NCBI GenBank assembly: GCA_004367505.1
Contig: SFCB01000095.1
Coordinates: 1-64,000, forward strand
Length of the DNA stretch: 64,000 nt
Direction: 5' to 3'
Origin: Chloroflexi bacterium OHK40
GTDB lineage: Bacteria > Chloroflexota > Chloroflexia > Chloroflexales > Chloroflexaceae
Shown here: piece by piece, positions 1-64,000 of the stretch
How the letters are laid out: each line of letters begins with the position of its first letter
Numbering within the stretch: position 1 is the first letter of the stretch
The notes under the pieces: generated by a model
Told to the model about the DNA's origin: nothing
The model's input: only the letters and a program-made list of their open reading frames with translations
Databases searched by the model: none
Translations under genes and position numbers: made by a program

Positions 1-116
1 AAGCTCGACCCGCCGAAACCGCCCTGCCCTGCCACCTCCAGCCCCTCGCCAGAGAGCATCGCCCGCAACCCCGCCCGCAGAGCTGGCGTGGGCGCGATGA
101 TGAAGACCGTGGTCAT
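1..116 (-). CDS. Response-regulator N-terminus (partial, runs off the left edge)
   Basis: Only the first 38 codons are in the window. They begin MTTVFIIAPTPALRAGLRAM, with a short hydrophobic beta strand followed by an amphipathic helix and then a second strand (LEVAG). That is the usual opening of a NarL/FixJ-type receiver domain, although the first acidic residues are weak here (APTP in place of a DD pair). The ATG overlaps the TGA of the upstream protease gene by an ATGA junction, so the two are almost certainly co-transcribed. The reading frame and overlap are seen; the family is an inference from a short stretch. Confidence 0.5.
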   Translation of the reverse strand, partial: MTTVFIIAPTPALRAGLRAMLSGEGLEVAGQGGFGGSS

Positions 117-1015
117 GCCGGGCGCTCCGCCAGTGTGAGTTCGACCACCGTGCGGGTGCCCCCACGGGCCAGTTCCAGCCGCGCCACGTCGCCGGGACTC
201 CGTGTGCCGAGCGCTGCGAGCAGATCCTCGGTGGCTGGCAGAGGCGCTCCATCGAGCGCCAGCAGCAGGTCGCCCACGAGCAGGCCGGCCTGTTCGGCCG
301 GGCCGCCGGGGGCTACCTGGGCAACCAGCAGGCCGGTGCGCTGCCCGCTGGCGGCCAGGGCCGCCGGGAGCTCGGCGGGCTGCACGCCCAGGCCGATGAA
401 GACGGGGCGGGACGGCAGCCGGGCGGCCCAGGCCGTAGCCACGTGACTGGGGATGGCTACCGAGAGATCACCGCCGAAGATCATGGCATTGATGCCCACC
501 ACCTCGCCACGGGCATTGAGCAACGGGCCGCCGGAGTTTCCCGGGGCGAGCCGCACGTCGGAGCGGATGTAGCTGGCGGGCCGCTGGCCCCGGGCCGCCG
601 GGATCTCACCGGCCCCACTGACGATTCCCGCCGTCACGACGCCCCGCTGGCCCCACGGGCTGCCCACGGCGAACACCAGTTCACCAATACGCAGACGGGT
701 GGAGTCACCGATCGGGAGGACGGGCAGGTTGCCCCCCTCCACCGCGAGGAGCGCCAGGTCGAGCTGGGGGTTGCCAGCGATCAGACGGGCAGCGTAGCGG
801 CGCTCATCGGGGCTGAGCACCTCCAGGTGCTCGCCCACGCCGGCCACCACGTGGAAGTTGGTCATCACGGTGGCACCATCACGCCAGGCCACGCCGGAGC
901 CAGCGCCCCGGCCGCGCCCGCGTACCTGCACCACGCTCGACCGCGCCCGCCCGGCCAGGCCCGCCGCCGCCAGGCCCAGCAACCCGGCCACCGGGGTCTC
1001 AATATCGAGCAGCAT
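113..1015 (-). CDS. Trypsin-like serine protease with C-terminal PDZ domain (HtrA-like)
   Basis: This is a 300-residue S1C-type protease. The catalytic triad is visible: His55 in TNFHVV, Asp86 in NPQLDLALL and Ser161 in APGNSGGPL. A single PDZ domain follows from about residue 203 (GLLVAQVAPGGPAEQAGL and DLLLALDG). I start it at the ATG at 1015 because AAAGGA lies about six bases upstream; an upstream in-frame codon at 1048 has no such site. Unlike classical DegP/HtrA there is no convincing signal peptide or membrane anchor, so a cytoplasmic role is possible. It lies 172 bases downstream of a paralogous protease and its stop overlaps the next gene, a probable response regulator. Confidence 0.88.
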   Translation of the reverse strand: MLLDIETPVAGLLGLAAAGLAGRARSSVVQVRGRGRGAGSGVAWRDGATVMTNFHVVAGVGEHLEVLSPDERRYAARLIAGNPQLDLALLAVEGGNLPVLPIGDSTRLRIGELVFAVGSPWGQRGVVTAGIVSGAGEIPAARGQRPASYIRSDVRLAPGNSGGPLLNARGEVVGINAMIFGGDLSVAIPSHVATAWAARLPSRPVFIGLGVQPAELPAALAASGQRTGLLVAQVAPGGPAEQAGLLVGDLLLALDGAPLPATEDLLAALGTRSPGDVARLELARGGTRTVVELTLAERPA

Positions 1016-1187
1016 CGCGAATCCTTTGCGAGACCGGGGCGTCGGCACACGAGCCGAAACGGCCCGGCCTCAATACTGGGAAGCATCAGAAGTTCGCTGG
1101 CGCCACATCCCGCTTCCACAGGCGGGATGAAGAACTGGACGCCCTCCGGCTGAGCGCGCTGACTACTCACACCAAACGCACGACGAC

Positions 1188-2099
1188 TCACGCGCGCTGG
1201 CCGACAGTCACCTGGAGAGAGGCGAGCGCGCCCCCCCGGAGCACCTGCACGGGCACCGTGGCGCCCACGCGGTCGCCGGTGAGGAGGGCCTGGAGCTCAT
1301 CGGTGTCGGTGATGGCCTGGCCGGCGAAGGCCACGAGCACATCGCCGAGGAGGAGCCCACCCTGCTCGGCCGGGCTCCCGGGCTCGACGCGCACCACCAG
1401 CAGGCCGCGCTCCTGGGGCAGGCCGGCCCGCTGGGCGGGCGGGAGCTCCACGGGCTGGCTGCTGATGCCGAGGAAGCCCCGGCGCACCGTGCCGCCACTG
1501 GCCAGGGCGGCCGCCACGCGCTGCGCAAGGGCCGCAGGCACACCCAGGGCCACGCCGCCAGCCAGGCCGGTGGTGAGCACGCCCACCACAGCGCCGCTCC
1601 CGTCTACCAGCGCGCCGCCGGAGAAACCGGGGTAGGGGATGGCGTCGGTCTGGATGTACTGTTCGAGCACGGCCCCCCGGCGCCCGCGCAGCGGGCCGCC
1701 CACCGCGCTCACGATCCCGAGCGAGGCCATGGGGCCATCATCGCCGGGCCGGCCCACCGCGAGCACGAACTGGCCTACCCGGGCCGGCGTTGTGGCGAAG
1801 GCGGCGGAGCCGAGGCCCAGGCCCGGCACGCGCAGCAGCGCCAGGTCACTCGCGTGGTCGCGGCCAGCCAGCTGGGCAGGCAGCTCACGCCCATCGGGTG
1901 CGCGCACGCTCAGATCGTCGTCCCGCTCCAGCACATGGTCGGCGGTAAGTACGGTATCGTCGCCGGTAGCGATACCGCTGGCCGGGCCTCGGGCGCGGCC
2001 ACGCACCTGAAGCATACTGGCGGCGGCCTTCGCTACTGCGTCCGCCATCTGGCTCGAGATCGCGCCGAGCAGCTCGGCCGCGTCGATGGTCTCGCTCAT
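1188..2099 (-). CDS. Second trypsin-like serine protease with PDZ domain
   Basis: This 303-residue protein is a paralogue of the downstream protease with the same layout. His55 sits in TADHVL, Asp85 in HASDLALL and the nucleophile Ser160 in PGFSGGAL, where the usual GNSGG is GFSGG. A PDZ domain occupies the last third (GLLVVRVEPGSPAEQGG). The start at 2099 is preferred because AAGGGGG lies a few bases upstream, inside the longer open frame that begins at 2123. No signal peptide is evident. The pair probably arose by tandem duplication; the Asn-to-Phe change next to the catalytic Ser could alter oxyanion-hole geometry or substrate range. Confidence 0.87.
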   Translation of the reverse strand: MSETIDAAELLGAISSQMADAVAKAAASMLQVRGRARGPASGIATGDDTVLTADHVLERDDDLSVRAPDGRELPAQLAGRDHASDLALLRVPGLGLGSAAFATTPARVGQFVLAVGRPGDDGPMASLGIVSAVGGPLRGRRGAVLEQYIQTDAIPYPGFSGGALVDGSGAVVGVLTTGLAGGVALGVPAALAQRVAAALASGGTVRRGFLGISSQPVELPPAQRAGLPQERGLLVVRVEPGSPAEQGGLLLGDVLVAFAGQAITDTDELQALLTGDRVGATVPVQVLRGGALASLQVTVGQRA

Positions 2100-2309
2100 A
2101 GGGCCCCCTTTGTTGTCGCACATCTTCGTGGTGGGAGTATACGCCTCCGGGGGCGGCTCGCGCCATCGGTGGCTCGGCTAGCGGCTACCCGGAAGAACGG
2201 GCAGGTGCGCCACGCCGGAGCGCTGCCGTGTGGATACGTCCGTACGCGCAGCTTCAGCGCTGAGCGCACGCGCGCCCTGCTCGGCGGCAAGCGCGGGGCG
2301 TCGGCAGCC

Positions 2310-2640
2310 GGGCGCTACCTACTCGCCGGGCTGAGCATCGCGGTGCTGACCGGGGGGGTGATCGGACGGCTGACGATGAAGCGTCTCACCAGGGCTTTCG
2401 TCTGGGAGATCAGAGGTGGTGAGGGCGATCGCCGAGCGGCTCCCGACCCACGTCCAGCGCTTCGCCGGGGCCTGGGAGAACTGGCGCGATCGTCGGCAAA
2501 GTCTGGCTCTCTGTGGTGCCCGGTATCGCGGGGGGCGCGGGCATCCACGGATTCGTGCCCAGGGGCGCCCGGGCGGGCGTGATGGACGCGCAGACCGCGC
2601 TCCATTCCTGGGGCTGCCGGCGCACCATGGAGCGCGGCCT
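2310..2640 (+). pseudogene. Decayed ArsP/UPF0718-type permease remnant
   Basis: Two pieces in different frames resemble consecutive parts of ArsP-like permeases. From about 2310 one frame reads a hydrophobic stretch ending in GRLTMKRLTRAFVWEI. From about 2486 another frame reads AIVGKVWLSVVPGIAGGAGI followed by HGFVP. In intact family members, as I remember them, an FVWEI-like segment precedes a GxGIHGYVP segment by a few dozen residues, which fits the spacing here. At least one frameshift lies between 2430 and 2486 and the sequence degenerates after about 2600, where the remaining membrane helices are missing. Position next to an ArsR-family gene supports the assignment. Recognition is by eye only. 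Confidence 0.55.
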
Positions 2641-2654
2641 GCGCCGGGGCTTGA

Positions 2655-3005
2655 TCACTTACGGTTCGCCGGTTCGAGGCTCTCCTCGCCAAGCAGCGCC
2701 AGCATCGCCTGGGTGTCGATCAGGTGGTTGTTGAAGATCTCGCGCGCCACGTCGAGCAGCTGGAAGATCATCGGATCACGCACACGATAGTAGACGGTGG
2801 TGCCTTCCTTGCGTGAGTCCACGATGTTCTTGTGGCGCAATACGGCAAGCTGCTGCGAGACACTCGACTGGTCCATATCCAGGGCGATTTGGAGCTCTTG
2901 AACACTGCGCTCGCCGGGGCGCAGCTGCTCCAGGATCACCAGGCGTGCCGGGTGCCCGAGCGCTTTGAAGAACTCGGCCTTGAAGCGGTGGAGCGGCTGG
3001 TTCAT
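2655..3005 (-). CDS. ArsR/SmtB-family winged-helix repressor lacking cysteines
   Basis: A 116-residue winged-helix protein with the family signature: FKALGHPARLVILEQL, the recognition helix region QSSVSQQLAVLRHKNIV, and the wing RKEGTTVYYRV. The start at 3005 has GGGAGG six bases upstream; the in-frame extension beyond it is not protein-like. The protein contains no cysteine at all: the place where ArsR has its ELCVC metal site reads ERSVQELQ. It therefore cannot use the classical alpha-3 thiolate or persulfide chemistry. It is divergent from a SulP transporter, and both promoters carry the same AT-rich operator, so the likely role is repression of both units. The ligand is unknown. Confidence 0.88.
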   Translation of the reverse strand: MNQPLHRFKAEFFKALGHPARLVILEQLRPGERSVQELQIALDMDQSSVSQQLAVLRHKNIVDSRKEGTTVYYRVRDPMIFQLLDVAREIFNNHLIDTQAMLALLGEESLEPANRK

Positions 3006-3040
3006 GGTTCCTCCCGTCGGTCCCGGGTGGGCTGGTGAGC

Positions 3041-3092
3041 AAATATTTGCATATTTGCATTCTCTCAGTGTACCCAGGCCCACGTTGCTGTC
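3041..3092 (-). promoter_or_regulatory. arsR-type gene promoter with operator at +1
   Basis: On the minus strand TTGACA (3092-3087) is followed after 16 bases by TACACT (3070-3065). Immediately downstream lies the AT-rich block 3041-3060, which contains the 13-mer TATTTGCATATTT on the plus strand (3044-3056). A short perfect palindrome, GCAAATATTTGC, overlaps it. The same 13-mer recurs downstream of the divergent SulP promoter. Confidence 0.7.
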
Positions 3093-3189
3093 AAGCCGGG
3101 CCGGCCCGGGCAGTGTGGGGAACCCTTCCGTCTGGGCGGGGTCATGCAGTGTGCAGTACGGGACGGCATCCTCGGGCCGTGTGGGCCGA

Positions 3190-3262
3190 TTGACAGGCCT
3201 TGGCGATCGTGTTATGCTCGGCATGCCAAATATATAAATATCACGGTATTTGCATATTTTGG
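3190..3262 (+). promoter_or_regulatory. SulP promoter with ArsR operator at +1
   Basis: TTGACA (3190-3195), a 17-base spacer and TATGCT (3213-3218) form a near-consensus promoter. Directly downstream is an inverted repeat: AAATATATAAATA (about 3228-3240), a six-base gap, then TATTTGCATATTT (3247-3259). The arms match at 11 of 13 positions. The right arm is identical to the 13-mer at the arsR promoter, so a bound ArsR dimer would block initiation in both directions. Confidence 0.72.
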
Positions 3263-3278
3263 ACAAGGAACGCGCCCC

Positions 3279-5054
3279 ATGATCTCCCTGCTCGCTCGAC
3301 TGCCCCTGCTTGCGCTGTTACGCCGTGAGTTCAGCGGGTACTCGCTCGCCAGCTTTCAGCGGGATGTGCTCGCCGGGCTGACCGTCGGCGCCGTCGCGCT
3401 GCCCCTGGCGCTCGCCTTCGGCGTTGCCTCGGGCGCGGACGCCCCGGCTGGTCTCGTCACCGCCATCCTGGCCGGTCTCATCATCGGTGGCCTTGGTGGC
3501 GCCGCCTTCCAGATCAGTGGCCCCACGGGAGCGATGTCCGCCGTGCTGATCGTTCTCGCGGGGCGCTACGGCCTGGAGGGGGTGTGGGTCGCGACATTGC
3601 TCGCCGGGGCGATGATGGTGCTCCTGGGCCTTTTCCGCCTCGGTCGCTATATCGCTTTCATTCCCTCGCCGGTGATCGCTGGCTTCACCAGCGGCATCGC
3701 CCTGATCATCGCCATTGGCCAGCTCGATCATGTGCTCGGGGTGACGACACCCAGGGCCGAGAATGCCCTGGAGAAGTTGCTCCACTACGTCACCCACCCG
3801 GTTGTGCCTGACTGGCATGCACTCACCCTTGCCGCGCTGGTGATGGCGACCATGCTCGTTCTGCCGCGCTTCACCAAGGCCATTCCCGGATCGTTGGTCG
3901 GCATCGTTCTTGCCACGCTGGTGAGCGTCGGGCTCGGCTGGCAGGTGGCGATCATCGGCGATATTCCACGTACCATCCTGCTCGACCACCGGCTGAGCTG
4001 GTCCGGCATCCCCTGGGAGCACCTGAGCGACTTGCTGGCGCCTGCGGTCTCAATCGCCGCCCTCGGCGCGATTGAGAGCCTGCTCTGCGGCTCGGTTGGC
4101 GCGGCGATGAGCGGCAAGCCCTTTGATAGTAACCAGGAGCTGATCGGCCAGGGGATCGGCAATCTGCTCATCCCCTTTTTCGGCGGGGTCCCGGCCACGG
4201 CGGCCATCGCTCGTACAAGCGTCGCGATCAAGAGCGGGGCGGTCACCCGTGTGACAAGCGTTGTCCACGCGCTGCTCCTGCTGTTGAGCGCCCTGGTGCT
4301 GGCCCCGCTCATCCGCTCGGTGCCCCTGGCCGCGCTGGGTGGAGTCTTGCTGGTGACGGCATGGCGGATGAATGAGTGGGAGAGCATCCACTTCTTCGTG
4401 AATGCCCGGCTTCGCCACGCGCTGGTCGGCTTTGCGATCACCATGCTGGCAACCGCAGCGCTCGATCTGACCCAGGCGATCCTGATCGGGATCGCGATCT
4501 CGGCAGTGATCTACCTGCGCCAGTCGGCGGTGAACACGACGGTAACGAGCGCTCCGGTGAACCCGCAGCAACTCCAGACCCAGGGGACGCCGATCACCGC
4601 GACATGCCCGAGCATTCACGTCTATTACCTGACCGGGCCGGTCTTCTTTGGTAGTGTTACGACGGTGCTGGAGGCGTTCGAGACGGCCAGCGACTATCAC
4701 AGCATCATCATCAGTATGCGCGGCGTGCCGCTGATTGATGCGATGGGGGCCCAGGCGCTCCACCAGATCGTCGAGGAGCACCACGCCCGTGGTGGTGAGG
4801 TATTCTTCACCGCGCTTCAGCCAGCCGTGCTTGATATGTTCAGGCGTACCGGGCTTTTTGAGCGCGTAGGGGCCGACCATATCTACTGGAGTTCCGCTAA
4901 CGCGATCGTCGAACTGCATGAGCGGCGGCTCGTTGCGGGCTGTCCGCGCTGCGATGACCACGGCGATGGCTGTGCGGTGCTCCGGATGGCGCGCGAGCGT
5001 CTGACGCGCGAGGCTCCGGCGGCTGAGCAGCAGCCGGCACAGGCCCCTGCGTGA
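3279..5054 (+). CDS. SulP-family anion transporter with STAS domain
   Basis: A 591-residue membrane protein of the SLC26/SulP family, which moves sulfate, bicarbonate or related anions. The N-terminal half has the family opening (DVLAGLTVGAVALPLALAFG) and the QISGPTGAMSAV segment, with ten or more hydrophobic helices to about residue 420. A STAS domain follows, roughly residues 440-545 (SMRGVPLIDAMGAQAL). Near residues 553-565 the tail has GCPRCDDHGDGC, a three-cysteine, histidine-containing segment that looks like a metal or redox site and is not a usual SulP feature. I start at 3279, with AAGGAA upstream and after the operator. The transported anion cannot be read from sequence. Confidence 0.9.
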   Translation: MISLLARLPLLALLRREFSGYSLASFQRDVLAGLTVGAVALPLALAFGVASGADAPAGLVTAILAGLIIGGLGGAAFQISGPTGAMSAVLIVLAGRYGLEGVWVATLLAGAMMVLLGLFRLGRYIAFIPSPVIAGFTSGIALIIAIGQLDHVLGVTTPRAENALEKLLHYVTHPVVPDWHALTLAALVMATMLVLPRFTKAIPGSLVGIVLATLVSVGLGWQVAIIGDIPRTILLDHRLSWSGIPWEHLSDLLAPAVSIAALGAIESLLCGSVGAAMSGKPFDSNQELIGQGIGNLLIPFFGGVPATAAIARTSVAIKSGAVTRVTSVVHALLLLLSALVLAPLIRSVPLAALGGVLLVTAWRMNEWESIHFFVNARLRHALVGFAITMLATAALDLTQAILIGIAISAVIYLRQSAVNTTVTSAPVNPQQLQTQGTPITATCPSIHVYYLTGPVFFGSVTTVLEAFETASDYHSIIISMRGVPLIDAMGAQALHQIVEEHHARGGEVFFTALQPAVLDMFRRTGLFERVGADHIYWSSANAIVELHERRLVAGCPRCDDHGDGCAVLRMARERLTREAPAAEQQPAQAPA

Positions 5055-5116
5055 ACACCTGTCCGTGGAGCTTGGGGCGGTACCTACTGATCGCACCCCG
5101 GACCGCGCCAGCCTGC

Positions 5117-5147
5117 TTGACTTTCCAGGGGCTGGAAGGTGTATGCT
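5117..5147 (+). promoter_or_regulatory. MerR-type promoter with 19-bp spacer and dyad operator
   Basis: TTGACT (5117-5122) and TATGCT (5142-5147) are separated by 19 bases, the overlong spacing that defines MerR-activated promoters. The spacer holds the dyad CTTTCCAG-GGG-CTGGAAGG, whose arms match at 7 of 8 positions and resemble CueR/ZntR-type operators. It sits about 20 bases upstream of the merR-type gene, so the regulator controls its own transcript. Confidence 0.85.
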
Positions 5148-5167
5148 GGTGCAACGGGAGGTCAGCG

Positions 5168-5635
5168 ATGCAGATACGGGAGCTCGCGCGCGCGAGCGGG
5201 GTGCCGGCGAAAACAATCCGCTACTACGAGTCGATCGGGCTGCTGCCGCCCCCTGAGCGAGCGGCCAACAACTACCGGCGCTATCACCAGGCCGATGTCG
5301 AGCGGCTCCGCTTTATCGCCAGCGCCCGAAGCCTGGGCATTGGCCTGCGTGACATCGCCGAGATCCTCGCCGCGCGGGATCAGGGCCTCGCCCCGTGCGA
5401 GCGCCTGCTCGGCGTGCTCGCCGAGCGGCTCGGTCAGCTCGACCATCATATCGCGGGCTTGCTCGCGCTCCGCGCCGACCTCCAGCGGATCCAGGTGGCA
5501 GGCGCCGAGCTGCCCCGGGATGATCGCTCCGGCGAGCGCTGTGTTTGCGCGCTCGTGCGGGCCTATGATCCGCGTGGGGTCGCCGCGATCGAACGTGTGG
5601 AGGTGGCCGATGGCGAGTCTATCCGAGCAGGATGA
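5168..5635 (+). CDS. MerR-family metal-responsive regulator
   Basis: A 155-residue MerR protein. The N-terminal winged helix reads RELARASGVPAKTIRYYESI, followed by the GLL and NNYRRY wing residues. A dimerisation helix carries Cys77 in APCERLL, and the C-terminal loop has Cys125 and Cys127 in RCVCAL. One Cys at the head of the dimer helix plus two in the C-terminal loop is the arrangement of thiophilic or divalent metal sensors (CueR, CadR, ZntR, PbrR). Which metal is sensed is open. The start at 5168 has GGGAGG upstream. The last 26 bases overlap the next gene, which encodes a metallochaperone. Confidence 0.9.
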   Translation: MQIRELARASGVPAKTIRYYESIGLLPPPERAANNYRRYHQADVERLRFIASARSLGIGLRDIAEILAARDQGLAPCERLLGVLAERLGQLDHHIAGLLALRADLQRIQVAGAELPRDDRSGERCVCALVRAYDPRGVAAIERVEVADGESIRAG

Positions 5636-6092
5636 GCAGGCTTGCGGCTGCTGTTCGGCCAGGGCGGCGACGCCCCCCGCGCCGAGCGCGCGCGCGCGCT
5701 GCCCCGCTTGTGCCGCGCCAGGCAGAGCAGTGTCCCTCACGACGGTTCGGGCGCTGCTGCGGATCAGCCTGCGCGCAGTGACGCAGACGGCGTACCGCTT
5801 CTGCGCGACAGCCAGTTGCCCGGTGGTCTACTTTGCCGTCGATAGTGACGAACGCTTTACGACGGATCAGCTTCGCGAGCGCGTCCTGCAGAAAGCTCCG
5901 GACGATCCTGCGGTCCCCGTGTGCTACTGCTTTCAGTACACGCGCGCGGACGTGCAGCGGGCCGACGCCAGTACCCGCGCGCGGATCATCGCCGATATCA
6001 CGGCGGGGGTGCAAGCCGGACAGTGCGCCTGCGACATGCGCAATCCCCAGGGGGCGTGCTGCCTGGGCAATCTGCGGCGCATGATGGCCTGA
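5610..6092 (+). CDS. CopZ N-terminal-like iron-sulfur/zinc metallochaperone
   Basis: A 160-residue, cysteine-rich protein. From about residue 31 it follows the N-terminal domain of Archaeoglobus CopZ, which binds a [2Fe-2S] cluster and a mononuclear zinc: a CPAC pair, CATASCPVVYF, VCYCFQYTR, and a C-terminal QCACDMRNPQGACCLGN. A further CGCC sits at residues 12-15 in a poorly ordered leader. The ATG at 5610 lies inside the end of the MerR gene, so the two are translationally coupled. No HMA copper-binding domain and no P-type ATPase or MerT/MerP follows in this window, so the delivery target is not apparent. Family assignment is by motif comparison from memory. Confidence 0.8.
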   Translation: MASLSEQDEQACGCCSARAATPPAPSARARCPACAAPGRAVSLTTVRALLRISLRAVTQTAYRFCATASCPVVYFAVDSDERFTTDQLRERVLQKAPDDPAVPVCYCFQYTRADVQRADASTRARIIADITAGVQAGQCACDMRNPQGACCLGNLRRMMA

Positions 6093-6228
6093 TGCCCTGG
6101 TGCGCGATCACGCGGCGACGATGAGCTGGATGGCGGAGAGTACGAGCAGTAGCCCCATCATGTCGTCGCACGCTGCCGTGGAGGGGCCGTGCGGAACGCC
6201 CAACGCCTGGGCTCAAACCCGTGGGCGC

Positions 6229-7527
6229 TCATGCAGGCGGCGTCGCCGCGCCACGCCCCAGCGCGCGGAGCAACGCCGCCCGGCCAATCATCCCGACGAG
6301 ACGACCCTCCGGGGTGACCACCGGGAGCCGCTTGACCTTGTGGGCGATCATGAGCCGGATCGCCTCGGCCGTTGGCGTCTCCGGCGTCACCGTGAGTACC
6401 GGGCTGCTCATAATGTCGGCGGCCGTCCGGCCCTTTGCCGCGATCTCAACGCCTTCGGGCCGTGCGCCGCCACCCAACCAGCCGGCCAGCCGCTGCAAGG
6501 CTCTCCCCTGCACCCGCCGCGCCGCCCGGCGGAGCACATCGCCATCGGTGATGATCCCGATCACGCGCTGGTCGTCGTCGAGCACAACCACCCGGCGCTT
6601 GTCGGTTTCGAGCAGTCGGTCGAGGGTCTCGGCGAGGGGCATGGCGCGATGAACGGCGGGCACACCGGTGTCCATGAGCCCACCGACGGTGCTGGCAGCG
6701 CCATCGGCGAGGCGGAGTGGCTCCTCGGGGCGCTGCCGCAGTCCCTCGGCCACCGTCTTGAGCAAGTCGTAGCGGCTCACCATGCCGACTAGCTGGCCCG
6801 CCGCGTCCACCACTGGCAGCCGCTTCAGGTTGTGGTCGGCCATGATCGCCGCGGCCCGAGCCAGTGGCGTTGTGGCGGGGAGCGTGATCGGGTCGCGGGT
6901 CATCAGGTCGGCGGCGCGCTGGGGTTGCGCCTCCAGGGCCGCCATCTGGGCGGCGCGCTCGCCAAGCGGCAGGATCTGCTGGAGCCGCAGCGGCAGGGTT
7001 GTTGCGCCACGGCTGAGCAAGTCGCCGTCGGTGATGATCCCGACCACCCGCCCCTCGGCGTCCACCACGGGCAGCGCGCGCAGCGCCCGGTCGATCAGCA
7101 GGCCCACCAGTTCGGCAACCGGTGTTGCCGGTGTAACCCGGGCGACATCGCGGCTCATCACATCGGCGACCGTCAGGTGGCGCGGGAAGGGGCCACCCTC
7201 GCGGTGGCTCGACTGGACGACCTCAACCGGGCTGATCGCGATTAGCCCCTCGGTGACGAGCTCGCGCAGGGTGGGGAGCACGGTCGCGATGCGGTCGGCC
7301 CGGTCGATACAGGTGATCACGAGCGGGAGGTGGCCAGGCACATCGACGATCAGATCGCTATGGACGATGCCATGCACCCCGTAGCCGCTCACCCCGCGCA
7401 GCACCGTCGCTCCGGGGCAGCCCGCCGCGCGCAGAGCGGCGAGGATGCGCTGCGACAATGCGCGCCCACGGTGGCTATCGCCCTCATCGATGTAGATCCA
7501 GAGCTGCCGGGTTGGCCAGTGCTCCAT
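6229..7527 (-). CDS. DUF190 domain fused to four CBS domains
   Basis: A 432-residue soluble protein. Residues 1-105 are a DUF190 domain, a PII-like fold (ALSQRILAALRAAGCPGATV, RGVSGYG). They are followed by two CBS pairs, starting near residues 118, 203, 283 and 370. Each CBS repeat shows the LPVVDAEGRVVGIITDGDLL type of ending. CBS pairs usually bind adenosine nucleotides and act as energy sensors. DUF190 genes commonly sit next to crcB fluoride-channel genes, as here, where the channel gene ends 27 bases upstream. The start has AAGGAG nine bases upstream. A regulatory subunit for the channel is an inference. Confidence 0.88.
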   Translation of the reverse strand: MEHWPTRQLWIYIDEGDSHRGRALSQRILAALRAAGCPGATVLRGVSGYGVHGIVHSDLIVDVPGHLPLVITCIDRADRIATVLPTLRELVTEGLIAISPVEVVQSSHREGGPFPRHLTVADVMSRDVARVTPATPVAELVGLLIDRALRALPVVDAEGRVVGIITDGDLLSRGATTLPLRLQQILPLGERAAQMAALEAQPQRAADLMTRDPITLPATTPLARAAAIMADHNLKRLPVVDAAGQLVGMVSRYDLLKTVAEGLRQRPEEPLRLADGAASTVGGLMDTGVPAVHRAMPLAETLDRLLETDKRRVVVLDDDQRVIGIITDGDVLRRAARRVQGRALQRLAGWLGGGARPEGVEIAAKGRTAADIMSSPVLTVTPETPTAEAIRLMIAHKVKRLPVVTPEGRLVGMIGRAALLRALGRGAATPPA

Positions 7528-7554
7528 CGCTGACTCCTTCCGCTGCGCCGTGGA

Positions 7555-7935
7555 TCAGCCTGTGATCAGGCGAACGAGGCCCGCGCCGAGGAAGACGGCG
7601 AGCAGCCCGACGACAACGCTCGCCCCGAGATAGAGGCCCGCGCCGAGCCAGTTCCCCGCGCTGATCAGGCTGAAGGCCTCGTAGCCGAAGGTCGAAAAGG
7701 TCGTGAATCCGCCGAGCAGCCCGGTAACGAGCAGCAAGCGCACGGGCTCGCTGAGTGGCATTCGGGTTGCAGCGAGGGTGAGCAAGGCGCCGATCGCCAG
7801 GCAGCCGAGCACATTGATGAGAAACGTCCCGTAGGGCCAGGCGGTGCCCAGGCGCTGCGCCGCCCAGGCCGCCAGTCCGTAGCGCAGATTTGCCCCGATC
7901 GCGGCACCCAGGGCGACGGCGAGGATGTTCAGCAT
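7555..7935 (-). CDS. crcB: CrcB/FluC fluoride channel
   Basis: A 126-residue, four-helix membrane protein with the Fluc family marks: GAAIGANLRYG in helix 1, GTFLINVLGCLAIG in helix 2 and GGFTTFSTFGYE in helix 3. That last segment holds the phenylalanines and threonines that line the fluoride pore. Fluc proteins work as antiparallel dimers that let toxic fluoride leave the cell. The ATG at 7935 has GGGAGG eight bases upstream; the in-frame extension to 8004 is hydrophilic and unlikely to be translated. I looked for a fluoride riboswitch upstream and could not make one. It is followed by the DUF190-CBS gene, probably in the same transcript. Confidence 0.92.
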   Translation of the reverse strand: MLNILAVALGAAIGANLRYGLAAWAAQRLGTAWPYGTFLINVLGCLAIGALLTLAATRMPLSEPVRLLLVTGLLGGFTTFSTFGYEAFSLISAGNWLGAGLYLGASVVVGLLAVFLGAGLVRLITG

Positions 7936-8020
7936 CTGCGCCCTCCCACCAGCCCACCCCCAGATCGCCAACCGGCGCCGCTCAAACTCTGATTGCCGCG
8001 ACACATGTGACCTCTACTCC

Positions 8021-8209
8021 ATGTCGTCCCACAGGCGGGCGGTGCGGTCGGCGCTCGCTGAGAGCAAGAAGACGTTCGCGGACCAACTGGCCAAAGATGC
8101 ATCCAAACCAGCTCTACAGCACCCGCCAGCGGCAGCACCCGAGCATATCGTCGAGGCCGCGCGTGAGACGCAGGCCGAAAGCATTGTGCCAGAGCCTATT
8201 TCGCGTTGA
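8021..8209 (+). CDS. Possible small hypothetical protein
   Basis: A 62-codon frame, MSSHRRAVRSALAESKKTFA onward, rich in Lys, Glu and Ala with an amphipathic look, lies in the gap between crcB and the Uma2 gene and overlaps the 3' end of the latter by 14 bases. There is no clear ribosome site. I do not recognise it; it could be a gene, a remnant or chance. Confidence 0.25.
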   Translation: MSSHRRAVRSALAESKKTFADQLAKDASKPALQHPPAAAPEHIVEAARETQAESIVPEPISR

Positions 8210-8813
8210 GCACCTCATCGACGCTCACGGTGAAGCCATCGAGCAGCTTTGATGAGGCCTGCTCGCCCCGACCAAAGACACCGTGCTCCGTGTACCGCTC
8301 ACCTTCAAGCGTGAGCACGGTGATGGTTCCTGTGATCGGATTAACGATCCAATATTCAGAGATACCTGCCTCGGCATAATCGAGGGGCTTTTCCTCTGTA
8401 TCACGTTCCGGTCGATCCGGGCTCACGATCTCGATCACCAGATCAGCGCCTAGCCAGTACTCGTTCTGGTTCCTCGGGTCGTTGGCGTCGCGGAGGGCAA
8501 GAATGTCTGGCTCACGGAACTTCCCTGGCCGCACCTGAAGCCGCAATGGCGCAAAGAGCACCTTCCCGCCTCCTGGGCGGAGCAGAAGCAGCAACATCTC
8601 ATACAGGAAGGCAACCATAACCTGATGATCACGTGTCGGCATCGGGAGCACCTCGATCACACCATCGGTAAACTCGATGAGGTGATTGGTCTGATTGCTC
8701 AGCTTGAGATACTGCTCGACACTCCAGAGGCCCTGGAGGGGTTCAAGTGTCACGTCGAGCCCATCAACCGCACGGACCATGCGCAGGTCGTGTGCCTGGG
8801 TATCAGTGGCCAT
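8196..8813 (-). CDS. Uma2-family (DUF820) PD-(D/E)XK nuclease-like protein
   Basis: A 205-residue protein of the Uma2 family, abundant in cyanobacteria and Chloroflexota. The nuclease core is visible: LIEFTDGVIEV with an early Glu, FREPDILAL with the catalytic Asp, LVIEIVSPDRPERD with the Glu, and EEKPLDYAEAGISEYWIV with the Lys. The start at 8813 follows a near-consensus promoter and removes a non-protein-like extension. Uma2 proteins are predicted restriction-like endonucleases but their biological role is unproven. Nothing in the neighbourhood suggests a partner. Confidence 0.88.
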   Translation of the reverse strand: MATDTQAHDLRMVRAVDGLDVTLEPLQGLWSVEQYLKLSNQTNHLIEFTDGVIEVLPMPTRDHQVMVAFLYEMLLLLLRPGGGKVLFAPLRLQVRPGKFREPDILALRDANDPRNQNEYWLGADLVIEIVSPDRPERDTEEKPLDYAEAGISEYWIVNPITGTITVLTLEGERYTEHGVFGRGEQASSKLLDGFTVSVDEVLNAK

Positions 8814-8851
8814 ACCGCCAACCCCGTATGTGCTCCGTTGATCCTGCTTGC

Positions 8852-8880
8852 AGTATATCCTGCTGTCTGGCCACAGGCAA
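8852..8880 (-). promoter_or_regulatory. Promoter of the Uma2 gene
   Basis: On the minus strand TTGCCT (8880-8875) and TATACT (8857-8852) are 17 bases apart, 39 bases before the Uma2 ATG. It is a good sigma-70-type match. The rest of the 352-base gap to 9166 holds a short run of GGGGACAGG repeats (about 8970-8992) and no gene that I can see. Confidence 0.6.
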
Positions 8881-9165
8881 TCAAGCCCGAAAAGTCTCGG
8901 CACTGCTCTGTGCGGTTGTTCAGGACGGGCGTACCTGGGCAACGAGGTGATGTGAGAGAGCCCAACGCGAGGGGACAGGGGACAGGGGGGCAGGACTATC
9001 CGGCCCATCTCCCACACCCGCGTACCGATCCCCGCTTCCTGGTTCTTGCTCTATACTGTGGTCCACGCGACAAACCTTCAGGCTGACCGCTCTTGGCCCG
9101 CCGGGTGCCCGAGCGGCAACGTAGCTGATTCTGTGTCCCCGCGCCTGTGAATGGAGGAGCGACGA

Positions 9166-10551
9166 GTGGAACTGCACGCCGCCATCGCGGCCTATCACGA
9201 CCTGCTCGACGATGATACGGCCCGCGAGAGCTACACGCGGCTCGCTACGGCCATGCGCGCCCGTGGGATGCTCGTAGGCAAGGCCCGTGACCGGCTCGTC
9301 TGCGAGGTGCTGCGCCCCCGCTTCGTCACCGCTGCCCAGCTCGGCTTGCTTGAGCGCGCCGCCCGCGCCGTGGGCCAGGCCATCCAGCAGGTGGGCGCTG
9401 CCGCCCTCGCCGATGAGACCCTGCTTGCCCCCTACGCCCTCTCCGCCGATGAGCGGGCCCTGCTCGCCATGGAGCCGGGCTACGCCGGCGCTGCCTGCTT
9501 TGGCCGTCTCGATGGCTTCCTCGATCCGGAGGCCGCCTGGTGCTGGTTTGTCGAGTCCAACCTCGAGTCGCCTGCCGGCATCGCCTACGAGGACGCCCTC
9601 GTCGAGGAGTTCCGCGCCCTGCCCGTCGTCCAGGCCTTCGAGCAGGAGCATCCGCTGCGCGCCTTTACCCTCTGGCGCCGCCTCCACGCCCTGCTGCTCG
9701 ATACCTGGGCTGCGTGGGGCGGGCGCGGCACCCCTACCGTCGCCATCGTGGACTTCCGCGAGGCCGTGACCATGCCCGAGTTCGTCTTTCTGCGCGACCG
9801 CTTCCGCGAGGCCGGGACGCCGACGCTGATCGCTGACCCGGATGAGCTGCGCTACGACGGCCACGAGCTCTTCGTGGAGCAGGAGGGCCATCGTACGCCG
9901 GTGGGCCTCGTCTACCGGCGTGTGCTCCAGCACGAGTTTCTGGCCCGTTACGATCTGCACCACCCGCTCGTGCGCGCCTACGCCGACGGCCGGGTCTGCG
10001 TGGTGAACCCCTTCCGCACCAAGCCGGTGCATACCAAGCTGATCATGGCGCTGGTGAGCGATGAGGACGGCCCGGCCTGGAGCCTGCTCGATGCCGAAAC
10101 ACGCGCTGCCGCCCGCGCCCATGTGCCCTGGAGCCGCCTGGTGCGTCCCGGGCCAACTGGCTACCAGGGCGCGCGGGTGGATCTGCTACACTTCGTCGAG
10201 CGTAACCGCGAGCGCCTGGTGCTCAAGCCCAACGATGAGTACGGCGGCAGCGGCGTGGTGCTCGGCTGGACGGTGAGCGACGATGCCTGGCGCGCGGCGC
10301 TGGCCGCCGCACAGCGCAGCCCGTGGGTGGTACAGGAGCGGGTACCCATCCCTGAGGAGCCCTACCCCACCTGGGACGCAGCGGGCGGTCTGCGGATCAC
10401 CCCGCGCTATGTGGATAGCGACCCCTGCATCTTCGGAGCGGGGGCCGCGCTGGAGGCCGCTGGCTGTCTTACCCGCATCGCCGCGACACCCCTACTCAAT
10501 GTGAGCGCCGGTGGCGGCGCCGCGCCACCAACATTCTTGATCGAGGCCTGA
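9166..10551 (+). CDS. Circularly permuted ATP-grasp-like protein, function unknown
   Basis: About 461 residues. The C-terminal half contains ATP-grasp elements: a strand with a central Lys, RLVLKPNDEYGGSGVVLGW, the typical glycine-rich nucleotide loop, preceded by NPFRTKPVHTKLIMALV. The N-terminal part is helical. The order resembles circularly permuted ATP-grasp and glutathionylspermidine-synthase-like ligases, which join an amine to a carboxylate using ATP. I prefer the GTG at 9166 because GGAGGA lies just upstream; an in-frame ATG at 9151 has no ribosome site. The stop overlaps the ATG of the TauE gene (TGATG), so the pair is translationally coupled. The substrate is unknown. Confidence 0.65.
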   Translation: MELHAAIAAYHDLLDDDTARESYTRLATAMRARGMLVGKARDRLVCEVLRPRFVTAAQLGLLERAARAVGQAIQQVGAAALADETLLAPYALSADERALLAMEPGYAGAACFGRLDGFLDPEAAWCWFVESNLESPAGIAYEDALVEEFRALPVVQAFEQEHPLRAFTLWRRLHALLLDTWAAWGGRGTPTVAIVDFREAVTMPEFVFLRDRFREAGTPTLIADPDELRYDGHELFVEQEGHRTPVGLVYRRVLQHEFLARYDLHHPLVRAYADGRVCVVNPFRTKPVHTKLIMALVSDEDGPAWSLLDAETRAAARAHVPWSRLVRPGPTGYQGARVDLLHFVERNRERLVLKPNDEYGGSGVVLGWTVSDDAWRAALAAAQRSPWVVQERVPIPEEPYPTWDAAGGLRITPRYVDSDPCIFGAGAALEAAGCLTRIAATPLLNVSAGGGAAPPTFLIEA

Positions 10552-11285
10552 TGCAGCTCGAACCCTGGCAGTGGCTCCTCGGCGCCCTCGGCGCCTTTCT
10601 CGTCGGCATCGCAAAAACAGGCATCCCCGGCCTCGGAATCCTGTCGGTCGCAATCTTCGGCCTGGCCTTTCCGACGCGCGACTCGGTGGGCCTCGTGTTG
10701 ATCATGCTCATCTGCGCCGACATTGTGGCTGTCAGCGCGTACCGCCACGACGCAAGCTGGCCGCATCTCTGGCGGCTCTTTCCCTGGGCGGTCGCCGGCA
10801 TTATCGTGGGGTACCTGGCGCTCGGGCGCGTGAACGAAGTGCAGATGCGTCGTCTCCTTGGCGCCATCCTGCTCGGGCTCTCCCTCTTGCAATTGTTGCG
10901 CGCCCGCCGGCCGGCCGCACCCGCGAACGAGCCGCACTGGCTGTTTGCGCCGCTCACGGGTGTCACCGGTGGCTTCACCACCATGGTCGCCAACGCCGCG
11001 GGACCGGTGATGGTGATCTATTTGCTGGCCATGCGCCTGCCGAAGCTAAGCTTCGTCGGAACGAGCGCCTGGTTCTTCTTCCTCCTGAACCTCTTCAAAG
11101 TGCCCTTTAGCGCCTCCCTGGGGTTGATCAACCCTTCCACCCTGGGGATCTCACTCGCCCTCGGGCTGGTTGCCATGGCTGGCGCCGGATTCGGGCGTCC
11201 GCTGGTTGAGCGCCTCAACCAGCGTGTCTTCGAGTTGACGGCACTCGGCTTGACCTTTGTGGCCGCACTGCTCATGGTCCGCTGA
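10551..11285 (+). CDS. TauE/SafE-family membrane exporter
   Basis: A 244-residue protein of about eight hydrophobic segments. It has the family features: GAFLVGIAKTGIPGLG in helix 1, and a repeat in the second half, LTGVTGGFTTMVANAAGPVM. TauE/SafE proteins export sulfite, sulfoacetate and other small organosulfur or carboxylate anions. It starts within the stop codon of the ATP-grasp-like gene, so the exporter may handle a product of that enzyme. It is convergent with the inositol operon, which ends 62 bases away; I see no strong terminator hairpin in that gap. Confidence 0.85.
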   Translation: MQLEPWQWLLGALGAFLVGIAKTGIPGLGILSVAIFGLAFPTRDSVGLVLIMLICADIVAVSAYRHDASWPHLWRLFPWAVAGIIVGYLALGRVNEVQMRRLLGAILLGLSLLQLLRARRPAAPANEPHWLFAPLTGVTGGFTTMVANAAGPVMVIYLLAMRLPKLSFVGTSAWFFFLLNLFKVPFSASLGLINPSTLGISLALGLVAMAGAGFGRPLVERLNQRVFELTALGLTFVAALLMVR

Positions 11286-11347
11286 GGAGCCCGCGCCGCC
11301 AGAATGACTGGCCAGCAACGCCGGACGGACCGCAAGCACCCTGGCCC

Positions 11348-12364
11348 TTATCCCACGATCTCGCTCAGCCGCACCGGCCGGCCCTCAGCGTGGGAGCGCC
11401 GTGCAGCGAGTCCCATCACCACGGGAACGCGACCGTCGAGGCCGCTCACAGGCACCGGGCGGTCGTCGATCACGGCCTCGACAAAGGCTTGCAGCTCGGC
11501 TACAAAGCTCTCGGTGTAACGCTCCATGAAGAAGTTGAGCGGCAGGTCGCGGCGCACGCTCTCAGCGGTGCTGATCACGGCGCTGTTAGGGTAGTTGTTA
11601 CCGATCATCACCGCTCCGGCACTGCCGAAGAGCTCAACACGCTGGTCGTACCCATAAACGGCGCGACGGCTATTGTCGATCGTGCCGATCACGCCGTTGG
11701 CGAAACTGAGCACCAGCACGGCGGTGTCCACATCGCCCGCGTCGGCAATTGCCGGGTCCTGCGTGGTGGCACGCACGTAGAGCTCCTCAACCTCGCTGCC
11801 GATCAGAAAGCGGGCCAGATCGAAGTCGTGAATGGTCATGTCCATGAACATGCCGCCAGAAACGCGCACATAATCGATCGGCGGAGGGGCGGGATCTCGG
11901 CTAATGATATGGAGCAGCTGGGGCTGGCCGATCTCGCCCCGCTCAACGGCCTGGCGCGCGCGGCGGAAGTTCGGGTCGAATCGACGATTGAAGCCGATCT
12001 GCAGCTGCACACCGGCCCGCTCCACCACGGCAAGGGCCCGGTCAATGGTGGGTAGATCGAGGGCGATCGGCTTCTCGCAGAAGATCTGTTTGTCAGCGGC
12101 GGCGGCCTCTTCGATCAACTGGGCGTGGGTATCGGTGGCCGAGCAGATCAGGACTGCCTGGATGGCCGGATCGTCGAGGATGCTGTGGTAGTCGGCGGTA
12201 GCGCCAGGAATGCCGTAGGCCTCGGCGCAGCTGCGGGCGGCAGCCTCGTTCACATCCGCTACGGCGAGGAGGCGGGCGCCGGGCACACGGGTGGCGAGGT
12301 TGGCGGCGTGCACGCGGCCAATGCGGCCCGCGCCGATCAGGCCGATGGTGAGCGGGGCAGGCAT
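11348..12364 (-). CDS. iolG: Inositol 2-dehydrogenase (Gfo/Idh/MocA family), distal copy
   Basis: A 338-residue NAD-dependent oxidoreductase. The Rossmann loop is IGLIGAGRIGRVHAANL near residues 6-22. The family catalytic Lys lies in FCEKPIALD, and HDFDLARFL follows in the substrate domain. Inositol dehydrogenases oxidise myo-inositol to 2-keto-myo-inositol. It is the last gene of the inositol operon and starts 12 bases after the iolE stop, with AAGGAA upstream of the ATG at 12364. A second family member, 22157-23176, is the first gene of the same operon, so one may act on scyllo- or chiro-inositol. Which is which cannot be told here. Confidence 0.85.
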   Translation of the reverse strand: MPAPLTIGLIGAGRIGRVHAANLATRVPGARLLAVADVNEAAARSCAEAYGIPGATADYHSILDDPAIQAVLICSATDTHAQLIEEAAAADKQIFCEKPIALDLPTIDRALAVVERAGVQLQIGFNRRFDPNFRRARQAVERGEIGQPQLLHIISRDPAPPPIDYVRVSGGMFMDMTIHDFDLARFLIGSEVEELYVRATTQDPAIADAGDVDTAVLVLSFANGVIGTIDNSRRAVYGYDQRVELFGSAGAVMIGNNYPNSAVISTAESVRRDLPLNFFMERYTESFVAELQAFVEAVIDDRPVPVSGLDGRVPVVMGLAARRSHAEGRPVRLSEIVG

Positions 12365-12375
12365 AGAGAGTTCCT

Positions 12376-13299
12376 TCAAAGACCGATGGAGCGGAGGTAG
12401 GCACGGTTGCGCGCGGCGCTCAGCGCTGGGGCGCCCATGCCGGGCAGCACGTCTTGCTCAACCGTCAGGTAGCCGGTGTAGGCGTGCTCGCGCAGCCACT
12501 GTGCCACGGCAGGGAAGTCTACGCTGCCACGCCCGAGCTCGCAGAAGAGCCCCCGGCCAACGGTGGCGAAGTAGTCAAGATCTTCGGCTCGGGCCTGCGC
12601 TGCCACCTGGAGATCGCAATCTTTGAGATGGACATACCAGATACGCGCGGCGAAGCGGGCGAGGCCCTCGGCGGCGCCCTCGGCACCGGCGGCGCCGTAG
12701 ACGTAGTGGCCCGTGTCGAACACCAGGCCAAGGAGGGCCGGATCGGTCAGATCGAGCAGGGTCGCGATCTCCCCGGGTGTCTCAACATAGCCAGCGCAGT
12801 GGTGGTGGAAGACGGTACGCAGGCCAGTCTGCTCGCGAACGGCGGCGGCAATCCGGTTGGCACCAGCGGCGAAGGTGCGCCACTCGGCAGGGCTCAGGGC
12901 CTCGGCGGGGGTAATGCGCCCGGCGAGGCGGGTACGCACTGGGTCGGTGCCGTTCTCATCGGCAAGCACCAGGAAGGGCCGGGCCCCGGGGCGGGCTGCG
13001 GCGGCGAGGAGCGAGGCCACCTGTAGGGCGGATGCCTCCCCTGCAACATGGGCGGCTGCGTCCTTCAGCCGCACGGGCACAAAGGCGCCCGTCAGGTCGA
13101 GCCCACGGCGGGCGAGCGCGTCGTGCAGGGCCTCTGGCTCCTCTGGCATGTAGCCCCGATCGCCTAGCTCGGTACCGGTGTAGCCACTGGCGGCCAGTTC
13201 ATCGAGCATGCGCTCGTAGGGCACGCGCTCTCCGCTCAGGCCGGCAAACTCGAGTGTGCCCCAGGAGCACGGGGCATTGCCGATCTTGATACCGTGCAT
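12376..13299 (-). CDS. iolE: Inosose dehydratase-like TIM-barrel protein
   Basis: A 307-residue xylose-isomerase-like TIM barrel. The opening [13 protein letters not shown] and the early [13 protein letters not shown] are typical of IolE/MocC proteins. Likely metal ligands are in [23 protein letters not shown] and WYVHLKDCD, with a C-terminal Glu in LTVEQDVLP. IolE dehydrates 2-keto-myo-inositol to the trione that IolD hydrolyses. Context supports this, since iolB, iolC, iolD and a dehydrogenase are in the same operon. An IolI-type isomerase is the main alternative. Confidence 0.8.
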
Positions 13300-13309
13300 G
13301 CCATAACCC

Positions 13310-14782
13310 TCAGAACGTACGGGACCATTCCTTCGGCCAGCGCTCTACCACCACTTTGGTCTCGGTGTAGAACTCCACTCCGTGGCGGCCCTGAGCGTGC
13401 AGGTCGCCGAAGAAGCTCTCACCCCATCCGGAGAAGGGGAAGTAGGCCATCGGTGCGGGGACGGCGATGTTGATGCCGACATTGCCGACATTGGCCTCGT
13501 AGCGAAACTTGCGGGCCGCGGCGCCAGAACTGGTGAAGATGCAGGCCATGTTGCCGTAGCGGTTGTTATTGACGATCGCGATCGCCTCGTCCACTGTCTC
13601 GGCGTGCGCCAGGCTCAGCACCGGGCCGAAGATCTCGGTGCGCGCCAGTTCACCACCCATGGGAACGTGATCGAGGATGGTCGGGTGGATGAAGGCGCCG
13701 TGCTCGTAGCCGCTCACGGTGCGCCCGCGCCCGTCCACCAGCAGATCGGCACCCTCCTTGCGGCCCAACTCGATCAGGCCTTCGATTCGCGCACGGCTCT
13801 GCTGGGAGATTACCGGGCCCATCTCGACGCCTGGATCGAGGCCATAGCCCACCTTGCGGCTCGTCGCGATGTCGGCCATCAACTCGACGAATTGGCTACG
13901 GGCGGCGCCGACTGTCACCGCCACCGAGGCGGCCAGGCAGCGCTGGCCAGCGCAGCCGAAGGCCGAGTCGGCCAGGATTCTGGCCGTCATCTCCATATCG
14001 GCATCGGGCAGCACCACCACCGGGTTCTTGGCTCCGCCCTGGCACTGGGCTCGCTTCCCGTTGGCCGTCGCCCGGCTGTAGATGTACTTCGCCACGGGGG
14101 TAGAGCCCACGAAACTCACCGCGCGGATGGCCGGGTTGTCCAGGATGGCATCGACCGTCTCCTTGCCACCGTTGACGAGTTGGACGACGCCGGGGGGCAG
14201 GCCGAGTTGCTCGATCAGGCCGAAGAGGCGCTGGCTGCTGAGCGGTACCTTCTCGGAGGGCTTCAGAATGAAGCAGTTGCCGGTGGCCACGGCGTAGGGC
14301 ATAAACCAGAGCGGGATCATCAGCGGAAAGTTGAAGGGCGTGATTGCCGCCACCACACCCAGCGGCTGGCGGAACATGTGCTCGTCAATTCCGCGGGCAA
14401 TGTCTTCGTTGTTGTAGCCCTGCATGAGGGAGGGGATGCCAGCGGCCACCTCGACATTCTCGACCGCCCGTTGAATCTCGGCGCGGGCCTCGGCGAAGGT
14501 CTTGCCGCACTCCTCGGTGATCGTGCGGGCCAGTTCGTCGAGGTAGGCCTCGATCAGCGCTTTGAGCCGGAAGAGGTACTGCACACGCTCACCAGCAGGC
14601 ACGCGACGCCACGCCGGAAAGGCGGCCTGGGCGGCCTCGGCGGCGCGAGCCACCGTCTCAGCGGGGCTCAGCGGCACCTCGGCCAGGGTCACGGCGGTGG
14701 CCGGGTTCACCACGGGTAGCGTCGCCGCTGCGGGGCGCTGCCAGACGCCACCGATGTAGTTAGGCAGAGTCTCGACTGTCAT
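13310..14782 (-). CDS. mmsA: CoA-acylating methylmalonate-semialdehyde dehydrogenase
   Basis: A 490-residue aldehyde dehydrogenase of the MmsA/IolA type, which turns malonate semialdehyde into acetyl-CoA and methylmalonate semialdehyde into propionyl-CoA. The family marks are NYIGGVW at the N-terminus, [14 protein letters not shown] in the cofactor domain, [13 protein letters not shown], and the nucleophile Cys in [14 protein letters not shown]-terminal [20 protein letters not shown] completes the pattern. It lies between the inositol ABC transporter and iolE and performs the last step of inositol breakdown. The start has GAGGAGG upstream. Confidence 0.93.
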
Positions 14783-14814
14783 AGGGACCTCCTCATCTGC
14801 GATCCTCGCCGTTC

Positions 14815-15734
14815 CTATCCCGCCTCCGTACGGTCAGTGCGCGTGGGCGCGGGCGCGTCGGGCGGGGCGTAGTGGCCCACCTGGAGGTCGCGGGCCTCCT
14901 GGTTGAGCTCGCTTGCGGTCTTGCCGAGCGCCCGGGCGGCCACGGCGTCGGTGCGGGCGAACTCGGCCAGTTCGTGGCCCAACTCTTCGAGCTCGGCACC
15001 GCCGGCCATCATCGAGGTTACCTCTTCGCGGGTCACATCGGCTTTGCTAAAGGTACCATAGCTACGGCCACGGTTGAGCAGGGTGAAGCGGTCGCCGATC
15101 GGGTAAGCGTGGTGCACGTTGTGGGTGATGAAGATCACGCCGAGATTGCGGGCACGGGCCTGGGCGATGTAGCGCAGCACGACACTGGCCTCTTTCACGC
15201 CGAGGGCCGCAGTGGGCTCGTCGAGGATGAGCACCCGGGCGCCGAAGTAGACCGCCCGGGCGATCGCGACGCACTGACGTTCACCGCCGGAAAGTGTGCC
15301 CACCGGCTGGCCCGGGTCCCGCACCTGGATGCCCATTTTGGCCATCTCCGCCCGTGTCACCTCGTCGGCCCGGCGCGTGTCGAAGCGGCGGAAGGGCCCC
15401 CAACCTACCATCGGCTCCGATCCGAGGAAGAAGTTGCGCGAGAGGCCCATCAGCGGGATCATCGCCAGATCCTGGTAGACGGTGGCGATCCCGGCGTCGA
15501 GGGCGTCACGGGGAGAGCGAAAGCTCACCGGCCGGCCATTCACCAGGTACTCACCCTGGCTGGGCTGGTGGACACCCGAGAGGATCTTGATCAGGGTGCT
15601 CTTGCCGGCACCGTTGTCGCCGAGCAGGCACATCACCTCGCCAGCGTGCAGCGTCATCGAGATGTCGTAGAGAGCGATGACGCTCCCGAAATACTTGGTG
15701 ACGTTGCGCACCTCGAGCAGCGGCGTTGCGGTTG

Positions 15735-15738
<4 letters not shown>
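14815..15738 (-). CDS. Sugar/inositol ABC transporter ATP-binding protein
   Basis: A 307-residue ATPase with one nucleotide-binding domain: Walker [10 protein letters not shown], signature [14 protein letters not shown], Walker [13 protein letters not shown] and the switch histidine in FITHNVHH. Classical ribose-type importers use a double-domain ATPase of about 500 residues; this is the single-domain version, which would work as a homodimer. The C-terminal 60 residues are an extra hydrophilic tail. Its ATG overlaps the stop of the permease gene by four bases. With the permease and lipoprotein it forms the inositol uptake system of this operon. Confidence 0.9.
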
Positions 15739-16802
<1,064 letters not shown>

Positions 16803-16884
16803 GTGGTTCTCCTCTACGTTACCAGTTGCCAGCTGATGGTGACGCTCGCGCGTTCGAGGCTCCGCTCGGGCCAGGCGCCTGGGT

Positions 16885-16912
16885 GGCGGCTGGCTCCTCT
16901 CTTCCAGCCGCC
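16885..16912 (-). other. Intercistronic hairpin after the binding-protein gene
   Basis: GGCGGCTGG and CCAGCCGCC form a perfect 9-bp stem with a 10-base loop between the solute-binding-protein gene and its permease. There is no T-run on the transcribed strand. Such hairpins usually protect the upstream message from 3' exonucleases, giving more binding protein than permease. Confidence 0.6.
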
Positions 16913-16939
16913 AAGCGGAGCGGTGGACTACGGCCAGCC

Positions 16940-17995
16940 TCAGCGTGTCCCGGCCCGGGAGAGCTCGATCACTCGGGCGGCATTGTCGGCGGTGACGAAG
17001 CCGGGCCCGGTCATCAACACGTCGTTGGCGATGGTGTTCAGATTCGTCTGGTAGAGCGTGAGCAACACGATTGGCAAATAGCCCTGGAGATACTGCTGCT
17101 GGTCGATGGCGAAGAGGATGTTGCCGGCGTTGATCGCCTCGAGCACTTCCGGCGAGAGGTCGAAGGTGGCAAGCTGCACGCTGCCGAGTTTGCCATCGGC
17201 CTCCAGGGCAGCCAGCGCCGGGGCGGCGCCCGTGGGGCCGAGGGTGAGCACGCCGTTCACGTCGGGGTTGCTGGCGAGCGCTGCCGAGATGCGCTGCTGC
17301 GAGTCGGTGGGATTGGCCAGGTCTACCGCTAGCACCTCAACCGTACCACCGGCGGCGCTCATGGCGTCAGTGAAACCGTTGCAGCGCGCGTCGAGGCCGG
17401 CATTGCCCACCTCCTGGTTCACGCAGAGGGCGTTCGTCACACCTGCCGCGGCCATGCGCTCGCCGCCGCCGAAGCCGGCTTCGTACTCGGTCTGGCCCAC
17501 GTGGGTGAGTAGCCCGAACTCCTGAGCTACGTCGCTGCCCGAGTTCATGGAGATCACCGGGATTCCGGCGGCAACGGCACTTTCGATCGAGGCTCGTAGC
17601 GCGTCAGCATCGGGGATGGAGACAACCAGGCCGTCAGGTCCCGAGGCCACTGCGGCGTCGATCAGCTGAGACATCTGTACCATGTCGAAGGTCTGGGGGG
17701 CCTGGTATTCGACGGTCACACCCATGTCGGCGGCGGCCTGGTCAACACCGTTCTTCACCACCGACCAGAAGGGGTCGCTGGCCTGACCATGGCTGACGAC
17801 GACGAAGCGCAGGTCGCGACTGGCCTGGGCCACACCAGCGGCGGGGGCCTGGGCCTGGGGAGCGGTGGGGTCGGACGCCACGGGCGCCGTGGTGGCCTCG
17901 CCAGCGGGCGGTTGGGCCGGGGCCTGCCCGCCGCAGGCCACGAGAGTGAGGATCAGGGTCAGGAGCAGGGCCACGAGCTTGAAGTGCCTGGTCAT
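16940..17995 (-). CDS. Sugar/inositol-binding lipoprotein of the ABC transporter
   Basis: A 351-residue periplasmic-binding-protein type I lipoprotein. The signal peptide has a Lys/Arg start, a leucine-rich core and a lipobox LTLVACGG with Cys near residue 20. A 40-residue Pro/Ala/Thr-rich linker follows, then a ribose-binding-like fold starting at [20 protein letters not shown]. Start choice is firm: AAGGAGG lies six bases before the ATG at 17995. It is the first transporter gene after iolD and very probably captures myo-inositol. Confidence 0.9.
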
Positions 17996-18069
17996 CGGGT
18001 GCCTCCTTGCCACATATCAGGCCAGCGCGCCACATAGCGCGTTGTACCACGTTGCTTTTTGCTCGCCTG

Positions 18070-19953
18070 TTAGAGAAAGTGCCGTTCCTTCGCCCGCATA
18101 CGCTCCCACTCGGTGCGTTTCTCACGTACGTGTGGGCTGTCGCTCACCTCGGCTACCGGCACGTCCCACCAGCTTTCGTAGCCGGGCACACCTGCGAGCC
18201 GGTCGTTGCGGATGTAGATCAGCGTGGTGCGCTCGCTCGCGCGGGCGGCCCGTAGCGCCGCGACGAATTCGTCGTATGTCGTGCAGCGGATGACATCGGC
18301 GCCGAGGCTCGCGGCATTCGCCGCGAGATCAACTGGTAGCGGCTGCACATCGTCGCCGGCCCGGTCGTCCGGGAGCACGCCTCCCTGTGGGAAGACGAAG
18401 CGCGTGCCGAAGCCGTCCTGGCCGAGCGAGCGACTGAGGGCGCCGATGCTCTTGTAGCCGTCGTTGTCCATAAGCACGACCGTGAGTTTTACGCCCTCCT
18501 GTACGGCCGTGACGAGCTCGCTGCACATCATGAGGTAGGAGCCGTCGCCCACCAGCACGATCACCTCGCGCTCGGGGGCCGCCATCCTGGCACCGAGGCC
18601 ACCAGCGATCTCGTAGCCCATGCACGAGTAGCCGTATTCGAGGTGGTATTGCTTGGGGTGGCGGGTTCGCCAGAGTTTGTGCAGGTCGCCTGGCAAGCTC
18701 CCGGCAGCGCAGACGATGATCGCATCCGGGTCGCCTGCCTCGTTCACTGCGCCGATCAGCTCACCCTGCGTGGGTAGGGGGCTACCACGCACAGCGTAGA
18801 TCCGCGTGACCTCTTCGTCCCAGGCACGTGCCAGTTCTTCGGCCGTGGCCCGGTACGTTCCATCTACCTGCCAGCCGGCCAGAAGCTCGCTCAGTTCCTC
18901 CAGTGTTGCGCGAGCGTCGCCAATCAAGGGGAGCGCCTGGTGCTTTGCGGCGTCGAAGCTGGCAACGTTCAGGTTGATGAAGCGCACGCCTTCGTGCTGG
19001 AATGCCGTCTTCGAGGCGGTGGTGAAGTCGCTGTAGCGGGTGCCGATGCCAATCACCAGGTCGGCGGTACGGGCGACGCGGTTGGCCGCCAGGGTCCCCG
19101 TGGCGCCAATTGCGCCGAGACAGAGGGGATGGTTGTAGGGTAAACTGCCCTTCCCCGCCATGGTCTCGCCTACGGGGATGCCGGTCGTCTCAACGAAGGC
19201 GCGCAGGGCACCAGTGGCCTCGCTATAGATCACCCCACCACCGGCTACGATCAGCGGCCGCGCGCTCTGGCGGATCCACGTTGCGGCTAGCTCCAGGGCC
19301 GCCCGGTCGGGCCGGTTGCGGGGTACCCGCCATACCCGGCGGCGGAAGAGGGCGGACGGGTAGTCGTACGCCTCGGTCTGCACGTCCTGGGGCAAACACA
19401 GCACCACGGCGCCGGTCTCGGCCGGGTCGGTGAGCACACGCATGGCCGCAGGCAGCGCGCTGAGCAGCTGATCGGGACGGTTGATCCGGTCCCAGTAGCG
19501 GCTCACTGGCTTGAAGCAGTCGTTGACCGAGAGATCCTGCGAGCCCTCATGCTCGAGCTGCTGGAGCACCGGGGCCACATTGCGACGGGCGAAGCTATCA
19601 CCCGGGAGAAGCAGCACCGGCACGCGGTTGATCGTAGCGGTGGCCGCGCCGGTAACCATGTTGGTGGCACCGGGGCCGATCGAACTGGTGCAGACCATGG
19701 TCTGCAAGCGGTTCTTGACCCGGGCGTAGGCGATCGCGGCATGGACCATAGCCTGCTCGTTGCGAGCCTGGTAGTAGCGTAGCCCGGGCGTCTGCTGGAG
19801 GGCCTGGCCGATGCCGGCGACATTGCCGTGGCCGAAGATGCCGAAGCATCCGGCGAAGAGGGGCGCTTCCACACCGTCACGCTCGCTGTATTGCGTGGTG
19901 AGGAAGCGGATGAGTGCCTGGGCCATCGTCAGGCGGATCGTCTCCTCGGGCAT
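18070..19953 (-). CDS. iolD: Trihydroxycyclohexane-1,2-dione hydrolase
   Basis: A 627-residue thiamine-diphosphate enzyme that opens the cyclohexane ring in inositol catabolism. The N-terminal pyrimidine-binding domain includes YQARNEQAMVHAA with the catalytic Glu. The C-terminal domain has the GDGSYLM metal-binding motif, followed about 25 residues later by LMDNDGYKSIG. Length and the PLFAGCFGIFGHGNVAGIGQ opening match IolD rather than acetolactate synthase. The ATG at 19953 has AAAGGAG upstream, and a longer in-frame extension to 20133 is not coding-like. It sits between iolC and the transporter genes. Confidence 0.94.
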   Translation of the reverse strand: MPEETIRLTMAQALIRFLTTQYSERDGVEAPLFAGCFGIFGHGNVAGIGQALQQTPGLRYYQARNEQAMVHAAIAYARVKNRLQTMVCTSSIGPGATNMVTGAATATINRVPVLLLPGDSFARRNVAPVLQQLEHEGSQDLSVNDCFKPVSRYWDRINRPDQLLSALPAAMRVLTDPAETGAVVLCLPQDVQTEAYDYPSALFRRRVWRVPRNRPDRAALELAATWIRQSARPLIVAGGGVIYSEATGALRAFVETTGIPVGETMAGKGSLPYNHPLCLGAIGATGTLAANRVARTADLVIGIGTRYSDFTTASKTAFQHEGVRFINLNVASFDAAKHQALPLIGDARATLEELSELLAGWQVDGTYRATAEELARAWDEEVTRIYAVRGSPLPTQGELIGAVNEAGDPDAIIVCAAGSLPGDLHKLWRTRHPKQYHLEYGYSCMGYEIAGGLGARMAAPEREVIVLVGDGSYLMMCSELVTAVQEGVKLTVVLMDNDGYKSIGALSRSLGQDGFGTRFVFPQGGVLPDDRAGDDVQPLPVDLAANAASLGADVIRCTTYDEFVAALRAARASERTTLIYIRNDRLAGVPGYESWWDVPVAEVSDSPHVREKRTEWERMRAKERHFL

Positions 19954-20178
19954 GGATGCTCCTTTCGTTAGGCACGGTTTCAGGCCGCTTGACCGTCCGG
20001 GTGCATCCAGGGCTTGCTGCTGCCGCTCCCCTGTCCCCTGGACCTGGTTCCTGTATCCTTGCCTGAACGCGATAACCGTGAACCAGGTACCGGAGCACCG
20101 TGCGCGACGTGCGTTCTGCGGTGCTCTAGCCACCCGTAGCGGATCTTCCCAATGCCCCGGGGTCTGGTAATGGATAGC

Positions 20179-21204
20179 CTAGAGGCCCCCACGCTCGGCC
20201 ACGAAAGCCATCACCTCGGCGAGGGTCGGGGTAAAGTTGGCACAGCCATGGCGGGTGACAACAATGGCTCCGCATGCGTTGCCGAGGCGTGCCGCCTTGC
20301 GCCAGTCCCAGCCGTGCAAGTGGCCGTAGAGGGCACCGGCGGCGAAGGCATCGCCCGCACCGAGAATGTTGGCCACCTCCACGGGAAAGCCCGGGGCGTC
20401 GAACTGCTCGATCTGGCCGCGCTCGTCGCGCAGGTGCACCCGGGCGCCGTGCTCGCCACGCTTCTGGAGTAACACGTGGGGGCCGTAGCTGAGCAGCATG
20501 CGCACAGCCGTGTCTACATCGCCGGCCACGCGGGTATCGGAAACTTGCGAGTGGCTCAGGTGGATCGCCCCGACATCGGTGAGCAGCGCGGCGTTGAGCT
20601 CGTCCTCGGTGCCGATCACGATGTCTACCAGAGGGAGCGCACTGCGGATGGCAACCCCGAACGCGCGTGGGTCGTGCCACTGGTCGGGACGAAAGTCCAG
20701 GTCGAGGGCAACCGTCGCACCGGCCGCGCAGGCCTGCTCGGCGGCGAAGAGCGTAGCGCTGCGGCTCGGATCTTTGCTCAAGCCCGTGCCGGAGATCAGC
20801 AGCGTACGGCAGTGGGCTACGGGCGCGGCCAGTACATCGTCAATCGTCAGCTCGATGTCGGCGCAATTGTCGCGGTAGTACGTGAGCGGAAAGCGGTCGG
20901 GCGGCTCGATGCCGAGCAGCACGGCGCTGGAGCGGCGCCCCGGCTTGGTGGGAATGTAGGCCGTCTCGACACCCTCGCGGCGCAGGAAGCCAAGAATGAA
21001 TGCCCCTACCGGATCGGGGCCGACAGCGGTGAGCAGGGCAGTGCGTAGCCCGAGCCGGCGCGCGCCAACGGCGATATTGGTCGGGCAGCCGCCCACATAG
21101 GCTGCAAAGCTGGTGATCGCCTCGAAGGGCGCGCCAATATCGTTCGCGTACAGGTCGATCGATGAGCGACCCATGCTGAGAAGATCGTAACTCTCTGGCG
21201 CCAT
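20179..21204 (-). CDS. iolC: 5-dehydro-2-deoxygluconokinase
   Basis: A 341-residue PfkB/ribokinase-family sugar kinase. It has the N-terminal GGCPTNIAVGARRLG signature and the C-terminal NILGAGDAFAAGALYG motif, whose Asp is the catalytic base. The opening YDLLSMGRSSIDLYANDIG is characteristic of IolC, which phosphorylates 2-deoxy-5-keto-gluconate. It ends without the DUF2090 aldolase extension that some IolC proteins carry. The start has GGAGGAAGG upstream. The 225-base gap downstream (19954-20178) holds a copy of the short CCCCTGTCCCCT repeat and no gene that I can see. Confidence 0.93.
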   Translation of the reverse strand: MAPESYDLLSMGRSSIDLYANDIGAPFEAITSFAAYVGGCPTNIAVGARRLGLRTALLTAVGPDPVGAFILGFLRREGVETAYIPTKPGRRSSAVLLGIEPPDRFPLTYYRDNCADIELTIDDVLAAPVAHCRTLLISGTGLSKDPSRSATLFAAEQACAAGATVALDLDFRPDQWHDPRAFGVAIRSALPLVDIVIGTEDELNAALLTDVGAIHLSHSQVSDTRVAGDVDTAVRMLLSYGPHVLLQKRGEHGARVHLRDERGQIEQFDAPGFPVEVANILGAGDAFAAGALYGHLHGWDWRKAARLGNACGAIVVTRHGCANFTPTLAEVMAFVAERGGL

Positions 21205-21243
21205 CGGGCCCTTCCTCCTTACATGTTCGGGCGGGGCAAAGCA

Positions 21244-22146
21244 TCATGATCCTGTCAACGGGTAGATCGGTACCCGCTGATCGACGCCCTGGTAGCGCTC
21301 CTTTACCCAGGTGTGCTGCGGGTCGTCGCTGTTCGCCAGCGATTGGGCACTGCCCGCGAGTACATTCAGGTAGTAGGTGGTGTAGCCGGGGGCGCTCACG
21401 ACGGGGTGGTAGCCCTCGGGAACGAGCACAACATCGTTGTGGCGAGCCAGGAGCAATGCGTCGATCGGGTAGCCGGCCCGGTGCAGCGGCGAGCTCTCGT
21501 CGGTGTAGATGCGCTGGTAGGCGAAGCCACCGGGCGGGTTGATACGATAGAAGTAGATCTCTTCCAGATCGGCCTCGATCAAGGTGCCATCGGGCCCCTC
21601 GCGATGGACGTCATGCTTGTGGGGTGGGTAGCTCGACCAGTTGCCGCCAGGCGTGTAGACTTCCACCACCACCAGGCGCTGGCAGGGGAACCCAGGCGGG
21701 ATGATCCCGTTGATCTGCCGCGTGACATTGTCGCCGCCACGGATCTCAACCGATACCTCGGCGGGTGTGACCAGAAGGGGCGGATGGTCGAGCGTTGCGG
21801 GCGCACTGGCAACGGCAAGCTCTAGCGGGCTGAGTGCCCGCAGCTCGAATGTGGTGCCGGGTGGGAGATAGAGAGCGTGGGGTAGCCCGGCGAAGACGTC
21901 TGGGCGGCCGCCCAACTCGGGCCAGATGCCACGGTTCGAGCTGATAGCCGCGCGCCCACCCAGTGGTACCAGCGCCATCTCGTGCTTGTCGGTTGCGCTC
22001 TGCCAATGCTCGCCAGGCGCGAGGCGCCGCACCTCAAAGTGTACATAATCCCATCCGGCGTCATCGGCGCTCACGGCCGTCACCACCTGGGGATCGGCGT
22101 AAGTACGGGGCCGCACGAGCAGATTCGCAGCGATGTACTGGCGCAT
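21244..22146 (-). CDS. iolB: 5-deoxy-glucuronate isomerase
   Basis: A 300-residue double cupin. The C-terminal cupin has the metal-ligand region SSYPPHKHDVHREG with three histidines, followed by LEEIYFYRINPPGGFAYQR with a Glu and a His-rich end, EGYHPV. IolB converts 5-deoxy-glucuronate, the IolD product, to 2-deoxy-5-keto-gluconate for IolC. The start at 22146 is chosen for the AGAGGTGG upstream. It lies between the first dehydrogenase gene (10-base gap) and iolC. Confidence 0.93.
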   Translation of the reverse strand: MRQYIAANLLVRPRTYADPQVVTAVSADDAGWDYVHFEVRRLAPGEHWQSATDKHEMALVPLGGRAAISSNRGIWPELGGRPDVFAGLPHALYLPPGTTFELRALSPLELAVASAPATLDHPPLLVTPAEVSVEIRGGDNVTRQINGIIPPGFPCQRLVVVEVYTPGGNWSSYPPHKHDVHREGPDGTLIEADLEEIYFYRINPPGGFAYQRIYTDESSPLHRAGYPIDALLLARHNDVVLVPEGYHPVVSAPGYTTYYLNVLAGSAQSLANSDDPQHTWVKERYQGVDQRVPIYPLTGS

Positions 22147-22156
22147 ACACCACCTC

Positions 22157-23176
22157 TCAGGCGAACTCAGCAAGGTTCACCGGCGTGCCGCTCTGGCGGG
22201 CTGAGTGGGTGGCGGCGAGCCCGATGCGAAACGCGGCGAGGGCATCAGCACCGCCCACGGCGGGATCGCGGCCCTGTTGCACACACTCGACGAAGTGCTG
22301 GAGCTGTGCCTGGTAGGCGGGGCCGAAACGCTCCTGCAGGTAGGGTGCTACATCTGTCTGCGCGCCTTCACGGGTGAGCAGCACCACAGGGAGGTGCTGG
22401 TGGCGACCAACCAGCACGGCGCCAGCGGAGCCGAGCACTTCGGTGCGGATGTCGTAGCCGTAAAAGGCGTTGCGGCTGAGTTCGACGTTGCCAAGCGCGC
22501 CGGACGTGAAGCGCAGGTTGATGCAGGCGTTATCAATATCGCCCACAGCGCGGAGGGTGTCGCACACCAGGAGCGTACCTTCGGCGCTCACCCGCTCGAC
22601 CTCGGCACCCATTAGCCAGCGGGCCAGGTCGAAATCGTGGATGCCCATATCGAGGATGAGCCCACCACTGCGCGTGGGGTCGGCAAAGGCCGGATCGGGG
22701 CAGAAAGGGTCGCGACCGATCGCCTTGAACGTGACAGGGGTGCCGATGCGACCGTCGGCGATCAGCGTGGCGGCGCGCTGGTAGGCTGCATCAAAGCGGC
22801 GCATGAAGCCCACCTGGAGCGGCACACGAGCGCGGCTCACCGCGGCAAGGGCGGCATGGGTGTCGGCCAGGGTGAGCGCGAGGGGTTTCTCGCAGAAGAT
22901 CGCCTTCCCGGCGTCGGCCGCCGCAGTAACGATGGCGGCGTGTGTGCTGGTTGGCGAGGCGATCACTACGGCATCCAGGCCGGGTAGCGCGAGGGCTTCG
23001 TCAACACTGGTGAGTGCGTGAGGGGGTGCAAAGAGAGCCCGGGCGCGGGCGAGGGCTTCGGGGTTTGCCTCAACCACAGCGAAGAGGCGAGCGCCCACCA
23101 CGCTGGTGTGCAGCGTTTGCGCATAGATCTGGCCCATGCGGCCCATGCCGATCACGGCGATGTTGAGGGGTGCCAT
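22157..23176 (-). CDS. Inositol 2-dehydrogenase-like oxidoreductase, proximal copy
   Basis: A 339-residue Gfo/Idh/MocA oxidoreductase: Rossmann loop IAVIGMGRMGQIYAQTL, catalytic Lys in IFCEKPLALT, and HDFDLARWLMG in the substrate domain. It is the first gene of the inositol operon. It shares the fold and many motifs with the distal copy at 11348-12364, but the two have diverged, so they probably take different inositol isomers or act in opposite directions. The ATG at 23176 starts the Rossmann fold directly; an in-frame extension to 23251 is not credible. Confidence 0.88.
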   Translation of the reverse strand: MAPLNIAVIGMGRMGQIYAQTLHTSVVGARLFAVVEANPEALARARALFAPPHALTSVDEALALPGLDAVVIASPTSTHAAIVTAAADAGKAIFCEKPLALTLADTHAALAAVSRARVPLQVGFMRRFDAAYQRAATLIADGRIGTPVTFKAIGRDPFCPDPAFADPTRSGGLILDMGIHDFDLARWLMGAEVERVSAEGTLLVCDTLRAVGDIDNACINLRFTSGALGNVELSRNAFYGYDIRTEVLGSAGAVLVGRHQHLPVVLLTREGAQTDVAPYLQERFGPAYQAQLQHFVECVQQGRDPAVGGADALAAFRIGLAATHSARQSGTPVNLAEFA

Positions 23177-23589
23177 CACTGGCGTTGCCTTTCGCTCGCA
23201 CTGAGGTGAAAATCCGATAGCCGATAGGGCCGCAGCGCACGGTGGCCACACGGAGCCGGTGTTACCCAGCCTTACAATCTACGCACACTAACCCTGGCTG
23301 GTACTACACGATGATGGGCCAGGGCGCTGGAAGATCTGAAGGCTAGCTCAAGGGGAGCCTGTCTGGCGAGTAGCCAACACGGATCCATGGCCGTGTGCGG
23401 ACCTGCCGCCGGCGCCCGTTTCCGTGTTCGAACCGCCAACCTGTGTGTGCGTTCAGTCCACCGAATTCACAAAGGGCTTCGCAGGCCGGTAGGTCGCAGC
23501 TTCAGCCGCCAGGCATGCCGGACACCTGGGTTCTGCGATGGTGCGCCGCTCTGGTAGAGCGTCTGGACGCCGCACGATTGGTGTGAGGG
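23177..23589 (-). other. Inositol operon leader and intergenic region
   Basis: This 413-base gap has no gene that I can support. It should contain the inositol operon promoter, but I cannot pick a convincing -35/-10 pair. A weak partial match (ACACGAT, 23306-23312) to the core of the LacI operator near 24740 is present. At 23481-23520 it carries one copy of a palindromic dispersed element with the core GCTTCAGCCGCC. Confidence 0.4.
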
Positions 23590-24624
23590 TCACTGGTTTC
23601 TGTCCGGCGGGCCAGTGCTAGCACGCAAGGTGAGATCGGGTTTAAGCACGGCGCTTGTCACTGGCTGACCAGCAAGGAGGCGGTGGAGCATCTGCATTGC
23701 GCGGCGGCCAAGCTCGAGACGAGGCTGGGCCACTGTGGTGAGCGGTGGCTCCACGTACTGTGCGGTCGCGATATCGTCGAACCCTACCAGGCTAAGGTGT
23801 TTCGGCACGGAAAGGCCATGGGCGCGGGCCGACTGCAGAGCCCCGATCGCCAGCATATCGTTGTAACAGAATACGGCGGTGGGTCTGAGTGGCAGCAGGC
23901 GCGTGAGGGCGGCAGCGCCGAGCGGCACATCGTCAGCCTCGGGGCCAGGGTCGGCCTGGGCCACCACGGTGAGAGCCGGGTCGGGCGTGATGCCGGCCGC
24001 GCGCAGCGCATCGATGTAGGCGGCGTGGCGACGCTCGTTGGAGAAGGGGCGGTTCGAGACGCCGATGTACGCGATCCGGCGGTGGCCGATGGTGAGTAGG
24101 TGGCGCATCGCCAGGTGCGCGCCGGCGTAGTCGTCAATCAATACACTTGTAAGTGCGTGACCGCCCGTACTGGCCTGACTATTCACCACCACAATCGGGA
24201 GGCGCGTGCGGCGCAGGCGCTCGCGGTGGTGGGCCTCGATCCGCGAGGAAATCACGATAATCCCATCCACCTGGCGGCGCCGGAAGGTCTCGATCGCGGC
24301 CAGTTCCTGCATCGGATCGCCGTAGGTGGCGCTGAGAAATACGCTCAGACCAGCGGGGCGGGCCGTCTCCTCCACACCCTTGGTCACATCGGCGTAGAAC
24401 GGGTCGGCGATAGTGGTGACGACGAGCCCGATCGTATTGGTGCGGCGCTCCTTGAGGCTCTGGGCAATCGCGTTGGGTACGTAGCCCATCTCGCTGGCAA
24501 TCTGCTGCACTCGCGCGCGTACCTCCGCGCTGATCAGCGGGCTGTCGCGTAGAGCCCGCGAGACGGTGCTGTGCGAGACGTTGGCGGCACGGGCGATATC
24601 GGCGATCGAGATGGAACGGCTCAC
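23590..24624 (-). CDS. LacI-family transcriptional regulator
   Basis: A 344-residue LacI/GalR protein. Its helix-turn-helix is ISIADIARAANVSHSTVSRA at residues 5-24, followed by the hinge region NAIAQSLKERRTNTIGLVV and a sugar-binding domain with GIIVISSR and VGFDDIATAQYVEPPLTT. The GTG at 24624 is the preferred start since it begins the helix-turn-helix domain and has GAGG upstream. It is transcribed toward the inositol operon, whose first gene starts 414 bases on, and follows the diol dehydratase operon. It has its own promoter with two identical operator-like sites, so it is probably autoregulated and most likely controls the inositol operon. Confidence 0.9.
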   Translation of the reverse strand: MSRSISIADIARAANVSHSTVSRALRDSPLISAEVRARVQQIASEMGYVPNAIAQSLKERRTNTIGLVVTTIADPFYADVTKGVEETARPAGLSVFLSATYGDPMQELAAIETFRRRQVDGIIVISSRIEAHHRERLRRTRLPIVVVNSQASTGGHALTSVLIDDYAGAHLAMRHLLTIGHRRIAYIGVSNRPFSNERRHAAYIDALRAAGITPDPALTVVAQADPGPEADDVPLGAAALTRLLPLRPTAVFCYNDMLAIGALQSARAHGLSVPKHLSLVGFDDIATAQYVEPPLTTVAQPRLELGRRAMQMLHRLLAGQPVTSAVLKPDLTLRASTGPPDRNQ

Positions 24625-24653
24625 GGCGGCCTCGCGGGTGCGGCGCTGCACAC

Positions 24654-24669
24654 CTGCACACCTGTGCAG
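24654..24669. promoter_or_regulatory. Perfect palindrome upstream of lacI-type gene
   Basis: CTGCACA-CC-TGTGCAG is a 16-base perfect inverted repeat 30 bases before the GTG start. It shares the GCACA core with the operators at 24696 and 24740 and may be a third, stronger binding site. Confidence 0.5.
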
Positions 24670-24695
24670 GCGACTCACAATCCGGGAGCGGGTAA

Positions 24696-24785
24696 TGCAA
24701 TCGTGTGCATCAATGCACTGGTATTATAGGTTTCATTCGTGCAATCGTGTGCAGTAAAGATACAACAGGAGCGCTCCTTTGTCAA
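24696..24785 (-). promoter_or_regulatory. lacI-type gene promoter with paired operators
   Basis: On the minus strand TTGACA (24785-24780) and TATCTT (24762-24757) are exactly 17 bases apart. The spacer contains the perfect palindrome AGGAGCGCTCCT (24766-24777). Directly after the -10 lies TGCACACGATTGCA (24753-24740), and an identical copy lies at 24709-24696, 44 bases further. Two identical sites at about +1 and +45 are what an autoregulated LacI protein would use. Confidence 0.75.
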
Positions 24786-24895
24786 GACCCCTTTCGCGCT
24801 TGAGCACCGGGCCGTTCGGGCATGGGAGATCTAAGAGCGTGAAGGCCTCCCCGCAATTCCACCCTCGATACCCAACCGGCGAGATTGGAAAAGCA

Positions 24896-25303
24896 CTAGG
24901 CTTTCCGCAGCAATCCCCGCTGGAGGTAGACAGCGGCCGCCTCGCGAATGAAGCCGGCACAGCGGTGCGCGCTGTACTCGCGCTCCAGAAGCTCGGCCAG
25001 TGCCAGTAGCTCGGCATGGGTGGCCCGGCCTGGCCGTAGCCTGTCGTAGATGCGTAGCACCTCGGTGTTTGGCACCGCTGTCAACTCGGCAGCACGGGCC
25101 AGGTTCTCCGCTAGCTGGGGGTAGCCGGCCCGTCGCGCCACCTCGGCCTGGGCCAGCAACGTGGCGGCGCTGATCCGGGTATCGGCGATCGTTAGCTCGC
25201 CTGCGTCCAGGGCCGCCTCGGTTATCTCGTTGAGCGGGCGCCCGCTCGCGGCCCGCAACGTGCCGGCGGCGTGCTCCCGTAAAGGATAAGGGAGATCTTC
25301 CAT
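24896..25303 (-). CDS. pduE: Diol/glycerol dehydratase small subunit
   Basis: A 135-residue helical protein matching the gamma subunit of B12-dependent propanediol and glycerol dehydratases. It has the early YPLREHA and PLNEITEAAL segments, then DTRISAATLLAQAEVARRAG, QLAENLARAAELTAVPN and the C-terminal FIREAAAVYLQRGLLRKA. It lies 96 bases after the fused large-medium subunit gene on the same strand. The enzyme turns 1,2-propanediol into propionaldehyde or glycerol into 3-hydroxypropionaldehyde. Confidence 0.93.
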   Translation of the reverse strand: MEDLPYPLREHAAGTLRAASGRPLNEITEAALDAGELTIADTRISAATLLAQAEVARRAGYPQLAENLARAAELTAVPNTEVLRIYDRLRPGRATHAELLALAELLEREYSAHRCAGFIREAAAVYLQRGLLRKA

Positions 25304-25399
25304 ATGCTCACATCTCTATCAGGGGACAGGGCACTGGAACAGGGGACAGGGAGTGGTAGGGGTCATGCCTTTGCGCCTTTTGTGTGAGACCCTTCGTAG

Positions 25400-27634
25400 T
25401 CAGACATCGGGTTCCCAGTCGAAGCCAAGCTCCACGGGTGGCTCATCGCGCACTTGCTCGGTCTCACGGCGGTGGAGCAGGGCCGTTTTGACGATCAGGC
25501 GCAGGCGGGCCCAGTTGTCCACCTGTACGGGCACGGGGGTCGGGCGCTCGCCCTTCGCGTAGCGGGCGGCGTTACGGCCGATCTGGCGGTAGCTCTCCAG
25601 CGTCAGGCTGGGCGACTGGGGGAAGAGCTCGAGGTTACTCAGGCGGGGCAGGTCGCGCCGGTGGATGATCGTCGTGCCCCGGGATTGCAGGCCGACAGCC
25701 ACGCCGGATCCGCTTAGCCTGGCGCCCGTATGGCCGATCTCGGCGCAGTCGGAGCTGTGGCGCACACGCACCAGCCGGGCGGTGAGACCCTCCTCGGCCA
25801 CCCCGGTGAGGATGGCGGCCAGCACGTCGTCGTGCTCCAGGCCGCCGATGGTGCGGGTGAGCTCGCGGCCAAAGGCGGGTCCCACCGCGAGGATGACCTC
25901 CGTCTGGCTGCCGCGCCGGGCCGGGCCGAGCTCAATGAGCCTGGGCGAAGGGGCGCCGATCTGCGGGGCGATAAAGTCGCGGGGGGAGCGGGCCGTGCGG
26001 ATGCGCTGCAGCTCCTCCCAGCGCGCGCCAGTGAGCCGGTAGCCGGTGCCGGGGCCGGCGTAATCATTCGGGTCGTTGATCCCACTGCGCACACGGAAAT
26101 CGCGGTCGAAGATCGCGGCGGGCTGCAGGTAATCGCCGGCCACCCGCTGGCGGCCGAGCTCGAGGATGTTGGCGGCGATGCGCTCGAAGCCCCGGCGGCG
26201 CAGAGCCGCCACCACGGCGAGCACCGTCTGCTCGCTAGCCAGGAATGCGTCGGCGGCGGCGAGATCGGCTACCACATCGCGGGAGGGCATGTCGGTCGAG
26301 GCGTGGGCAACCACCGCTGCCTCTACCTCTGCGTCGGAGATCGGCGGCAGGCCGAGCTCGGCGTAGACGGCCTGGATGGCCCGGGCGGCCTCACGGCGGG
26401 TCGCCAGGGCCTCCTCCTCGGATACCGGGCGGGTGCCGCCGTCGATCTGCATATCGCGCTGCAGCACACTGTAGTCGTCGTGGTCCTCGGCATCGAAGTT
26501 CCCCCCGCCGAAGAGATTGTCGGCCTTTGGTACGGCGCTATAGCCCGAGAAGATCAGGTCGGTGCCGGGGATGAACTGCAACATGAGCTTGGCCGACTTG
26601 CGGATGGCCGAGTGCGAGGCGAGGGCATCGTTGCCGGAGGCCACCTCCAGGCCGAGCATGCTGGCGAGCAGGTTCTCGGCGAGCACGGCGCGCACGCCGC
26701 CGGGCAGGGCCTCCGGCAGCGCGATGCAGGAGATGGACCCGTTCTGGACGCCCTGGCTTCCGGCGCCCCTGGTGACACAGAGGCAGCGCGCCTCCAGGTA
26801 GAGCATCGAGCAGCCCTCGGCGTGGGCCATCAGCGCCTCGGAGCCGGTGCCAGAGGTGAAGCGCACCTTGACGCCTCGGGAGGCGTAGGCCGAGGCGAGA
26901 AAGGCCTTCGACCAGGGCGTATCATCGCCGTCCACAAAGGCGCCCTCGGTACCGTACACCGAGAGCGTTTCGGCGTAGGTGGTCAGGCCGAGCATGGCCA
27001 GGCGGAGCCCGAGCGACTCCTCGACCGAACACTGGGTGAGCACCCCGCCACGGCCAGTCTGGGTGCCCACCAGGATGGCCAGCGCATTCAATGGGGCGAA
27101 GCGTGCCACGCCTACCGTCGTCTCCACTTCGGCGAAGCCCCGCAGGCCCGCCTCGGCCGCGTCTGCGGCGAGGAGGGCGGGGTGCTCGCGGCGGTTGGTC
27201 ACGTGGGCCTGGTTGGCGGGGGCGCGGCGCACGCGCATCTTGGCGAGGCCCTGCATCATCTCTAGCACGCTCAGGTGGGCCATGATCGCGCAGAGCTTGG
27301 CGGGCGTACATCCGGCGGCCAGGCGCAGCACCGCCTGCCGGGGCACATTGATATCGACGAGCATCCGCGCGATGTGCAGATCCGGAGTGGCCATCGCCTC
27401 CTCGGCCACCGCCAGATCGAGGGCGTGGTCGGCGATGAAGCTGTCGATCGCGTCGAACTGCGCGCGCGGGCGGCCATCCAGCTCAACCACCTGGCCACCC
27501 TCCATGCGCAGGCTGGGCCGGGGGTCCAGCGGGCTCTCGGCAACGATCAGGCCGGCCTCGGGCCAGGGCTCGACGAAGGTCTCGCGATTGATCTCGCGCG
27601 TGTCGAGCAGCTCATAGCGGCGGGAGCGTGTCAT
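25400..27634 (-). CDS. pduCD: Diol/glycerol dehydratase, large and medium subunits fused
   Basis: A 744-residue protein that joins two subunits normally encoded separately. Residues 1 to about 560 are the catalytic TIM-barrel large subunit, with PANQAHVTNRREHPALLAAD, GRGGVLTQCSVEESLGLRL, KVRFTSGTGSEALMAHAEG and EDHDDYSVLQRDMQIDGG. From about residue 570 the medium subunit follows (VGPAFGRELTRTI, LEHDDVLAAILTGVAEEG, QSRGTTIIHRRDL). The enzyme uses adenosylcobalamin. The ATG at 27634 has GGAGGGG upstream. No reactivating factor (DdrAB/PduGH) and no microcompartment shell gene is in this window. Similar fusions are, as I recall, known in actinobacteria. Confidence 0.93.
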   Translation of the reverse strand: MTRSRRYELLDTREINRETFVEPWPEAGLIVAESPLDPRPSLRMEGGQVVELDGRPRAQFDAIDSFIADHALDLAVAEEAMATPDLHIARMLVDINVPRQAVLRLAAGCTPAKLCAIMAHLSVLEMMQGLAKMRVRRAPANQAHVTNRREHPALLAADAAEAGLRGFAEVETTVGVARFAPLNALAILVGTQTGRGGVLTQCSVEESLGLRLAMLGLTTYAETLSVYGTEGAFVDGDDTPWSKAFLASAYASRGVKVRFTSGTGSEALMAHAEGCSMLYLEARCLCVTRGAGSQGVQNGSISCIALPEALPGGVRAVLAENLLASMLGLEVASGNDALASHSAIRKSAKLMLQFIPGTDLIFSGYSAVPKADNLFGGGNFDAEDHDDYSVLQRDMQIDGGTRPVSEEEALATRREAARAIQAVYAELGLPPISDAEVEAAVVAHASTDMPSRDVVADLAAADAFLASEQTVLAVVAALRRRGFERIAANILELGRQRVAGDYLQPAAIFDRDFRVRSGINDPNDYAGPGTGYRLTGARWEELQRIRTARSPRDFIAPQIGAPSPRLIELGPARRGSQTEVILAVGPAFGRELTRTIGGLEHDDVLAAILTGVAEEGLTARLVRVRHSSDCAEIGHTGARLSGSGVAVGLQSRGTTIIHRRDLPRLSNLELFPQSPSLTLESYRQIGRNAARYAKGERPTPVPVQVDNWARLRLIVKTALLHRRETEQVRDEPPVELGFDWEPDV

Positions 27635-27681
27635 CAAGGCCCCTCCAGGTTCAGCCGTCCGAATCACCACGGGTTCCGTCC

Positions 27682-28305
27682 TTAGCGAACCGCCGCGACA
27701 CAGGCCCGCGCGGTTGACGTAATCGCCGACCAATCGCCGGCGGCCACGGCGCGGGCGGGGATGAGGTTACCGCCGATCCCGAGGGCAGCGGCGCCGGCGG
27801 CCAGGTAATCGCGGGCATTCTCAGCGCTCACGCCACCGGTCGGCACCAGCTTGAGGAAGGGGAGCGGCGCCAGCACATCTTTGAGGTAGGCGGGGCCACC
27901 GAGGCGGGCGGGGAAGAGCTTCACGAGCGCGGCGCCCGCCTCGTGAGCCGCCAGCAACTCGGTCGGGGTGAGGCCGCCGGAGAGCGCCAGGACACGGCGG
28001 TTGACGCAGGCGGCGATCACCGCGGGCCGGAGCGCTGGCGTTACCACAAACTCGGCCCCGCCATCCACCGCCGCGGCAACCTCTTCGGGGTGGAGCACTG
28101 AGCCCACCCCCACGCAGGCGGCATCGCCGAGCGCGGCGCGCACCGCGCCCACGGCGGCTACCGCCCCCTTGCCGGTGAGCGTAAACTCCAGCGCCGTCAC
28201 CCCACCCTCCACGAGCGCCCGGGCCACCTCGACGGCTTTGCTGTACTCATCGAGTCTGACGATCGCCACAATCCTGGTGCTGAGAATATGCTCTTGCGGG
28301 GTCAA
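27682..28305 (-). CDS. eda: KDPG/KHG aldolase
   Basis: A 207-residue class I aldolase of the Entner-Doudoroff pathway, splitting 2-keto-3-deoxy-6-phosphogluconate to pyruvate and glyceraldehyde-3-phosphate. The fold marks are IVAIVRLD, the catalytic Glu region ALEFTLTG, GVGSVLHPEEV, the Schiff-base Lys in ALVKLFPARLGGP and the phosphate loop LVPTGGVS. I start at the TTG at 28305, which has GAGGAG six bases upstream; the extension to 28371 would overlap the promoter -10. It heads the transcript that continues into the diol dehydratase genes, 48 bases later. Confidence 0.9.
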   Translation of the reverse strand: MTPQEHILSTRIVAIVRLDEYSKAVEVARALVEGGVTALEFTLTGKGAVAAVGAVRAALGDAACVGVGSVLHPEEVAAAVDGGAEFVVTPALRPAVIAACVNRRVLALSGGLTPTELLAAHEAGAALVKLFPARLGGPAYLKDVLAPLPFLKLVPTGGVSAENARDYLAAGAAALGIGGNLIPARAVAAGDWSAITSTARACVAAVR

Positions 28306-28361
28306 GGGATGCTCCTCTGACTTGTGCGCTGGCGACGCGGCGGTAGGGGGCTGGCGGCCCG

Positions 28362-28390
28362 ATTCTAGCACTCACCCCTACCCCACGCAA
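28362..28390 (-). promoter_or_regulatory. Promoter of the eda-diol dehydratase transcript
   Basis: On the minus strand TTGCGT (28390-28385) and TAGAAT (28367-28362) are 17 bases apart, about 57 bases before the TTG start of eda. Confidence 0.6.
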
Positions 28391-28957
28391 ACGGGGTGTC
28401 TTTCACCAGGTTTTCACCGCCAGGCCCTTACCCCTGGGGGTGGCCTATGCTACGATACGTCTTATCCTATCGACAGAACGCTTGATCGAGCATCAACGAC
28501 GCTGATCGCCAACGTGGGCGTTCAGCCGGTCCATTCGCGGCGCGGAGACTGCCATGGACCTCCTAGTCGATGTAGCGCTTGCCCACATGCCCTGCCTCCC
28601 CCTGGTGCGAGCTTCTTGCCGCATGGGCTGTACAGCTCACAACCTTTGCGGCTCCCCGGCCCACTTCTCCCGACACAAGCACCCGGTGCTGCCATCCAGC
28701 CCACTGCATGCACAGCCAGGGCTCTGCGAGCGCGTCGCAGCGAGCCGCTATTCATGCCTGACCGCCAGTATGGGCTAGCGGAGGCCAGAGTCGCGGTAGT
28801 TCTCGGTCACGAGCTCGCAGCGTCGACGTTGCACCTCGGCTGGACTGGCAAGCACAGCACGGCCTCGCCCAGAACAGTGTGCCACACAACCATGGGCTCA
28901 AGGCATGGCGGCTCAATGTGCCGGCGCACGGAGCATTCGCTGGAGGTAAGTCAGCCC
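28391..28957 (+). other. Long leader region of the SARP-type regulator gene
   Basis: No gene is supported here. The frame of the regulator stays open upstream to 27968, but the residues read as low-complexity Ser/Pro/Arg and overlap eda, so I treat it as leader. Possible -10 elements (TATGCT, TACGAT near 28445-28456) follow a CCCCTGGGGG palindrome, without a good -35. Confidence 0.4.
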
Positions 28958-31900
28958 ATGTTACGGCTCCAGCTCTTCGGCCCTCCTGTCGTCCAGCAGG
29001 AGAACGGCTCAGTCACCCAGTTTAAGAGTCGGAAAGTTGAGGCCCTGCTCTACTTCCTGGCTGTAACACCGGGCCAGCATCGTCGCAGCTTCCTGGCCAA
29101 CCTGCTCTGGTCCGAGTGGGCGGAAGAGAAGGCGCTCAGCAATCTGCGCTATGCGCTGTGGAATCTGCGCCAGGTACTCGGGGAAAGCTCCCTGAGCGGC
29201 GATCGGTTGAGTATCACCTTCCAGGACACGGCAATTATCTCGAACGATGTCCGGGAGTTTCGTGAGCAACTCCGGGCGGCCGACGCCCCCGGGGACGCGG
29301 CAGACACGGCCCAGATCGCGCACCTGCAGCGGGCGGTGATGCTCTACCACGGGGAATTTCTGGCGGGCTTCGAGGTAGGCGAGGCGCCGTTCTTTCACGA
29401 CTGGTTGCAGCAGCAGCGGGCCACCCTCCACGAACTGGCCATCACCAGTCTGATCCGCCTCGACGCCTTCTACACCCGCCATCATTACCTGAAGGAGGCT
29501 CTCAGCGCGGCGCGGCGCCTGCTCGATCTTGATCCCTGGCGCGAGGAGTCTCACCGGCAGGTGATGCGGCTGCTGGCGCTGAGCGGGCGCCGTGATGCGG
29601 CCCTTGCCCATTTCCAGCATTGCCGGCAGATCTTGGAGGCGGAGCTGAATCTGGCTCCAGAGCCAGCAACGGTGGCGCTCATGGAGCGCATCCGGGCGGG
29701 CGATCTGGAGCTGGCCCCCGAAGATGGCCCAACGGCAGCCGTAGCTGAGACGAACGCCCTGGCCGTGCAGCTCGTGGGCCGCCACGCCGAGTACGCCTGG
29801 CTGGTGGAGCGTTGGGAGCTGGCCTGTCGTGGCCAGAGTCGCCTGGCCCTGATCTGCGGCGAGGCGGGAGTGGGCAAAACCCGCCTGGTTGAGGAACTGA
29901 GCCGCCTGGTCGTAGCCCAGGGCGGGCTGGTGCTACGGGGGCGTTGCTACGAGTTTTCAGGCCCCGTGCCCTACCAGCCGATCGCCGCCGCGTTGCAGCA
30001 ACAGCTCGTACGCCACACAACGCGCGGCCTCCCGATCAGCGAGGCCTGGCTGGTGGAGCTGGCGCAACTGCTGCCCGAGGTGCGTGAGCAGTACACCAAC
30101 CTCCCGCCCGCGCTCCCCACCGGTCAGAGCACCGACCGCTACCGGCTCTTCGAGGCCGTGGCAACGTTTCTCCAGGCCCTCACTGTGTCCCAGCCTGCAC
30201 TCTTCTTCCTCGACGACCTGCACTGGGCCGATAGCGACACCCTCGATCTGCTAGGCTATCTGCTGCGCCGGCTCACGGCCAGCCCGCTGCTGGTGGTCGG
30301 CGCCTATCGCCCGGGCGAGGTCTTGAACGGACACGCACTGGTAGCGCTGGACCGGCCTCTGCTCTACGATGGCCTGAACGAGGAGCTTGCGTTGGCCCCG
30401 CTCTCGCGCGAGTCGGTGCAGGAGTTGGCCCAGAGTATCACGCTGGTGGCCGACAGCGACAGGCTGGCCGGCTTCCTGTATCAGTTGAGCGAGGGCAACC
30501 CCTTTATCCTCTTCGAGGCGCTGAACGAGATGCAGGAGCGTGGCTGGCTGGAGCCCACTGCCGCAGGGCACTGGGCGCTGAAGACCGCCGTCCTCGATCA
30601 GGAGGAGCTGATCCCCACGGAGGTGCAGGCGCGGATCAGGCGGCGGGTGGCGCGACTCACCCCGGAGAGCCGCAGCCTGCTCGCCCTGGCTGCCGTCATC
30701 GGCCGGCCCTTTGAGGCCCGGCTGCTTCAGGCAGCGAGCAGGGCCGATCCGGAGTGGGTGCTCAGCTGTCTGGACGACTGGCTGGCCCGCCATTTGATCA
30801 AGGAGGTTGCCTGCCCCGAGCAGCTTAGCACGCGGGCCGAGGGCACGACCATGCGTGAGGAGTGTCATTACGACTTCAGCCACGACCTCATTCGCGCCGT
30901 CGTTTATGCCGACCTGAGCGCGGCCCGCCGGCAGATCCTGCACACCCAACTGGGCGATGCGCTGGAGCGCGTGTATGCCCGCCAGCTCGACAAGGTGGTC
31001 GAGTGGTTGGCTCATCACTATCACTACGGCTACCGACCACAGAAAGCCCTGCACTACCTTCAGCTGGCTGGCCAGCAGGCCCAGACGGTCTATGCCTTAC
31101 CTCTGGCGCTGGAGCGCTACCAGCGTGCCCTCAGCTACTGGGAGCGCGTCTACAGCCTCACCGACAGCGATCTGCCTACCGAGGCCTGGCGCCAGCGCTG
31201 GCGGCTGCTGCTGAGCCAGGCCGAGGTGAACCGCATGCTCGGCCAGCTCCAGACACAGCAGCCCTCTCTGGAGACCATCCTTCACGAGGTGAACCACTGG
31301 GGCGACGATCAGGATCGGCTCCAGGTGATCGAGCAGCAGCTCGCCCGGCTTGAGCAGACCGCCGATCTGGATCAGCGGCGCCAGCTGGCCAGGGAGGGGC
31401 TGCGGCTCGCCCGCCTGCTGGGCCAGCCGCTGGCGGAGGGCAACTTCCTCCAGGCGCTCGCCGACTGCGAGCGCGACATGGCTAACTTTGAGCAGGCCCT
31501 GAGCCACTATGAGGCCGCGCTGCGGAACTTCTCGCGCCTGGAGCAGACGCGCCTCGCCGCCTTTTGCCTGATCAGCATGGGGAACATCCACCTGTTGCAC
31601 AATCGCTACACCCAGGCGATGACTCACTTCAGCCAGGCGAAGGCCTATGCCGAGGCCCGGGGCTACCAGGATGCCCTGATCTGGTCATACAACGCCATGG
31701 CCCAGCTCTACCTGTTCATCGGCGGGCTTGAAGAGGCAGCCCAGCTCAGCCAGCAGGCCCTGAGGCTCTGCGAGCTCATCGGCTTCGACTCCGGCGCCTC
31801 GACGGGGCTGGTGATTCAAGGCTATCTGAACCTCCTGGAGGACCGGCTCGACCAGGCTCAGGCCCTGCTGGAGCGCGCCTGGGAGATCAATCAGGAGATG

Positions 31901-32425
31901 GGCCAGACGCTGCGCATGGCCGATGTGCAATGCTGCCTGGGCCTGCTGTGTCTGCAGCGGGGCGAGCCGGAGCACGCCCTGTCGCACCTCAAGCAGGCCG
32001 AGGCCCTCTGCGGCAGCTCCTACTCCGGGCGGGCGATCGAGGCCCGCTCGCATCGGGCGATGGCGCACCTGGCCCTGCGCCAGCTGACGGAGGCGCTGCA
32101 CTGCTCGGCCCACGCCGTGATCTGGCTAAGCCGGCACGAGCAGAATATGCTCGCGCCCCAGCGGGTCTATCTGAACCAGTATTACGTGTTGCTGGCCCAG
32201 GGCGAGATGGAGGAAGCCCAGGACGCGCTGGTCAAAGCCTATACGATCGTCCAGATCCAGGCCAAACATATCGCGGAGGTGCATACGCCGGTGAACACAC
32301 GCCCACTCCACGAGCGCTTCCTCACCGGCCTACCGTGGAACCGGGAGATCATGGCGATCTGGGAGAGCCTGCCCCTCTCAACCAGTGTCGCCGTGTTGCG
32401 CTCGCTGCACGGCTACCCCGGCTAG
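28958..32425 (+). CDS. SARP/BTAD-AAA-TPR transcriptional regulator
   Basis: An 1155-residue regulator. Residues 1-95 form an OmpR/SARP-type winged helix (LQLFGPPVVQ, FKSRKVEALLYFLAV, LWNLRQVLG). Residues 100-260 are the bacterial transcriptional activation domain (LYHGEFLAGFEV, RLLDLDPWREESHRQVMRLL). An AAA-type ATPase follows, with Walker A GEAGVGKT at 301-308 and Walker B LFFLDDLHWAD near 415. The rest, to the C-terminus, is a long helical array with several TPR-like repeats. This is the AfsR/MalT-like signal-integration layout. The ATG at 28958 has GGAGG 12 bases upstream. It is about 9 kb from a promoter with SARP-style repeats at 41575-41607. Confidence 0.9.
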   Translation: MLRLQLFGPPVVQQENGSVTQFKSRKVEALLYFLAVTPGQHRRSFLANLLWSEWAEEKALSNLRYALWNLRQVLGESSLSGDRLSITFQDTAIISNDVREFREQLRAADAPGDAADTAQIAHLQRAVMLYHGEFLAGFEVGEAPFFHDWLQQQRATLHELAITSLIRLDAFYTRHHYLKEALSAARRLLDLDPWREESHRQVMRLLALSGRRDAALAHFQHCRQILEAELNLAPEPATVALMERIRAGDLELAPEDGPTAAVAETNALAVQLVGRHAEYAWLVERWELACRGQSRLALICGEAGVGKTRLVEELSRLVVAQGGLVLRGRCYEFSGPVPYQPIAAALQQQLVRHTTRGLPISEAWLVELAQLLPEVREQYTNLPPALPTGQSTDRYRLFEAVATFLQALTVSQPALFFLDDLHWADSDTLDLLGYLLRRLTASPLLVVGAYRPGEVLNGHALVALDRPLLYDGLNEELALAPLSRESVQELAQSITLVADSDRLAGFLYQLSEGNPFILFEALNEMQERGWLEPTAAGHWALKTAVLDQEELIPTEVQARIRRRVARLTPESRSLLALAAVIGRPFEARLLQAASRADPEWVLSCLDDWLARHLIKEVACPEQLSTRAEGTTMREECHYDFSHDLIRAVVYADLSAARRQILHTQLGDALERVYARQLDKVVEWLAHHYHYGYRPQKALHYLQLAGQQAQTVYALPLALERYQRALSYWERVYSLTDSDLPTEAWRQRWRLLLSQAEVNRMLGQLQTQQPSLETILHEVNHWGDDQDRLQVIEQQLARLEQTADLDQRRQLAREGLRLARLLGQPLAEGNFLQALADCERDMANFEQALSHYEAALRNFSRLEQTRLAAFCLISMGNIHLLHNRYTQAMTHFSQAKAYAEARGYQDALIWSYNAMAQLYLFIGGLEEAAQLSQQALRLCELIGFDSGASTGLVIQGYLNLLEDRLDQAQALLERAWEINQEMGQTLRMADVQCCLGLLCLQRGEPEHALSHLKQAEALCGSSYSGRAIEARSHRAMAHLALRQLTEALHCSAHAVIWLSRHEQNMLAPQRVYLNQYYVLLAQGEMEEAQDALVKAYTIVQIQAKHIAEVHTPVNTRPLHERFLTGLPWNREIMAIWESLPLSTSVAVLRSLHGYPG

Positions 32426-32439
32426 GTGCGCACGTTTCG

Positions 32440-32658
32440 CTACGCTTCGAGATCCTCCCTCGGCACCCAGCGGTAGCGCTGCCTGGCCTCGCGCTCGAAG
32501 GTGAGGGCGACCAGATCGGCCGGATGGACATCCGCCAGCGCTACCCAGCGTACCTCGCCGTCGTCCTCTACCTCGACCCATCCGTCCCGCTCACCGGGGA
32601 GGAGTCGCACTGAGCGCCACGTCTCCTGCAGCGCATCGCGCACGTTGATCCTGTCCAT
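32440..32658 (-). CDS. Small conserved-looking hypothetical protein
   Basis: A 72-residue acidic protein I do not recognise. It reads like a small beta-rich fold (GWVEVEDDGEVRWVALADVH). GGAGG precedes the ATG at 32658 and overlaps the stop of the upstream small gene, so the two form a two-gene unit. It is convergent with the SARP-type regulator, only 14 bases away. Confidence 0.6.
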   Translation of the reverse strand: MDRINVRDALQETWRSVRLLPGERDGWVEVEDDGEVRWVALADVHPADLVALTFEREARQRYRWVPREDLEA

Positions 32659-32662
32659 CGTC

Positions 32663-32971
32663 TTAGTTCCTCCGCTCGTGCAGGCGGGCGATCACCGCCT
32701 GGCGCTGCTGGTACTGGCGAATACTGGCCTTCATCAGCCGTGACAGCTCGGCGGTATAGGTGCTGTGGATGTAGGCCTGGAACCGTAGGAGCACATCGAC
32801 GCGCTGATCGGCCTCGCTGTAGGCCTCGTTCGCCGCGCACCAGGCGTCACAGCGCTCGATCAGCACCGGCAACAGATCGAGGATGCTCTTGCGATCCACG
32901 TTCTTGAGGAAGTCGGCGAAGGCTGCGTCAGCGACCTCAAGGGGAACGCGTTCATAGTCATAGTAGCGCAT
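32663..32971 (-). CDS. Small helical hypothetical protein
   Basis: A 102-residue protein, mostly alpha-helical by appearance (AFADFLKNVDRKSILDLLPV, LSRLMKASIRQYQQRQAVIA), beginning MRYYDYERV. CAGGAGG lies upstream of the ATG, a strong ribosome site. I do not recognise the family. It is co-oriented with the following 72-residue gene (four-base gap) and with the upstream acetyltransferase gene. Confidence 0.65.
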   Translation of the reverse strand: MRYYDYERVPLEVADAAFADFLKNVDRKSILDLLPVLIERCDAWCAANEAYSEADQRVDVLLRFQAYIHSTYTAELSRLMKASIRQYQQRQAVIARLHERRN

Positions 32972-33027
32972 CGTCTGCCTCCTGGCCCGCGCCGTTGTGG
33001 TAGCGAGCCTGACAGTCTGCGGCGGCC

Positions 33028-33969
33028 CTATGGCAGCGCCTGCGCAAAGACGAGCCGCTCGCTACGGGGGGTAAAGCCGAGGCGCCGGTTGATCGTGTGC
33101 ATGGCCAGGGTGCGGCGATCATTTTCGGCGATCAGGAGGGTGATGCCGTGGCCCTGTGCATGGGCAAGCAGCTTCTGCTTGAGTGCGGTTGCCAGTCGCC
33201 GCCCACGGAAGTCGGGGTCGACCCCCAGATAGATGCTCGCAAGGCACGTGTCGCTGAGCCGGGCGCTCAGGGCCAGCGCGACCAGCTGACCGCCAGGCGT
33301 GACGATCACAAATGAGTGCGGTAAAGAGACCGCCTCGGGCTCTAACATCTCCTGCTCCAGGCGCCGGGCGTGGTATGGCCGATAGGGCCAGTGCTGCGGC
33401 TGATCGGGCCGCGTACGGTTCCAGAGCGGCAACAGGCGCTCGGCCAGACGGTGGCGGGGGAAGCGATCCAGGGTGGCGAAACGCAGCCCCTGGGCGGTGA
33501 GGAGCGCATCCGGGTCGCCCCAGTCGGTCCGGGCGCTGGTGGCTAGATTGAGCTGGTAGGTGATCATGCCGCCGATCTCCTGAAAGCCCTGGCGCCCCAG
33601 GAAGCTCCGGCCGGCCTGCTGCTCACATCCGGCCCCAGCCAGCAGGCGTCGGGCGCCACGACGGCGCAGATACTGTACCAGGCGCACGTACCCCTGCGTG
33701 CCGATCCCGTGTCGCCGATACTCGGGCAGCACGAACATGTCGAACAGCCACAGCTCTGGATCGGTCTCGGCCATGCGTAATGCCGCCCATCCGACCGATC
33801 GGCCCGCGAGCTCCAACGCAAATAGCGCGCCAGGGATGGCGTTAATGGGTGGATTCCAGGCGTACATCATGAAATCCGGCAGATATGGTGTCGTCTGCTC
33901 GGCATAAACTACCTCGAAAACACGAGACACCTCTGCCATTCCGAGCGATCGAAGAGTAATGTTTGACAT
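33028..33969 (-). CDS. Tandem GNAT-family N-acetyltransferase
   Basis: A 313-residue protein with two GNAT domains. The first, about residues 1-150, has the acetyl-CoA loop VLPEYRRHGIGTQGYVRL. The second, about 165-313, has VDPDFRGRRLATALKQKLLA and the C-terminal NRRLGFTPR. Double GNAT proteins often acylate amines or antibiotics, with one domain sometimes inactive; here both loops look intact. The substrate cannot be inferred. Its start codon overlaps the -35 of the strong divergent promoter of the next gene. Confidence 0.88.
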   Translation of the reverse strand: MSNITLRSLGMAEVSRVFEVVYAEQTTPYLPDFMMYAWNPPINAIPGALFALELAGRSVGWAALRMAETDPELWLFDMFVLPEYRRHGIGTQGYVRLVQYLRRRGARRLLAGAGCEQQAGRSFLGRQGFQEIGGMITYQLNLATSARTDWGDPDALLTAQGLRFATLDRFPRHRLAERLLPLWNRTRPDQPQHWPYRPYHARRLEQEMLEPEAVSLPHSFVIVTPGGQLVALALSARLSDTCLASIYLGVDPDFRGRRLATALKQKLLAHAQGHGITLLIAENDRRTLAMHTINRRLGFTPRSERLVFAQALP

Positions 33970-33991
33970 TAGATGCTGATTATTGTATAAT
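33963..33991 (+). promoter_or_regulatory. Perfect consensus sigma-70 promoter
   Basis: TTGACA (33963-33968), a 17-base spacer and TATAAT (33986-33991) match the housekeeping consensus at all twelve positions. It drives the CpXC-type gene starting at 34032. The -35 overlaps the start codon of the divergent acetyltransferase gene, so strong firing here could interfere with that gene. Confidence 0.85.
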
Positions 33992-34031
33992 GAGCCACCG
34001 GTACCAGCAGATAAAGCGAGGAGATTCTGCG

Positions 34032-35159
34032 ATGGCGAGCCACCAGAATGGGTCCGTTCAGTGTCCGCATTGCAAAGCTGAGAACATTTCTGCTGTGCGA
34101 CAGCTTATTGCCGCACATGACCTCGACGTAAAGGCTGCATTTGTCCAGGGGAAACTCAATCTGGTGCGCTGCTCGCACTGTAAGGCAGTCTTTTCACCCG
34201 ACGTCGCAACACTTTATTATGATCTGGAGCAAGGCCACGCCTTTGTCTATGTTCCTGCCGGCCCAACTGCTCCTGGCGAGCGCCCCGCCACCAGGGTGCG
34301 TGATCTCACCGACGCCCTCCGACGCAGCCTGGCGCCGGAGCAGTGGAGGTCCAACCTGGCGCGTCCGCAGCGCTTCAGTTCCCCCGGTGATCTGGCGCAG
34401 GCCATCCTCAAAGCGGACGGCATCACCCCCGAGCTACTGCAGGTGCAGGCCGCACGGGCGGAACTACTTGCGGCGTTGCTGCAAGCGCCCAGCGAGGAGG
34501 AGCTGCGAACGCTCGCCCGGGCCCACGATGCCGAACTCGACGGCCCCTTCTTCGAACTGCTCACGGCCCAGATGCACGCGGCGCACATGGCTGGCGACGC
34601 GCAGCGTGCCCAGACCCTCCTGACCCTCCGTACCTACCTGGGCCGCCACAGCTCCCGGGGGCAGGAGGTGATCGCCGCCATCGACGCCAGACTTGGCCTC
34701 AACGGCATCCAGAGCCGCGAGGAGTTGCTCACGCATCTGCGCCAGGCCAGGGACGGGGCCGAGCGGGCGGCCCTGGTTGCCCAGGGCTCCATGCTCCTGG
34801 ATGCGCGCTTCTTTCAGCTCCTCGACGCTGCGGCCGAGCAGGCGGCCAGGGACGGTGATGCCGCTGCGGCCGCAGTGCTGCAACAGTTGCGGATCGAGCT
34901 CCCGGCTCTGAAGGCGGCCAGCGAGGCGCAGGTACGCGCGGCCCTGGAGCGCGCGGCGGCCCTCGTTACCCAGGTAGTCAGCGCGCCGCATCCCGACCGG
35001 GTGCTGGCGGAAAACCGTGCCGGGCTCGACGAGGCCTTCTTCGTGGTGCTGGGCGCCACGATCGAGCGAGCCCGGCGCCAGGGCGCCCAAGAGCCTCTGC
35101 GCGCCCTGGAGCTGATCGGCCAACTAGCCAGGACCATCGGCGCGGAGGGAGACGGGTAG
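34032..35159 (+). CDS. CpXC-type zinc-ribbon protein with long helical tail
   Basis: A 375-residue protein. Residues 1-80 are a CpXC-like domain: CPHCKAENISA and, about 38 residues later, RCSHCKAVF, two CXXC pairs that would bind one zinc. From about residue 90 to the end the protein is Ala/Leu/Glu-rich and strongly helical, with four similar segments (for example PFFELLTAQMHAA, RFFQLLDAAAEQA and AFFVVLGATIERA), so it may be built of repeats. The start follows GAGGAG. Function unknown. It is convergent with the groEL of the monooxygenase operon, 44 bases apart. Confidence 0.75.
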   Translation: MASHQNGSVQCPHCKAENISAVRQLIAAHDLDVKAAFVQGKLNLVRCSHCKAVFSPDVATLYYDLEQGHAFVYVPAGPTAPGERPATRVRDLTDALRRSLAPEQWRSNLARPQRFSSPGDLAQAILKADGITPELLQVQAARAELLAALLQAPSEEELRTLARAHDAELDGPFFELLTAQMHAAHMAGDAQRAQTLLTLRTYLGRHSSRGQEVIAAIDARLGLNGIQSREELLTHLRQARDGAERAALVAQGSMLLDARFFQLLDAAAEQAARDGDAAAAAVLQQLRIELPALKAASEAQVRAALERAAALVTQVVSAPHPDRVLAENRAGLDEAFFVVLGATIERARRQGAQEPLRALELIGQLARTIGAEGDG

Positions 35160-35203
35160 TGCCGCCGGGGCGCTGGCAGCGACGCCCAGCCGGAGCGTCG
35201 CTG

Positions 35204-36853
35204 CTAATACGCCGCTTCCGTTAGTCCGAGCTTCTCCGCGCCGCCGCCCCGCGTCGGACCTGCGGTGGGATCCTCTTCCTCGGGCTTGTCGGCGACCAGG
35301 GCCTGGGTGGTGAGAATGAGCCCGGCCACTGCTCCCGCATTTTGCAGCGCCGTGTAAGCGACCTTCACCGGGTCGATGATCCCCGCGGCGACCATATCCA
35401 CCAGTTCGCCCGTCCACGCATTGAATCCCACCCCGCGCGGCGAGGCGGCAACACGGGCGACAATACTCTCAGGGTGCTCGACCCCACAGTTCTCGGCGAT
35501 GCAGCGCAGGGGCTCACTGAGGGCCCGCTGGACCACCAGAGCGCCTTCTTTCTCGCCGCCGGAGAGGGAGGCGATCAGAGGCTCCAGGGCTGCGGCGCAT
35601 TGCACGTAGGCCGTGCCGCCACCAGGTACCACGCCCTCAGCCACGGCGGCGCGGGTGGCGTTGATCGCGTCGGTGATCAGCTGGTCGCGGCGCTTCTGCT
35701 CGGTGGGCGTTACACCACCGACCCGGATCACGGCGATACCCCCGGCGAGCTTGGCCTGGCGCATCTCCAGCTTATCGCGGTCCACCAGAGCCTCCGTCGC
35801 CTCCAGTTGGCGCAACACCTGGGCCTGGCGGCCGCGGATCTGGGCCGCATTGCCGCCGCCACCGGTGATCACGGTCTGCTCGGGGGTCACCTGCACCTCC
35901 TGGGCTGTGCCGAGGTCGGCGAGTTGGAGCTGCTCCACCCTGGCCCCCAGTTCGCGTGAAAGCACCCGTCCGCCGGTGACGACGGCGATATCCTCCAGCA
36001 TGGCTTGACGCCACTTGCCGTACTCGGGCGGATGCACGGCGGCCAGGCGCGGCCCGGAAGCCGAGAGCGCGAGCAGGGTGGCGAGGGCGTCAGGGGAGAT
36101 GTCCTCGGCGATGATCAGCAGCGGGCGCCCCTCAGCAGCGGCCAGGCTGTGGATGCTACGGATCTCGTGGGGACTCTGGATGCGCTGGTCGGTGAGGAGG
36201 ATGAGCGGGTTCTTGAGGATCACCTCCATGGTCTCCACATCGGTGACCATGTGGTGCGAGAGGTAGCTGCGGTCGAAGGAGAAGCCCTCCACCAGGTCGA
36301 GGGTGGTCTCGGTGCTCTGCCCGTAGTCGACGGTGATGATCCCGGCCGGGCCAACCTTGCGCACCGCCCTGGCTACCAGACGCCCGAGGGTGGCGTCGTT
36401 CGCGGCGATGCGAGCGACGGCAGCCGTGGCCTCGTCGTCCTTGAGGGGTTGGGCGGTGTTCTTCAGCGTCTTGATCACCAGGGCGATCGCCTGGTGCATC
36501 CCTTCGACCACATCGATGGGGCTGGCCCTCTGCTTGACGACGGCGAACCCCTGCTGCACCAGAGCGTTGGCCAGCACCATGGCGGTGGTAGTGCCGTCGC
36601 CAGCGACCTCGTTGGTCTTCATCGAGACCTCACGGGCCACCTGCGCGCCGATGTTCTCAAAGCGGTCCTCGAGCTCGATCTCCTGCACGATGCTCACGCC
36701 GTCGCGCGTGACGATGGGGGTGCCGAGCGGTGTGTCGATGATCGTATTTCCGCCCTTGGGGCCAAGGGTGCCCTGGATGGTCCTGGTAAGCTTCTCAACG
36801 CCCCGGCCCAGGGCTGCCCGCGCCTCTGCCTGGAAGAGCATCAGTTTTGGCAT
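35204..36853 (-). CDS. groEL: GroEL-type chaperonin of the diiron monooxygenase operon
   Basis: A 549-residue HSP60. The ATPase motifs are present: GTLGPKGGNTII, TRDGVSIVQEIELED and EVAGDGTTTAMVLANAL with the catalytic Asp. It is clearly diverged from housekeeping GroEL, for example SIVQEI where IAKEI is usual, and the C-terminus ends in GGGAEKLGLTEAAY with no GGM-repeat tail. No groES is adjacent. Operon-encoded GroEL paralogues (PrmG, MimG, MmoG) are needed to fold the hydroxylase of soluble diiron monooxygenases, and the position as fifth gene after prmABCD fits that role. AAGGAA precedes the start. Confidence 0.92.
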   Translation of the reverse strand: MPKLMLFQAEARAALGRGVEKLTRTIQGTLGPKGGNTIIDTPLGTPIVTRDGVSIVQEIELEDRFENIGAQVAREVSMKTNEVAGDGTTTAMVLANALVQQGFAVVKQRASPIDVVEGMHQAIALVIKTLKNTAQPLKDDEATAAVARIAANDATLGRLVARAVRKVGPAGIITVDYGQSTETTLDLVEGFSFDRSYLSHHMVTDVETMEVILKNPLILLTDQRIQSPHEIRSIHSLAAAEGRPLLIIAEDISPDALATLLALSASGPRLAAVHPPEYGKWRQAMLEDIAVVTGGRVLSRELGARVEQLQLADLGTAQEVQVTPEQTVITGGGGNAAQIRGRQAQVLRQLEATEALVDRDKLEMRQAKLAGGIAVIRVGGVTPTEQKRRDQLITDAINATRAAVAEGVVPGGGTAYVQCAAALEPLIASLSGGEKEGALVVQRALSEPLRCIAENCGVEHPESIVARVAASPRGVGFNAWTGELVDMVAAGIIDPVKVAYTALQNAGAVAGLILTTQALVADKPEEEDPTAGPTRGGGAEKLGLTEAAY

Positions 36854-36873
36854 GGCATCATTCCTTGAATAGA

Positions 36874-36933
36874 CGCCAGATGACCGACGATCAACGACCG
36901 ATCTGGCGGCCGTTGGTCGTCGGTTGTCTGGCG
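36874..36933 (-). other. Long imperfect hairpin between prmD and groEL
   Basis: The arms 36874-36896 and 36911-36933 are complementary over 23 positions with three differences, and the loop is 14 bases. It fills most of the 90-base gap and ends 20 bases before the groEL start codon. It could be a processing or partial-termination site that sets chaperonin dosage, or a copy of a dispersed repeat. Confidence 0.75.
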
Positions 36934-36943
36934 GCGTTGGATG

Positions 36944-37279
36944 CTACAAATACTCGCGGGTGCCCTCGAAGTCGGCGTAGAGCACCACCGCGTTGTCCTC
37001 GATCAGCATGCGCCCGTAGTGGGTCGACATCTCGATCTGGAAGATGTATGGGTCCATTTCGCGGCCAAGGGCCTCGGAGAGCTCGTCCATATCGAAGACG
37101 AGCATACCCTTGCCATCGATGCGGATCATGGCCGGGTAGTAGGTGACGGTCACGTTGGGCTTGCGCTCCATAATCTTGGCGACGAGGCGGCCCTCGACGC
37201 TATCGTTCATGGTGACGCCGCACATGTCGGTGATCGTGTCCTCGAACACGAGATCCTTAAAGGTGGTGACAGAGCTCAC
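36944..37279 (-). CDS. prmD: Monooxygenase coupling (effector) protein
   Basis: A 111-residue member of the MmoB/DmpM family, the cofactor-free protein that binds the hydroxylase and tunes electron transfer and substrate gating. It reads SVTTFKDLVFEDTITDM at the start and later VTYYPAMIRIDGKGMLVF, with MDELSEALGREMDPYIFQIE near the end. I start at the GTG at 37279, which overlaps the stop of the upstream beta-subunit gene (GTGA) and has AAGGAGG eight bases upstream. A long hairpin separates it from groEL. Confidence 0.92.
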   Translation of the reverse strand: MSSVTTFKDLVFEDTITDMCGVTMNDSVEGRLVAKIMERKPNVTVTYYPAMIRIDGKGMLVFDMDELSEALGREMDPYIFQIEMSTHYGRMLIEDNAVVLYADFEGTREYL

Positions 37280-38340
37280 AGCTGGGCCTCCTTCGGCAGG
37301 GCAACGTCGATCTGCGCGAGCGTGTTGCTGATGCGGTGCTTGGCGCGTTCGTAGGCATCGACGAACTTCACCCGCTTCACCTGTGTCTGTGACCAGATCG
37401 GCTGGAGTTGCCTGGCCGCCGCCACGCAGAGGGGCACATAGGTGACGAGCCAGCCCTGCATCACCGCCTGGTTGTGGGCACCGTAGGTGGGGTCGTGGGC
37501 GAAAATGTGGAACATCTCGATCGCGTTGGCCAGATTGCGCTCGTAGTCGCCCTCGCCGGTGGCCACAATGGCCGGGGTGACGAAGTCGCCGTGCATGGCC
37601 CCGCACTGCATCACAAAGCCGCTGCGGAACAACTCGGTGACGAGGGCCTCGTAGACGACGTTGATGGCGAAATATTGCTCCAGGTGGTCGGATGCCCCGC
37701 CGATGGTCTCGATCGCCCGGCGCGCTCCCTGCCAGATCGGGTCGTTGAGCCAGTGGTCTTTGCCGGCCCCCTCATCCAGTGCGCCATCGAGATCCAGGCT
37801 CACCTCAGCCAGATAGAGCAGCAGATCCTGGGCGAAGCGCAGCTTGTAGGAGGAGTTGGTGAGGATGGAGTTGTTGATCATCTGGGTCATGCCGTCGCGC
37901 TGGGCGACCAGCAGGATCCCGCCGAGGCCGTGCTCCGGGTGCTTCAGGGCACCGACGTGGTCCTGAAGAATCTTCACCCAACCGGTCTCGTAGTTGCGGG
38001 CTGCACCCTGGGCACGGGCGCTGGTGGTGATGATCTTGATCGTCTCCTCGATCTCGCTCTGGCGGGCAAAGTGGTTGCGCTCGTGCTCTTCGTCCGGGGC
38101 GCGGTACTCGTGCCAGTTTGAGCTCTTGATCGCCGTCAGCGCCTTGTTGTAGGCAGGGGCGCCGTTGGCAAACGAGATGATCCAATCCTGGATCAGGTAG
38201 CGCTCCGGGTCGGGCTGTACATCGACCGTCACGTCCTCGTAGAGCGTCGCCTTGCGCCCCTTGGGCGTGTAGTAGTTGTACTGCCGGCTATCCCAGCCAA
38301 CAAATATGGCCGAACCGGCTGCTCCCGATTGCTTCTCCAT
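37276..38340 (-). CDS. prmC: Diiron monooxygenase hydroxylase, small (beta) subunit
   Basis: A 354-residue ferritin-like protein without metal ligands, the beta subunit of the (alpha-beta)2 hydroxylase. Typical segments are YNYYTPKGRKATLYEDVTVD at the start, RNHFARQSEIEETIKI, and a late MHGDFVTPAIVATGEGDYER. The start has AAGGAA ten bases upstream. It overlaps the coupling-protein gene by four bases, so stoichiometric expression is likely. Confidence 0.94.
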   Translation of the reverse strand: MEKQSGAAGSAIFVGWDSRQYNYYTPKGRKATLYEDVTVDVQPDPERYLIQDWIISFANGAPAYNKALTAIKSSNWHEYRAPDEEHERNHFARQSEIEETIKIITTSARAQGAARNYETGWVKILQDHVGALKHPEHGLGGILLVAQRDGMTQMINNSILTNSSYKLRFAQDLLLYLAEVSLDLDGALDEGAGKDHWLNDPIWQGARRAIETIGGASDHLEQYFAINVVYEALVTELFRSGFVMQCGAMHGDFVTPAIVATGEGDYERNLANAIEMFHIFAHDPTYGAHNQAVMQGWLVTYVPLCVAAARQLQPIWSQTQVKRVKFVDAYERAKHRISNTLAQIDVALPKEAQL

Positions 38341-38479
38341 AGTGGCTCGTTCCTTCTGGCTAGGCGCGGAAGTTGATCACGCCGGGCGATGTACCGGATC
38401 GCTGGAGTAAACCATCCTCGCTGATTGGTTGCTCCTTTCTCTGATCACGCTGGCGGTGAGCGCCCGCCGCATCCTTTCC

Positions 38480-39526
38480 TCAACGCACGGCCTGGGTGAA
38501 GCGATCAACATGGATACGCTCCGGCCGGACCCGGTTGCGCTCGAGCACCGGGAGGGTGGCGTCGATCATCGGGGGCGGGCCACAGAGATAGGCCTCGACC
38601 TCCCCGGTCTGCATGCCCTCCTCGAAGTAGCGCCCTAACACCTCGTGGATGTAACCCTGCTCGCCCTCCCAGGGGGCGCCTGGCTCAAGCTGGGAAAGGG
38701 CTGGCACAAAGCGGATGTTGGGGCGCTGCGCCTGGATGGCGGCGAGCTGGTCGAGGTAGAACAGGTCACGCTCGGTGCGTGCGCCGTAGAAGAAGATCAC
38801 CGGGCGACGCCGGTCGCCATGCTCAAGATGATCGGCAAGAATAGACCAGAGCGGTGCCATGCCGGAGCCACCACCCACCAGGATCATCAGCCCGCCGGCA
38901 TCGTCGCGGCGGAAGCAGGTGCCGTAGGGGCCGGTGAGTGTCAGGGGGTCGCCGGGCCTGAGCCGATCGCGCAGCAGCGAGGAGAAGGCTCCGTCGGGGT
39001 ATACCTTGATGATAAACTCCAACGCCCGTTGCTCGCTGGGCGGGTTGGCCATGGAGAATGACCGCGTTATGCCCTGGCCGGGGATGCTGATGTCAACATA
39101 CTGCCCGGCGCGAAAGCGAAGTGGCTGCTCCACCAGCACCGTGAGTCGCCGGATGTCGTGGGTCAACGGCTCGATCGCGCTGATCCGAGCACTGTAGTCC
39201 TTCACAGGGAGTGAGTTGAGCAGCAGATCTTCGTCGTAGTTCAGCAGCTCCACCACCAGATCGCTATAGGCCTGGGTGCGGCAGAGCAGCACATAGTCCT
39301 GCGTGCGCTCATAGTCGGGCAGGGCGAAGGTGGAGTACTTCAGGAGCTCGATGTCGCCTTCCAAGAGGATCGACTTGCAGCTGGAGCACTGCCCCTCCTT
39401 ACAGCCGTGCATCAGCATGATGCCCTGGCGGAAGGCGGCGCTGAGGACCAACTCGCCCTCTTCGACCTCCATCTCAACCCCAACCGGCTCAAAGCGAACG
39501 GTGTAGGTCTTTTTTCCTGCAGCCAT
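38480..39526 (-). CDS. prmB: Monooxygenase reductase (2Fe-2S, FAD, NADH)
   Basis: A 348-residue electron-transfer protein. An N-terminal plant-type ferredoxin domain has Cys42, Cys47 and Cys50 in HGCKEGQCSSCK plus Cys82 in LLCRTQ. The flavin domain follows with RFRAGQYVDISIPG and TRSFSMANPPSE, then the NAD-binding domain with LVGGGSGMAPLWSIL and the C-terminal YLCGPPPMIDA. It carries electrons from NADH to the diiron hydroxylase. It is separated from prmA by 105 bases containing a perfect 12-bp hairpin. Confidence 0.95.
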   Translation of the reverse strand: MAAGKKTYTVRFEPVGVEMEVEEGELVLSAAFRQGIMLMHGCKEGQCSSCKSILLEGDIELLKYSTFALPDYERTQDYVLLCRTQAYSDLVVELLNYDEDLLLNSLPVKDYSARISAIEPLTHDIRRLTVLVEQPLRFRAGQYVDISIPGQGITRSFSMANPPSEQRALEFIIKVYPDGAFSSLLRDRLRPGDPLTLTGPYGTCFRRDDAGGLMILVGGGSGMAPLWSILADHLEHGDRRRPVIFFYGARTERDLFYLDQLAAIQAQRPNIRFVPALSQLEPGAPWEGEQGYIHEVLGRYFEEGMQTGEVEAYLCGPPPMIDATLPVLERNRVRPERIHVDRFTQAVR

Positions 39527-39583
39527 GGCTAGGACCCGTCTCGCGTGGTGATGGCCCCGCGCTGGATGTGCCGCACGACGAAG

Positions 39584-39622
39584 CCCCCCCTCTCCACGCT
39601 GCGGGAGAGGGGAGAGGGGGGG
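39584..39622 (-). other. Hairpin between prmA and prmB
   Basis: CCCCCCCTCTCC (39584-39595) and GGAGAGGGGGGG (39611-39622) form a perfect 12-bp stem with a 15-base loop. The loop itself holds a second GGAGAGG that can pair with the same left arm. It begins 10 bases after the prmA stop codon and has no T-run, so an mRNA-stability or partial-attenuation element is more likely than a full terminator. Confidence 0.75.
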
Positions 39623-39631
39623 CGGTGCTCC

Positions 39632-41293
39632 CTAGATCCGCTTGATCGTGAAGCCCTTTTTGTACTCCGCGATGTGCTTCTCGCGGGCCTCGGGGGTCAT
39701 GGCTCGCAGATCGAGCAGCGGGCTGCGCAGCTCGAAGCCCCTCACATGCTCCAGCTTCCACATCTTGCTGTCGTCCATGTGCAGGTGGGGCTGCGGAATC
39801 AGGGTCTTGCCGTCGCTGCGAACGAAGCCCAGATCTTTGATGCAGTCAGCCAGATCCCAGCCGTGGTAGATCGTCTCCCACTGGCGCTTGCCGCTGAAGC
39901 GACCCATGGCCGGGGTGGGGCGACCCTCGTACTCGGCGGCGAAGGCGTACTTGTGAGTCCAGCGGCAGAGATCGGAGCAGTAGGTGTAGAGCTCACCATC
40001 CACGGTATCGACGACAAAGTCCTCGCGGATGAGACAGGGAACCATGCAGCTCCAGCAGCGGTGCGGGTAGACATAGCCGGTGTCGACCCAGAGGCTGGGC
40101 GGGTTGTTGGGCAGGCTGAGGTCGCGGTAGTTCTCCCAGTAGGCGCCGAACTTGGCGTACCAGCCCGGGTACTTGGCCTCGAACCACTCAAAATCGGCCT
40201 CGGTCATGCCATCGATGCGCCAGAAGTTCACTGGCCAGCCTGCTGAGAAGAACTGGGCCGTGTAGTGAACATAATCCTTCTTGACGATCCGGTCCCAGGC
40301 CGCCTCGACATCGTCGTGGTGGATCTTGATGCCGTACTTCTCAAGCGGCAGCATGTAGCTGCGGTAGTAGTCGTTGTAGATCCAGCGGTGCCACAGCTCC
40401 GCGTAGGACTCCTTGCCCTTGTCGCGGTTCTTGGTGCCGTACTCAACGAAGGTGCCGATGGCGGCATCGACAATGGCGTGGTTCTGCCAGAATGCGTAGC
40501 GCAGGTCGCGCTCCAGCAGCAAGTGGTTATCGGGGTTGTCCAGGATGGACATGAGGATGGCGTGGCCGTTGCCGATGTGCCGCGACTCATCCGACTGCAC
40601 CGAGAGGAAGACCGTCGGCAGTGCGTAGTCGCCGTTGCGGGCGGCCTCGGAGGGCATGGCCACGAAGAGGGTGTTGGTGTAGGCCGTCTCGGCCACTACC
40701 GTGAGGTAGATGTTGGCGGCGGTGATCGCGTCGCCGGTGATAAAGCCCTCGGCGAACTGTCGGCCGATGGTGGTGGCGTAGCACTTGCCGAAGGCCATCT
40801 CGGTGATGTCGAAGCCCGTCGGGTCGACGTAGTTCTCCATGTACCACTTCTTGAGATTCATCTGAATCGTGGAGTGGCGGAGCTCGTCGATCATCTGGGT
40901 AGCGAAGCCGGTCTGCAGATTGTCGCCCGGCACGACATGGCTGAGCATGGCCATCGAGCGAGCCGCCGAGATCTCGGGGAAGGGGATGATGGCGAGGAAG
41001 AGTTTCATCCACTCGATCCAGCGCGGCTCGACGTTGCGGAACATGTCGCCACGGAGACCGGCGTCCAGGGCTCCGAAGACGCGGTTGTCCTTCTCGTCTT
41101 GCATCGGGAAGTAGGAGCGCAGCACCTGCCGCATCGGATCCTTGGGGATCTTGTTGAGGACGTAGTCGGTGGGGTACTTCACCAGCGCCTGTACGTACGT
41201 GGGAGTCCAGCCGAGATCGCCAATCCGGCGCGAGGCCTCAGCGTTGCTGATCTTCTTCTGCTTGGTGATCTTGGACAGTGTGGTTGCCGCCAT
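39632..41293 (-). CDS. prmA: Diiron monooxygenase hydroxylase, large (alpha) subunit, propane type
   Basis: A 553-residue catalytic subunit that inserts oxygen into a hydrocarbon at a diiron centre. All six ligands are present: Glu107 (FPEISAAR), Glu137 and His140 (DELRH), Glu202 (AETAYTN), Glu236 and His239 (SDESRH). Each is exactly seven residues lower than its MmoX equivalent (114, 144, 147, 209, 243, 246). The MmoX Cys151 position is Gln144 and Thr213 is Thr206. Gene order prmA-prmB-prmC-prmD-groEL and overall resemblance point to group 5/6 enzymes (propane, other short alkanes, ketones or cyclic ethers) rather than methane monooxygenase. AAGGAGG precedes the ATG. Confidence 0.94.
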   Translation of the reverse strand: MAATTLSKITKQKKISNAEASRRIGDLGWTPTYVQALVKYPTDYVLNKIPKDPMRQVLRSYFPMQDEKDNRVFGALDAGLRGDMFRNVEPRWIEWMKLFLAIIPFPEISAARSMAMLSHVVPGDNLQTGFATQMIDELRHSTIQMNLKKWYMENYVDPTGFDITEMAFGKCYATTIGRQFAEGFITGDAITAANIYLTVVAETAYTNTLFVAMPSEAARNGDYALPTVFLSVQSDESRHIGNGHAILMSILDNPDNHLLLERDLRYAFWQNHAIVDAAIGTFVEYGTKNRDKGKESYAELWHRWIYNDYYRSYMLPLEKYGIKIHHDDVEAAWDRIVKKDYVHYTAQFFSAGWPVNFWRIDGMTEADFEWFEAKYPGWYAKFGAYWENYRDLSLPNNPPSLWVDTGYVYPHRCWSCMVPCLIREDFVVDTVDGELYTYCSDLCRWTHKYAFAAEYEGRPTPAMGRFSGKRQWETIYHGWDLADCIKDLGFVRSDGKTLIPQPHLHMDDSKMWKLEHVRGFELRSPLLDLRAMTPEAREKHIAEYKKGFTIKRI

Positions 41294-41515
41294 GGTAACA
41301 CTCCTCCTTGAGGTTCGCTGTGCTGTCACCCATTCCAGCCAGAGCGGCCTCCTGCCTGCTCCAGGGCATCGGCCACCGACCTGAGGACTGCGATCCATCC
41401 AGCTTCTGGTGTATACGTCTGGTGAGCTCCTTTCCGGCGTGCATTCGTACGGAGGCTGTTGCTCCATCGCCCCGCAGGGTTGGCACAGCGTTCTCTCAGG
41501 CACAATGCGCCTGGA

Positions 41516-41541
41516 CCGCGCTGCCGCTCGCGGCAGCGCGG
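41516..41541 (-). other. Perfect 12-bp hairpin in the prm leader
   Basis: CCGCGCTGCCGC and GCGGCAGCGCGG are perfect inverted repeats two bases apart, about 30 bases into the predicted leader and over 220 bases before prmA. There is no T-run. A role in leader stability or attenuation is possible. Apart from this and the promoter, I see no gene in the 415-base gap 41294-41709. Confidence 0.7.
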
Positions 41542-41574
41542 CTTGGCGTATCAACTGCGGGCGTGAATGGTTGG

Positions 41575-41607
41575 AGTATAGCGGGCTAGCGTTTGTGGAG
41601 CGTTTGT
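41575..41607 (-). promoter_or_regulatory. Predicted prm promoter with 11-bp-spaced direct repeats
   Basis: On the minus strand two identical 9-mers, ACAAACGCT (41607-41599 and 41596-41588), are spaced 11 bases apart. They are followed seven bases later by TATACT (41580-41575). No consensus -35 is present. Direct repeats at one-helical-turn spacing that replace the -35 and end about 8 bases from the -10 are the known target layout of SARP activators. Confidence 0.6.
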
Positions 41608-41629
41608 CGGACGGGGAGTCCTGGAGGAG

Positions 41630-41653
41630 TCTGGGGGGCGCTTGCCGCCCGGG
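41630..41653 (-). terminator. Possible terminator-like hairpin after kdgK
   Basis: A short GC-rich inverted repeat (GGGCG and CGCCC around a CTTGC loop) lies about 60 bases after the kdgK stop. There is no U-run, so termination is uncertain. It separates the sugar-acid operon from the prm promoter. Confidence 0.3.
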
Positions 41654-41709
41654 AGTTCAGGCGACAGGTGGCACACGACCGAGATCTTGCTGGAGGGCGA
41701 GCACGCTGA

Positions 41710-42672
41710 TTAGCGCGCTACGTCCCCACCTTCCTGGGCGAGCACGGCCTCCAGTTCGGCGCGCGTCGTGAGTACGCGGTCGCCGTGTTGGGAGAGCGCG
41801 ATCGCGGCCAGGGCCACGCCCCGGCGCAGGCCCTCCAGCGGGTCGCCATCGAGGAGCCCATCAAGGACCCCGGCGGCAAATGCATCGCCGCTGCCGATCC
41901 GGTCCACGATCTGCACGGGGAGGGCGGGCTGCTCGTGAAAGGTGTCGCCCGCGAGCAGGGCCGCGCCGCGCTCGCCGAAGGTGCAGTAGATCGCCCGGGC
42001 GCCGCTGAGTGCCCGGAGCCCGGCCATTTGCTCGCCGGCCCCCCCCGCGCAGCCGAAGAGCAGGCTGGCATCGGCGCCCTTGCAGAAGAGGACATCGGCC
42101 TGGGCGATGAGTGGTCGGAGCCGCTCGCCGGCCTCGGCGGCGCCCCAGAGCCGGGCACGGAAGTTGACGTCGAAGCTCACGACGACCCTGGCGGCGCGGG
42201 CCCGGCGCATCGCCTCGGCCACCACGTTGTAGCAGCCCGCGCCCAGCGCCGCAGTGATGCCCGTCAGGTGCAGGATGCGCGTGTCGAGCAGGTAATCCCA
42301 ATCCACATCGCCGGGCGTCATGCGGGCCGCCGCCGAGTCCGCCCGGTCGTAGATCACCTGGGAGGCGCGTGGGGCACTGGCGAGTTCGATGAAGTAGGTC
42401 CCGATCCGCTCGCCGGGTACCGCGCGTACGGCCGTCACGTCAACGCCGTCTGCCCGCAGGGTGCGCAGCACGGCGCGGCCCAGGGCATTGTCGGGCAGGC
42501 GGCTCACCCAGCCGGTGCGGCGTCCGAGCCGGCTGAGGGCGGTGACGACGTTGCTCTCGGCGCCGCCGATCTCAATGTCGAGCGTGCGAGCCTCGTCGAG
42601 GCGGCGACCAACCGGCACACTGAGGCGCAGCATCGTCTCGCCGAGGGTGGTCACATCGAAGTGGGCGCTCAC
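41710..42672 (-). CDS. kdgK: 2-keto-3-deoxygluconate kinase
   Basis: A 320-residue PfkB-family kinase. It has the N-terminal IGGAESNVVTALSRLG signature, the KDG-kinase-type substrate segment GTYFIELASAPRASQVIYDR and the catalytic IGSGDAFAAGVLDG motif. It phosphorylates 2-keto-3-deoxygluconate to KDPG, which the aldolase at 27682-28305 can split. I start at the GTG at 42672, which overlaps the upstream lactonase stop (GTGA); a GTG nine bases earlier is also in frame. It is the last gene of the minus-strand sugar-acid operon. Confidence 0.88.
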   Translation of the reverse strand: MSAHFDVTTLGETMLRLSVPVGRRLDEARTLDIEIGGAESNVVTALSRLGRRTGWVSRLPDNALGRAVLRTLRADGVDVTAVRAVPGERIGTYFIELASAPRASQVIYDRADSAAARMTPGDVDWDYLLDTRILHLTGITAALGAGCYNVVAEAMRRARAARVVVSFDVNFRARLWGAAEAGERLRPLIAQADVLFCKGADASLLFGCAGGAGEQMAGLRALSGARAIYCTFGERGAALLAGDTFHEQPALPVQIVDRIGSGDAFAAGVLDGLLDGDPLEGLRRGVALAAIALSQHGDRVLTTRAELEAVLAQEGGDVAR

Positions 42673-43736
42673 GGGTGCCACCCCATCGGGCCAGTGGGGA
42701 AGATCACGCAGGCGGCGCCCGGCAGCGCCGCGTGGGCAACGGGCTCGCCCAGGGCCGTGGCTCCGCCGAGCACGGGCAGCACGGCGAGTTGGCCGCTGTG
42801 CTGGTTCGCCACCACGAGGAAGCGGCCGTCGGGACTGAGGGCGAAATTGCGCGGCCAGTCGCCGCCGCAGGGCCGAATGGCGAGTGGGCTCAGGGCACCG
42901 CCAGGACCCACGGCGAAGACGGCGATGCTGTTGTGGCCACGGTTGGAGACGTAGAGGCGCGATCCGGCGGCATCAAGGTGAAGATCGGCCACCTGGTTGT
43001 GCGGAGCCCCGGGCGGGAGGGTGCTCAGGTAGCCGAACTCGGTGAGTCTGCCGGTGGCCGGGTCGAAGGTGAAGCTGCTCACCGTGCTGTCGAGCTCGTT
43101 GGCGACGTAGAGCAGGCGCCCACTCGGGTGCCAGGCCATATGCCGTGGCCCGGCTCCGGAGTGCACCGCTGCCTCGCCGTGGGGCAGCAGCGCGGCGCCT
43201 GCCGCATCCACCTGGTAGACCATCAGCCGGTCGATGCCCAGGTCGGCCACGATCGCGAACCGGCCATCGGGCGAGAAGATGGTCGCGTGGGCGTGTGGCG
43301 CCTCCTGGCGCTCGGGGTGCGGCCCCGAGCCCTGGTGGCGCACCACGGGCCCGGGTGCGCCGAGGCCCCCATCGGGCATGCGCGGGATCAGGCGGGCGCT
43401 GCCCGAACCATAGTTCGCCACGGCGATCAGGGTGGCCGCCGGGTTGAGGGCGAGGTGGCAGGGCCAGTCACCGCCGCCAGGCTGGCGGCCGAGCTCGGTA
43501 GCCTGGCCGGGCGCTGGCCCGAGGCGCAGGGCCACCACCACGCCGTCACCCGTCTCGCTCGCAACGTAGAGCTCACCCGCCGGACCGGCGACGAGGAAGG
43601 AGGGGCTGGCGATCCCGGCCAGGGCACCGTGAGGGGTGAGCGCACCTGTCGCGCTATCCATCAGAAAGCCGTGGATGCCGGGCTGATCGGCTTCGGTGTA
43701 GCCGCTCGCCAGGAGCAGCTGTGGCGGGGGTGTCAT
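42669..43736 (-). CDS. Lactonase family beta-propeller protein (6-phosphogluconolactonase-like)
   Basis: A 355-residue seven-bladed propeller. Blade repeats are obvious: PSFLVAGPAGELYVASE, RFAIVADLGIDRLMVYQVD, RLLYVANELDSTVSSFTFD, SRLYVSNRGHNSIAVFAV and RFLVVANQHSGQLAVLPV. The HAHATIFSPDGR and RNFALSPDGR segments match the YbhE/Pgl lactonase family. In this operon it would open the sugar lactone formed by the dehydrogenases, giving the aldonate for the dehydratase. No signal peptide is present, so it is cytoplasmic. Confidence 0.88.
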   Translation of the reverse strand: MTPPPQLLLASGYTEADQPGIHGFLMDSATGALTPHGALAGIASPSFLVAGPAGELYVASETGDGVVVALRLGPAPGQATELGRQPGGGDWPCHLALNPAATLIAVANYGSGSARLIPRMPDGGLGAPGPVVRHQGSGPHPERQEAPHAHATIFSPDGRFAIVADLGIDRLMVYQVDAAGAALLPHGEAAVHSGAGPRHMAWHPSGRLLYVANELDSTVSSFTFDPATGRLTEFGYLSTLPPGAPHNQVADLHLDAAGSRLYVSNRGHNSIAVFAVGPGGALSPLAIRPCGGDWPRNFALSPDGRFLVVANQHSGQLAVLPVLGGATALGEPVAHAALPGAACVIFPTGPMGWHP

Positions 43737-43767
43737 GGACGTGCTCCTTCAGACCTGCAGAACACAC

Positions 43768-44946
43768 TCACCAGTTTGTGACCGAGCCATCGCGGCGCCG
43801 GTAGTGGGGCGCCTCCCAGAACTGCCAACTCTGCGCGGTTGCCCGCTCCAGGTCGAGCTCCACGCCGAGGCCGGGGGTGTCTGGCACCGGGAAGCTCGTG
43901 CCCACCAGCCGCGGCTGCACGGGGAAGAGCAACTCCGCCTCGTCCACGCCAGCCTGGCCGTAGTACAGGTTCTCACTCTGGCTCACACGTACCTCGAGCC
44001 AGGCGAAGTTGGGCACCGCTGCGGCCAGATGGATGCTCGCCGCCGTGCAGACCGGGCCGAGCGGATTGTGGGGCATCAGATCGATATAATGGGCCTCGGC
44101 CCATCCGGCAACCTTCATCGCCTCGGTGAAGCCGCCCACATTGCAGATATCCACCCGCGCGAAGTCGGTCAGGTGGCGCTCGATGTAGGGCAGAAACTGC
44201 CATTTGCTGGCGAACTCCTCGCCCACCGCGAAGGGCACTGGCGTGAGCTTGCGCAGGGCCTCGTAGGCCTCGGGCGTCTCATCGCGGATCGGCTCCTCGA
44301 TGAAATCGAGCGTCCCGGCGGGCATGCGCTGGCAGAACGAGGCCGTCTCGGCGATACTGAGCCGGTGGTGGTAGTCGATGCCGAGGGTCAGTTCCTCGCC
44401 CAGTTCCTCACGGATGCGCGTGAGCCAGCGGGCGGTATAGCCGATGCTCTCGCGGGGCTCGAAGATCATCGGGTCGGCATCGGGGCGTGGCGAGAGTGTG
44501 CCGGTGCGGATCACCCGCCAGCCGTGCTCCCAGAGCAGCCGCGCGCTCTCCAGCAGCGCCTCGCCGCTCCCTCCAGAGGCCGTAGCGAAGCAGGGGATCG
44601 TCTCGCGCTGTTTGCCGCCGAGCAGTTGGTAGACCGGGACACCCAGGGCTTTGCCGGCGATATCGTACAGGGCGATATCGATCGCGCTCTGGGCGGCGAG
44701 CAGTACTCGCCCGCCCTCGAAATACTGGCTGCGGTAGAGCTCCTGCCAGATCCGGCCGCGCTGTAGCGGGTCCTGGCCGATCAGGAACTCGCGAAAGTGG
44801 CGCAGGGCGCCAACAACGGCCAGCTCGCGCCCACTCAAGCCAGACTCGCCAAGCCCGCTGATGCCCTCGTCGGTCTCGACGAGCACCACCAGCTGGTTGC
44901 GGGTGCCCACCCAGACGGGGAGCGGTTTGATGTCGATGATCTTCAC
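43768..44946 (-). CDS. Galactonate dehydratase-like enolase-superfamily enzyme
   Basis: A 392-residue member of the mandelate racemase subgroup. Metal ligands and acid/base residues are in LGIDYHHRLS (Asp and His), DFIEEPIRDE (Glu), AVGEEFASKW (Glu) and MPHNPLGPVCTAA (His). The PHNPLGP segment and the EFASKW context resemble D-galactonate dehydratase (DgoD). The product would be a 2-keto-3-deoxy acid for the kinase encoded two genes downstream. It begins three bases after the epimerase-like gene. The exact aldonate is not certain. Confidence 0.85.
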   Translation of the reverse strand: MKIIDIKPLPVWVGTRNQLVVLVETDEGISGLGESGLSGRELAVVGALRHFREFLIGQDPLQRGRIWQELYRSQYFEGGRVLLAAQSAIDIALYDIAGKALGVPVYQLLGGKQRETIPCFATASGGSGEALLESARLLWEHGWRVIRTGTLSPRPDADPMIFEPRESIGYTARWLTRIREELGEELTLGIDYHHRLSIAETASFCQRMPAGTLDFIEEPIRDETPEAYEALRKLTPVPFAVGEEFASKWQFLPYIERHLTDFARVDICNVGGFTEAMKVAGWAEAHYIDLMPHNPLGPVCTAASIHLAAAVPNFAWLEVRVSQSENLYYGQAGVDEAELLFPVQPRLVGTSFPVPDTPGLGVELDLERATAQSWQFWEAPHYRRRDGSVTNW

Positions 44947-44949
44947 GGG

Positions 44950-45780
44950 TTACTCCTCGTCATGGCGCCAGCCGAGCACGCGCTCGGCCCGGCCGCAGTC
45001 GAAGAAGGCGGCGAAGCCGGGCAGCTCGCCGCGGATGGGGGTGTCGGGGTAATAGCGGCGGGCGAGCTCCAGGGAGGGTTCGGCGGCCACCGTGGTCGGG
45101 GCGACGATCAAACAGGCCTGGTGGCCGGTGAAGTCAGCGCTGACGGCCAGCAGGCAAGCGCGGCAGGCCGCCTCCAGCCCGGTGTAGGCCCAGAGATGGC
45201 GCCGGGCCACCTCGGGGTTCGCGGCGGTGACCGCGAGCGCCCGCTCGCGGCTCTCGAGCAGCCAGTGGAAGCGCAGGCTCGCAATGCGCATGCGCTCGAA
45301 GCGCCGGGCGAAGGCGTCGGCCTGCTGTTCGAGTACCCACTTGGAGAGGGAATAGGGGTCCTCCGTATAGCTCGGGTGGGCCTCATCGACGGGGAAGTAG
45401 TCGAAGCGCGGGGCCCGGCTGAAGGCGGCGCCGATGGCATTAATCGAGGAGGCCAGGCAGACGCGATCAATCCCGAGCGTGCTGGCGGCGCTCAGCACGT
45501 GGTAGCTGCCGGCGGTATTATTGACGTACACCTCCGTATCGGGGTGGTGCAGCGGCGAGCGGTGGGCGGCCAGGTGAATCACGGCGTCGCAGCCGCGCAG
45601 CGCGGCCACCGTGGCGCCGAAGTCCCGTACGTCGGCCACCAGGTAGCTCACCCCGGGGCGCAGCTCGCCAGCAGGGGGCAGGCCGCGATCAATGCTCACC
45701 ACACGGTAGTCGCGCGCCGCCAGATAGGCGACAAGGGAGCGGCCCAACTCGCCGCCGCCCCCGGTGACTGCGATCCGCAT
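44950..45780 (-). CDS. Uronate dehydrogenase-like SDR oxidoreductase (copy 1)
   Basis: A 276-residue extended-SDR protein. The NAD-binding loop is VTGGGGELGRSLV, the active-site Ser is in ASSINAIG, and the Tyr-Lys pair is in EDPYSLSKWVLEQQ. The ASSINAIG and FDYFPVDEAHP segments are typical of the NAD-dependent epimerase group that includes uronate dehydrogenase (Udh). That enzyme oxidises galacturonate or glucuronate to the aldarate lactone. GGAGG precedes the ATG at 45780. A close paralogue lies in the opposite operon at 57824-58648. Confidence 0.82.
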   Translation of the reverse strand: MRIAVTGGGGELGRSLVAYLAARDYRVVSIDRGLPPAGELRPGVSYLVADVRDFGATVAALRGCDAVIHLAAHRSPLHHPDTEVYVNNTAGSYHVLSAASTLGIDRVCLASSINAIGAAFSRAPRFDYFPVDEAHPSYTEDPYSLSKWVLEQQADAFARRFERMRIASLRFHWLLESRERALAVTAANPEVARRHLWAYTGLEAACRACLLAVSADFTGHQACLIVAPTTVAAEPSLELARRYYPDTPIRGELPGFAAFFDCGRAERVLGWRHDEE

Positions 45781-45844
45781 TGAATCCTCCATCGTTCCCT
45801 ATCGTGAGGCGTGCCGGCCTGCCGGGAAGGCTGGCACGTAGCGG

Positions 45845-46588
45845 TCACGCCTCGCTTCGCTCCCCGGATTCCTGGCTGCGGGACTCAATCGCCAGGACAC
45901 TTTCGACCATATCGTTCATGTGGGCCAGCATAATCAGGCGGGCCTGGGCGGCGCTGCGGTTGCCGATCGCCTCGGCGATCAGCAGGTGGTAGCGCACGGT
46001 GCGGTTCGTCAGGCTTGGCTCCATCGCGACACGCCGCCGGCTTTGCAGCAGCAGATCGCCGACGCTCGCCATCATCCCCTCGAGGATGGGATTGTGGGCC
46101 GCCTGGGCGATGAGACGATGGAAGCGCAGATCGGATTCGACGAAGGTCGAACCGCTGCGCGACTCGCGCTCCATCTGCTGGGCGAGCGCCCCGATCTCCT
46201 GGAGCTCCGCCTCGCTGCCGCGCTCGGCCGCCAGTGCGGCGAGCTCGGGCTCGAGCAGGCGTCGGGCCTCGGCCAGCGCAACGAAGATACCACGGCCGGC
46301 ATCGTCGAAGTGGGTAGCAAGCTGCGGGCTAGCGCGCTCACCAGACACAAAGACCCCTCGGCCGTGCTCAATGCGCACCATCCCTGCCGACTCGAGCGAG
46401 CGCAGGGCCTCGCGCACCGAGCCAGCGCTGGCGCCCATACGCAGCGCCAGCTGGCTGATGCTCGGGAGGCGCTCGCCAGGCAGCCATTCACCGGCGCGGA
46501 TGCGCTGCATCAGGTCGTCGGAGAGGGTCTGAAATACGCGGGCTCCCGGTGGGGCGCGGCGCACGAGCGTCTTTTCCATACCGTCCAT
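45845..46588 (-). CDS. GntR-family regulator, FadR subfamily
   Basis: A 247-residue regulator. The winged helix is GERLPSISQLALRMGASAGS followed by VREALRSLESAGMVRIEHGRGVFV. A helical FCD effector domain follows, with the metal-binding residues of the type EARRLLEPELAA, ESDLRFHRLIAQAAHNPIL and RTVRYHLLIAEAI (an Asp and two His visible). FCD proteins bind small carboxylates such as sugar acids, which fits the surrounding genes. GAGGACG precedes the ATG at 46588. The inverted repeat at 48191-48206 is the obvious candidate operator. Confidence 0.9.
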   Translation of the reverse strand: MDGMEKTLVRRAPPGARVFQTLSDDLMQRIRAGEWLPGERLPSISQLALRMGASAGSVREALRSLESAGMVRIEHGRGVFVSGERASPQLATHFDDAGRGIFVALAEARRLLEPELAALAAERGSEAELQEIGALAQQMERESRSGSTFVESDLRFHRLIAQAAHNPILEGMMASVGDLLLQSRRRVAMEPSLTNRTVRYHLLIAEAIGNRSAAQARLIMLAHMNDMVESVLAIESRSQESGERSEA

Positions 46589-46632
46589 CGTCCTCGTAGC
46601 TCCGGTCGGTAGCGGTGGGTTGGGGGGCGCGC

Positions 46633-48078
46633 CTAGCCGAAGCGCAACTCCCAGATCACGGATTCGCCATCGAACTCGAGCACATAGAGCCGGTTGTCGA
46701 TCAGCAGCGCATCGATCGGGTGCCCGAAACCATGGGCGATCCGGGTGGTGCGGGCCTCGTAGTTTTCGCCGCGCCGGGTGAGGGTGAGGTGCAGCAGATC
46801 CTGGCCCGTATCGCTCAGTGTCCCACCGGCGGCGCCCCAACTGAGCACCAGCGCGCTCAGGGCCTCGGGACGACCGCGCAGATCGGCGGGCAGCGCCGCA
46901 TCATCGACGAAGAGCAGCCCGAGCGGCGAGCGATGGGGCGTAAAGGTATGGAGCGGCTCGCCTTCGGCGGCGGCATCGCGCTCGCTCCCGTCGTCGCCCC
47001 GGTAGATCGCGGCGGCCGGGCCACGATTGGCCACCGGGTCGGCCATGGCGGCGGGGGCGGGCGGGAAGGTCGGGTCGTCGCGGTAGAGCCCGGCACTGAC
47101 GGCAAAAAAGTCGGGGTGCAGGCGCCGATCCTCGGCCGGGTTATAGCCGGGGAACTGCTGTGGGTTATCGGTGGTGCCGAAGCGCCAGGGGAAGCCGTAG
47201 TGCAGCCCCTCGCGGATCCAGTTCAACTCATCGGGCAGATCCGCGTCGGGGCCATTGTCCACGGCGAAGAGCTCGCCATTGGGCGCGAAGGCGAGATCGT
47301 AGGCATTGCGCGTGCCGCGCGCCATCACATAGCCAGCGGCCTCGAGGGCGGCCGCGTCGTTGGGCAGGGTGAGGCCGCTCCCACCGGCGGGCAGGCGGAA
47401 GATCGCCGCGGTCAGGGGCACCTCGCGGGCCTCGGGAAAGGCGCCGCCATTCGTCTGCACCTCGCCGTGGTCGGTACGGGAGCCGCTGTTGACATAAACC
47501 CATGCCCCATCGGGGCTCACGACGACCCCATTGAAGAGGTGATCGAACTGGGTTCCACTCAGGGGGTAGGGCTCCGTCTCGGCGAGGGTCGCCCAGGTAA
47601 AGCCGGCATCCGTGGGGGTGCCACGGCGCACGACGGCCGTATTGGTTGTGCCGCGCACCTGGTTACCAACCACATAGAGCGCCCCGTCGGGGCCAAACGC
47701 CATCCCGGTGGGCGCGGCGCCGCCGGTGATCTCGGCGACGCTGGCCACGGGGGCAGTGGCGCCACGCTCAAGGTCGAGCCGCAGCAGGCCCCGCCCGCCA
47801 TTCAGGACATAGACGGTACCGTCGATCGGGCTGCGGGCCAGGCGGATACTGCCGGCGCCGGCGGTGCCCACCCGGCGCAGTGTGATGTCGTCGCGGAGCA
47901 GGGTGGGGCCTCCGGCCACGGGCTGACGCGGCGTGGCAGGGGTCGGGGCGGCGGCGGGGCTTGGGGCGCAGGCCGCGAGGAGCAGCAGCCATGCGGCCAG
48001 GCACAGGTAGCAGGATCGCGCGGGCCAGACGTAGCACTGAGGGAAGCGATGGGGCCAGTTGGGCGAGGGGCGCGACAT
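46633..48078 (-). CDS. Exported glucose/sorbosone dehydrogenase-like beta-propeller lipoprotein
   Basis: A 481-residue secreted protein. A long N-terminus (about 20 polar or mixed residues) precedes a hydrophobic core and a lipobox LLLLAACAP, with Cys near residue 37. Propeller-type segments follow: PTGMAFGPDGALYVVGNQ, AYDLAFAPNGELFAVDNGPD, YGFPWRFGTTDNPQQFPGYN and PIDALLIDNRLYVLEFDG. This is the PQQ-dependent sugar dehydrogenase (GSDH) fold, which would oxidise aldoses to lactones outside the membrane. PQQ biosynthesis genes are not in the window, and some family members are not dehydrogenases. It is the first gene of the minus-strand sugar-acid operon. Confidence 0.78.
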   Translation of the reverse strand: MSRPSPNWPHRFPQCYVWPARSCYLCLAAWLLLLAACAPSPAAAPTPATPRQPVAGGPTLLRDDITLRRVGTAGAGSIRLARSPIDGTVYVLNGGRGLLRLDLERGATAPVASVAEITGGAAPTGMAFGPDGALYVVGNQVRGTTNTAVVRRGTPTDAGFTWATLAETEPYPLSGTQFDHLFNGVVVSPDGAWVYVNSGSRTDHGEVQTNGGAFPEAREVPLTAAIFRLPAGGSGLTLPNDAAALEAAGYVMARGTRNAYDLAFAPNGELFAVDNGPDADLPDELNWIREGLHYGFPWRFGTTDNPQQFPGYNPAEDRRLHPDFFAVSAGLYRDDPTFPPAPAAMADPVANRGPAAAIYRGDDGSERDAAAEGEPLHTFTPHRSPLGLLFVDDAALPADLRGRPEALSALVLSWGAAGGTLSDTGQDLLHLTLTRRGENYEARTTRIAHGFGHPIDALLIDNRLYVLEFDGESVIWELRFG

Positions 48079-48190
48079 TGCGACTCCTGGTGCGGAAGGC
48101 GGGAGCAAAGTTGGCCGATCGCCCATGCCGGCAGTGACGCTCGCCACCGCCCGGCCAGAGAGATCGAATGACTTCGTTGTCAGAACGGAG

Positions 48191-48219
48191 TTGACACGGC
48201 TGTCAAGGTCGTCTAGAAT
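48191..48219 (+). promoter_or_regulatory. Promoter overlapped by an inverted-repeat operator
   Basis: TTGACA (48191-48196), a 17-base spacer and TAGAAT (48214-48219) drive the ABC transporter operon. The -35 is the left arm of the perfect inverted repeat TTGACA-CGGC-TGTCAA (48191-48206). A further TGTCA at about 48175 makes a second, wider inverted repeat with the -35. The GntR regulator encoded nearby is the likely ligand-responsive repressor. No gene is seen in the rest of the 48079-48398 gap. Confidence 0.75.
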
Positions 48220-48398
48220 TGTAGCACCCCACAAAGGAAAAGGCAACGGGATACCAACCAGGGAGGTGCCATCGCCAAAGACAGTCATTTGATCACTGTC
48301 CGCACATGGTTGTGCCTGGCCGCCCACTGGCCGCTTGCGGAAACCCTCGCCGTCGTTGTCGCCCGAGGGGCCGCACACTGTCGAAGGAGACACGCCCC

Positions 48399-50258
48399 GT
48401 GACAAGACTCAAACTCCTCACCGCGCTGGTTGCCTGCATCTTGGTGCTGGCCGCATGTGGTGGCGCTCCCCCCGCCGCAGCCCCGACAACGGCCCCCGAA
48501 CCCACACAGGCTTCTCAGGCCCCCGAGGCCACTGCCGCTCCGGCTGAGCCGGCAGCCACCGCAACCGCCGCTCCGATCTCGACGGGCCCGCTGGCCGAAG
48601 TGCCGCGCAACCGCACCCTCATCCTGGGCTGGTCAATCACCTCGCCGATCGGGGTCACCAACCCCTGGGCCGTGCCCGGCTACACCCACCAGGAGGGCAA
48701 CGTCTTCATGTGGGAGCCGCTGATGTACTACGGGATCTTTTCTGATCAGTACATCCCCTGGCTCGCCGAGAGCATGGAGTACACCAACGACGACTTCACC
48801 GCTCTCGAGATCAAGCTCAACCCCGCCGCCCGCTGGAGCGACGGCGAGCCGGTCACCTCGGAGGACGTGGTCTACACCTTCGAGGGGCAGATGACCAACG
48901 ACAAGCTGCCCTACCACGCCTCCTTCGATCAGTTCGTCGAGTCGGTCGAGGCCGTCGATGATCTGACCGTCAACGTGACCTTCAAGATCCCGGCGCCGCG
49001 CTTCAAGTTCGAGGTGCTGACGCTCAAGTTCGACACGGGCATCCCGATCGTGCCTGAGCACGCGCTCTCGGCCCAGCCCGATGTGAATGCCTACCCTGGC
49101 GGCACCGAGATTCCCCACTCCGGCCCCTACAAGCTCGTCGCCTGGGATGCGAACCAGAAGATCTACGACCTGCGGCCCGACTGGTGGGCCGTCGAGGCCG
49201 GGGTGAGCCCTAAGCCCGAGGTCGAGCGGATCGTGATCTTCAACATCGGCGGCCAGGTGGGCCAGAACATGGACACCGTGGTGCAGCGTCTGGTGAACAA
49301 CGAGTTCGACTCGATCCTCGATGTGCGCAGCTCGGTCGCGGCCAACATCCTCGCCAACAACCCGGCTGTCACTACCCACACCGGGAACAATCCGCCCTAC
49401 GGCTATCTGGACTGGTGGCCCAACTCGCTGTGGGTGAACACGCAGCTGGAGCCCTATAGCGACCCGAACGTGCGCAAGGCGATCAGCCTGGCGATCGACC
49501 GCGATACGATCGACGAGATCATCTACGAGGGCGCCCAGATCACGACGATCTTCCCCTTCCCGCTCTACCCCGGCCTGCAGGCCTTCGTCGATACGCCCGA
49601 GGTGCAGGCGCTCATCCAGGAGTACAATCCGCGCGAGTTCAACCCGGAGAAGAGCGCCGAGTTGATGACGGCTGCCGGCTTCACACAGAACGGCGATGGC
49701 CTCTGGGAGAAGGATGGCGCCACCGTCAATATGACCATCCACGGCTTTGAGGGGATCCATAGCGATATCGTGCCCGTGCTCGTGGAGATGCTGCGCAACG
49801 CCGGCTTCGATGCCAGCATCAACTTCGGCACCGACGCCTACCAGAACATGGCCGACGGCAAGCCCGGCGCCTATATGTTCGGCCACGGCGCCAGCCTGCT
49901 GGACCCCTACGCCGCCTTCGAGCTCTTCCACAGCCGCTACAGCGCGGCGGTAGGTACCTCGGCCGGCAACAACCGCTTCTCGCGCTACAACAACCCCGAG
50001 TACGACGCCATCCTCGATCAGATGGCGCCGCTCTCCGCCGAGGACCCGCGCTTCCAGGAACTGGCCGTGCAGGCGCTGGAGATCTACTGGCGCGATCAGA
50101 TCGATATCCCGATTATCCAGTGGCTCCACCGCATCCCCTACAACCAGACGTACTGGACCAACTGGCCCACCGCCGATAACCTGGCGGGTGGAACCAATGG
50201 CGCCTTCTGGGCTCACACCGGGCTGATCGTCGTCACCCAGCTCAAGGCCACGCAGTAA
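48399..50258 (+). CDS. Family-5 ABC transporter substrate-binding lipoprotein
   Basis: A 619-residue extracytoplasmic solute-binding protein of the DppA/OppA class. The GTG start at 48399 (AAGGAGA upstream) gives a clean lipoprotein signal, VTRLKLLTALVACILVLAAC, then a 45-residue Pro/Ala/Thr linker. The domain has PAARWSDGEPVTSEDVVYTF, VPEHAL and NVRKAISLAIDRDTIDEIIY, hallmarks of family 5. Although the family is named for peptides, many members import sugars, oligosaccharides or uronides. The sugar-acid enzymes in the same transcript make such a substrate likely. Confidence 0.92.
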   Translation: MTRLKLLTALVACILVLAACGGAPPAAAPTTAPEPTQASQAPEATAAPAEPAATATAAPISTGPLAEVPRNRTLILGWSITSPIGVTNPWAVPGYTHQEGNVFMWEPLMYYGIFSDQYIPWLAESMEYTNDDFTALEIKLNPAARWSDGEPVTSEDVVYTFEGQMTNDKLPYHASFDQFVESVEAVDDLTVNVTFKIPAPRFKFEVLTLKFDTGIPIVPEHALSAQPDVNAYPGGTEIPHSGPYKLVAWDANQKIYDLRPDWWAVEAGVSPKPEVERIVIFNIGGQVGQNMDTVVQRLVNNEFDSILDVRSSVAANILANNPAVTTHTGNNPPYGYLDWWPNSLWVNTQLEPYSDPNVRKAISLAIDRDTIDEIIYEGAQITTIFPFPLYPGLQAFVDTPEVQALIQEYNPREFNPEKSAELMTAAGFTQNGDGLWEKDGATVNMTIHGFEGIHSDIVPVLVEMLRNAGFDASINFGTDAYQNMADGKPGAYMFGHGASLLDPYAAFELFHSRYSAAVGTSAGNNRFSRYNNPEYDAILDQMAPLSAEDPRFQELAVQALEIYWRDQIDIPIIQWLHRIPYNQTYWTNWPTADNLAGGTNGAFWAHTGLIVVTQLKATQ

Positions 50259-50356
50259 CTGGTTCGGAGGCGTGTTGCGTGTCGCGCTCACCGCGCCGCC
50301 TGGCGCACGAGCAGTGGGCACGCAACACCCACTCCCCGACGCAAAGGTGCGCCGAA

Positions 50357-51355
50357 ATGAAACCTGTCTTTCTGATCAAGCGTTTCTTGTTCCTGATCCT
50401 GGTGATCTGGTCCGCCGCGACAATCACCTTCTTCATCCCGCGCCTCTCCCCCCGCAATCCGATCCGTGAGCGCTTCGTGGAGCTCGCCCGTATGGGCGGC
50501 TTCTCCCCGGCTGATCTGGAGCAGATCGTGGCCTCCTACAGCCAGCGCTTTGGCCTCGATAAGCCGCTCTATCAGCAGTATTTCGACTATATGAGCGCCG
50601 TCTTTCGCTTCGATTTCGGCGTCTCGCTCAATAAGTTTCCCAAAACGACGGTCGAGTTGATCATGGAGGCGCTGCCCTGGACGATCGGGCTGCTGCTCGC
50701 TACCACGATCATCGCCTTTGTGCTTGGCAATCTGCTCGGGGCCGTGGCGGCCTGGCCCAAGGCGCCCAACTGGTTGCGCGCTACCGCCACGCCCTTCGTG
50801 CTGCTAATGGGGGTGCCGCCGGTGATCATGGGGGTGCTGCTGCTCTTCTTCATCGGCTTCCGCCTCAAGCTGCTGCCCCTTGGGGGGGCCTATTCGATCG
50901 GCACGGTGCCGACCTTTACCCTCGAGTTCGTGCTCGATGCGGCCCGCCACCAGATCTTGCCCGCCCTCGCCCTGATCCTCGGCTCGGTGGGTGGCTGGGT
51001 GCTCTCCATGCGCGGGATGGGTGTGACGATCCAGGGGGAAGACTACGTCACCTTCGCCGAGCATAAGGGCCTCGGCCCCTTTACGATCTTCCGTGACTAT
51101 TACCTGCGCAACGCGTTGCTGCCCCAGGCCACCGGCCTCGTGCTCGCCCTCGGCGCCGTGGTGACCAACGGGATCGTCGTAGAGTCGATCTTCGGGTTGC
51201 CTGGCGTGGGCCGCGTGCTCGACCAGGCCATCCGCTCCAATGACTTCATCGTGATCTACGGGATCGTGCTCTTCATTACGATTGCGGTCGCCACCCTGAT
51301 GGTGGCGGTCGAGTTGCTCTATCCGCTGCTCGACCCGCGCATCAAGCTGGATTAG
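50357..51355 (+). CDS. ABC transporter permease, DppB type
   Basis: A 332-residue, six-helix inner-membrane permease. The first helix RFLFLILVIWSAATITFFIP and the cytoplasmic coupling loop EDYVTFAEHKGLGPFTIFRD are characteristic, as is the C-terminal FGLPGVGRVLDQAI. I start at the ATG at 50357, with AAAGG upstream. It pairs with the DppC-type permease that begins eight bases downstream. Confidence 0.93.
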   Translation: MKPVFLIKRFLFLILVIWSAATITFFIPRLSPRNPIRERFVELARMGGFSPADLEQIVASYSQRFGLDKPLYQQYFDYMSAVFRFDFGVSLNKFPKTTVELIMEALPWTIGLLLATTIIAFVLGNLLGAVAAWPKAPNWLRATATPFVLLMGVPPVIMGVLLLFFIGFRLKLLPLGGAYSIGTVPTFTLEFVLDAARHQILPALALILGSVGGWVLSMRGMGVTIQGEDYVTFAEHKGLGPFTIFRDYYLRNALLPQATGLVLALGAVVTNGIVVESIFGLPGVGRVLDQAIRSNDFIVIYGIVLFITIAVATLMVAVELLYPLLDPRIKLD

Positions 51356-51362
51356 GACAGCC

Positions 51363-52265
51363 ATGGCAACTGTAACTGCCGTCCCCCAACCCCAGTTCCG
51401 GCAGCCAGGTCGGGCCAGGCTGCTGATCGGCTACCTGCGCCGCAACCTGAGCCTGCTGATCGGCCTGGTGATGCTGGCCGGGCTGGTACTCTTTACGCTG
51501 ATTGGCTTGCTGACGATCGACCCGAAGGACGCCTACCCGCTCTCGGTGCCGACCCGCCGGCCACCCAGCCTGGAGTACCCCTTCGGCACCGACTTCTTTG
51601 GCCGCGATCTCTACGCTGCGATGGTAGTGGGCCTCTGGCAGACGGCCCTGATCGGGGTGCTCGCCGGGGCCATCGGCACGTTCATCGGCACCGTGCTGGG
51701 TTTCGTCTCGGCCTATTTCGGCGGCTGGGTGGACAACACGATCAAGGGGATCTGCCAGATCCTCACGCCCATCCCCGTGCTGCTCATCCAGATCGTGATC
51801 GCGGGCTCGCTCGATAAACGCTATGTGACGATCTACACCATGGCGCTGATTGTGGTGCTGCTGGCGTGGATGGGTCCCACGCTGGTGATCCGCTCCCAGG
51901 TGCTCTCCATGAAGGAGCGCCAGTTTGTGGCAGTGGCCAAGCTCTCCGGGGTGAGCGAGTGGGAGATTATCTTCAAAGAGATCTTGCCCAATCTGCTGCC
52001 CTTTATCGCGGCCGCGTTTGTTGCTCAGGTCTTCTCGGCGATGATCGCCTCGTTCTACCTGGCTGTGCTCGGCCTTGGCCCGCTGCGTGAGCCCCTGCTC
52101 GGCAACATCATCTGGGCCGCTCAGTCCCAGGGCGCGTTCTTCAACGGCTGGTGGTGGTGGCCGATCATCCCGTCGGTCGCGATCGTGCTCATCCTCGGCT
52201 CCCTGGCCCTGATCAATATGGGCCTCGATGAGCTCGCAAACCCGCGCGTGCGGCGAACGGAGTAG
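51363..52265 (+). CDS. ABC transporter permease, DppC type
   Basis: A 300-residue permease with the DppC-specific N-terminal motif YPFGTDFFGRDLYAAMVVG and the coupling loop ERQFVAVAKLSGVSEWEIIF. The C-terminal end has a GLDELANPRVR motif close to the usual GLRDALDPR. Six hydrophobic helices are visible. The stop is six bases before the first ATPase gene. Confidence 0.93.
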   Translation: MATVTAVPQPQFRQPGRARLLIGYLRRNLSLLIGLVMLAGLVLFTLIGLLTIDPKDAYPLSVPTRRPPSLEYPFGTDFFGRDLYAAMVVGLWQTALIGVLAGAIGTFIGTVLGFVSAYFGGWVDNTIKGICQILTPIPVLLIQIVIAGSLDKRYVTIYTMALIVVLLAWMGPTLVIRSQVLSMKERQFVAVAKLSGVSEWEIIFKEILPNLLPFIAAAFVAQVFSAMIASFYLAVLGLGPLREPLLGNIIWAAQSQGAFFNGWWWWPIIPSVAIVLILGSLALINMGLDELANPRVRRTE

Positions 52266-52270
52266 CAGCT

Positions 52271-53254
52271 ATGCCGCCTGTCCTGCAAGTGCGCGATCTC
52301 CAGGTGACGTACTACACCGACTCCGGGCGCGCCCGGGCCCTCGATGGGGTGAGCCTGGATCTGAACCCGGGCGAGAAGCTCGGTCTGGTGGGTGAGTCGG
52401 GTTCGGGCAAGAGCACCATGGCGCTGGCCATGATGCGCATGATTAAGCCGCCTGGCCGGATCGAGGGCGGCAAGGTGGTGGTCGGGGGGACGGATCTGAC
52501 GGCACTTAGCGAGGAGGCGATGCGTAAGGCGCGCCTGAGCAAGATCGCCTACATCCCCCAGGGGGCAATGAACTCGCTCAACCCCGTCATCCGGATCGGC
52601 GCCCAGATGATGGACGCCATCCGCGCCCATAACCCCGAAGAGCCCCGGGCAGAGGCCGAGGAGCGGTGCATGCGCGCGCTCGAGTCGGTGGATCTGAAGC
52701 GCAGCGTGTTCAAAATGTACGCCCACGAGCTTTCGGGCGGCATGAAGCAGCGCGTCTGTATCGCCATCGGCATCCTGCTGCGCCCCCAGGTGATCATCGC
52801 CGATGAGCCCACCAGCGCCCTGGATGTGGTGACCCAGCGCCAGGTGATGGAGACGATCGACCGTATTCAGCACGAGCTCGGCTGCGCGATCATCCTGATC
52901 GGCCACGATATGGGCCTGATGGCGCAGTTCGTCGATAAGGTGGCGGTGATGTACGCCGGGCGCCTGGTCGAGGTGAGCCGCGTGCGCGATATGTTCACCG
53001 ACCCCAAACATCCCTATGCCCAGGCGCTCATCCGCAGCCTGCCCAGCCTGGAGAATAAGGGCGTGTTTCAGGGGATTCCCGGCCTGGCGCCCTCGCTGCT
53101 GCGGCTCCCCAGTGGTTGCGCCTACCACCCCCGCTGCCAGCACGCGATGGAGATCTGCTCGCGGGCGGTGCCGCCCCTGGAGACGATCAACGGCAGCCGC
53201 CAGGTGGCCTGCCACCTCTATGTGGAGAAGGATCTGTACGCCGAGAAGGCCTGA
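52271..53254 (+). CDS. ABC transporter ATPase, DppD type
   Basis: A 327-residue ATPase: Walker A GESGSGKSTMA, Q-loop IPQGAMNSLNPV, signature LSGGMKQRVCIAIG, Walker B VIIADEPTSALDV and switch His in LIGHDMGL. The C-terminal oligopeptide-transporter extension has the family's Cys cluster, SGCAYHPRCQHAMEICS with a further Cys after VACHLY, a proposed 4Fe-4S or zinc site in Dpp/Opp ATPases. Confidence 0.94.
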   Translation: MPPVLQVRDLQVTYYTDSGRARALDGVSLDLNPGEKLGLVGESGSGKSTMALAMMRMIKPPGRIEGGKVVVGGTDLTALSEEAMRKARLSKIAYIPQGAMNSLNPVIRIGAQMMDAIRAHNPEEPRAEAEERCMRALESVDLKRSVFKMYAHELSGGMKQRVCIAIGILLRPQVIIADEPTSALDVVTQRQVMETIDRIQHELGCAIILIGHDMGLMAQFVDKVAVMYAGRLVEVSRVRDMFTDPKHPYAQALIRSLPSLENKGVFQGIPGLAPSLLRLPSGCAYHPRCQHAMEICSRAVPPLETINGSRQVACHLYVEKDLYAEKA

Positions 53255-53332
53255 GACCGGCCCGGGCGGCGGCGCGCTTCGCCTGCACGATCCGCCCCGT
53301 GCCCAGCTCAGCCGGCTGGAGATATACGTACT

Positions 53333-54343
53333 ATGGCGCCTCTGCTCGAACTGCGCAACGTCACGAAGGTCTACTCGCGCGGCCTGATCCACCGAACCTC
53401 CACCACCGCCCTGGAGAATGTCTCCCTGACCCTCGATGAGCACGAGCCCACGATCCTGACGGTGGCGGGCGAGAGCGGCAGCGGCAAGACGACGCTGGCG
53501 ATGCTGCTGCTCGGCTTTATCGCGCCATCGTCTGGCCAGATCCTCTACAAGGGTAAAGATATCAGCACCCTTACCGGCGCGGAGCGGCTCGCCTTCCGGC
53601 GCGAGGTGCAGGCGGTGTTTCAGGACCCCTTCGCCGTCTTTAATCCGTTCTATACGGTTGATCACCTGCTCTCGGTGCCGATCGAGAAGTTCAAGCTGGC
53701 GAAGTCCAAGGCTGAGGCCCGCGACAAAATGTACGAGGCCCTCACGGCCGTTGGCCTGCGCCCCGAGGATATCCTCGGTCGCTTCCCCCATCAGCTCTCC
53801 GGTGGCCAGCGCCAGCGCATCAATGTGGCCCGCGCCCTCGTGCTGCGGCCGCGCCTGCTGGTGGCCGATGAGCCCGTCTCGATGGTCGATGCCTCGCTGC
53901 GCGCCAATATCCTGGAGACGCTTCGCTCGCTGCAACGCGATTACGGCGTCTCGATCATCTATATCACCCACGACCTTACCACCGCTTACCATATCGCCCG
54001 CTCGATTATTGTGCTCTACCGTGGCGGTGTGATGGAGGCAGGAGATGTGGATGCGGTGATCAAGCACCCCCAGCATCCCTATACGCGCCTGCTGATCGAC
54101 TCGATCCCCTGGCCTGATCTTGACCGGCGCTGGGGCGAGACGGAGATCAAGGCCCGCGAGGCTGAGGATGGGAGTGTGGGTACGGGTTGTCGCTTCGCCC
54201 CGCGCTGCCCCTTTGTGATGGAGCAGTGCAAGAATCCGCCGCCCCTGTTTCAGGTTGGCCCCCACCAGACGGCCTCCTGCTTCCTGTACGCCACGAAGCC
54301 TGAACTGGAGCCCGAGCGGCTCTCGGAGTTGCTGCCAGTGTAG
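53333..54343 (+). CDS. ABC transporter ATPase, DppF type
   Basis: A 336-residue partner ATPase: Walker A GESGSGKTTLA, Q-loop FQDPFAVFNPFY, signature LSGGQRQRINVARAL, Walker B LLVADEPVSMVDASL and switch His in YITHDLTTA. The C-terminal extension carries GCRFAPRCPFVMEQC, the second copy of the Cys cluster. It completes a five-gene importer. The 216 bases that follow hold two small hairpins (near 54444 and 54470) and no gene that I can see. Confidence 0.94.
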   Translation: MAPLLELRNVTKVYSRGLIHRTSTTALENVSLTLDEHEPTILTVAGESGSGKTTLAMLLLGFIAPSSGQILYKGKDISTLTGAERLAFRREVQAVFQDPFAVFNPFYTVDHLLSVPIEKFKLAKSKAEARDKMYEALTAVGLRPEDILGRFPHQLSGGQRQRINVARALVLRPRLLVADEPVSMVDASLRANILETLRSLQRDYGVSIIYITHDLTTAYHIARSIIVLYRGGVMEAGDVDAVIKHPQHPYTRLLIDSIPWPDLDRRWGETEIKAREAEDGSVGTGCRFAPRCPFVMEQCKNPPPLFQVGPHQTASCFLYATKPELEPERLSELLPV

Positions 54344-54559
54344 GCGCGCCTGGGCCGCGCGGGGACGCTCCCTGCCCACTGCGCCCGGCTCTGGCAACCT
54401 CCCTGCGTATGCGAGGGCCGCAGAAACGGGCCGGGGGAGGGCGCGATGGACGATTCACGCTCCATCGCCGGGGACATGAGCCCCCGGCATGGTGTGGGGT
54501 TCCCCGGCGGATGCGAGCGCTTCTGCCCTCCACGCTGCCACGTGCCCCCGAGCCTGCCG

Positions 54560-55552
54560 ATGCCAACCATGATACGTACCAGCCTCACCGTAACCGAGAC
54601 GATCGTCGAGGGCCTGGCCGCCCTGTGCGTGGATACCGGCCCCCTCGCCCTGACGGTCATTCCCGCCCTCGGCGCCAAGATCGCCAGCCTGCGCGATACC
54701 CGCAGCGGCCGCGAGTGGCTCTGGCGTCACCCCCGCCTGCCCTACCGCCGCCTGCCCCACGGCAGTTCGTACGTGCGTGAGGCCGACACCGGCGGGTGGG
54801 ACGAGTGCTTCCCCAGTGTTTCCGCCTGTGCCTACCCTGCCCCTCCGTGGGCCGGCGCGCCCATCCAGGATCACGGTGAGCTCTGGTCGCAGCCCGCTGA
54901 GCTGCGCGTGGAACGCACCGGCGATGGCGTTACCCTGGAGGCGACCTGGCGGGGTGTGGCGCTGCCCTACCGCTTCAGCCGCGCCATGCATCTCGCCGCT
55001 GGCTCGGCCAGAATGGCGCTCACCTACCACGTCGCGAGCCTGGCCGACGCGCCGATGCCCTTCATCTGGTCGGCCCACCCGCTGATCGCCATCGAGCCCG
55101 CCATGGCCCTGCACGTTCCGCCAGACGCCCGCTTCCATTGCGAGTTGGCCCGGCCAGATGGCCTGCTCCCCGCGCGCTCCGGCCTGCCGTTCCCGCCCCC
55201 CGCCACCCTGCACGGCGCCCCGCTCAATCTGGCACGTCTGCCGGGGCCTGAGGCCGCCGTGGCAATCAAGCTCTGGAGCGAGCCACTCGCCGAGGGCTGG
55301 GCCCGGATCGCCGCGTCTGATGGCGCGCTCCATCTGCGCTGGGATGTGGCCGAGCTCCCACAGCTGGCCCTCTGGCTGAACCTCGGCAACGATGCCGCCG
55401 ATGGCGGCTCGCCCTACTACAACCTCGGCCTCGAGCCCTGCATCGGCGCGCAGGACTCGCTCGCCGAGGCCGTGATGGTCTATCGCCGGCACGCAACCCT
55501 GGCCGCCCGGGGAAGCAAGGCGTGGCGGCTAGAGGTGGAGCTTGAGCAATGA
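54560..55552 (+). CDS. Galactose mutarotase-like protein
   Basis: A protein of about 330 residues with the all-beta aldose-1-epimerase fold: VIPALGAKIASLRDTRSGRE and WLWRH at the start, GGWDECFPSVSA, IQDHGELWSQPAE with the conserved His, and FIWSAHPLIAIEPA. The end NLGLEPCIGAQDSL has a Glu where mutarotases place the catalytic base. It may equilibrate sugar-acid anomers or hemiacetals taken up by the transporter. The start is uncertain; an ATG nine bases downstream also fits. Its stop overlaps the next ATG (ATGA). Confidence 0.8.
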   Translation: MPTMIRTSLTVTETIVEGLAALCVDTGPLALTVIPALGAKIASLRDTRSGREWLWRHPRLPYRRLPHGSSYVREADTGGWDECFPSVSACAYPAPPWAGAPIQDHGELWSQPAELRVERTGDGVTLEATWRGVALPYRFSRAMHLAAGSARMALTYHVASLADAPMPFIWSAHPLIAIEPAMALHVPPDARFHCELARPDGLLPARSGLPFPPPATLHGAPLNLARLPGPEAAVAIKLWSEPLAEGWARIAASDGALHLRWDVAELPQLALWLNLGNDAADGGSPYYNLGLEPCIGAQDSLAEAVMVYRRHATLAARGSKAWRLEVELEQ

Positions 55553-56706
55553 AGATCACCGGGGTGCATACCTACATCGTGGGGAACGCCTGGAAGAACT
55601 GGGTCTTCACCCGTGTGGAGACCGATGCGGGCATCCACGGGATCGGCGAGTGTACCCTCAACGGCTTCGCCAGAACCGTCGAGGCCGCCGTCCATGAACT
55701 GAAGGGCTTTGTGCTCGGGCGCGACCCCTTCGACGTAGAGAACCACACCCTGCGGCTCTTTCGCGAGGTCTACTCTGATGGTGGGCAGATCCAGGGTGCC
55801 GCCCTCGCCGGTATTGAGTTTGCCTGCTGGGACATCATGGGCAAGGCCCTTGGCCAGCCCGTCTACCGGCTGCTGGGTGGGCGCTGCCATAGTCGTCTGC
55901 GGGCCTACGCCAACGGCTGGTATCGCGGCCCACGCACGCCGGAGAGCTTCGCCGAGAAGGCGCGCGAGGTGGTGGCCCGTGGCTATACCGCGCTGAAGTT
56001 CGACCCCTTCGGGGCCGCCTGGCGCGTGACCGACCGGAGCGACTTCGCGCTGGCGATTGCGATCATCGCGGCGGTGCGCGAAGCTGTCGGCCCCGAGGTG
56101 GATATTCTGATCGAGGGCCACAATCGCTTTAGTGTCCATTCGGCGCTCCAGTTCGCCGAGGCCATGGCACCCTACCAGCCTACCTGGTTCGAGGCCCCGG
56201 TGCCGCCCCAGCGCATTAGCCAGATGGTCGAGGTGGCCCGGCGCAGCCCCGTGCCGGTGGCATGTGGCGAGGATTACTACTGCGCCCAGCAGTTCGCCGA
56301 GCTCCTCGCCCACGATGCCGTCCATATCATCCAGCTCGAACCTCAGTACCTCGGCCTCACCGCCGCGAAGCAGGTCTGCGGGATGGTGAACGCCAGCAAT
56401 GGCGTGACGGCGCCTCACAGCGCCCAGGGGCCGCTCTGCTCGCTGGTGTGCGCCCACCTGAACATGGCCACGCCCAACTTCTTCATCCACGAGATCTTCG
56501 ACGACTTTAATGCCGACTGGAGCCAGCATATCCTTACCAACCCTGTGCGCGTCCAGGACGGCCACATCGAGCTCGCCGAGGGGATCGTGGGCTGGGGGGC
56601 CGATCTGAACTACGACGAACTTGCCCGCCACCCCTATAACCCGAACAACTATCTGCCGCTCTTCCGGCCTGGCTGGGAGCGCCGCGAGCCGGTGGAGGCC
56701 CAGTGA
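55549..56706 (+). CDS. Enolase-superfamily acid-sugar dehydratase (copy A)
   Basis: A 385-residue mandelate racemase/muconate lactonizing enzyme-type protein. A capping domain with WVFTRVETDAGIHGIGECT precedes the barrel. The barrel motifs are TALKFDPFG with the catalytic Lys, DILIEGHNRFS (metal Glu and His), TWFEAPVPPQ (Glu), VACGEDYY (Glu) and TAPHSAQGP (catalytic His). The FDPFG motif is shared with gluconate/galactonate-type dehydratases. It overlaps the mutarotase-like gene. The substrate is probably a hexonate or 6-deoxy analogue. Confidence 0.85.
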   Translation: MKITGVHTYIVGNAWKNWVFTRVETDAGIHGIGECTLNGFARTVEAAVHELKGFVLGRDPFDVENHTLRLFREVYSDGGQIQGAALAGIEFACWDIMGKALGQPVYRLLGGRCHSRLRAYANGWYRGPRTPESFAEKAREVVARGYTALKFDPFGAAWRVTDRSDFALAIAIIAAVREAVGPEVDILIEGHNRFSVHSALQFAEAMAPYQPTWFEAPVPPQRISQMVEVARRSPVPVACGEDYYCAQQFAELLAHDAVHIIQLEPQYLGLTAAKQVCGMVNASNGVTAPHSAQGPLCSLVCAHLNMATPNFFIHEIFDDFNADWSQHILTNPVRVQDGHIELAEGIVGWGADLNYDELARHPYNPNNYLPLFRPGWERREPVEAQ

Positions 56707-56795
56707 CGCCAGTTGGAGCCGGCTGCTAGTCGGTGGGGGCGCGAGGCGGCTCGACCACCCCGGCACGCCTGGAGAACGATCCGAGGATAACCCGC

Positions 56796-57770
56796 ATGAT
56801 CAAGATCGCCGAGTACCTCCCGCCCACCCCCACACCACTCTGGCGCCTCGCAAAACAGGCAGGGGTGGACTACGCCGTGGGCGGGTTGCCCATCCCTGCC
56901 GACCTGAGCGACTCCGATCGGCCCTGGGATTACCTGCCCCTGCTGCGGATGAAGCAGCGCTACGAGAGCGCTGGCTTTACCCTGAACGTGATCGAGGCCC
57001 GCCCGCCCCTCAACCGGGCCAAGCGCGGTCTCCCCGGCGGCGACGAGGAGATCGACACCGTCTGCGCGCTGATCGAGAATATGGGCCGCCTCGGCATTCC
57101 CGTCTGGTGCTACGAGTGGATGACGGACTTCAACTGGCTGCGCACCAGCACCAGCACGCCCTCACGGGGTGGTTCGGTCGTCACGAGTTTCGACAATGCC
57201 CTGATGCAGGATGCGCCGCCCACCGAGCTCGGCCCGATCAGCGAGGACAAGCTCTGGGAGACGCTCGGGCACTTCTTGCGGCGGGTCGTGCCGGTGGCCG
57301 AGAAGGCCGGTGTACGCCTCGCCATGCACCCCGATGATCCGCCCCTCTCGCCGATCCGTGGTGTGGGCCGGATCATGCGCAGCCTGGAGAACTTTCAGCG
57401 CCTGCTCGACCTCGTGCCCAGCCCGGTCAGTGGGATCACCATGTGCCAGGGCAACTTCACCCTGATGACCGACGACTTGCCGGCGGCCATCCGCCATTTC
57501 GGCCGCCAGGGGAAGATCTTCTTCGTCCACTTCCGCGATGTGCGCGGGACCCCTGAGTGTTTCGAAGAGACATGGCACGACGACGGGAAGACCGATATGC
57601 TCGCCTGTATGCGGGCCTACCGCGCGATCGGCTTCGATGGCGTGCTGCGCCCCGACCATGTGCCTACCGTGGAGGGCGACAGCAATGAGCATGCTGGCTA
57701 CTCCTCCTTCGGACGCCTCTACGCGATTGGCTATATTCGCGGCCTGCGCCAGGCGGTGTACGCCGAGTGA
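56796..57770 (+). CDS. Mannonate dehydratase-like protein, UxuA family
   Basis: A 324-residue TIM-barrel metalloenzyme of the xylose-isomerase-like UxuA family. Conserved residues are in [16 protein letters not shown] (His), [12 protein letters not shown] (Cys), [11 protein letters not shown] (His) and [14 protein letters not shown] (Asp, His). UxuA turns D-mannonate into 2-keto-3-deoxygluconate. It is a little shorter than E. coli UxuA and its N-terminus, [16 protein letters not shown], is atypical, so another aldonate is possible. GAGGATAA precedes the ATG at 56796. An unrelated ManD-type enzyme for the same reaction is encoded three genes on. Confidence 0.82.
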
Positions 57771-57823
57771 CCTGCCGCTGTCTGGATTCGCACATCGTCG
57801 TTCGTTATTCGGTGCCAACCCCT

Positions 57824-58648
57824 ATGCACATCGTCATCACCGGAGCCTCGGGCGGAATCGGCCGCGCCGTGGTTAGCCTGGCCCTCGCCGAGGGTCACTC
57901 TGTCACCGCTATCGACCGAACGCCGCCCCCCGAGCCCTCGCCGGCCACCTTCGTCGCGCTCGACATGGCCGACTACGAGGGGATCGAGCGCGCCCTGCGC
58001 GGCGCCGACGCGCTCATCCACCTGGCGGCCATCCCCTCGCCGGGGCGCCACCCCGACCACGTGGTACACAATAACAATGTGGTGGGTAGCTACAACGCCC
58101 TCCGCGCCGCCGCCGAGGTGGGCATCCGCCGGGTCTGCCAGGCATCCTCCGTCAATGCGATCGGCCATTCCTATAGCCGCAACCCTCGCTACGACTACTT
58201 TCCGATCGATGAGGCCCACCCCACCTACAACGAGGACCCCTACTCCCTCTCCAAGTGGATCTGCGAGCAGCAGGCCGACTCGATCTGTCGTCGCTACGAG
58301 GACATGGCCGTTGCCAGCCTGCGCTTCCACTGGGTGACGCCCGACCCGAGCCTGCCCGCGCAGTACTATACCAGCGACGATCTGGAGGCCCGGCGGGCTC
58401 GCCACCTCTGGGCATGGACGAGCCTCGAATCGGCTGCGCGCGCCTGCCTGCTCGGGGTGACAGCCAGCTTCAGCGGCCACGAGCCCCTGTTCATCATCGC
58501 GCCCCGAACGGCCGTCGAGACACCCTCCTACGAGCTCGCACAGCGTTACTACCCGGCAGTGCCCATTCGCGGCGACCTGAGTGGCACGACCGCCTTCTTC
58601 ACCAGTGCCCGGGCCGAGCAGGTGCTCGGCTGGCGCCACCACCCCTGA
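57824..58648 (+). CDS. Uronate dehydrogenase-like SDR oxidoreductase (copy 2)
   Basis: A 274-residue extended-SDR protein, paralogous along its whole length to 44950-45780. It has the loop ITGASGGIGRAVVSLA, Ser in ASSVNAIGHSY, Tyr and Lys in EDPYSLSKWICEQQAD, and the shared NPRYDYFPIDEAHP segment. One copy sits in each of the two divergent sugar-acid operons, so they may act on different uronates or aldoses. The start codon at 57824 begins directly at the first beta strand. Confidence 0.82.
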   Translation: MHIVITGASGGIGRAVVSLALAEGHSVTAIDRTPPPEPSPATFVALDMADYEGIERALRGADALIHLAAIPSPGRHPDHVVHNNNVVGSYNALRAAAEVGIRRVCQASSVNAIGHSYSRNPRYDYFPIDEAHPTYNEDPYSLSKWICEQQADSICRRYEDMAVASLRFHWVTPDPSLPAQYYTSDDLEARRARHLWAWTSLESAARACLLGVTASFSGHEPLFIIAPRTAVETPSYELAQRYYPAVPIRGDLSGTTAFFTSARAEQVLGWRHHP

Positions 58649-58697
58649 CGAGCCGGGCGCCTCCCGCACCTCCAGAGACCGCCAGCGTGGGCGGAGT

Positions 58698-58791
58698 GAT
58701 GCCGGCGCCAGGGCTGGCGCGGAGATCAGCCAGCAGCCAGGCGGCCTCGGGCCAGCGCGAACCGAAGGATGCCAGCGCCAGGACTGGTGCG
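58698..58791. repeat. Imperfect direct repeat pair
   Basis: Two 24-base units, 58698-58721 and 58768-58791, share GATGCC-GCGCCAGG-CTGG-GCG with four differences. Each is itself partly palindromic (GCGCCAG...CTGGCGC). They lie in the 223-base gap between the second uronate-dehydrogenase-like gene and the next dehydratase. Confidence 0.6.
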
Positions 58792-58871
58792 CAACAACAC
58801 GCCAGCCGCTCGCCCTTCTCCGGTTCCTGGCTCATGGTTCTCTGGCTCTGGCTCTAGCAGACGAGGATTCT

Positions 58872-60188
58872 ATGCCCATTGACACGACACCACCCAGGCC
58901 GGAAGATTTCGTCCAGACTGGCTCGCGGCCCAGCGATCTACGCATTACCGATCTGCGCACCGCCACCGTGGGGTGGAATAACTGGCACTTCACGATCGTG
59001 CGCATCGACACCAACCAGGGCCTCAGCGGCTACGGCGAAGTGCGCGACTTCGCGAGCAAGAACTACGCGCTCATGCTCAAGCGGGTGCTGATCGGCGAGA
59101 ACCCCTGCAATGTCGACCGGCTCTTCCGCAAGATCAAACAGTTCGGTCATCACGGGCGCCAGGCCGGCGGCGTCTGTGGGGTGGAGATGGCCCTGATGGA
59201 CCTGGCCGGTAAGGCCTACGGCGTGCCGGCCTATGTGCTGGCGGGCGGCAAGTTCCGTGAGCGGATCCGGATGTACTGCGACACCCCCAACGAGCCCACC
59301 GGCGAGGCAATGGGCCACCGGCTGAAGGAGCGCATGGGGCGTGGCTTCACCATGCTGAAGATGGACCTGGGCGTCAACCAGTTGATCGCAATCGAGGGCG
59401 CCCTCTCCTGGCCCCAGGGGATGCTCCCGGGCGATCCGGAAGATAAGCTGGAGCGGATGCTGAACCACACCACGCTCATGCACCCCTTCACCCACGTGCG
59501 GCTCACGCCGAAGGGCATCCGCCTGATCTGCGAGTACGTCGAGGAGGTACGCGCCGTGGTCGGCGACGCCGTGCCGATCGCGGCCGACCACTTTGGCCAT
59601 ATCGGCATCGATGACTGCATCCGCCTCGGGCAGGCACTCGAGCCCTACAACCTGGCCTGGCTCGAAGATCTGGTGCCCTGGCAGTACACCGACCAGTGGG
59701 TGCAACTCGAGCGCGCGCTGCAGACCCCCGTCTGCACCGGTGAGGACATCTACCTGCTGGAGAACTTCAAGCCGCTGCTCGACGCCCGTGGCGTGAATGT
59801 GATCCACCCCGATCTGGCAACCTCGGGCGGCATCCTGGAGACGAAGCGCATCGGCGACTATGCCCAGGAGCGCGGGGTGAGCATGGCCCTGCACATGGCC
59901 GGCACGCCGATCAGCACCATGGCGAGCGTCCACTGCGCCGCCGCCACCGAGAACTTCATCGCCCTGGAGCACCACTTCACCGATGTGCCCTTCTGGAACG
60001 ACTTCGTCGATGGCTTGCCAAAGCCGATCATCCAGAATGGCTACATCCCCGTGCCCGAAGGGCCCGGCCTGGGCTTCACCCTCAACGAGGAGGTCGTGCG
60101 GGAGCACCTGGTGCCCTGGGATCGCGGCTTCTTTGAGCCTACGCCGGAGTGGGATAACGTGCGCAGCCACGACCGCCTCTGGTCGTGA
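58872..60188 (+). CDS. Enolase-superfamily dehydratase (copy B)
   Basis: A 438-residue mandelate racemase-type protein, longer than its relatives because of an extended loop around residues 165-215. Motifs: TMLKMDLGV with the catalytic Lys, PIAADHFGHIG (Asp and His), LAWLEDLVPW (Glu), VCTGEDIYL (Glu) and MALHMAGTPIS (His). Residues 1-30 are an extra N-terminal arm before the capping domain. GAGGATTCT precedes the ATG. It is not close to copy A or to the ManD-like enzyme, so a different acid sugar is expected; I cannot name it. Confidence 0.82.
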   Translation: MPIDTTPPRPEDFVQTGSRPSDLRITDLRTATVGWNNWHFTIVRIDTNQGLSGYGEVRDFASKNYALMLKRVLIGENPCNVDRLFRKIKQFGHHGRQAGGVCGVEMALMDLAGKAYGVPAYVLAGGKFRERIRMYCDTPNEPTGEAMGHRLKERMGRGFTMLKMDLGVNQLIAIEGALSWPQGMLPGDPEDKLERMLNHTTLMHPFTHVRLTPKGIRLICEYVEEVRAVVGDAVPIAADHFGHIGIDDCIRLGQALEPYNLAWLEDLVPWQYTDQWVQLERALQTPVCTGEDIYLLENFKPLLDARGVNVIHPDLATSGGILETKRIGDYAQERGVSMALHMAGTPISTMASVHCAAATENFIALEHHFTDVPFWNDFVDGLPKPIIQNGYIPVPEGPGLGFTLNEEVVREHLVPWDRGFFEPTPEWDNVRSHDRLWS

Positions 60189-60256
60189 ACGCGGGACCCC
60201 GACGATCGCAAGGCCAGCAGAGCCTTCCATAACCGCGCGCAGCGCGGAGGAACCTC

Positions 60257-61513
60257 ATGAAGATTACGCGCGTTCGCTCCATTCTCACCGCACCCGACGG
60301 TATCGCCCTCGTCGTCGTAAAGGTCGAGACCGACCAGGATGGTCTCTACGGTCTCGGCTGCGCCACCTTCACCCAGCGCCCGACCCTGGTGGCCCGCGCC
60401 GTGGAGGAGTACCTCGATCCGCTGCTCGCCGGCCGCGACCCGGCCAATATCGAGGACCTCTGGCGCCTGATGTACCTCAACTCCTACTGGCGCAATGGGC
60501 CCGTGCTCAACAATGCCATCAGCGGCGTCGATATGGCCCTCTGGGATATCAAGGGCAAAGTAGCCGGGATGCCGGTCTACGACCTGATCGGCGGAAAGTG
60601 CCGTGAGGCCGCGATGGTCTACCGGCACGCCGATGGCCGCGATCCTCAGGAGGTGCTCGAGAACGTCCTGAAGTACCAGGAGCAGGGCGCCCTGGCTGTG
60701 CGCTGCCAGATGGGTGGCTATGGCGGCCGGGTAAAGGAGATCACCCGGGCTACTGCCGCCCCCAGCGAGGCGGCCCCACAAGCCACCCACCGGGGCGCCA
60801 CCCCCGACCGCCCGGCCAGCGCCTTTCCCGGAGCCTACTACGACCCCGACGCCTACGCTCGCTCGGTGGTGGCGCTGTTCGACTACGTGCGCCCCCGGGT
60901 GGATGCCGGGCTCTTCCTGCTCCACGATATCCACGAGCGCCTCGCGCCGATCGACTCCATCCGCCTCGCCCGGGCCCTCGAACCCTACCGCCTCTTCTTT
61001 CTCGAAGACCCTCTGGCACCCGACCAGATCGAGTGGTTCCGCCGCCTGCGCGAGCAGAGCGCCACCCCGATCGCCATGGGCGAACTGCACATCAACCCGG
61101 TCGAGTGGCGCGCCCTGGTGGCCGAGCAACTGATCGACTTTGTGCGCGCTCACCTCTCGGCGATCGGCGGCTTTACCCCCGCCCGGAAACTCGCCGCGCT
61201 CTGCGAGGCCTTCGGCGTGCGCACTGCCTGGCACGGCCCCGGCGATGTCTCGCCGATCGGCCATGCCGCGAACCTCCACCTTGATCTCGCGAGCCCCAAC
61301 TTCGGCATCCAGGAGGTGATCCGCTTCGGCGAGCCCCTCCGTGAGGTCTTCCCCGGCACCCCCGAGCTGCGCGACGGCTACCTCTGGGCCAACGATCAGC
61401 CGGGCTGGGGCGTGGACCTCAACGAGGAGCTTGCCGCAAAGTACCCGATCGAGGTCACACCCGTGCTCTGGACCCAGAGCCGCTGGCCCGACGGGACGCT
61501 CTGGACGCCCTAG
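60257..61513 (+). CDS. D-mannonate dehydratase-like enzyme, ManD/RspA type
   Basis: A 418-residue enolase-superfamily protein of the ManD group. RNGPVLNNAISGVDMALWDI and the CREAAMVYRHADG loop are ManD hallmarks. The metal and catalytic residues are in LLHDIHERLAP (Asp and His), FFLEDPLAPDQ (Glu), MGELHINPVEW (Glu) and TAWHGPGDVSPIGHAAN (His). Family members dehydrate D-mannonate and/or D-gluconate at high or low rates. The run of Ala/Pro-rich residues near 165-190 corresponds to the variable 150s loop region. It ends the plus-strand sugar-acid operon. Confidence 0.86.
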   Translation: MKITRVRSILTAPDGIALVVVKVETDQDGLYGLGCATFTQRPTLVARAVEEYLDPLLAGRDPANIEDLWRLMYLNSYWRNGPVLNNAISGVDMALWDIKGKVAGMPVYDLIGGKCREAAMVYRHADGRDPQEVLENVLKYQEQGALAVRCQMGGYGGRVKEITRATAAPSEAAPQATHRGATPDRPASAFPGAYYDPDAYARSVVALFDYVRPRVDAGLFLLHDIHERLAPIDSIRLARALEPYRLFFLEDPLAPDQIEWFRRLREQSATPIAMGELHINPVEWRALVAEQLIDFVRAHLSAIGGFTPARKLAALCEAFGVRTAWHGPGDVSPIGHAANLHLDLASPNFGIQEVIRFGEPLREVFPGTPELRDGYLWANDQPGWGVDLNEELAAKYPIEVTPVLWTQSRWPDGTLWTP

Positions 61514-61531
61514 CGTAACGACAGGCTACCA

Positions 61532-61633
61532 GCAGGGCCGGATCACGCCGGCGCAGGCCGGCTTCGCCGAGCAGAGCCTGCGGCTTCAGCCGCCGGGCGT
61601 GCGCTCCCGCCGGGCGTGCGATCCGGCCCCTGC
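61532..61633. repeat. Palindromic, cruciform-like intergenic element
   Basis: The ends are inverted repeats, GCAGGGCCGGATC (61532-61544) and GATCCGGCCCCTGC (61620-61633), differing by one inserted base. Between them are a GCGGCTTCAGCCGC palindrome (about 61579-61592) and two copies of CGCCGGGCGTGCG (61591-61603 and 61608-61620). A related core is found at 23481-23520. It resembles REP-type elements. The rest of the 329-base gap before the SpoVS gene shows a possible -10 (TAGATA, near 61701) and no other gene. Confidence 0.7.
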
Positions 61634-61842
61634 TCCACACGCGCCACCCCTATACCCTCCATCCATCACTGGCCCGCCTGCCTACGGTGGTACGGTCCGT
61701 GCTAGATAACCCCGCAACGTCGTCTGGCGACGTCGGGATGGCCGCGCTCCGCCGTGGCTGAACGGCAGCACCAGCGACGAAGCGTGGCTCCCATGCACGG
61801 AGCCGCGAACTACCTCGCAAGCAGACCACGGGAGGGCACGGC

Positions 61843-62175
61843 ATGTCGACCCAACTTGAACCAGTTCCGGGCACACAGCACGATCGGCGGGTCGTGGTGC
61901 TCAAGGTTGCCCGCAGCTCACGGCCCTCGGCCCTGGCCGGCGCCATTGCCGGCGTCATTCGCGAAGGGGCCATCGCGGAAGTTCAGGCGATCGGGGCTGC
62001 CGCCGTCAATCAGGCGGTCAAGGCGATCGCGCTGGCGAGTCGCTACCTCGAGGGCGACGCGATTCAGATCGCCTTCGTCCCGCTCTTCGCCGATGTTGCC
62101 ATTGGCGGCGAGGAGCGCACCGCCATCCGCCTGGTGGTTAGCCCGCGCGATCCGGCGCTTGCTGTACAGCGCTGA
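61843..62175 (+). CDS. spoVS: SpoVS-family protein
   Basis: A 110-residue protein with the stage V sporulation protein S (Alba-like) domain across residues 15-105: VLKVARSSRPSALAGAIAGV at the start, then EVQAIGAAAVNQAVKAIALA and a final GEERTAIRLVV. SpoVS acts in spore coat and septum development in Bacillus, but homologues occur in non-sporulating Chloroflexota and Deinococcota, where they are thought to bind nucleic acid. GGGAGG lies 12 bases before the ATG. No neighbouring gene hints at a specific role. Confidence 0.93.
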   Translation: MSTQLEPVPGTQHDRRVVVLKVARSSRPSALAGAIAGVIREGAIAEVQAIGAAAVNQAVKAIALASRYLEGDAIQIAFVPLFADVAIGGEERTAIRLVVSPRDPALAVQR

Positions 62176-62256
62176 CGCTGCCTACCTCCGACTCTGCCCC
62201 CGAGGCTCCTGCGAAGGCAACGCCTGGCGCTTCAACCCCTCGCGCGCGAAGCGCGC

Positions 62257-63543
62257 TCACCCTGGTCCCGACGCCACCCCGGATTCCGCTGCCGGGGTGC
62301 GCCCACGGAAGGCCAGCCAGAAGACCAGTGCGCTCAGCGCGGTGATGGCGGTGCTCAGGAGAAAGAGCTCCCGGTAGCCCACCCGGGCAGCCAGGTAGCC
62401 CCCGCCAAAAGCCAGAGCGGTAAAGCAGATCCCGGCCGCCATCTCGGTGACGCCCGAGACGAGCGCGCGCCGGGTGGGCGGGACCAACTCCAGGAAATAG
62501 ACCACCGAGGCGGCGTAGCGGATCCACGAGATGCCGATGACGCTCACGAAGCTGAACCCGGCGGCGCCCCAGTGGGGGATGAGCGCAAGCGGCAGCAAAC
62601 AGATCGCCGAGGCGATGGTGGAGCCGATCACCACGGCGAAGTTCCCGAAGCGCCCGGTGAGCGCGCTGGTGGCCAGCGCGGCTGGCGCGCCGAGAAGCCG
62701 GCCGAGGGCGATGATCACGCCGATCTGGGCGGTGGGCACCTGGAGCTGGGAGTCGAGGTAGACGTTGAAGAAGGTGCTCATGGCGGCGATCCCGGCCACC
62801 TGAAGCATGCGCGCAAGGGCGATCAGTGCCAGAAGGCCCCCCACCGAGCCGATTGCGAGCGCGATACCGCCGCGCCCCAACGGCGCCCCTGCGGCGTCGG
62901 GGGCCAGTTCAGGGCGCGCTGCGCGCAGCACCAGCATGGCGACCAGCAGGCCAAGACCTGCCACAAACAGGGCGCCCCGGAAGGGGCGAGCCTCCGTGAG
63001 GCTCGCCCCGGTAGCTGCGGCGATCAGCGCGGGCAAGAGCCCGCCTGTCAGGCTCCCGGCGAAGGCGGCGAGCGAGAGGAGCGCCGTCTGCAGCGAGAAG
63101 ACCCGGGTGCGCTGTGTTCCGGCCACAATGCTCATCACGAATGGCGCCGTGTTCACGAAGAAGAGCGCCAGGCCGAGGTAGAGCAGCGCCATCTGGGCGA
63201 GCAGCCAGGGCAGGCGGGCCGCCTCTGCCAGCAGGTCGGCCAGGGGCAGGAGCAGACTGCCGGCCAGCATGAGCCCGAGGCCGGCCAGCATGAGCGTGCG
63301 ACTACTCCAACGATCCCCCAGCAGGCCGGCGGGGAGACTGGCGAGCGCGAAGGAGAGGGTTCCGGCAGCGTTGACGAGCCCGATCAGCTCGGGGCCGAGC
63401 CCCAGGCGTACCAGGTAGAGGTTGAGCAGCACCGCGTAGATTCCGCCGTCAACCGCGAAGCCTACCAGGGCGACTGCGGCAAAATACCGCAGCACTGTCG
63501 GACTCACCGGGCGGAGCAGCTCTGCATAGCGGCTTGTGGACAC
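62257..63543 (-). CDS. Major facilitator superfamily transporter
   Basis: A 428-residue membrane protein with about twelve hydrophobic helices and the MFS loop-2/3 signature, LPAGLLGDRWSSRTLMLAGL, near residue 75. The second half repeats the pattern (PTAQIGVIIALGRLLGAP). It belongs to the drug/sugar efflux-like group, but the substrate cannot be told. GTG start with GAGGAG about 11 bases upstream. A TATAAT on the minus strand near 63583-63588 is a plausible -10, without a good -35. Confidence 0.85.
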   Translation of the reverse strand: MSTSRYAELLRPVSPTVLRYFAAVALVGFAVDGGIYAVLLNLYLVRLGLGPELIGLVNAAGTLSFALASLPAGLLGDRWSSRTLMLAGLGLMLAGSLLLPLADLLAEAARLPWLLAQMALLYLGLALFFVNTAPFVMSIVAGTQRTRVFSLQTALLSLAAFAGSLTGGLLPALIAAATGASLTEARPFRGALFVAGLGLLVAMLVLRAARPELAPDAAGAPLGRGGIALAIGSVGGLLALIALARMLQVAGIAAMSTFFNVYLDSQLQVPTAQIGVIIALGRLLGAPAALATSALTGRFGNFAVVIGSTIASAICLLPLALIPHWGAAGFSFVSVIGISWIRYAASVVYFLELVPPTRRALVSGVTEMAAGICFTALAFGGGYLAARVGYRELFLLSTAITALSALVFWLAFRGRTPAAESGVASGPG

Positions 63544-63691
63544 CGAGGGTGGGCTCCTCAGGAAGGGTACGCGGGGGTCGCCCTATTATACTACGGGCGC
63601 CCCGATTGGCCCCACGACTCGCCGCCTGGCGCGGAGGCCCACACCGCTCCGCTTCGTCTCTAGCCGTGGCGCCTACGGGCCTCCCCAACCT

Positions 63692-64000
63692 CTACCGGGG
63701 CTCGGTAGCGCCTGGAAACACTCTGTCGTGGGCCTGCCAGAGTGCCTCCACACTCACAAAGCGGAAGCCCCGTGGCGCCAGCCGGGCGAGCATTGCATCG
63801 GTCAGGCCGGCTACGGGTGGGCCGCCAAGGGCCTCATGCAGCACAATCAGATCCCCTCCGCGGGCCTGTTGGACCACCTGGCGCACCGCGACCGTCTGCG
63901 GGATAAGCCAGTGAATGGGTACAAGGCTGCCGAGCACCGGCCGGTAGCCCCATGCGAGCAGCTTGCGCACCAGACCACCGCTCAAGTGGCCGAAGGGCGG
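63692..64000 (-). CDS. Polysaccharide deacetylase-like protein (partial, C-terminal end)
   Basis: The frame is open to the right edge; about 102 codons are visible. It reads PPFGHLSGGLVRKLLAWGYR then PVLGSLVPIHWL, matching the RPPxG motif of the NodB homology domain, and later GDLIVLHEALGG, the usual position of the last conserved His. The C-terminal VSVEALWQAHDRVFPG completes the domain. Such enzymes deacetylate chitooligosaccharides, peptidoglycan or other polysaccharides. The N-terminal catalytic Asp and metal-binding His are outside the window. Confidence 0.8.
   Translation of the reverse strand, partial: PPFGHLSGGLVRKLLAWGYRPVLGSLVPIHWLIPQTVAVRQVVQQARGGDLIVLHEALGGPPVAGLTDAMLARLAPRGFRFVSVEALWQAHDRVFPGATEPR

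Follow-up and report, generated by a model that had tools for sequence, protein, structure and literature searches.

Regulators of the SARP type have been known chiefly for switching on antibiotic gene clusters in Actinobacteria. AfsR of Streptomyces coelicolor combines a SARP part (wHTH-BTAD) with a STAND ATPase and TPRs, and at afsS it binds the afs box, two 11-bp direct repeats that span -40 to -19 and lie over the -35 position (PMC10936776; PDB 8HVR, 8JKE, 8K60). ActII-ORF4, DnrI, PimR and other cluster-situated SARPs use heptamer repeats with 4-nt spacers over or near the -35 position, and each is encoded within the Streptomyces antibiotic cluster that it controls (PMC10972967, PMC5930380). 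For alkane monooxygenases, a review of their control lists LuxR/MalT, AraC, TetR, GntR, LysR, sigma-54 and Fis regulators, SARPs not being among them, and describes AlkS, a large LuxR/MalT-family activator of alkB (PMC8784404). In our literature search we found no paper on SARP promoters in Chloroflexota.

We have analysed a stretch of 64,000 nucleotides from Chloroflexi bacterium OHK40 (the window; its genome is G000) and conclude that a SARP very probably activates a propane monooxygenase-type operon there in the fashion of AfsR. More specifically, we put at roughly 0.8 the probability that a 33-bp element upstream of prmA is an activator-dependent promoter of prmABCD-cpn60, bound in the AfsR manner by the SARP encoded in the same conserved gene block, with the ATPase and TPR parts of that protein gating its activity. 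This reading is built on sequence, geometry, conservation, synteny, co-occurrence and domain content, from which we infer binding, activation, the start site and the inducer. The features concerned are collected in Table 1.

The element, which runs on the minus strand from 41607 to 41575, reads ACAAACGCT CC ACAAACGCT AGCCCGC TATACT. A sequence-only reading of the window had described two perfect 9-bp direct repeats with an 11-bp period and no -35 element, followed by TATACT at a SARP-type spacing of about 8 bases; the repeats are as described, and TATACT lies 7 nt past the second 9-mer, which is 9 nt past the second heptamer. The layout is thus ACAAACG-4-ACAAACG-9-TATACT. SARP promoters are recognised by at least two heptamers with an 11-bp period over the -35 position, as found here, and by a distance of about 8-10 nt between the 3' heptamer and the -10 element. 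We found no sigma-70 -35/-10 pair within 41200-41900 and no -35 box at the repeats. If TATACT occupies -12 to -7, the prm transcript would start at about 41568 and the heptamers would lie at -39 to -33 and -28 to -22, in a geometry that agrees with that of the afs box to about 1 bp (PMC10936776). Forty Markov-shuffled 64-kb windows gave on average 0.1 occurrences of a 7-mer repeated at period 11 before a good -10 element, and none of the 9-mer version; the real window holds one such layout, that upstream of prmA alone. Across the 6.9-Mb genome the repeat pair has no second match with up to two mismatches and one match with three.

The start of prmA is most likely the ATG at 41293, with the Shine-Dalgarno sequence AAGGAGGAG, and not the TTG at 41554 of the mechanical ORF; TATACT lies 282 nt from this probable ATG. 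The predicted 275-nt leader is long, which is a point against the proposed promoter. The leader matched no Rfam family, and we found in it no riboswitch or other known RNA. We note that at 41516-41541 on the minus strand it contains a strong G+C-rich hairpin sequence, CCGCGCTGCCGC-GAGC-GGCAGCGCGG, which is poorly kept in the second genome described below.

Table 1. Features of the prm locus in the window and of two recurring promoter boxes beside other BTAD genes (positions in the window unless a locus is given; G028 is ZM16-3)
Feature	Position	Strand	Comment
SARP-type activator, 1155 aa	28958..32425	+	Full-length orthologue, 78%, in G028
GNAT acetyltransferase, conserved cassette member	33028..33969	-	Fixed in block of both genomes
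CpXC zinc-ribbon protein, conserved cassette member	33963..35159	+	Fixed in block of both genomes
cpn60-type chaperonin of monooxygenase	35204..36853	-	89% in G028
prmD, coupling protein, probable GTG start 37279	36944..37279	-	Named by position and reading frame; conserved in G028
prmC, hydroxylase small subunit	37276..38340	-	88% in G028
prmB, reductase (Fer2-FAD-NAD)	38480..39526	-	84% in G028
prmA, hydroxylase large subunit (Phenol_Hydrox)	39632..41293	-	97% identical in G028
Predicted prm mRNA 5' leader, about 275 nt	41294..41568	-	Placed from the -10 position
-10 element TATACT	41575..41580	-	Exact in G028; within best-conserved 33-nt intergenic window
Half-site 2, downstream heptamer ACAAACG	41590..41596	-	CAAACG kept in G028
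Half-site 1, upstream heptamer ACAAACG	41601..41607	-	Perfect 9-bp repeat spans 41599-41607; ACAAACGCT identical in G028
ACCGAAA box	L132:4839-4871 (G028:C106), L205, L206		Three genomes
GAGGACG-TTTT-GAGGACG-9-TACAAT-like box	L117:3351-3383 (G000:C65), L213-L224		Many Chloroflexales; several in some genomes (four in G036)

The operon has the composition of a propane monooxygenase-type SDIMO operon, with large and small hydroxylase subunits, a reductase, a coupling protein (by position) and cpn60. Among 61 genomes (OHK40 and its relatives) prmA is present in two, that of OHK40 and that of Chloroflexales bacterium ZM16-3 (G028; RYFE02000041), a member of the same family and another genus. In both, the order SARP - GNAT - CpXC - cpn60 - prmD - C - B - A is syntenic, and the shared stretch is bounded by the SARP start and prmA. 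The SARP orthologue and prmA are both present in these two genomes and both absent from 59 of the 61; a full-length orthologue of the regulator was found in ZM16-3 alone, and the best matches elsewhere reach no more than about 42% identity, mostly over part of the length. The other prmA-bearing genomes tested lack a regulator orthologue, and at other prmA loci this SARP is not adjacent to prmA. That only two genomes carry the SARP-prm block is a second point against our reading. The earlier statement that the prm cluster contains no other regulator holds, by domain search and synteny, for the conserved block, to which we confine it. The G+C content of the block is only slightly lowered (64.9 vs 67%), and we saw no convincing terminal repeats that would point to its horizontal transfer. 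Just outside the block, a single reading frame at 25400-27733 combines the large and medium subunit domains of diol dehydratase and lies beside a KDPG-type aldolase gene. We also note that three metagenome bins titled Klebsiella pneumoniae (L014, L015, L051) carry a prmA 77-80% identical to that of the window; these titles are probably wrong.

The regulator gene had been delimited correctly, with its ATG at 28958. Its product consists of a predicted N-terminal wHTH (about 1-95), a BTAD (97-246; PF03704, 1e-22, 81 bits, cut-off 22.1), an AAA_16/STAND ATPase (271-447; AAA_16 2.5e-29) and MalT-like TPRs (about 830-1091; TPR_12, TPR_MalT), so that the SARP part is followed by the domains typical of the large, AfsR type. 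The nearest solved structure is AfsR itself (E 1.3e-9, aligned over residues 3-252 or 3-259, wHTH region and BTAD); a Pfam search of residues 1-121 returned no wHTH family, and the wHTH call is based on this alignment. In the alignment the DNA-backbone contacts S46, W74, R87 and R94 of AfsR and its sigma contact E76 are retained, and the base contacts T88 and R92 are replaced by Y and N (roles of the AfsR residues from PMC10936776). The heptamer is therefore not derivable from known recognition rules, and the two replacements would be in line with a different heptamer, the afsS box being of the CGTT(T/C)A type (PMC10972967) as against ACAAACG at prm. The recognition-helix region, KALxNLRYALWNLRQVLGE, is identical in ZM16-3 but for one position just before NLRYALWNLRQVLGE.

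We envisage that the SARP-AAA-TPR protein would bind both heptamers as a side-by-side dimer, covering about -39 to -22 at the -35 site, and that the bound dimer would keep RNA polymerase and sigma region 4 in place over TATACT, in the way described for AfsR at the afsS promoter. A signal, plausibly the alkane or its alcohol, would probably act through the ATPase and TPR parts to gate activation. While AfsR has a global role, the prm SARP apparently has a single dedicated target, which is a catabolic operon in Chloroflexota. It resembles ActII-ORF4, DnrI and PimR in being encoded within its own cluster, although its candidate target is an alkane monooxygenase and not an antibiotic cluster. BmoR (sigma-54) and the Fis-family regulators of actinobacterial prm are likewise encoded beside the operons that they are thought to control, but they differ from the prm SARP in protein family and promoter type. 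With AlkS it shares the size and MalT-type character of a regulator for an alkane monooxygenase, having an ATPase and MalT-like TPRs; AlkS, however, has a LuxR-type DNA-binding domain and an inverted repeat, whereas the prm SARP has an N-terminal domain of the SARP type and direct repeats.

The sequence-only reading had staked itself on the repeats being kept in close relatives, and in ZM16-3 the half-sites, their spacing and the -10 element are exact in a second genus. There the prm leader carries ACAAACGCT GG GCAAACG GAAGCCAAC TATACT: the 18 bases of the two CAAACG blocks and TATACT match those of the window without exception, as do the spacings, and the differences are confined to the stretches between the motif blocks. 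The 33-nt element is identical at 26 of 33 positions, the highest value for any 33-nt window between the pfkB stop and prmA (background 50%); the leader as a whole is only about 50% identical, with its length preserved (287 nt from TATACT to the prmA ATG in ZM16-3). An exact CAAACG-N5-CAAACG occurs once in the 6.9 Mb of OHK40 and once in the 6.3 Mb of ZM16-3, each time before prmA. When 400 Chloroflexota genomes were scanned, the full pattern was exact in just these two and had two one-mismatch matches, both in a third genome (G360). At all 79 other prmA loci the upstream sequence contains neither a CAAACG pair nor any perfect repeat of a 7-mer accompanied by a -10 element. Besides the exact sites, one-mismatch CAAACG pairs number 18 in OHK40 and 11 in ZM16-3, about as many as matches to a reversed control pattern (12 and 14), and we discarded them as candidates for further targets of the block's SARP.

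PhoB/OmpR-type wHTH regulators also use 7-4-7 repeats in place of a -35 element, as in the E. coli pho box. The earlier identification of the layout as that of a SARP target is right in so far as the geometry fits the afs box, but layout alone is no proof, since PhoB-type response regulators bind similar repeats. The main rival to a SARP promoter is that a response regulator of the PhoB/OmpR family, with its gene elsewhere in the genome, uses the repeats as its box, the adjoining SARP regulating something else or nothing. In favour of this rival, the repeat layout is common to both wHTH families. We nevertheless regard this rival as unlikely: a global regulator should have many boxes, yet the exact pair and the full pattern occur once per genome; no response regulator is present in the conserved block; and the co-occurrence of the SARP with prm is strict. 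Both the number of boxes, one per genome, and the linkage of SARP and prm count against a PhoB-type protein.

The same geometry is found beside other BTAD genes. We scanned for it in a sample drawn around BTAD genes and with thresholds made stricter following a more permissive initial scan, so that the counts are indicative and not a formal test. Perfect 7-4-7 repeats followed at exactly 9 nt by a good -10 element occurred three times in 212 kb surrounding the other BTAD genes of OHK40 and ZM16-3 and not at all in 581 kb of other sequence from the same genomes, and when gaps of 3-16 were scanned in the BTAD set there were matches at gaps 9 and 10 only; 1.5 Mb of mostly proteobacterial loci gave two gap-9 matches. 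Two of the three boxes are conserved, as was seen after the scan, and both have the 9-nt gap and heptamers unlike that of prm. ACCGAAA-4-ACCGAAA-9-TATACT is exact in three genomes of one genus (G028, G032, G020), where a small BTAD gene flanks it on one side and a subtilase gene on the other. A GAGGACG pair with a TACNAT-like -10 element, between a SARP-AAA-TPR gene and a lipoprotein-like gene, recurs at at least nine loci in two families, and these boxes probably form a BTAD regulon of their own. The third box (L124) lies downstream of a BTAD gene. These recurring pairs of regulator and neighbour, with one geometry and different heptamers, give strong support to the view that the 7-4-7-9 layout belongs to BTAD regulators in Chloroflexales. 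A possible self-regulated SARP promoter is seen at L114:3604-3636 (G000:C131), where a pair of TCTGAA repeats with period 11, together with TATACT, precedes the first conserved residues of a SARP gene by about 70 nt.

With 21 BTAD matches in OHK40 and 7 in ZM16-3, the SARP of the block is the obvious protein to bind the prm element, though there are other candidates. It seems to us very unlikely that the element is bound instead by one of the genome's other BTAD regulators, of which there are roughly 20: outside the cassette no paralogue exceeds about 42% identity or is tied to prm, and the two other recurring boxes each adjoin their own BTAD gene and carry other heptamers. The conservation of the site in ZM16-3, the SARP-prm linkage, the afs-box geometry and the similar promoters beside BTAD genes all support the original suggestion that this SARP may control alkane oxidation.

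That suggestion was coupled to a contrast with operons under sigma-54 control, which stands in part. Sigma-54 control is not proven for actinobacterial prm: a gene for a Fis-family regulator is found in Rhodococcus and Mycobacterium, and for Rhodococcus BCP1 the proposed promoter at the mapped start has sigma-70-like hexamers (PMC4428276). Sulfobacillus and many Proteobacteria do show sigma-54 signatures. Sulfobacillus (L008) and a Bacillota locus (L009) have a GAF-sigma54 activator-Fis protein, with TGGCACTAAGTTTGC about 98 nt ahead of the match start at L008, and about 30 proteobacterial prm loci have TGGCA(C/T)-N5-TTGC sites, mostly together with GAFTGA proteins. Within Chloroflexota, a genome from another family (G401) encodes next to prmA a protein of the GAF-Fis type whose sigma-54 domain is partial. 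RpoN is present in both OHK40 and ZM16-3; the best match to TGGCAC-N5-TTGC in the window's leader (7/10) lies far upstream, the weak matches in ZM16-3 (8/10) are not conserved, and no GAFTGA activator was found at the ZM16-3 locus or among the window's block genes searched by Pfam. Control by sigma-54 would thus be available through RpoN, yet no conserved element is seen at prm, and we rejected it on these weak, unconserved matches. Two loci elsewhere are also of note: a LuxR-type large ATPase regulator (AAA_16 and GerE; L105:6990-9779, G269:C206) is encoded next to the gene for the large subunit of a distant di-iron monooxygenase (about 36% identical to prmA) and in divergent orientation to it, and a GAF-histidine kinase gene (L101:5448-8096, G288:C845) is divergent from a prmA homologue (68%) whose match contains one in-frame TAG.

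Least probable of all is that the repeats arose by chance and that transcription of prm begins at a promoter nearer to the gene or at a sigma-54 promoter, or reads through from pfkB, for although pfkB (41710-42681) lies upstream in the same direction as prmA, and although RpoN is encoded and Sulfobacillus and many proteobacterial homologous operons have -24/-12 elements or GAF-sigma54 activators, the element is the most conserved intergenic stretch, the two leaders share no conserved -24/-12 element, neither a sigma-70 pair nor, at the ZM16-3 locus, a GAFTGA protein was found, and in ZM16-3 the sequence upstream of the prm region is unrelated to the window, its nearest long ORF pointing away from prmA.

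Activation of prm by the block's SARP, the reading that we prefer, would mean that a SARP module appears to drive a hydrocarbon-oxidising (propane) enzyme in another phylum, Chloroflexota, in place of the usual controllers. The promoter itself is a possible new biosensor part for gaseous alkanes. More tentatively, and at a little short of even odds, prm and its private SARP may be a self-contained cassette of sensor and enzyme, with a STAND-type SARP taking the place of the usual sigma-54 or Fis-type sensor of alkane or alcohol, and every BTAD regulator of Chloroflexales may recognise a heptamer of its own within a 7-4-7-9-TAYANT promoter of fixed layout before the neighbouring gene. If this is true, pairs of regulator and target would be readable from sequence across the phylum, and the recurring geometry suggests a simple rule by which targets could be assigned to many uncharacterised BTAD regulators of Chloroflexota.
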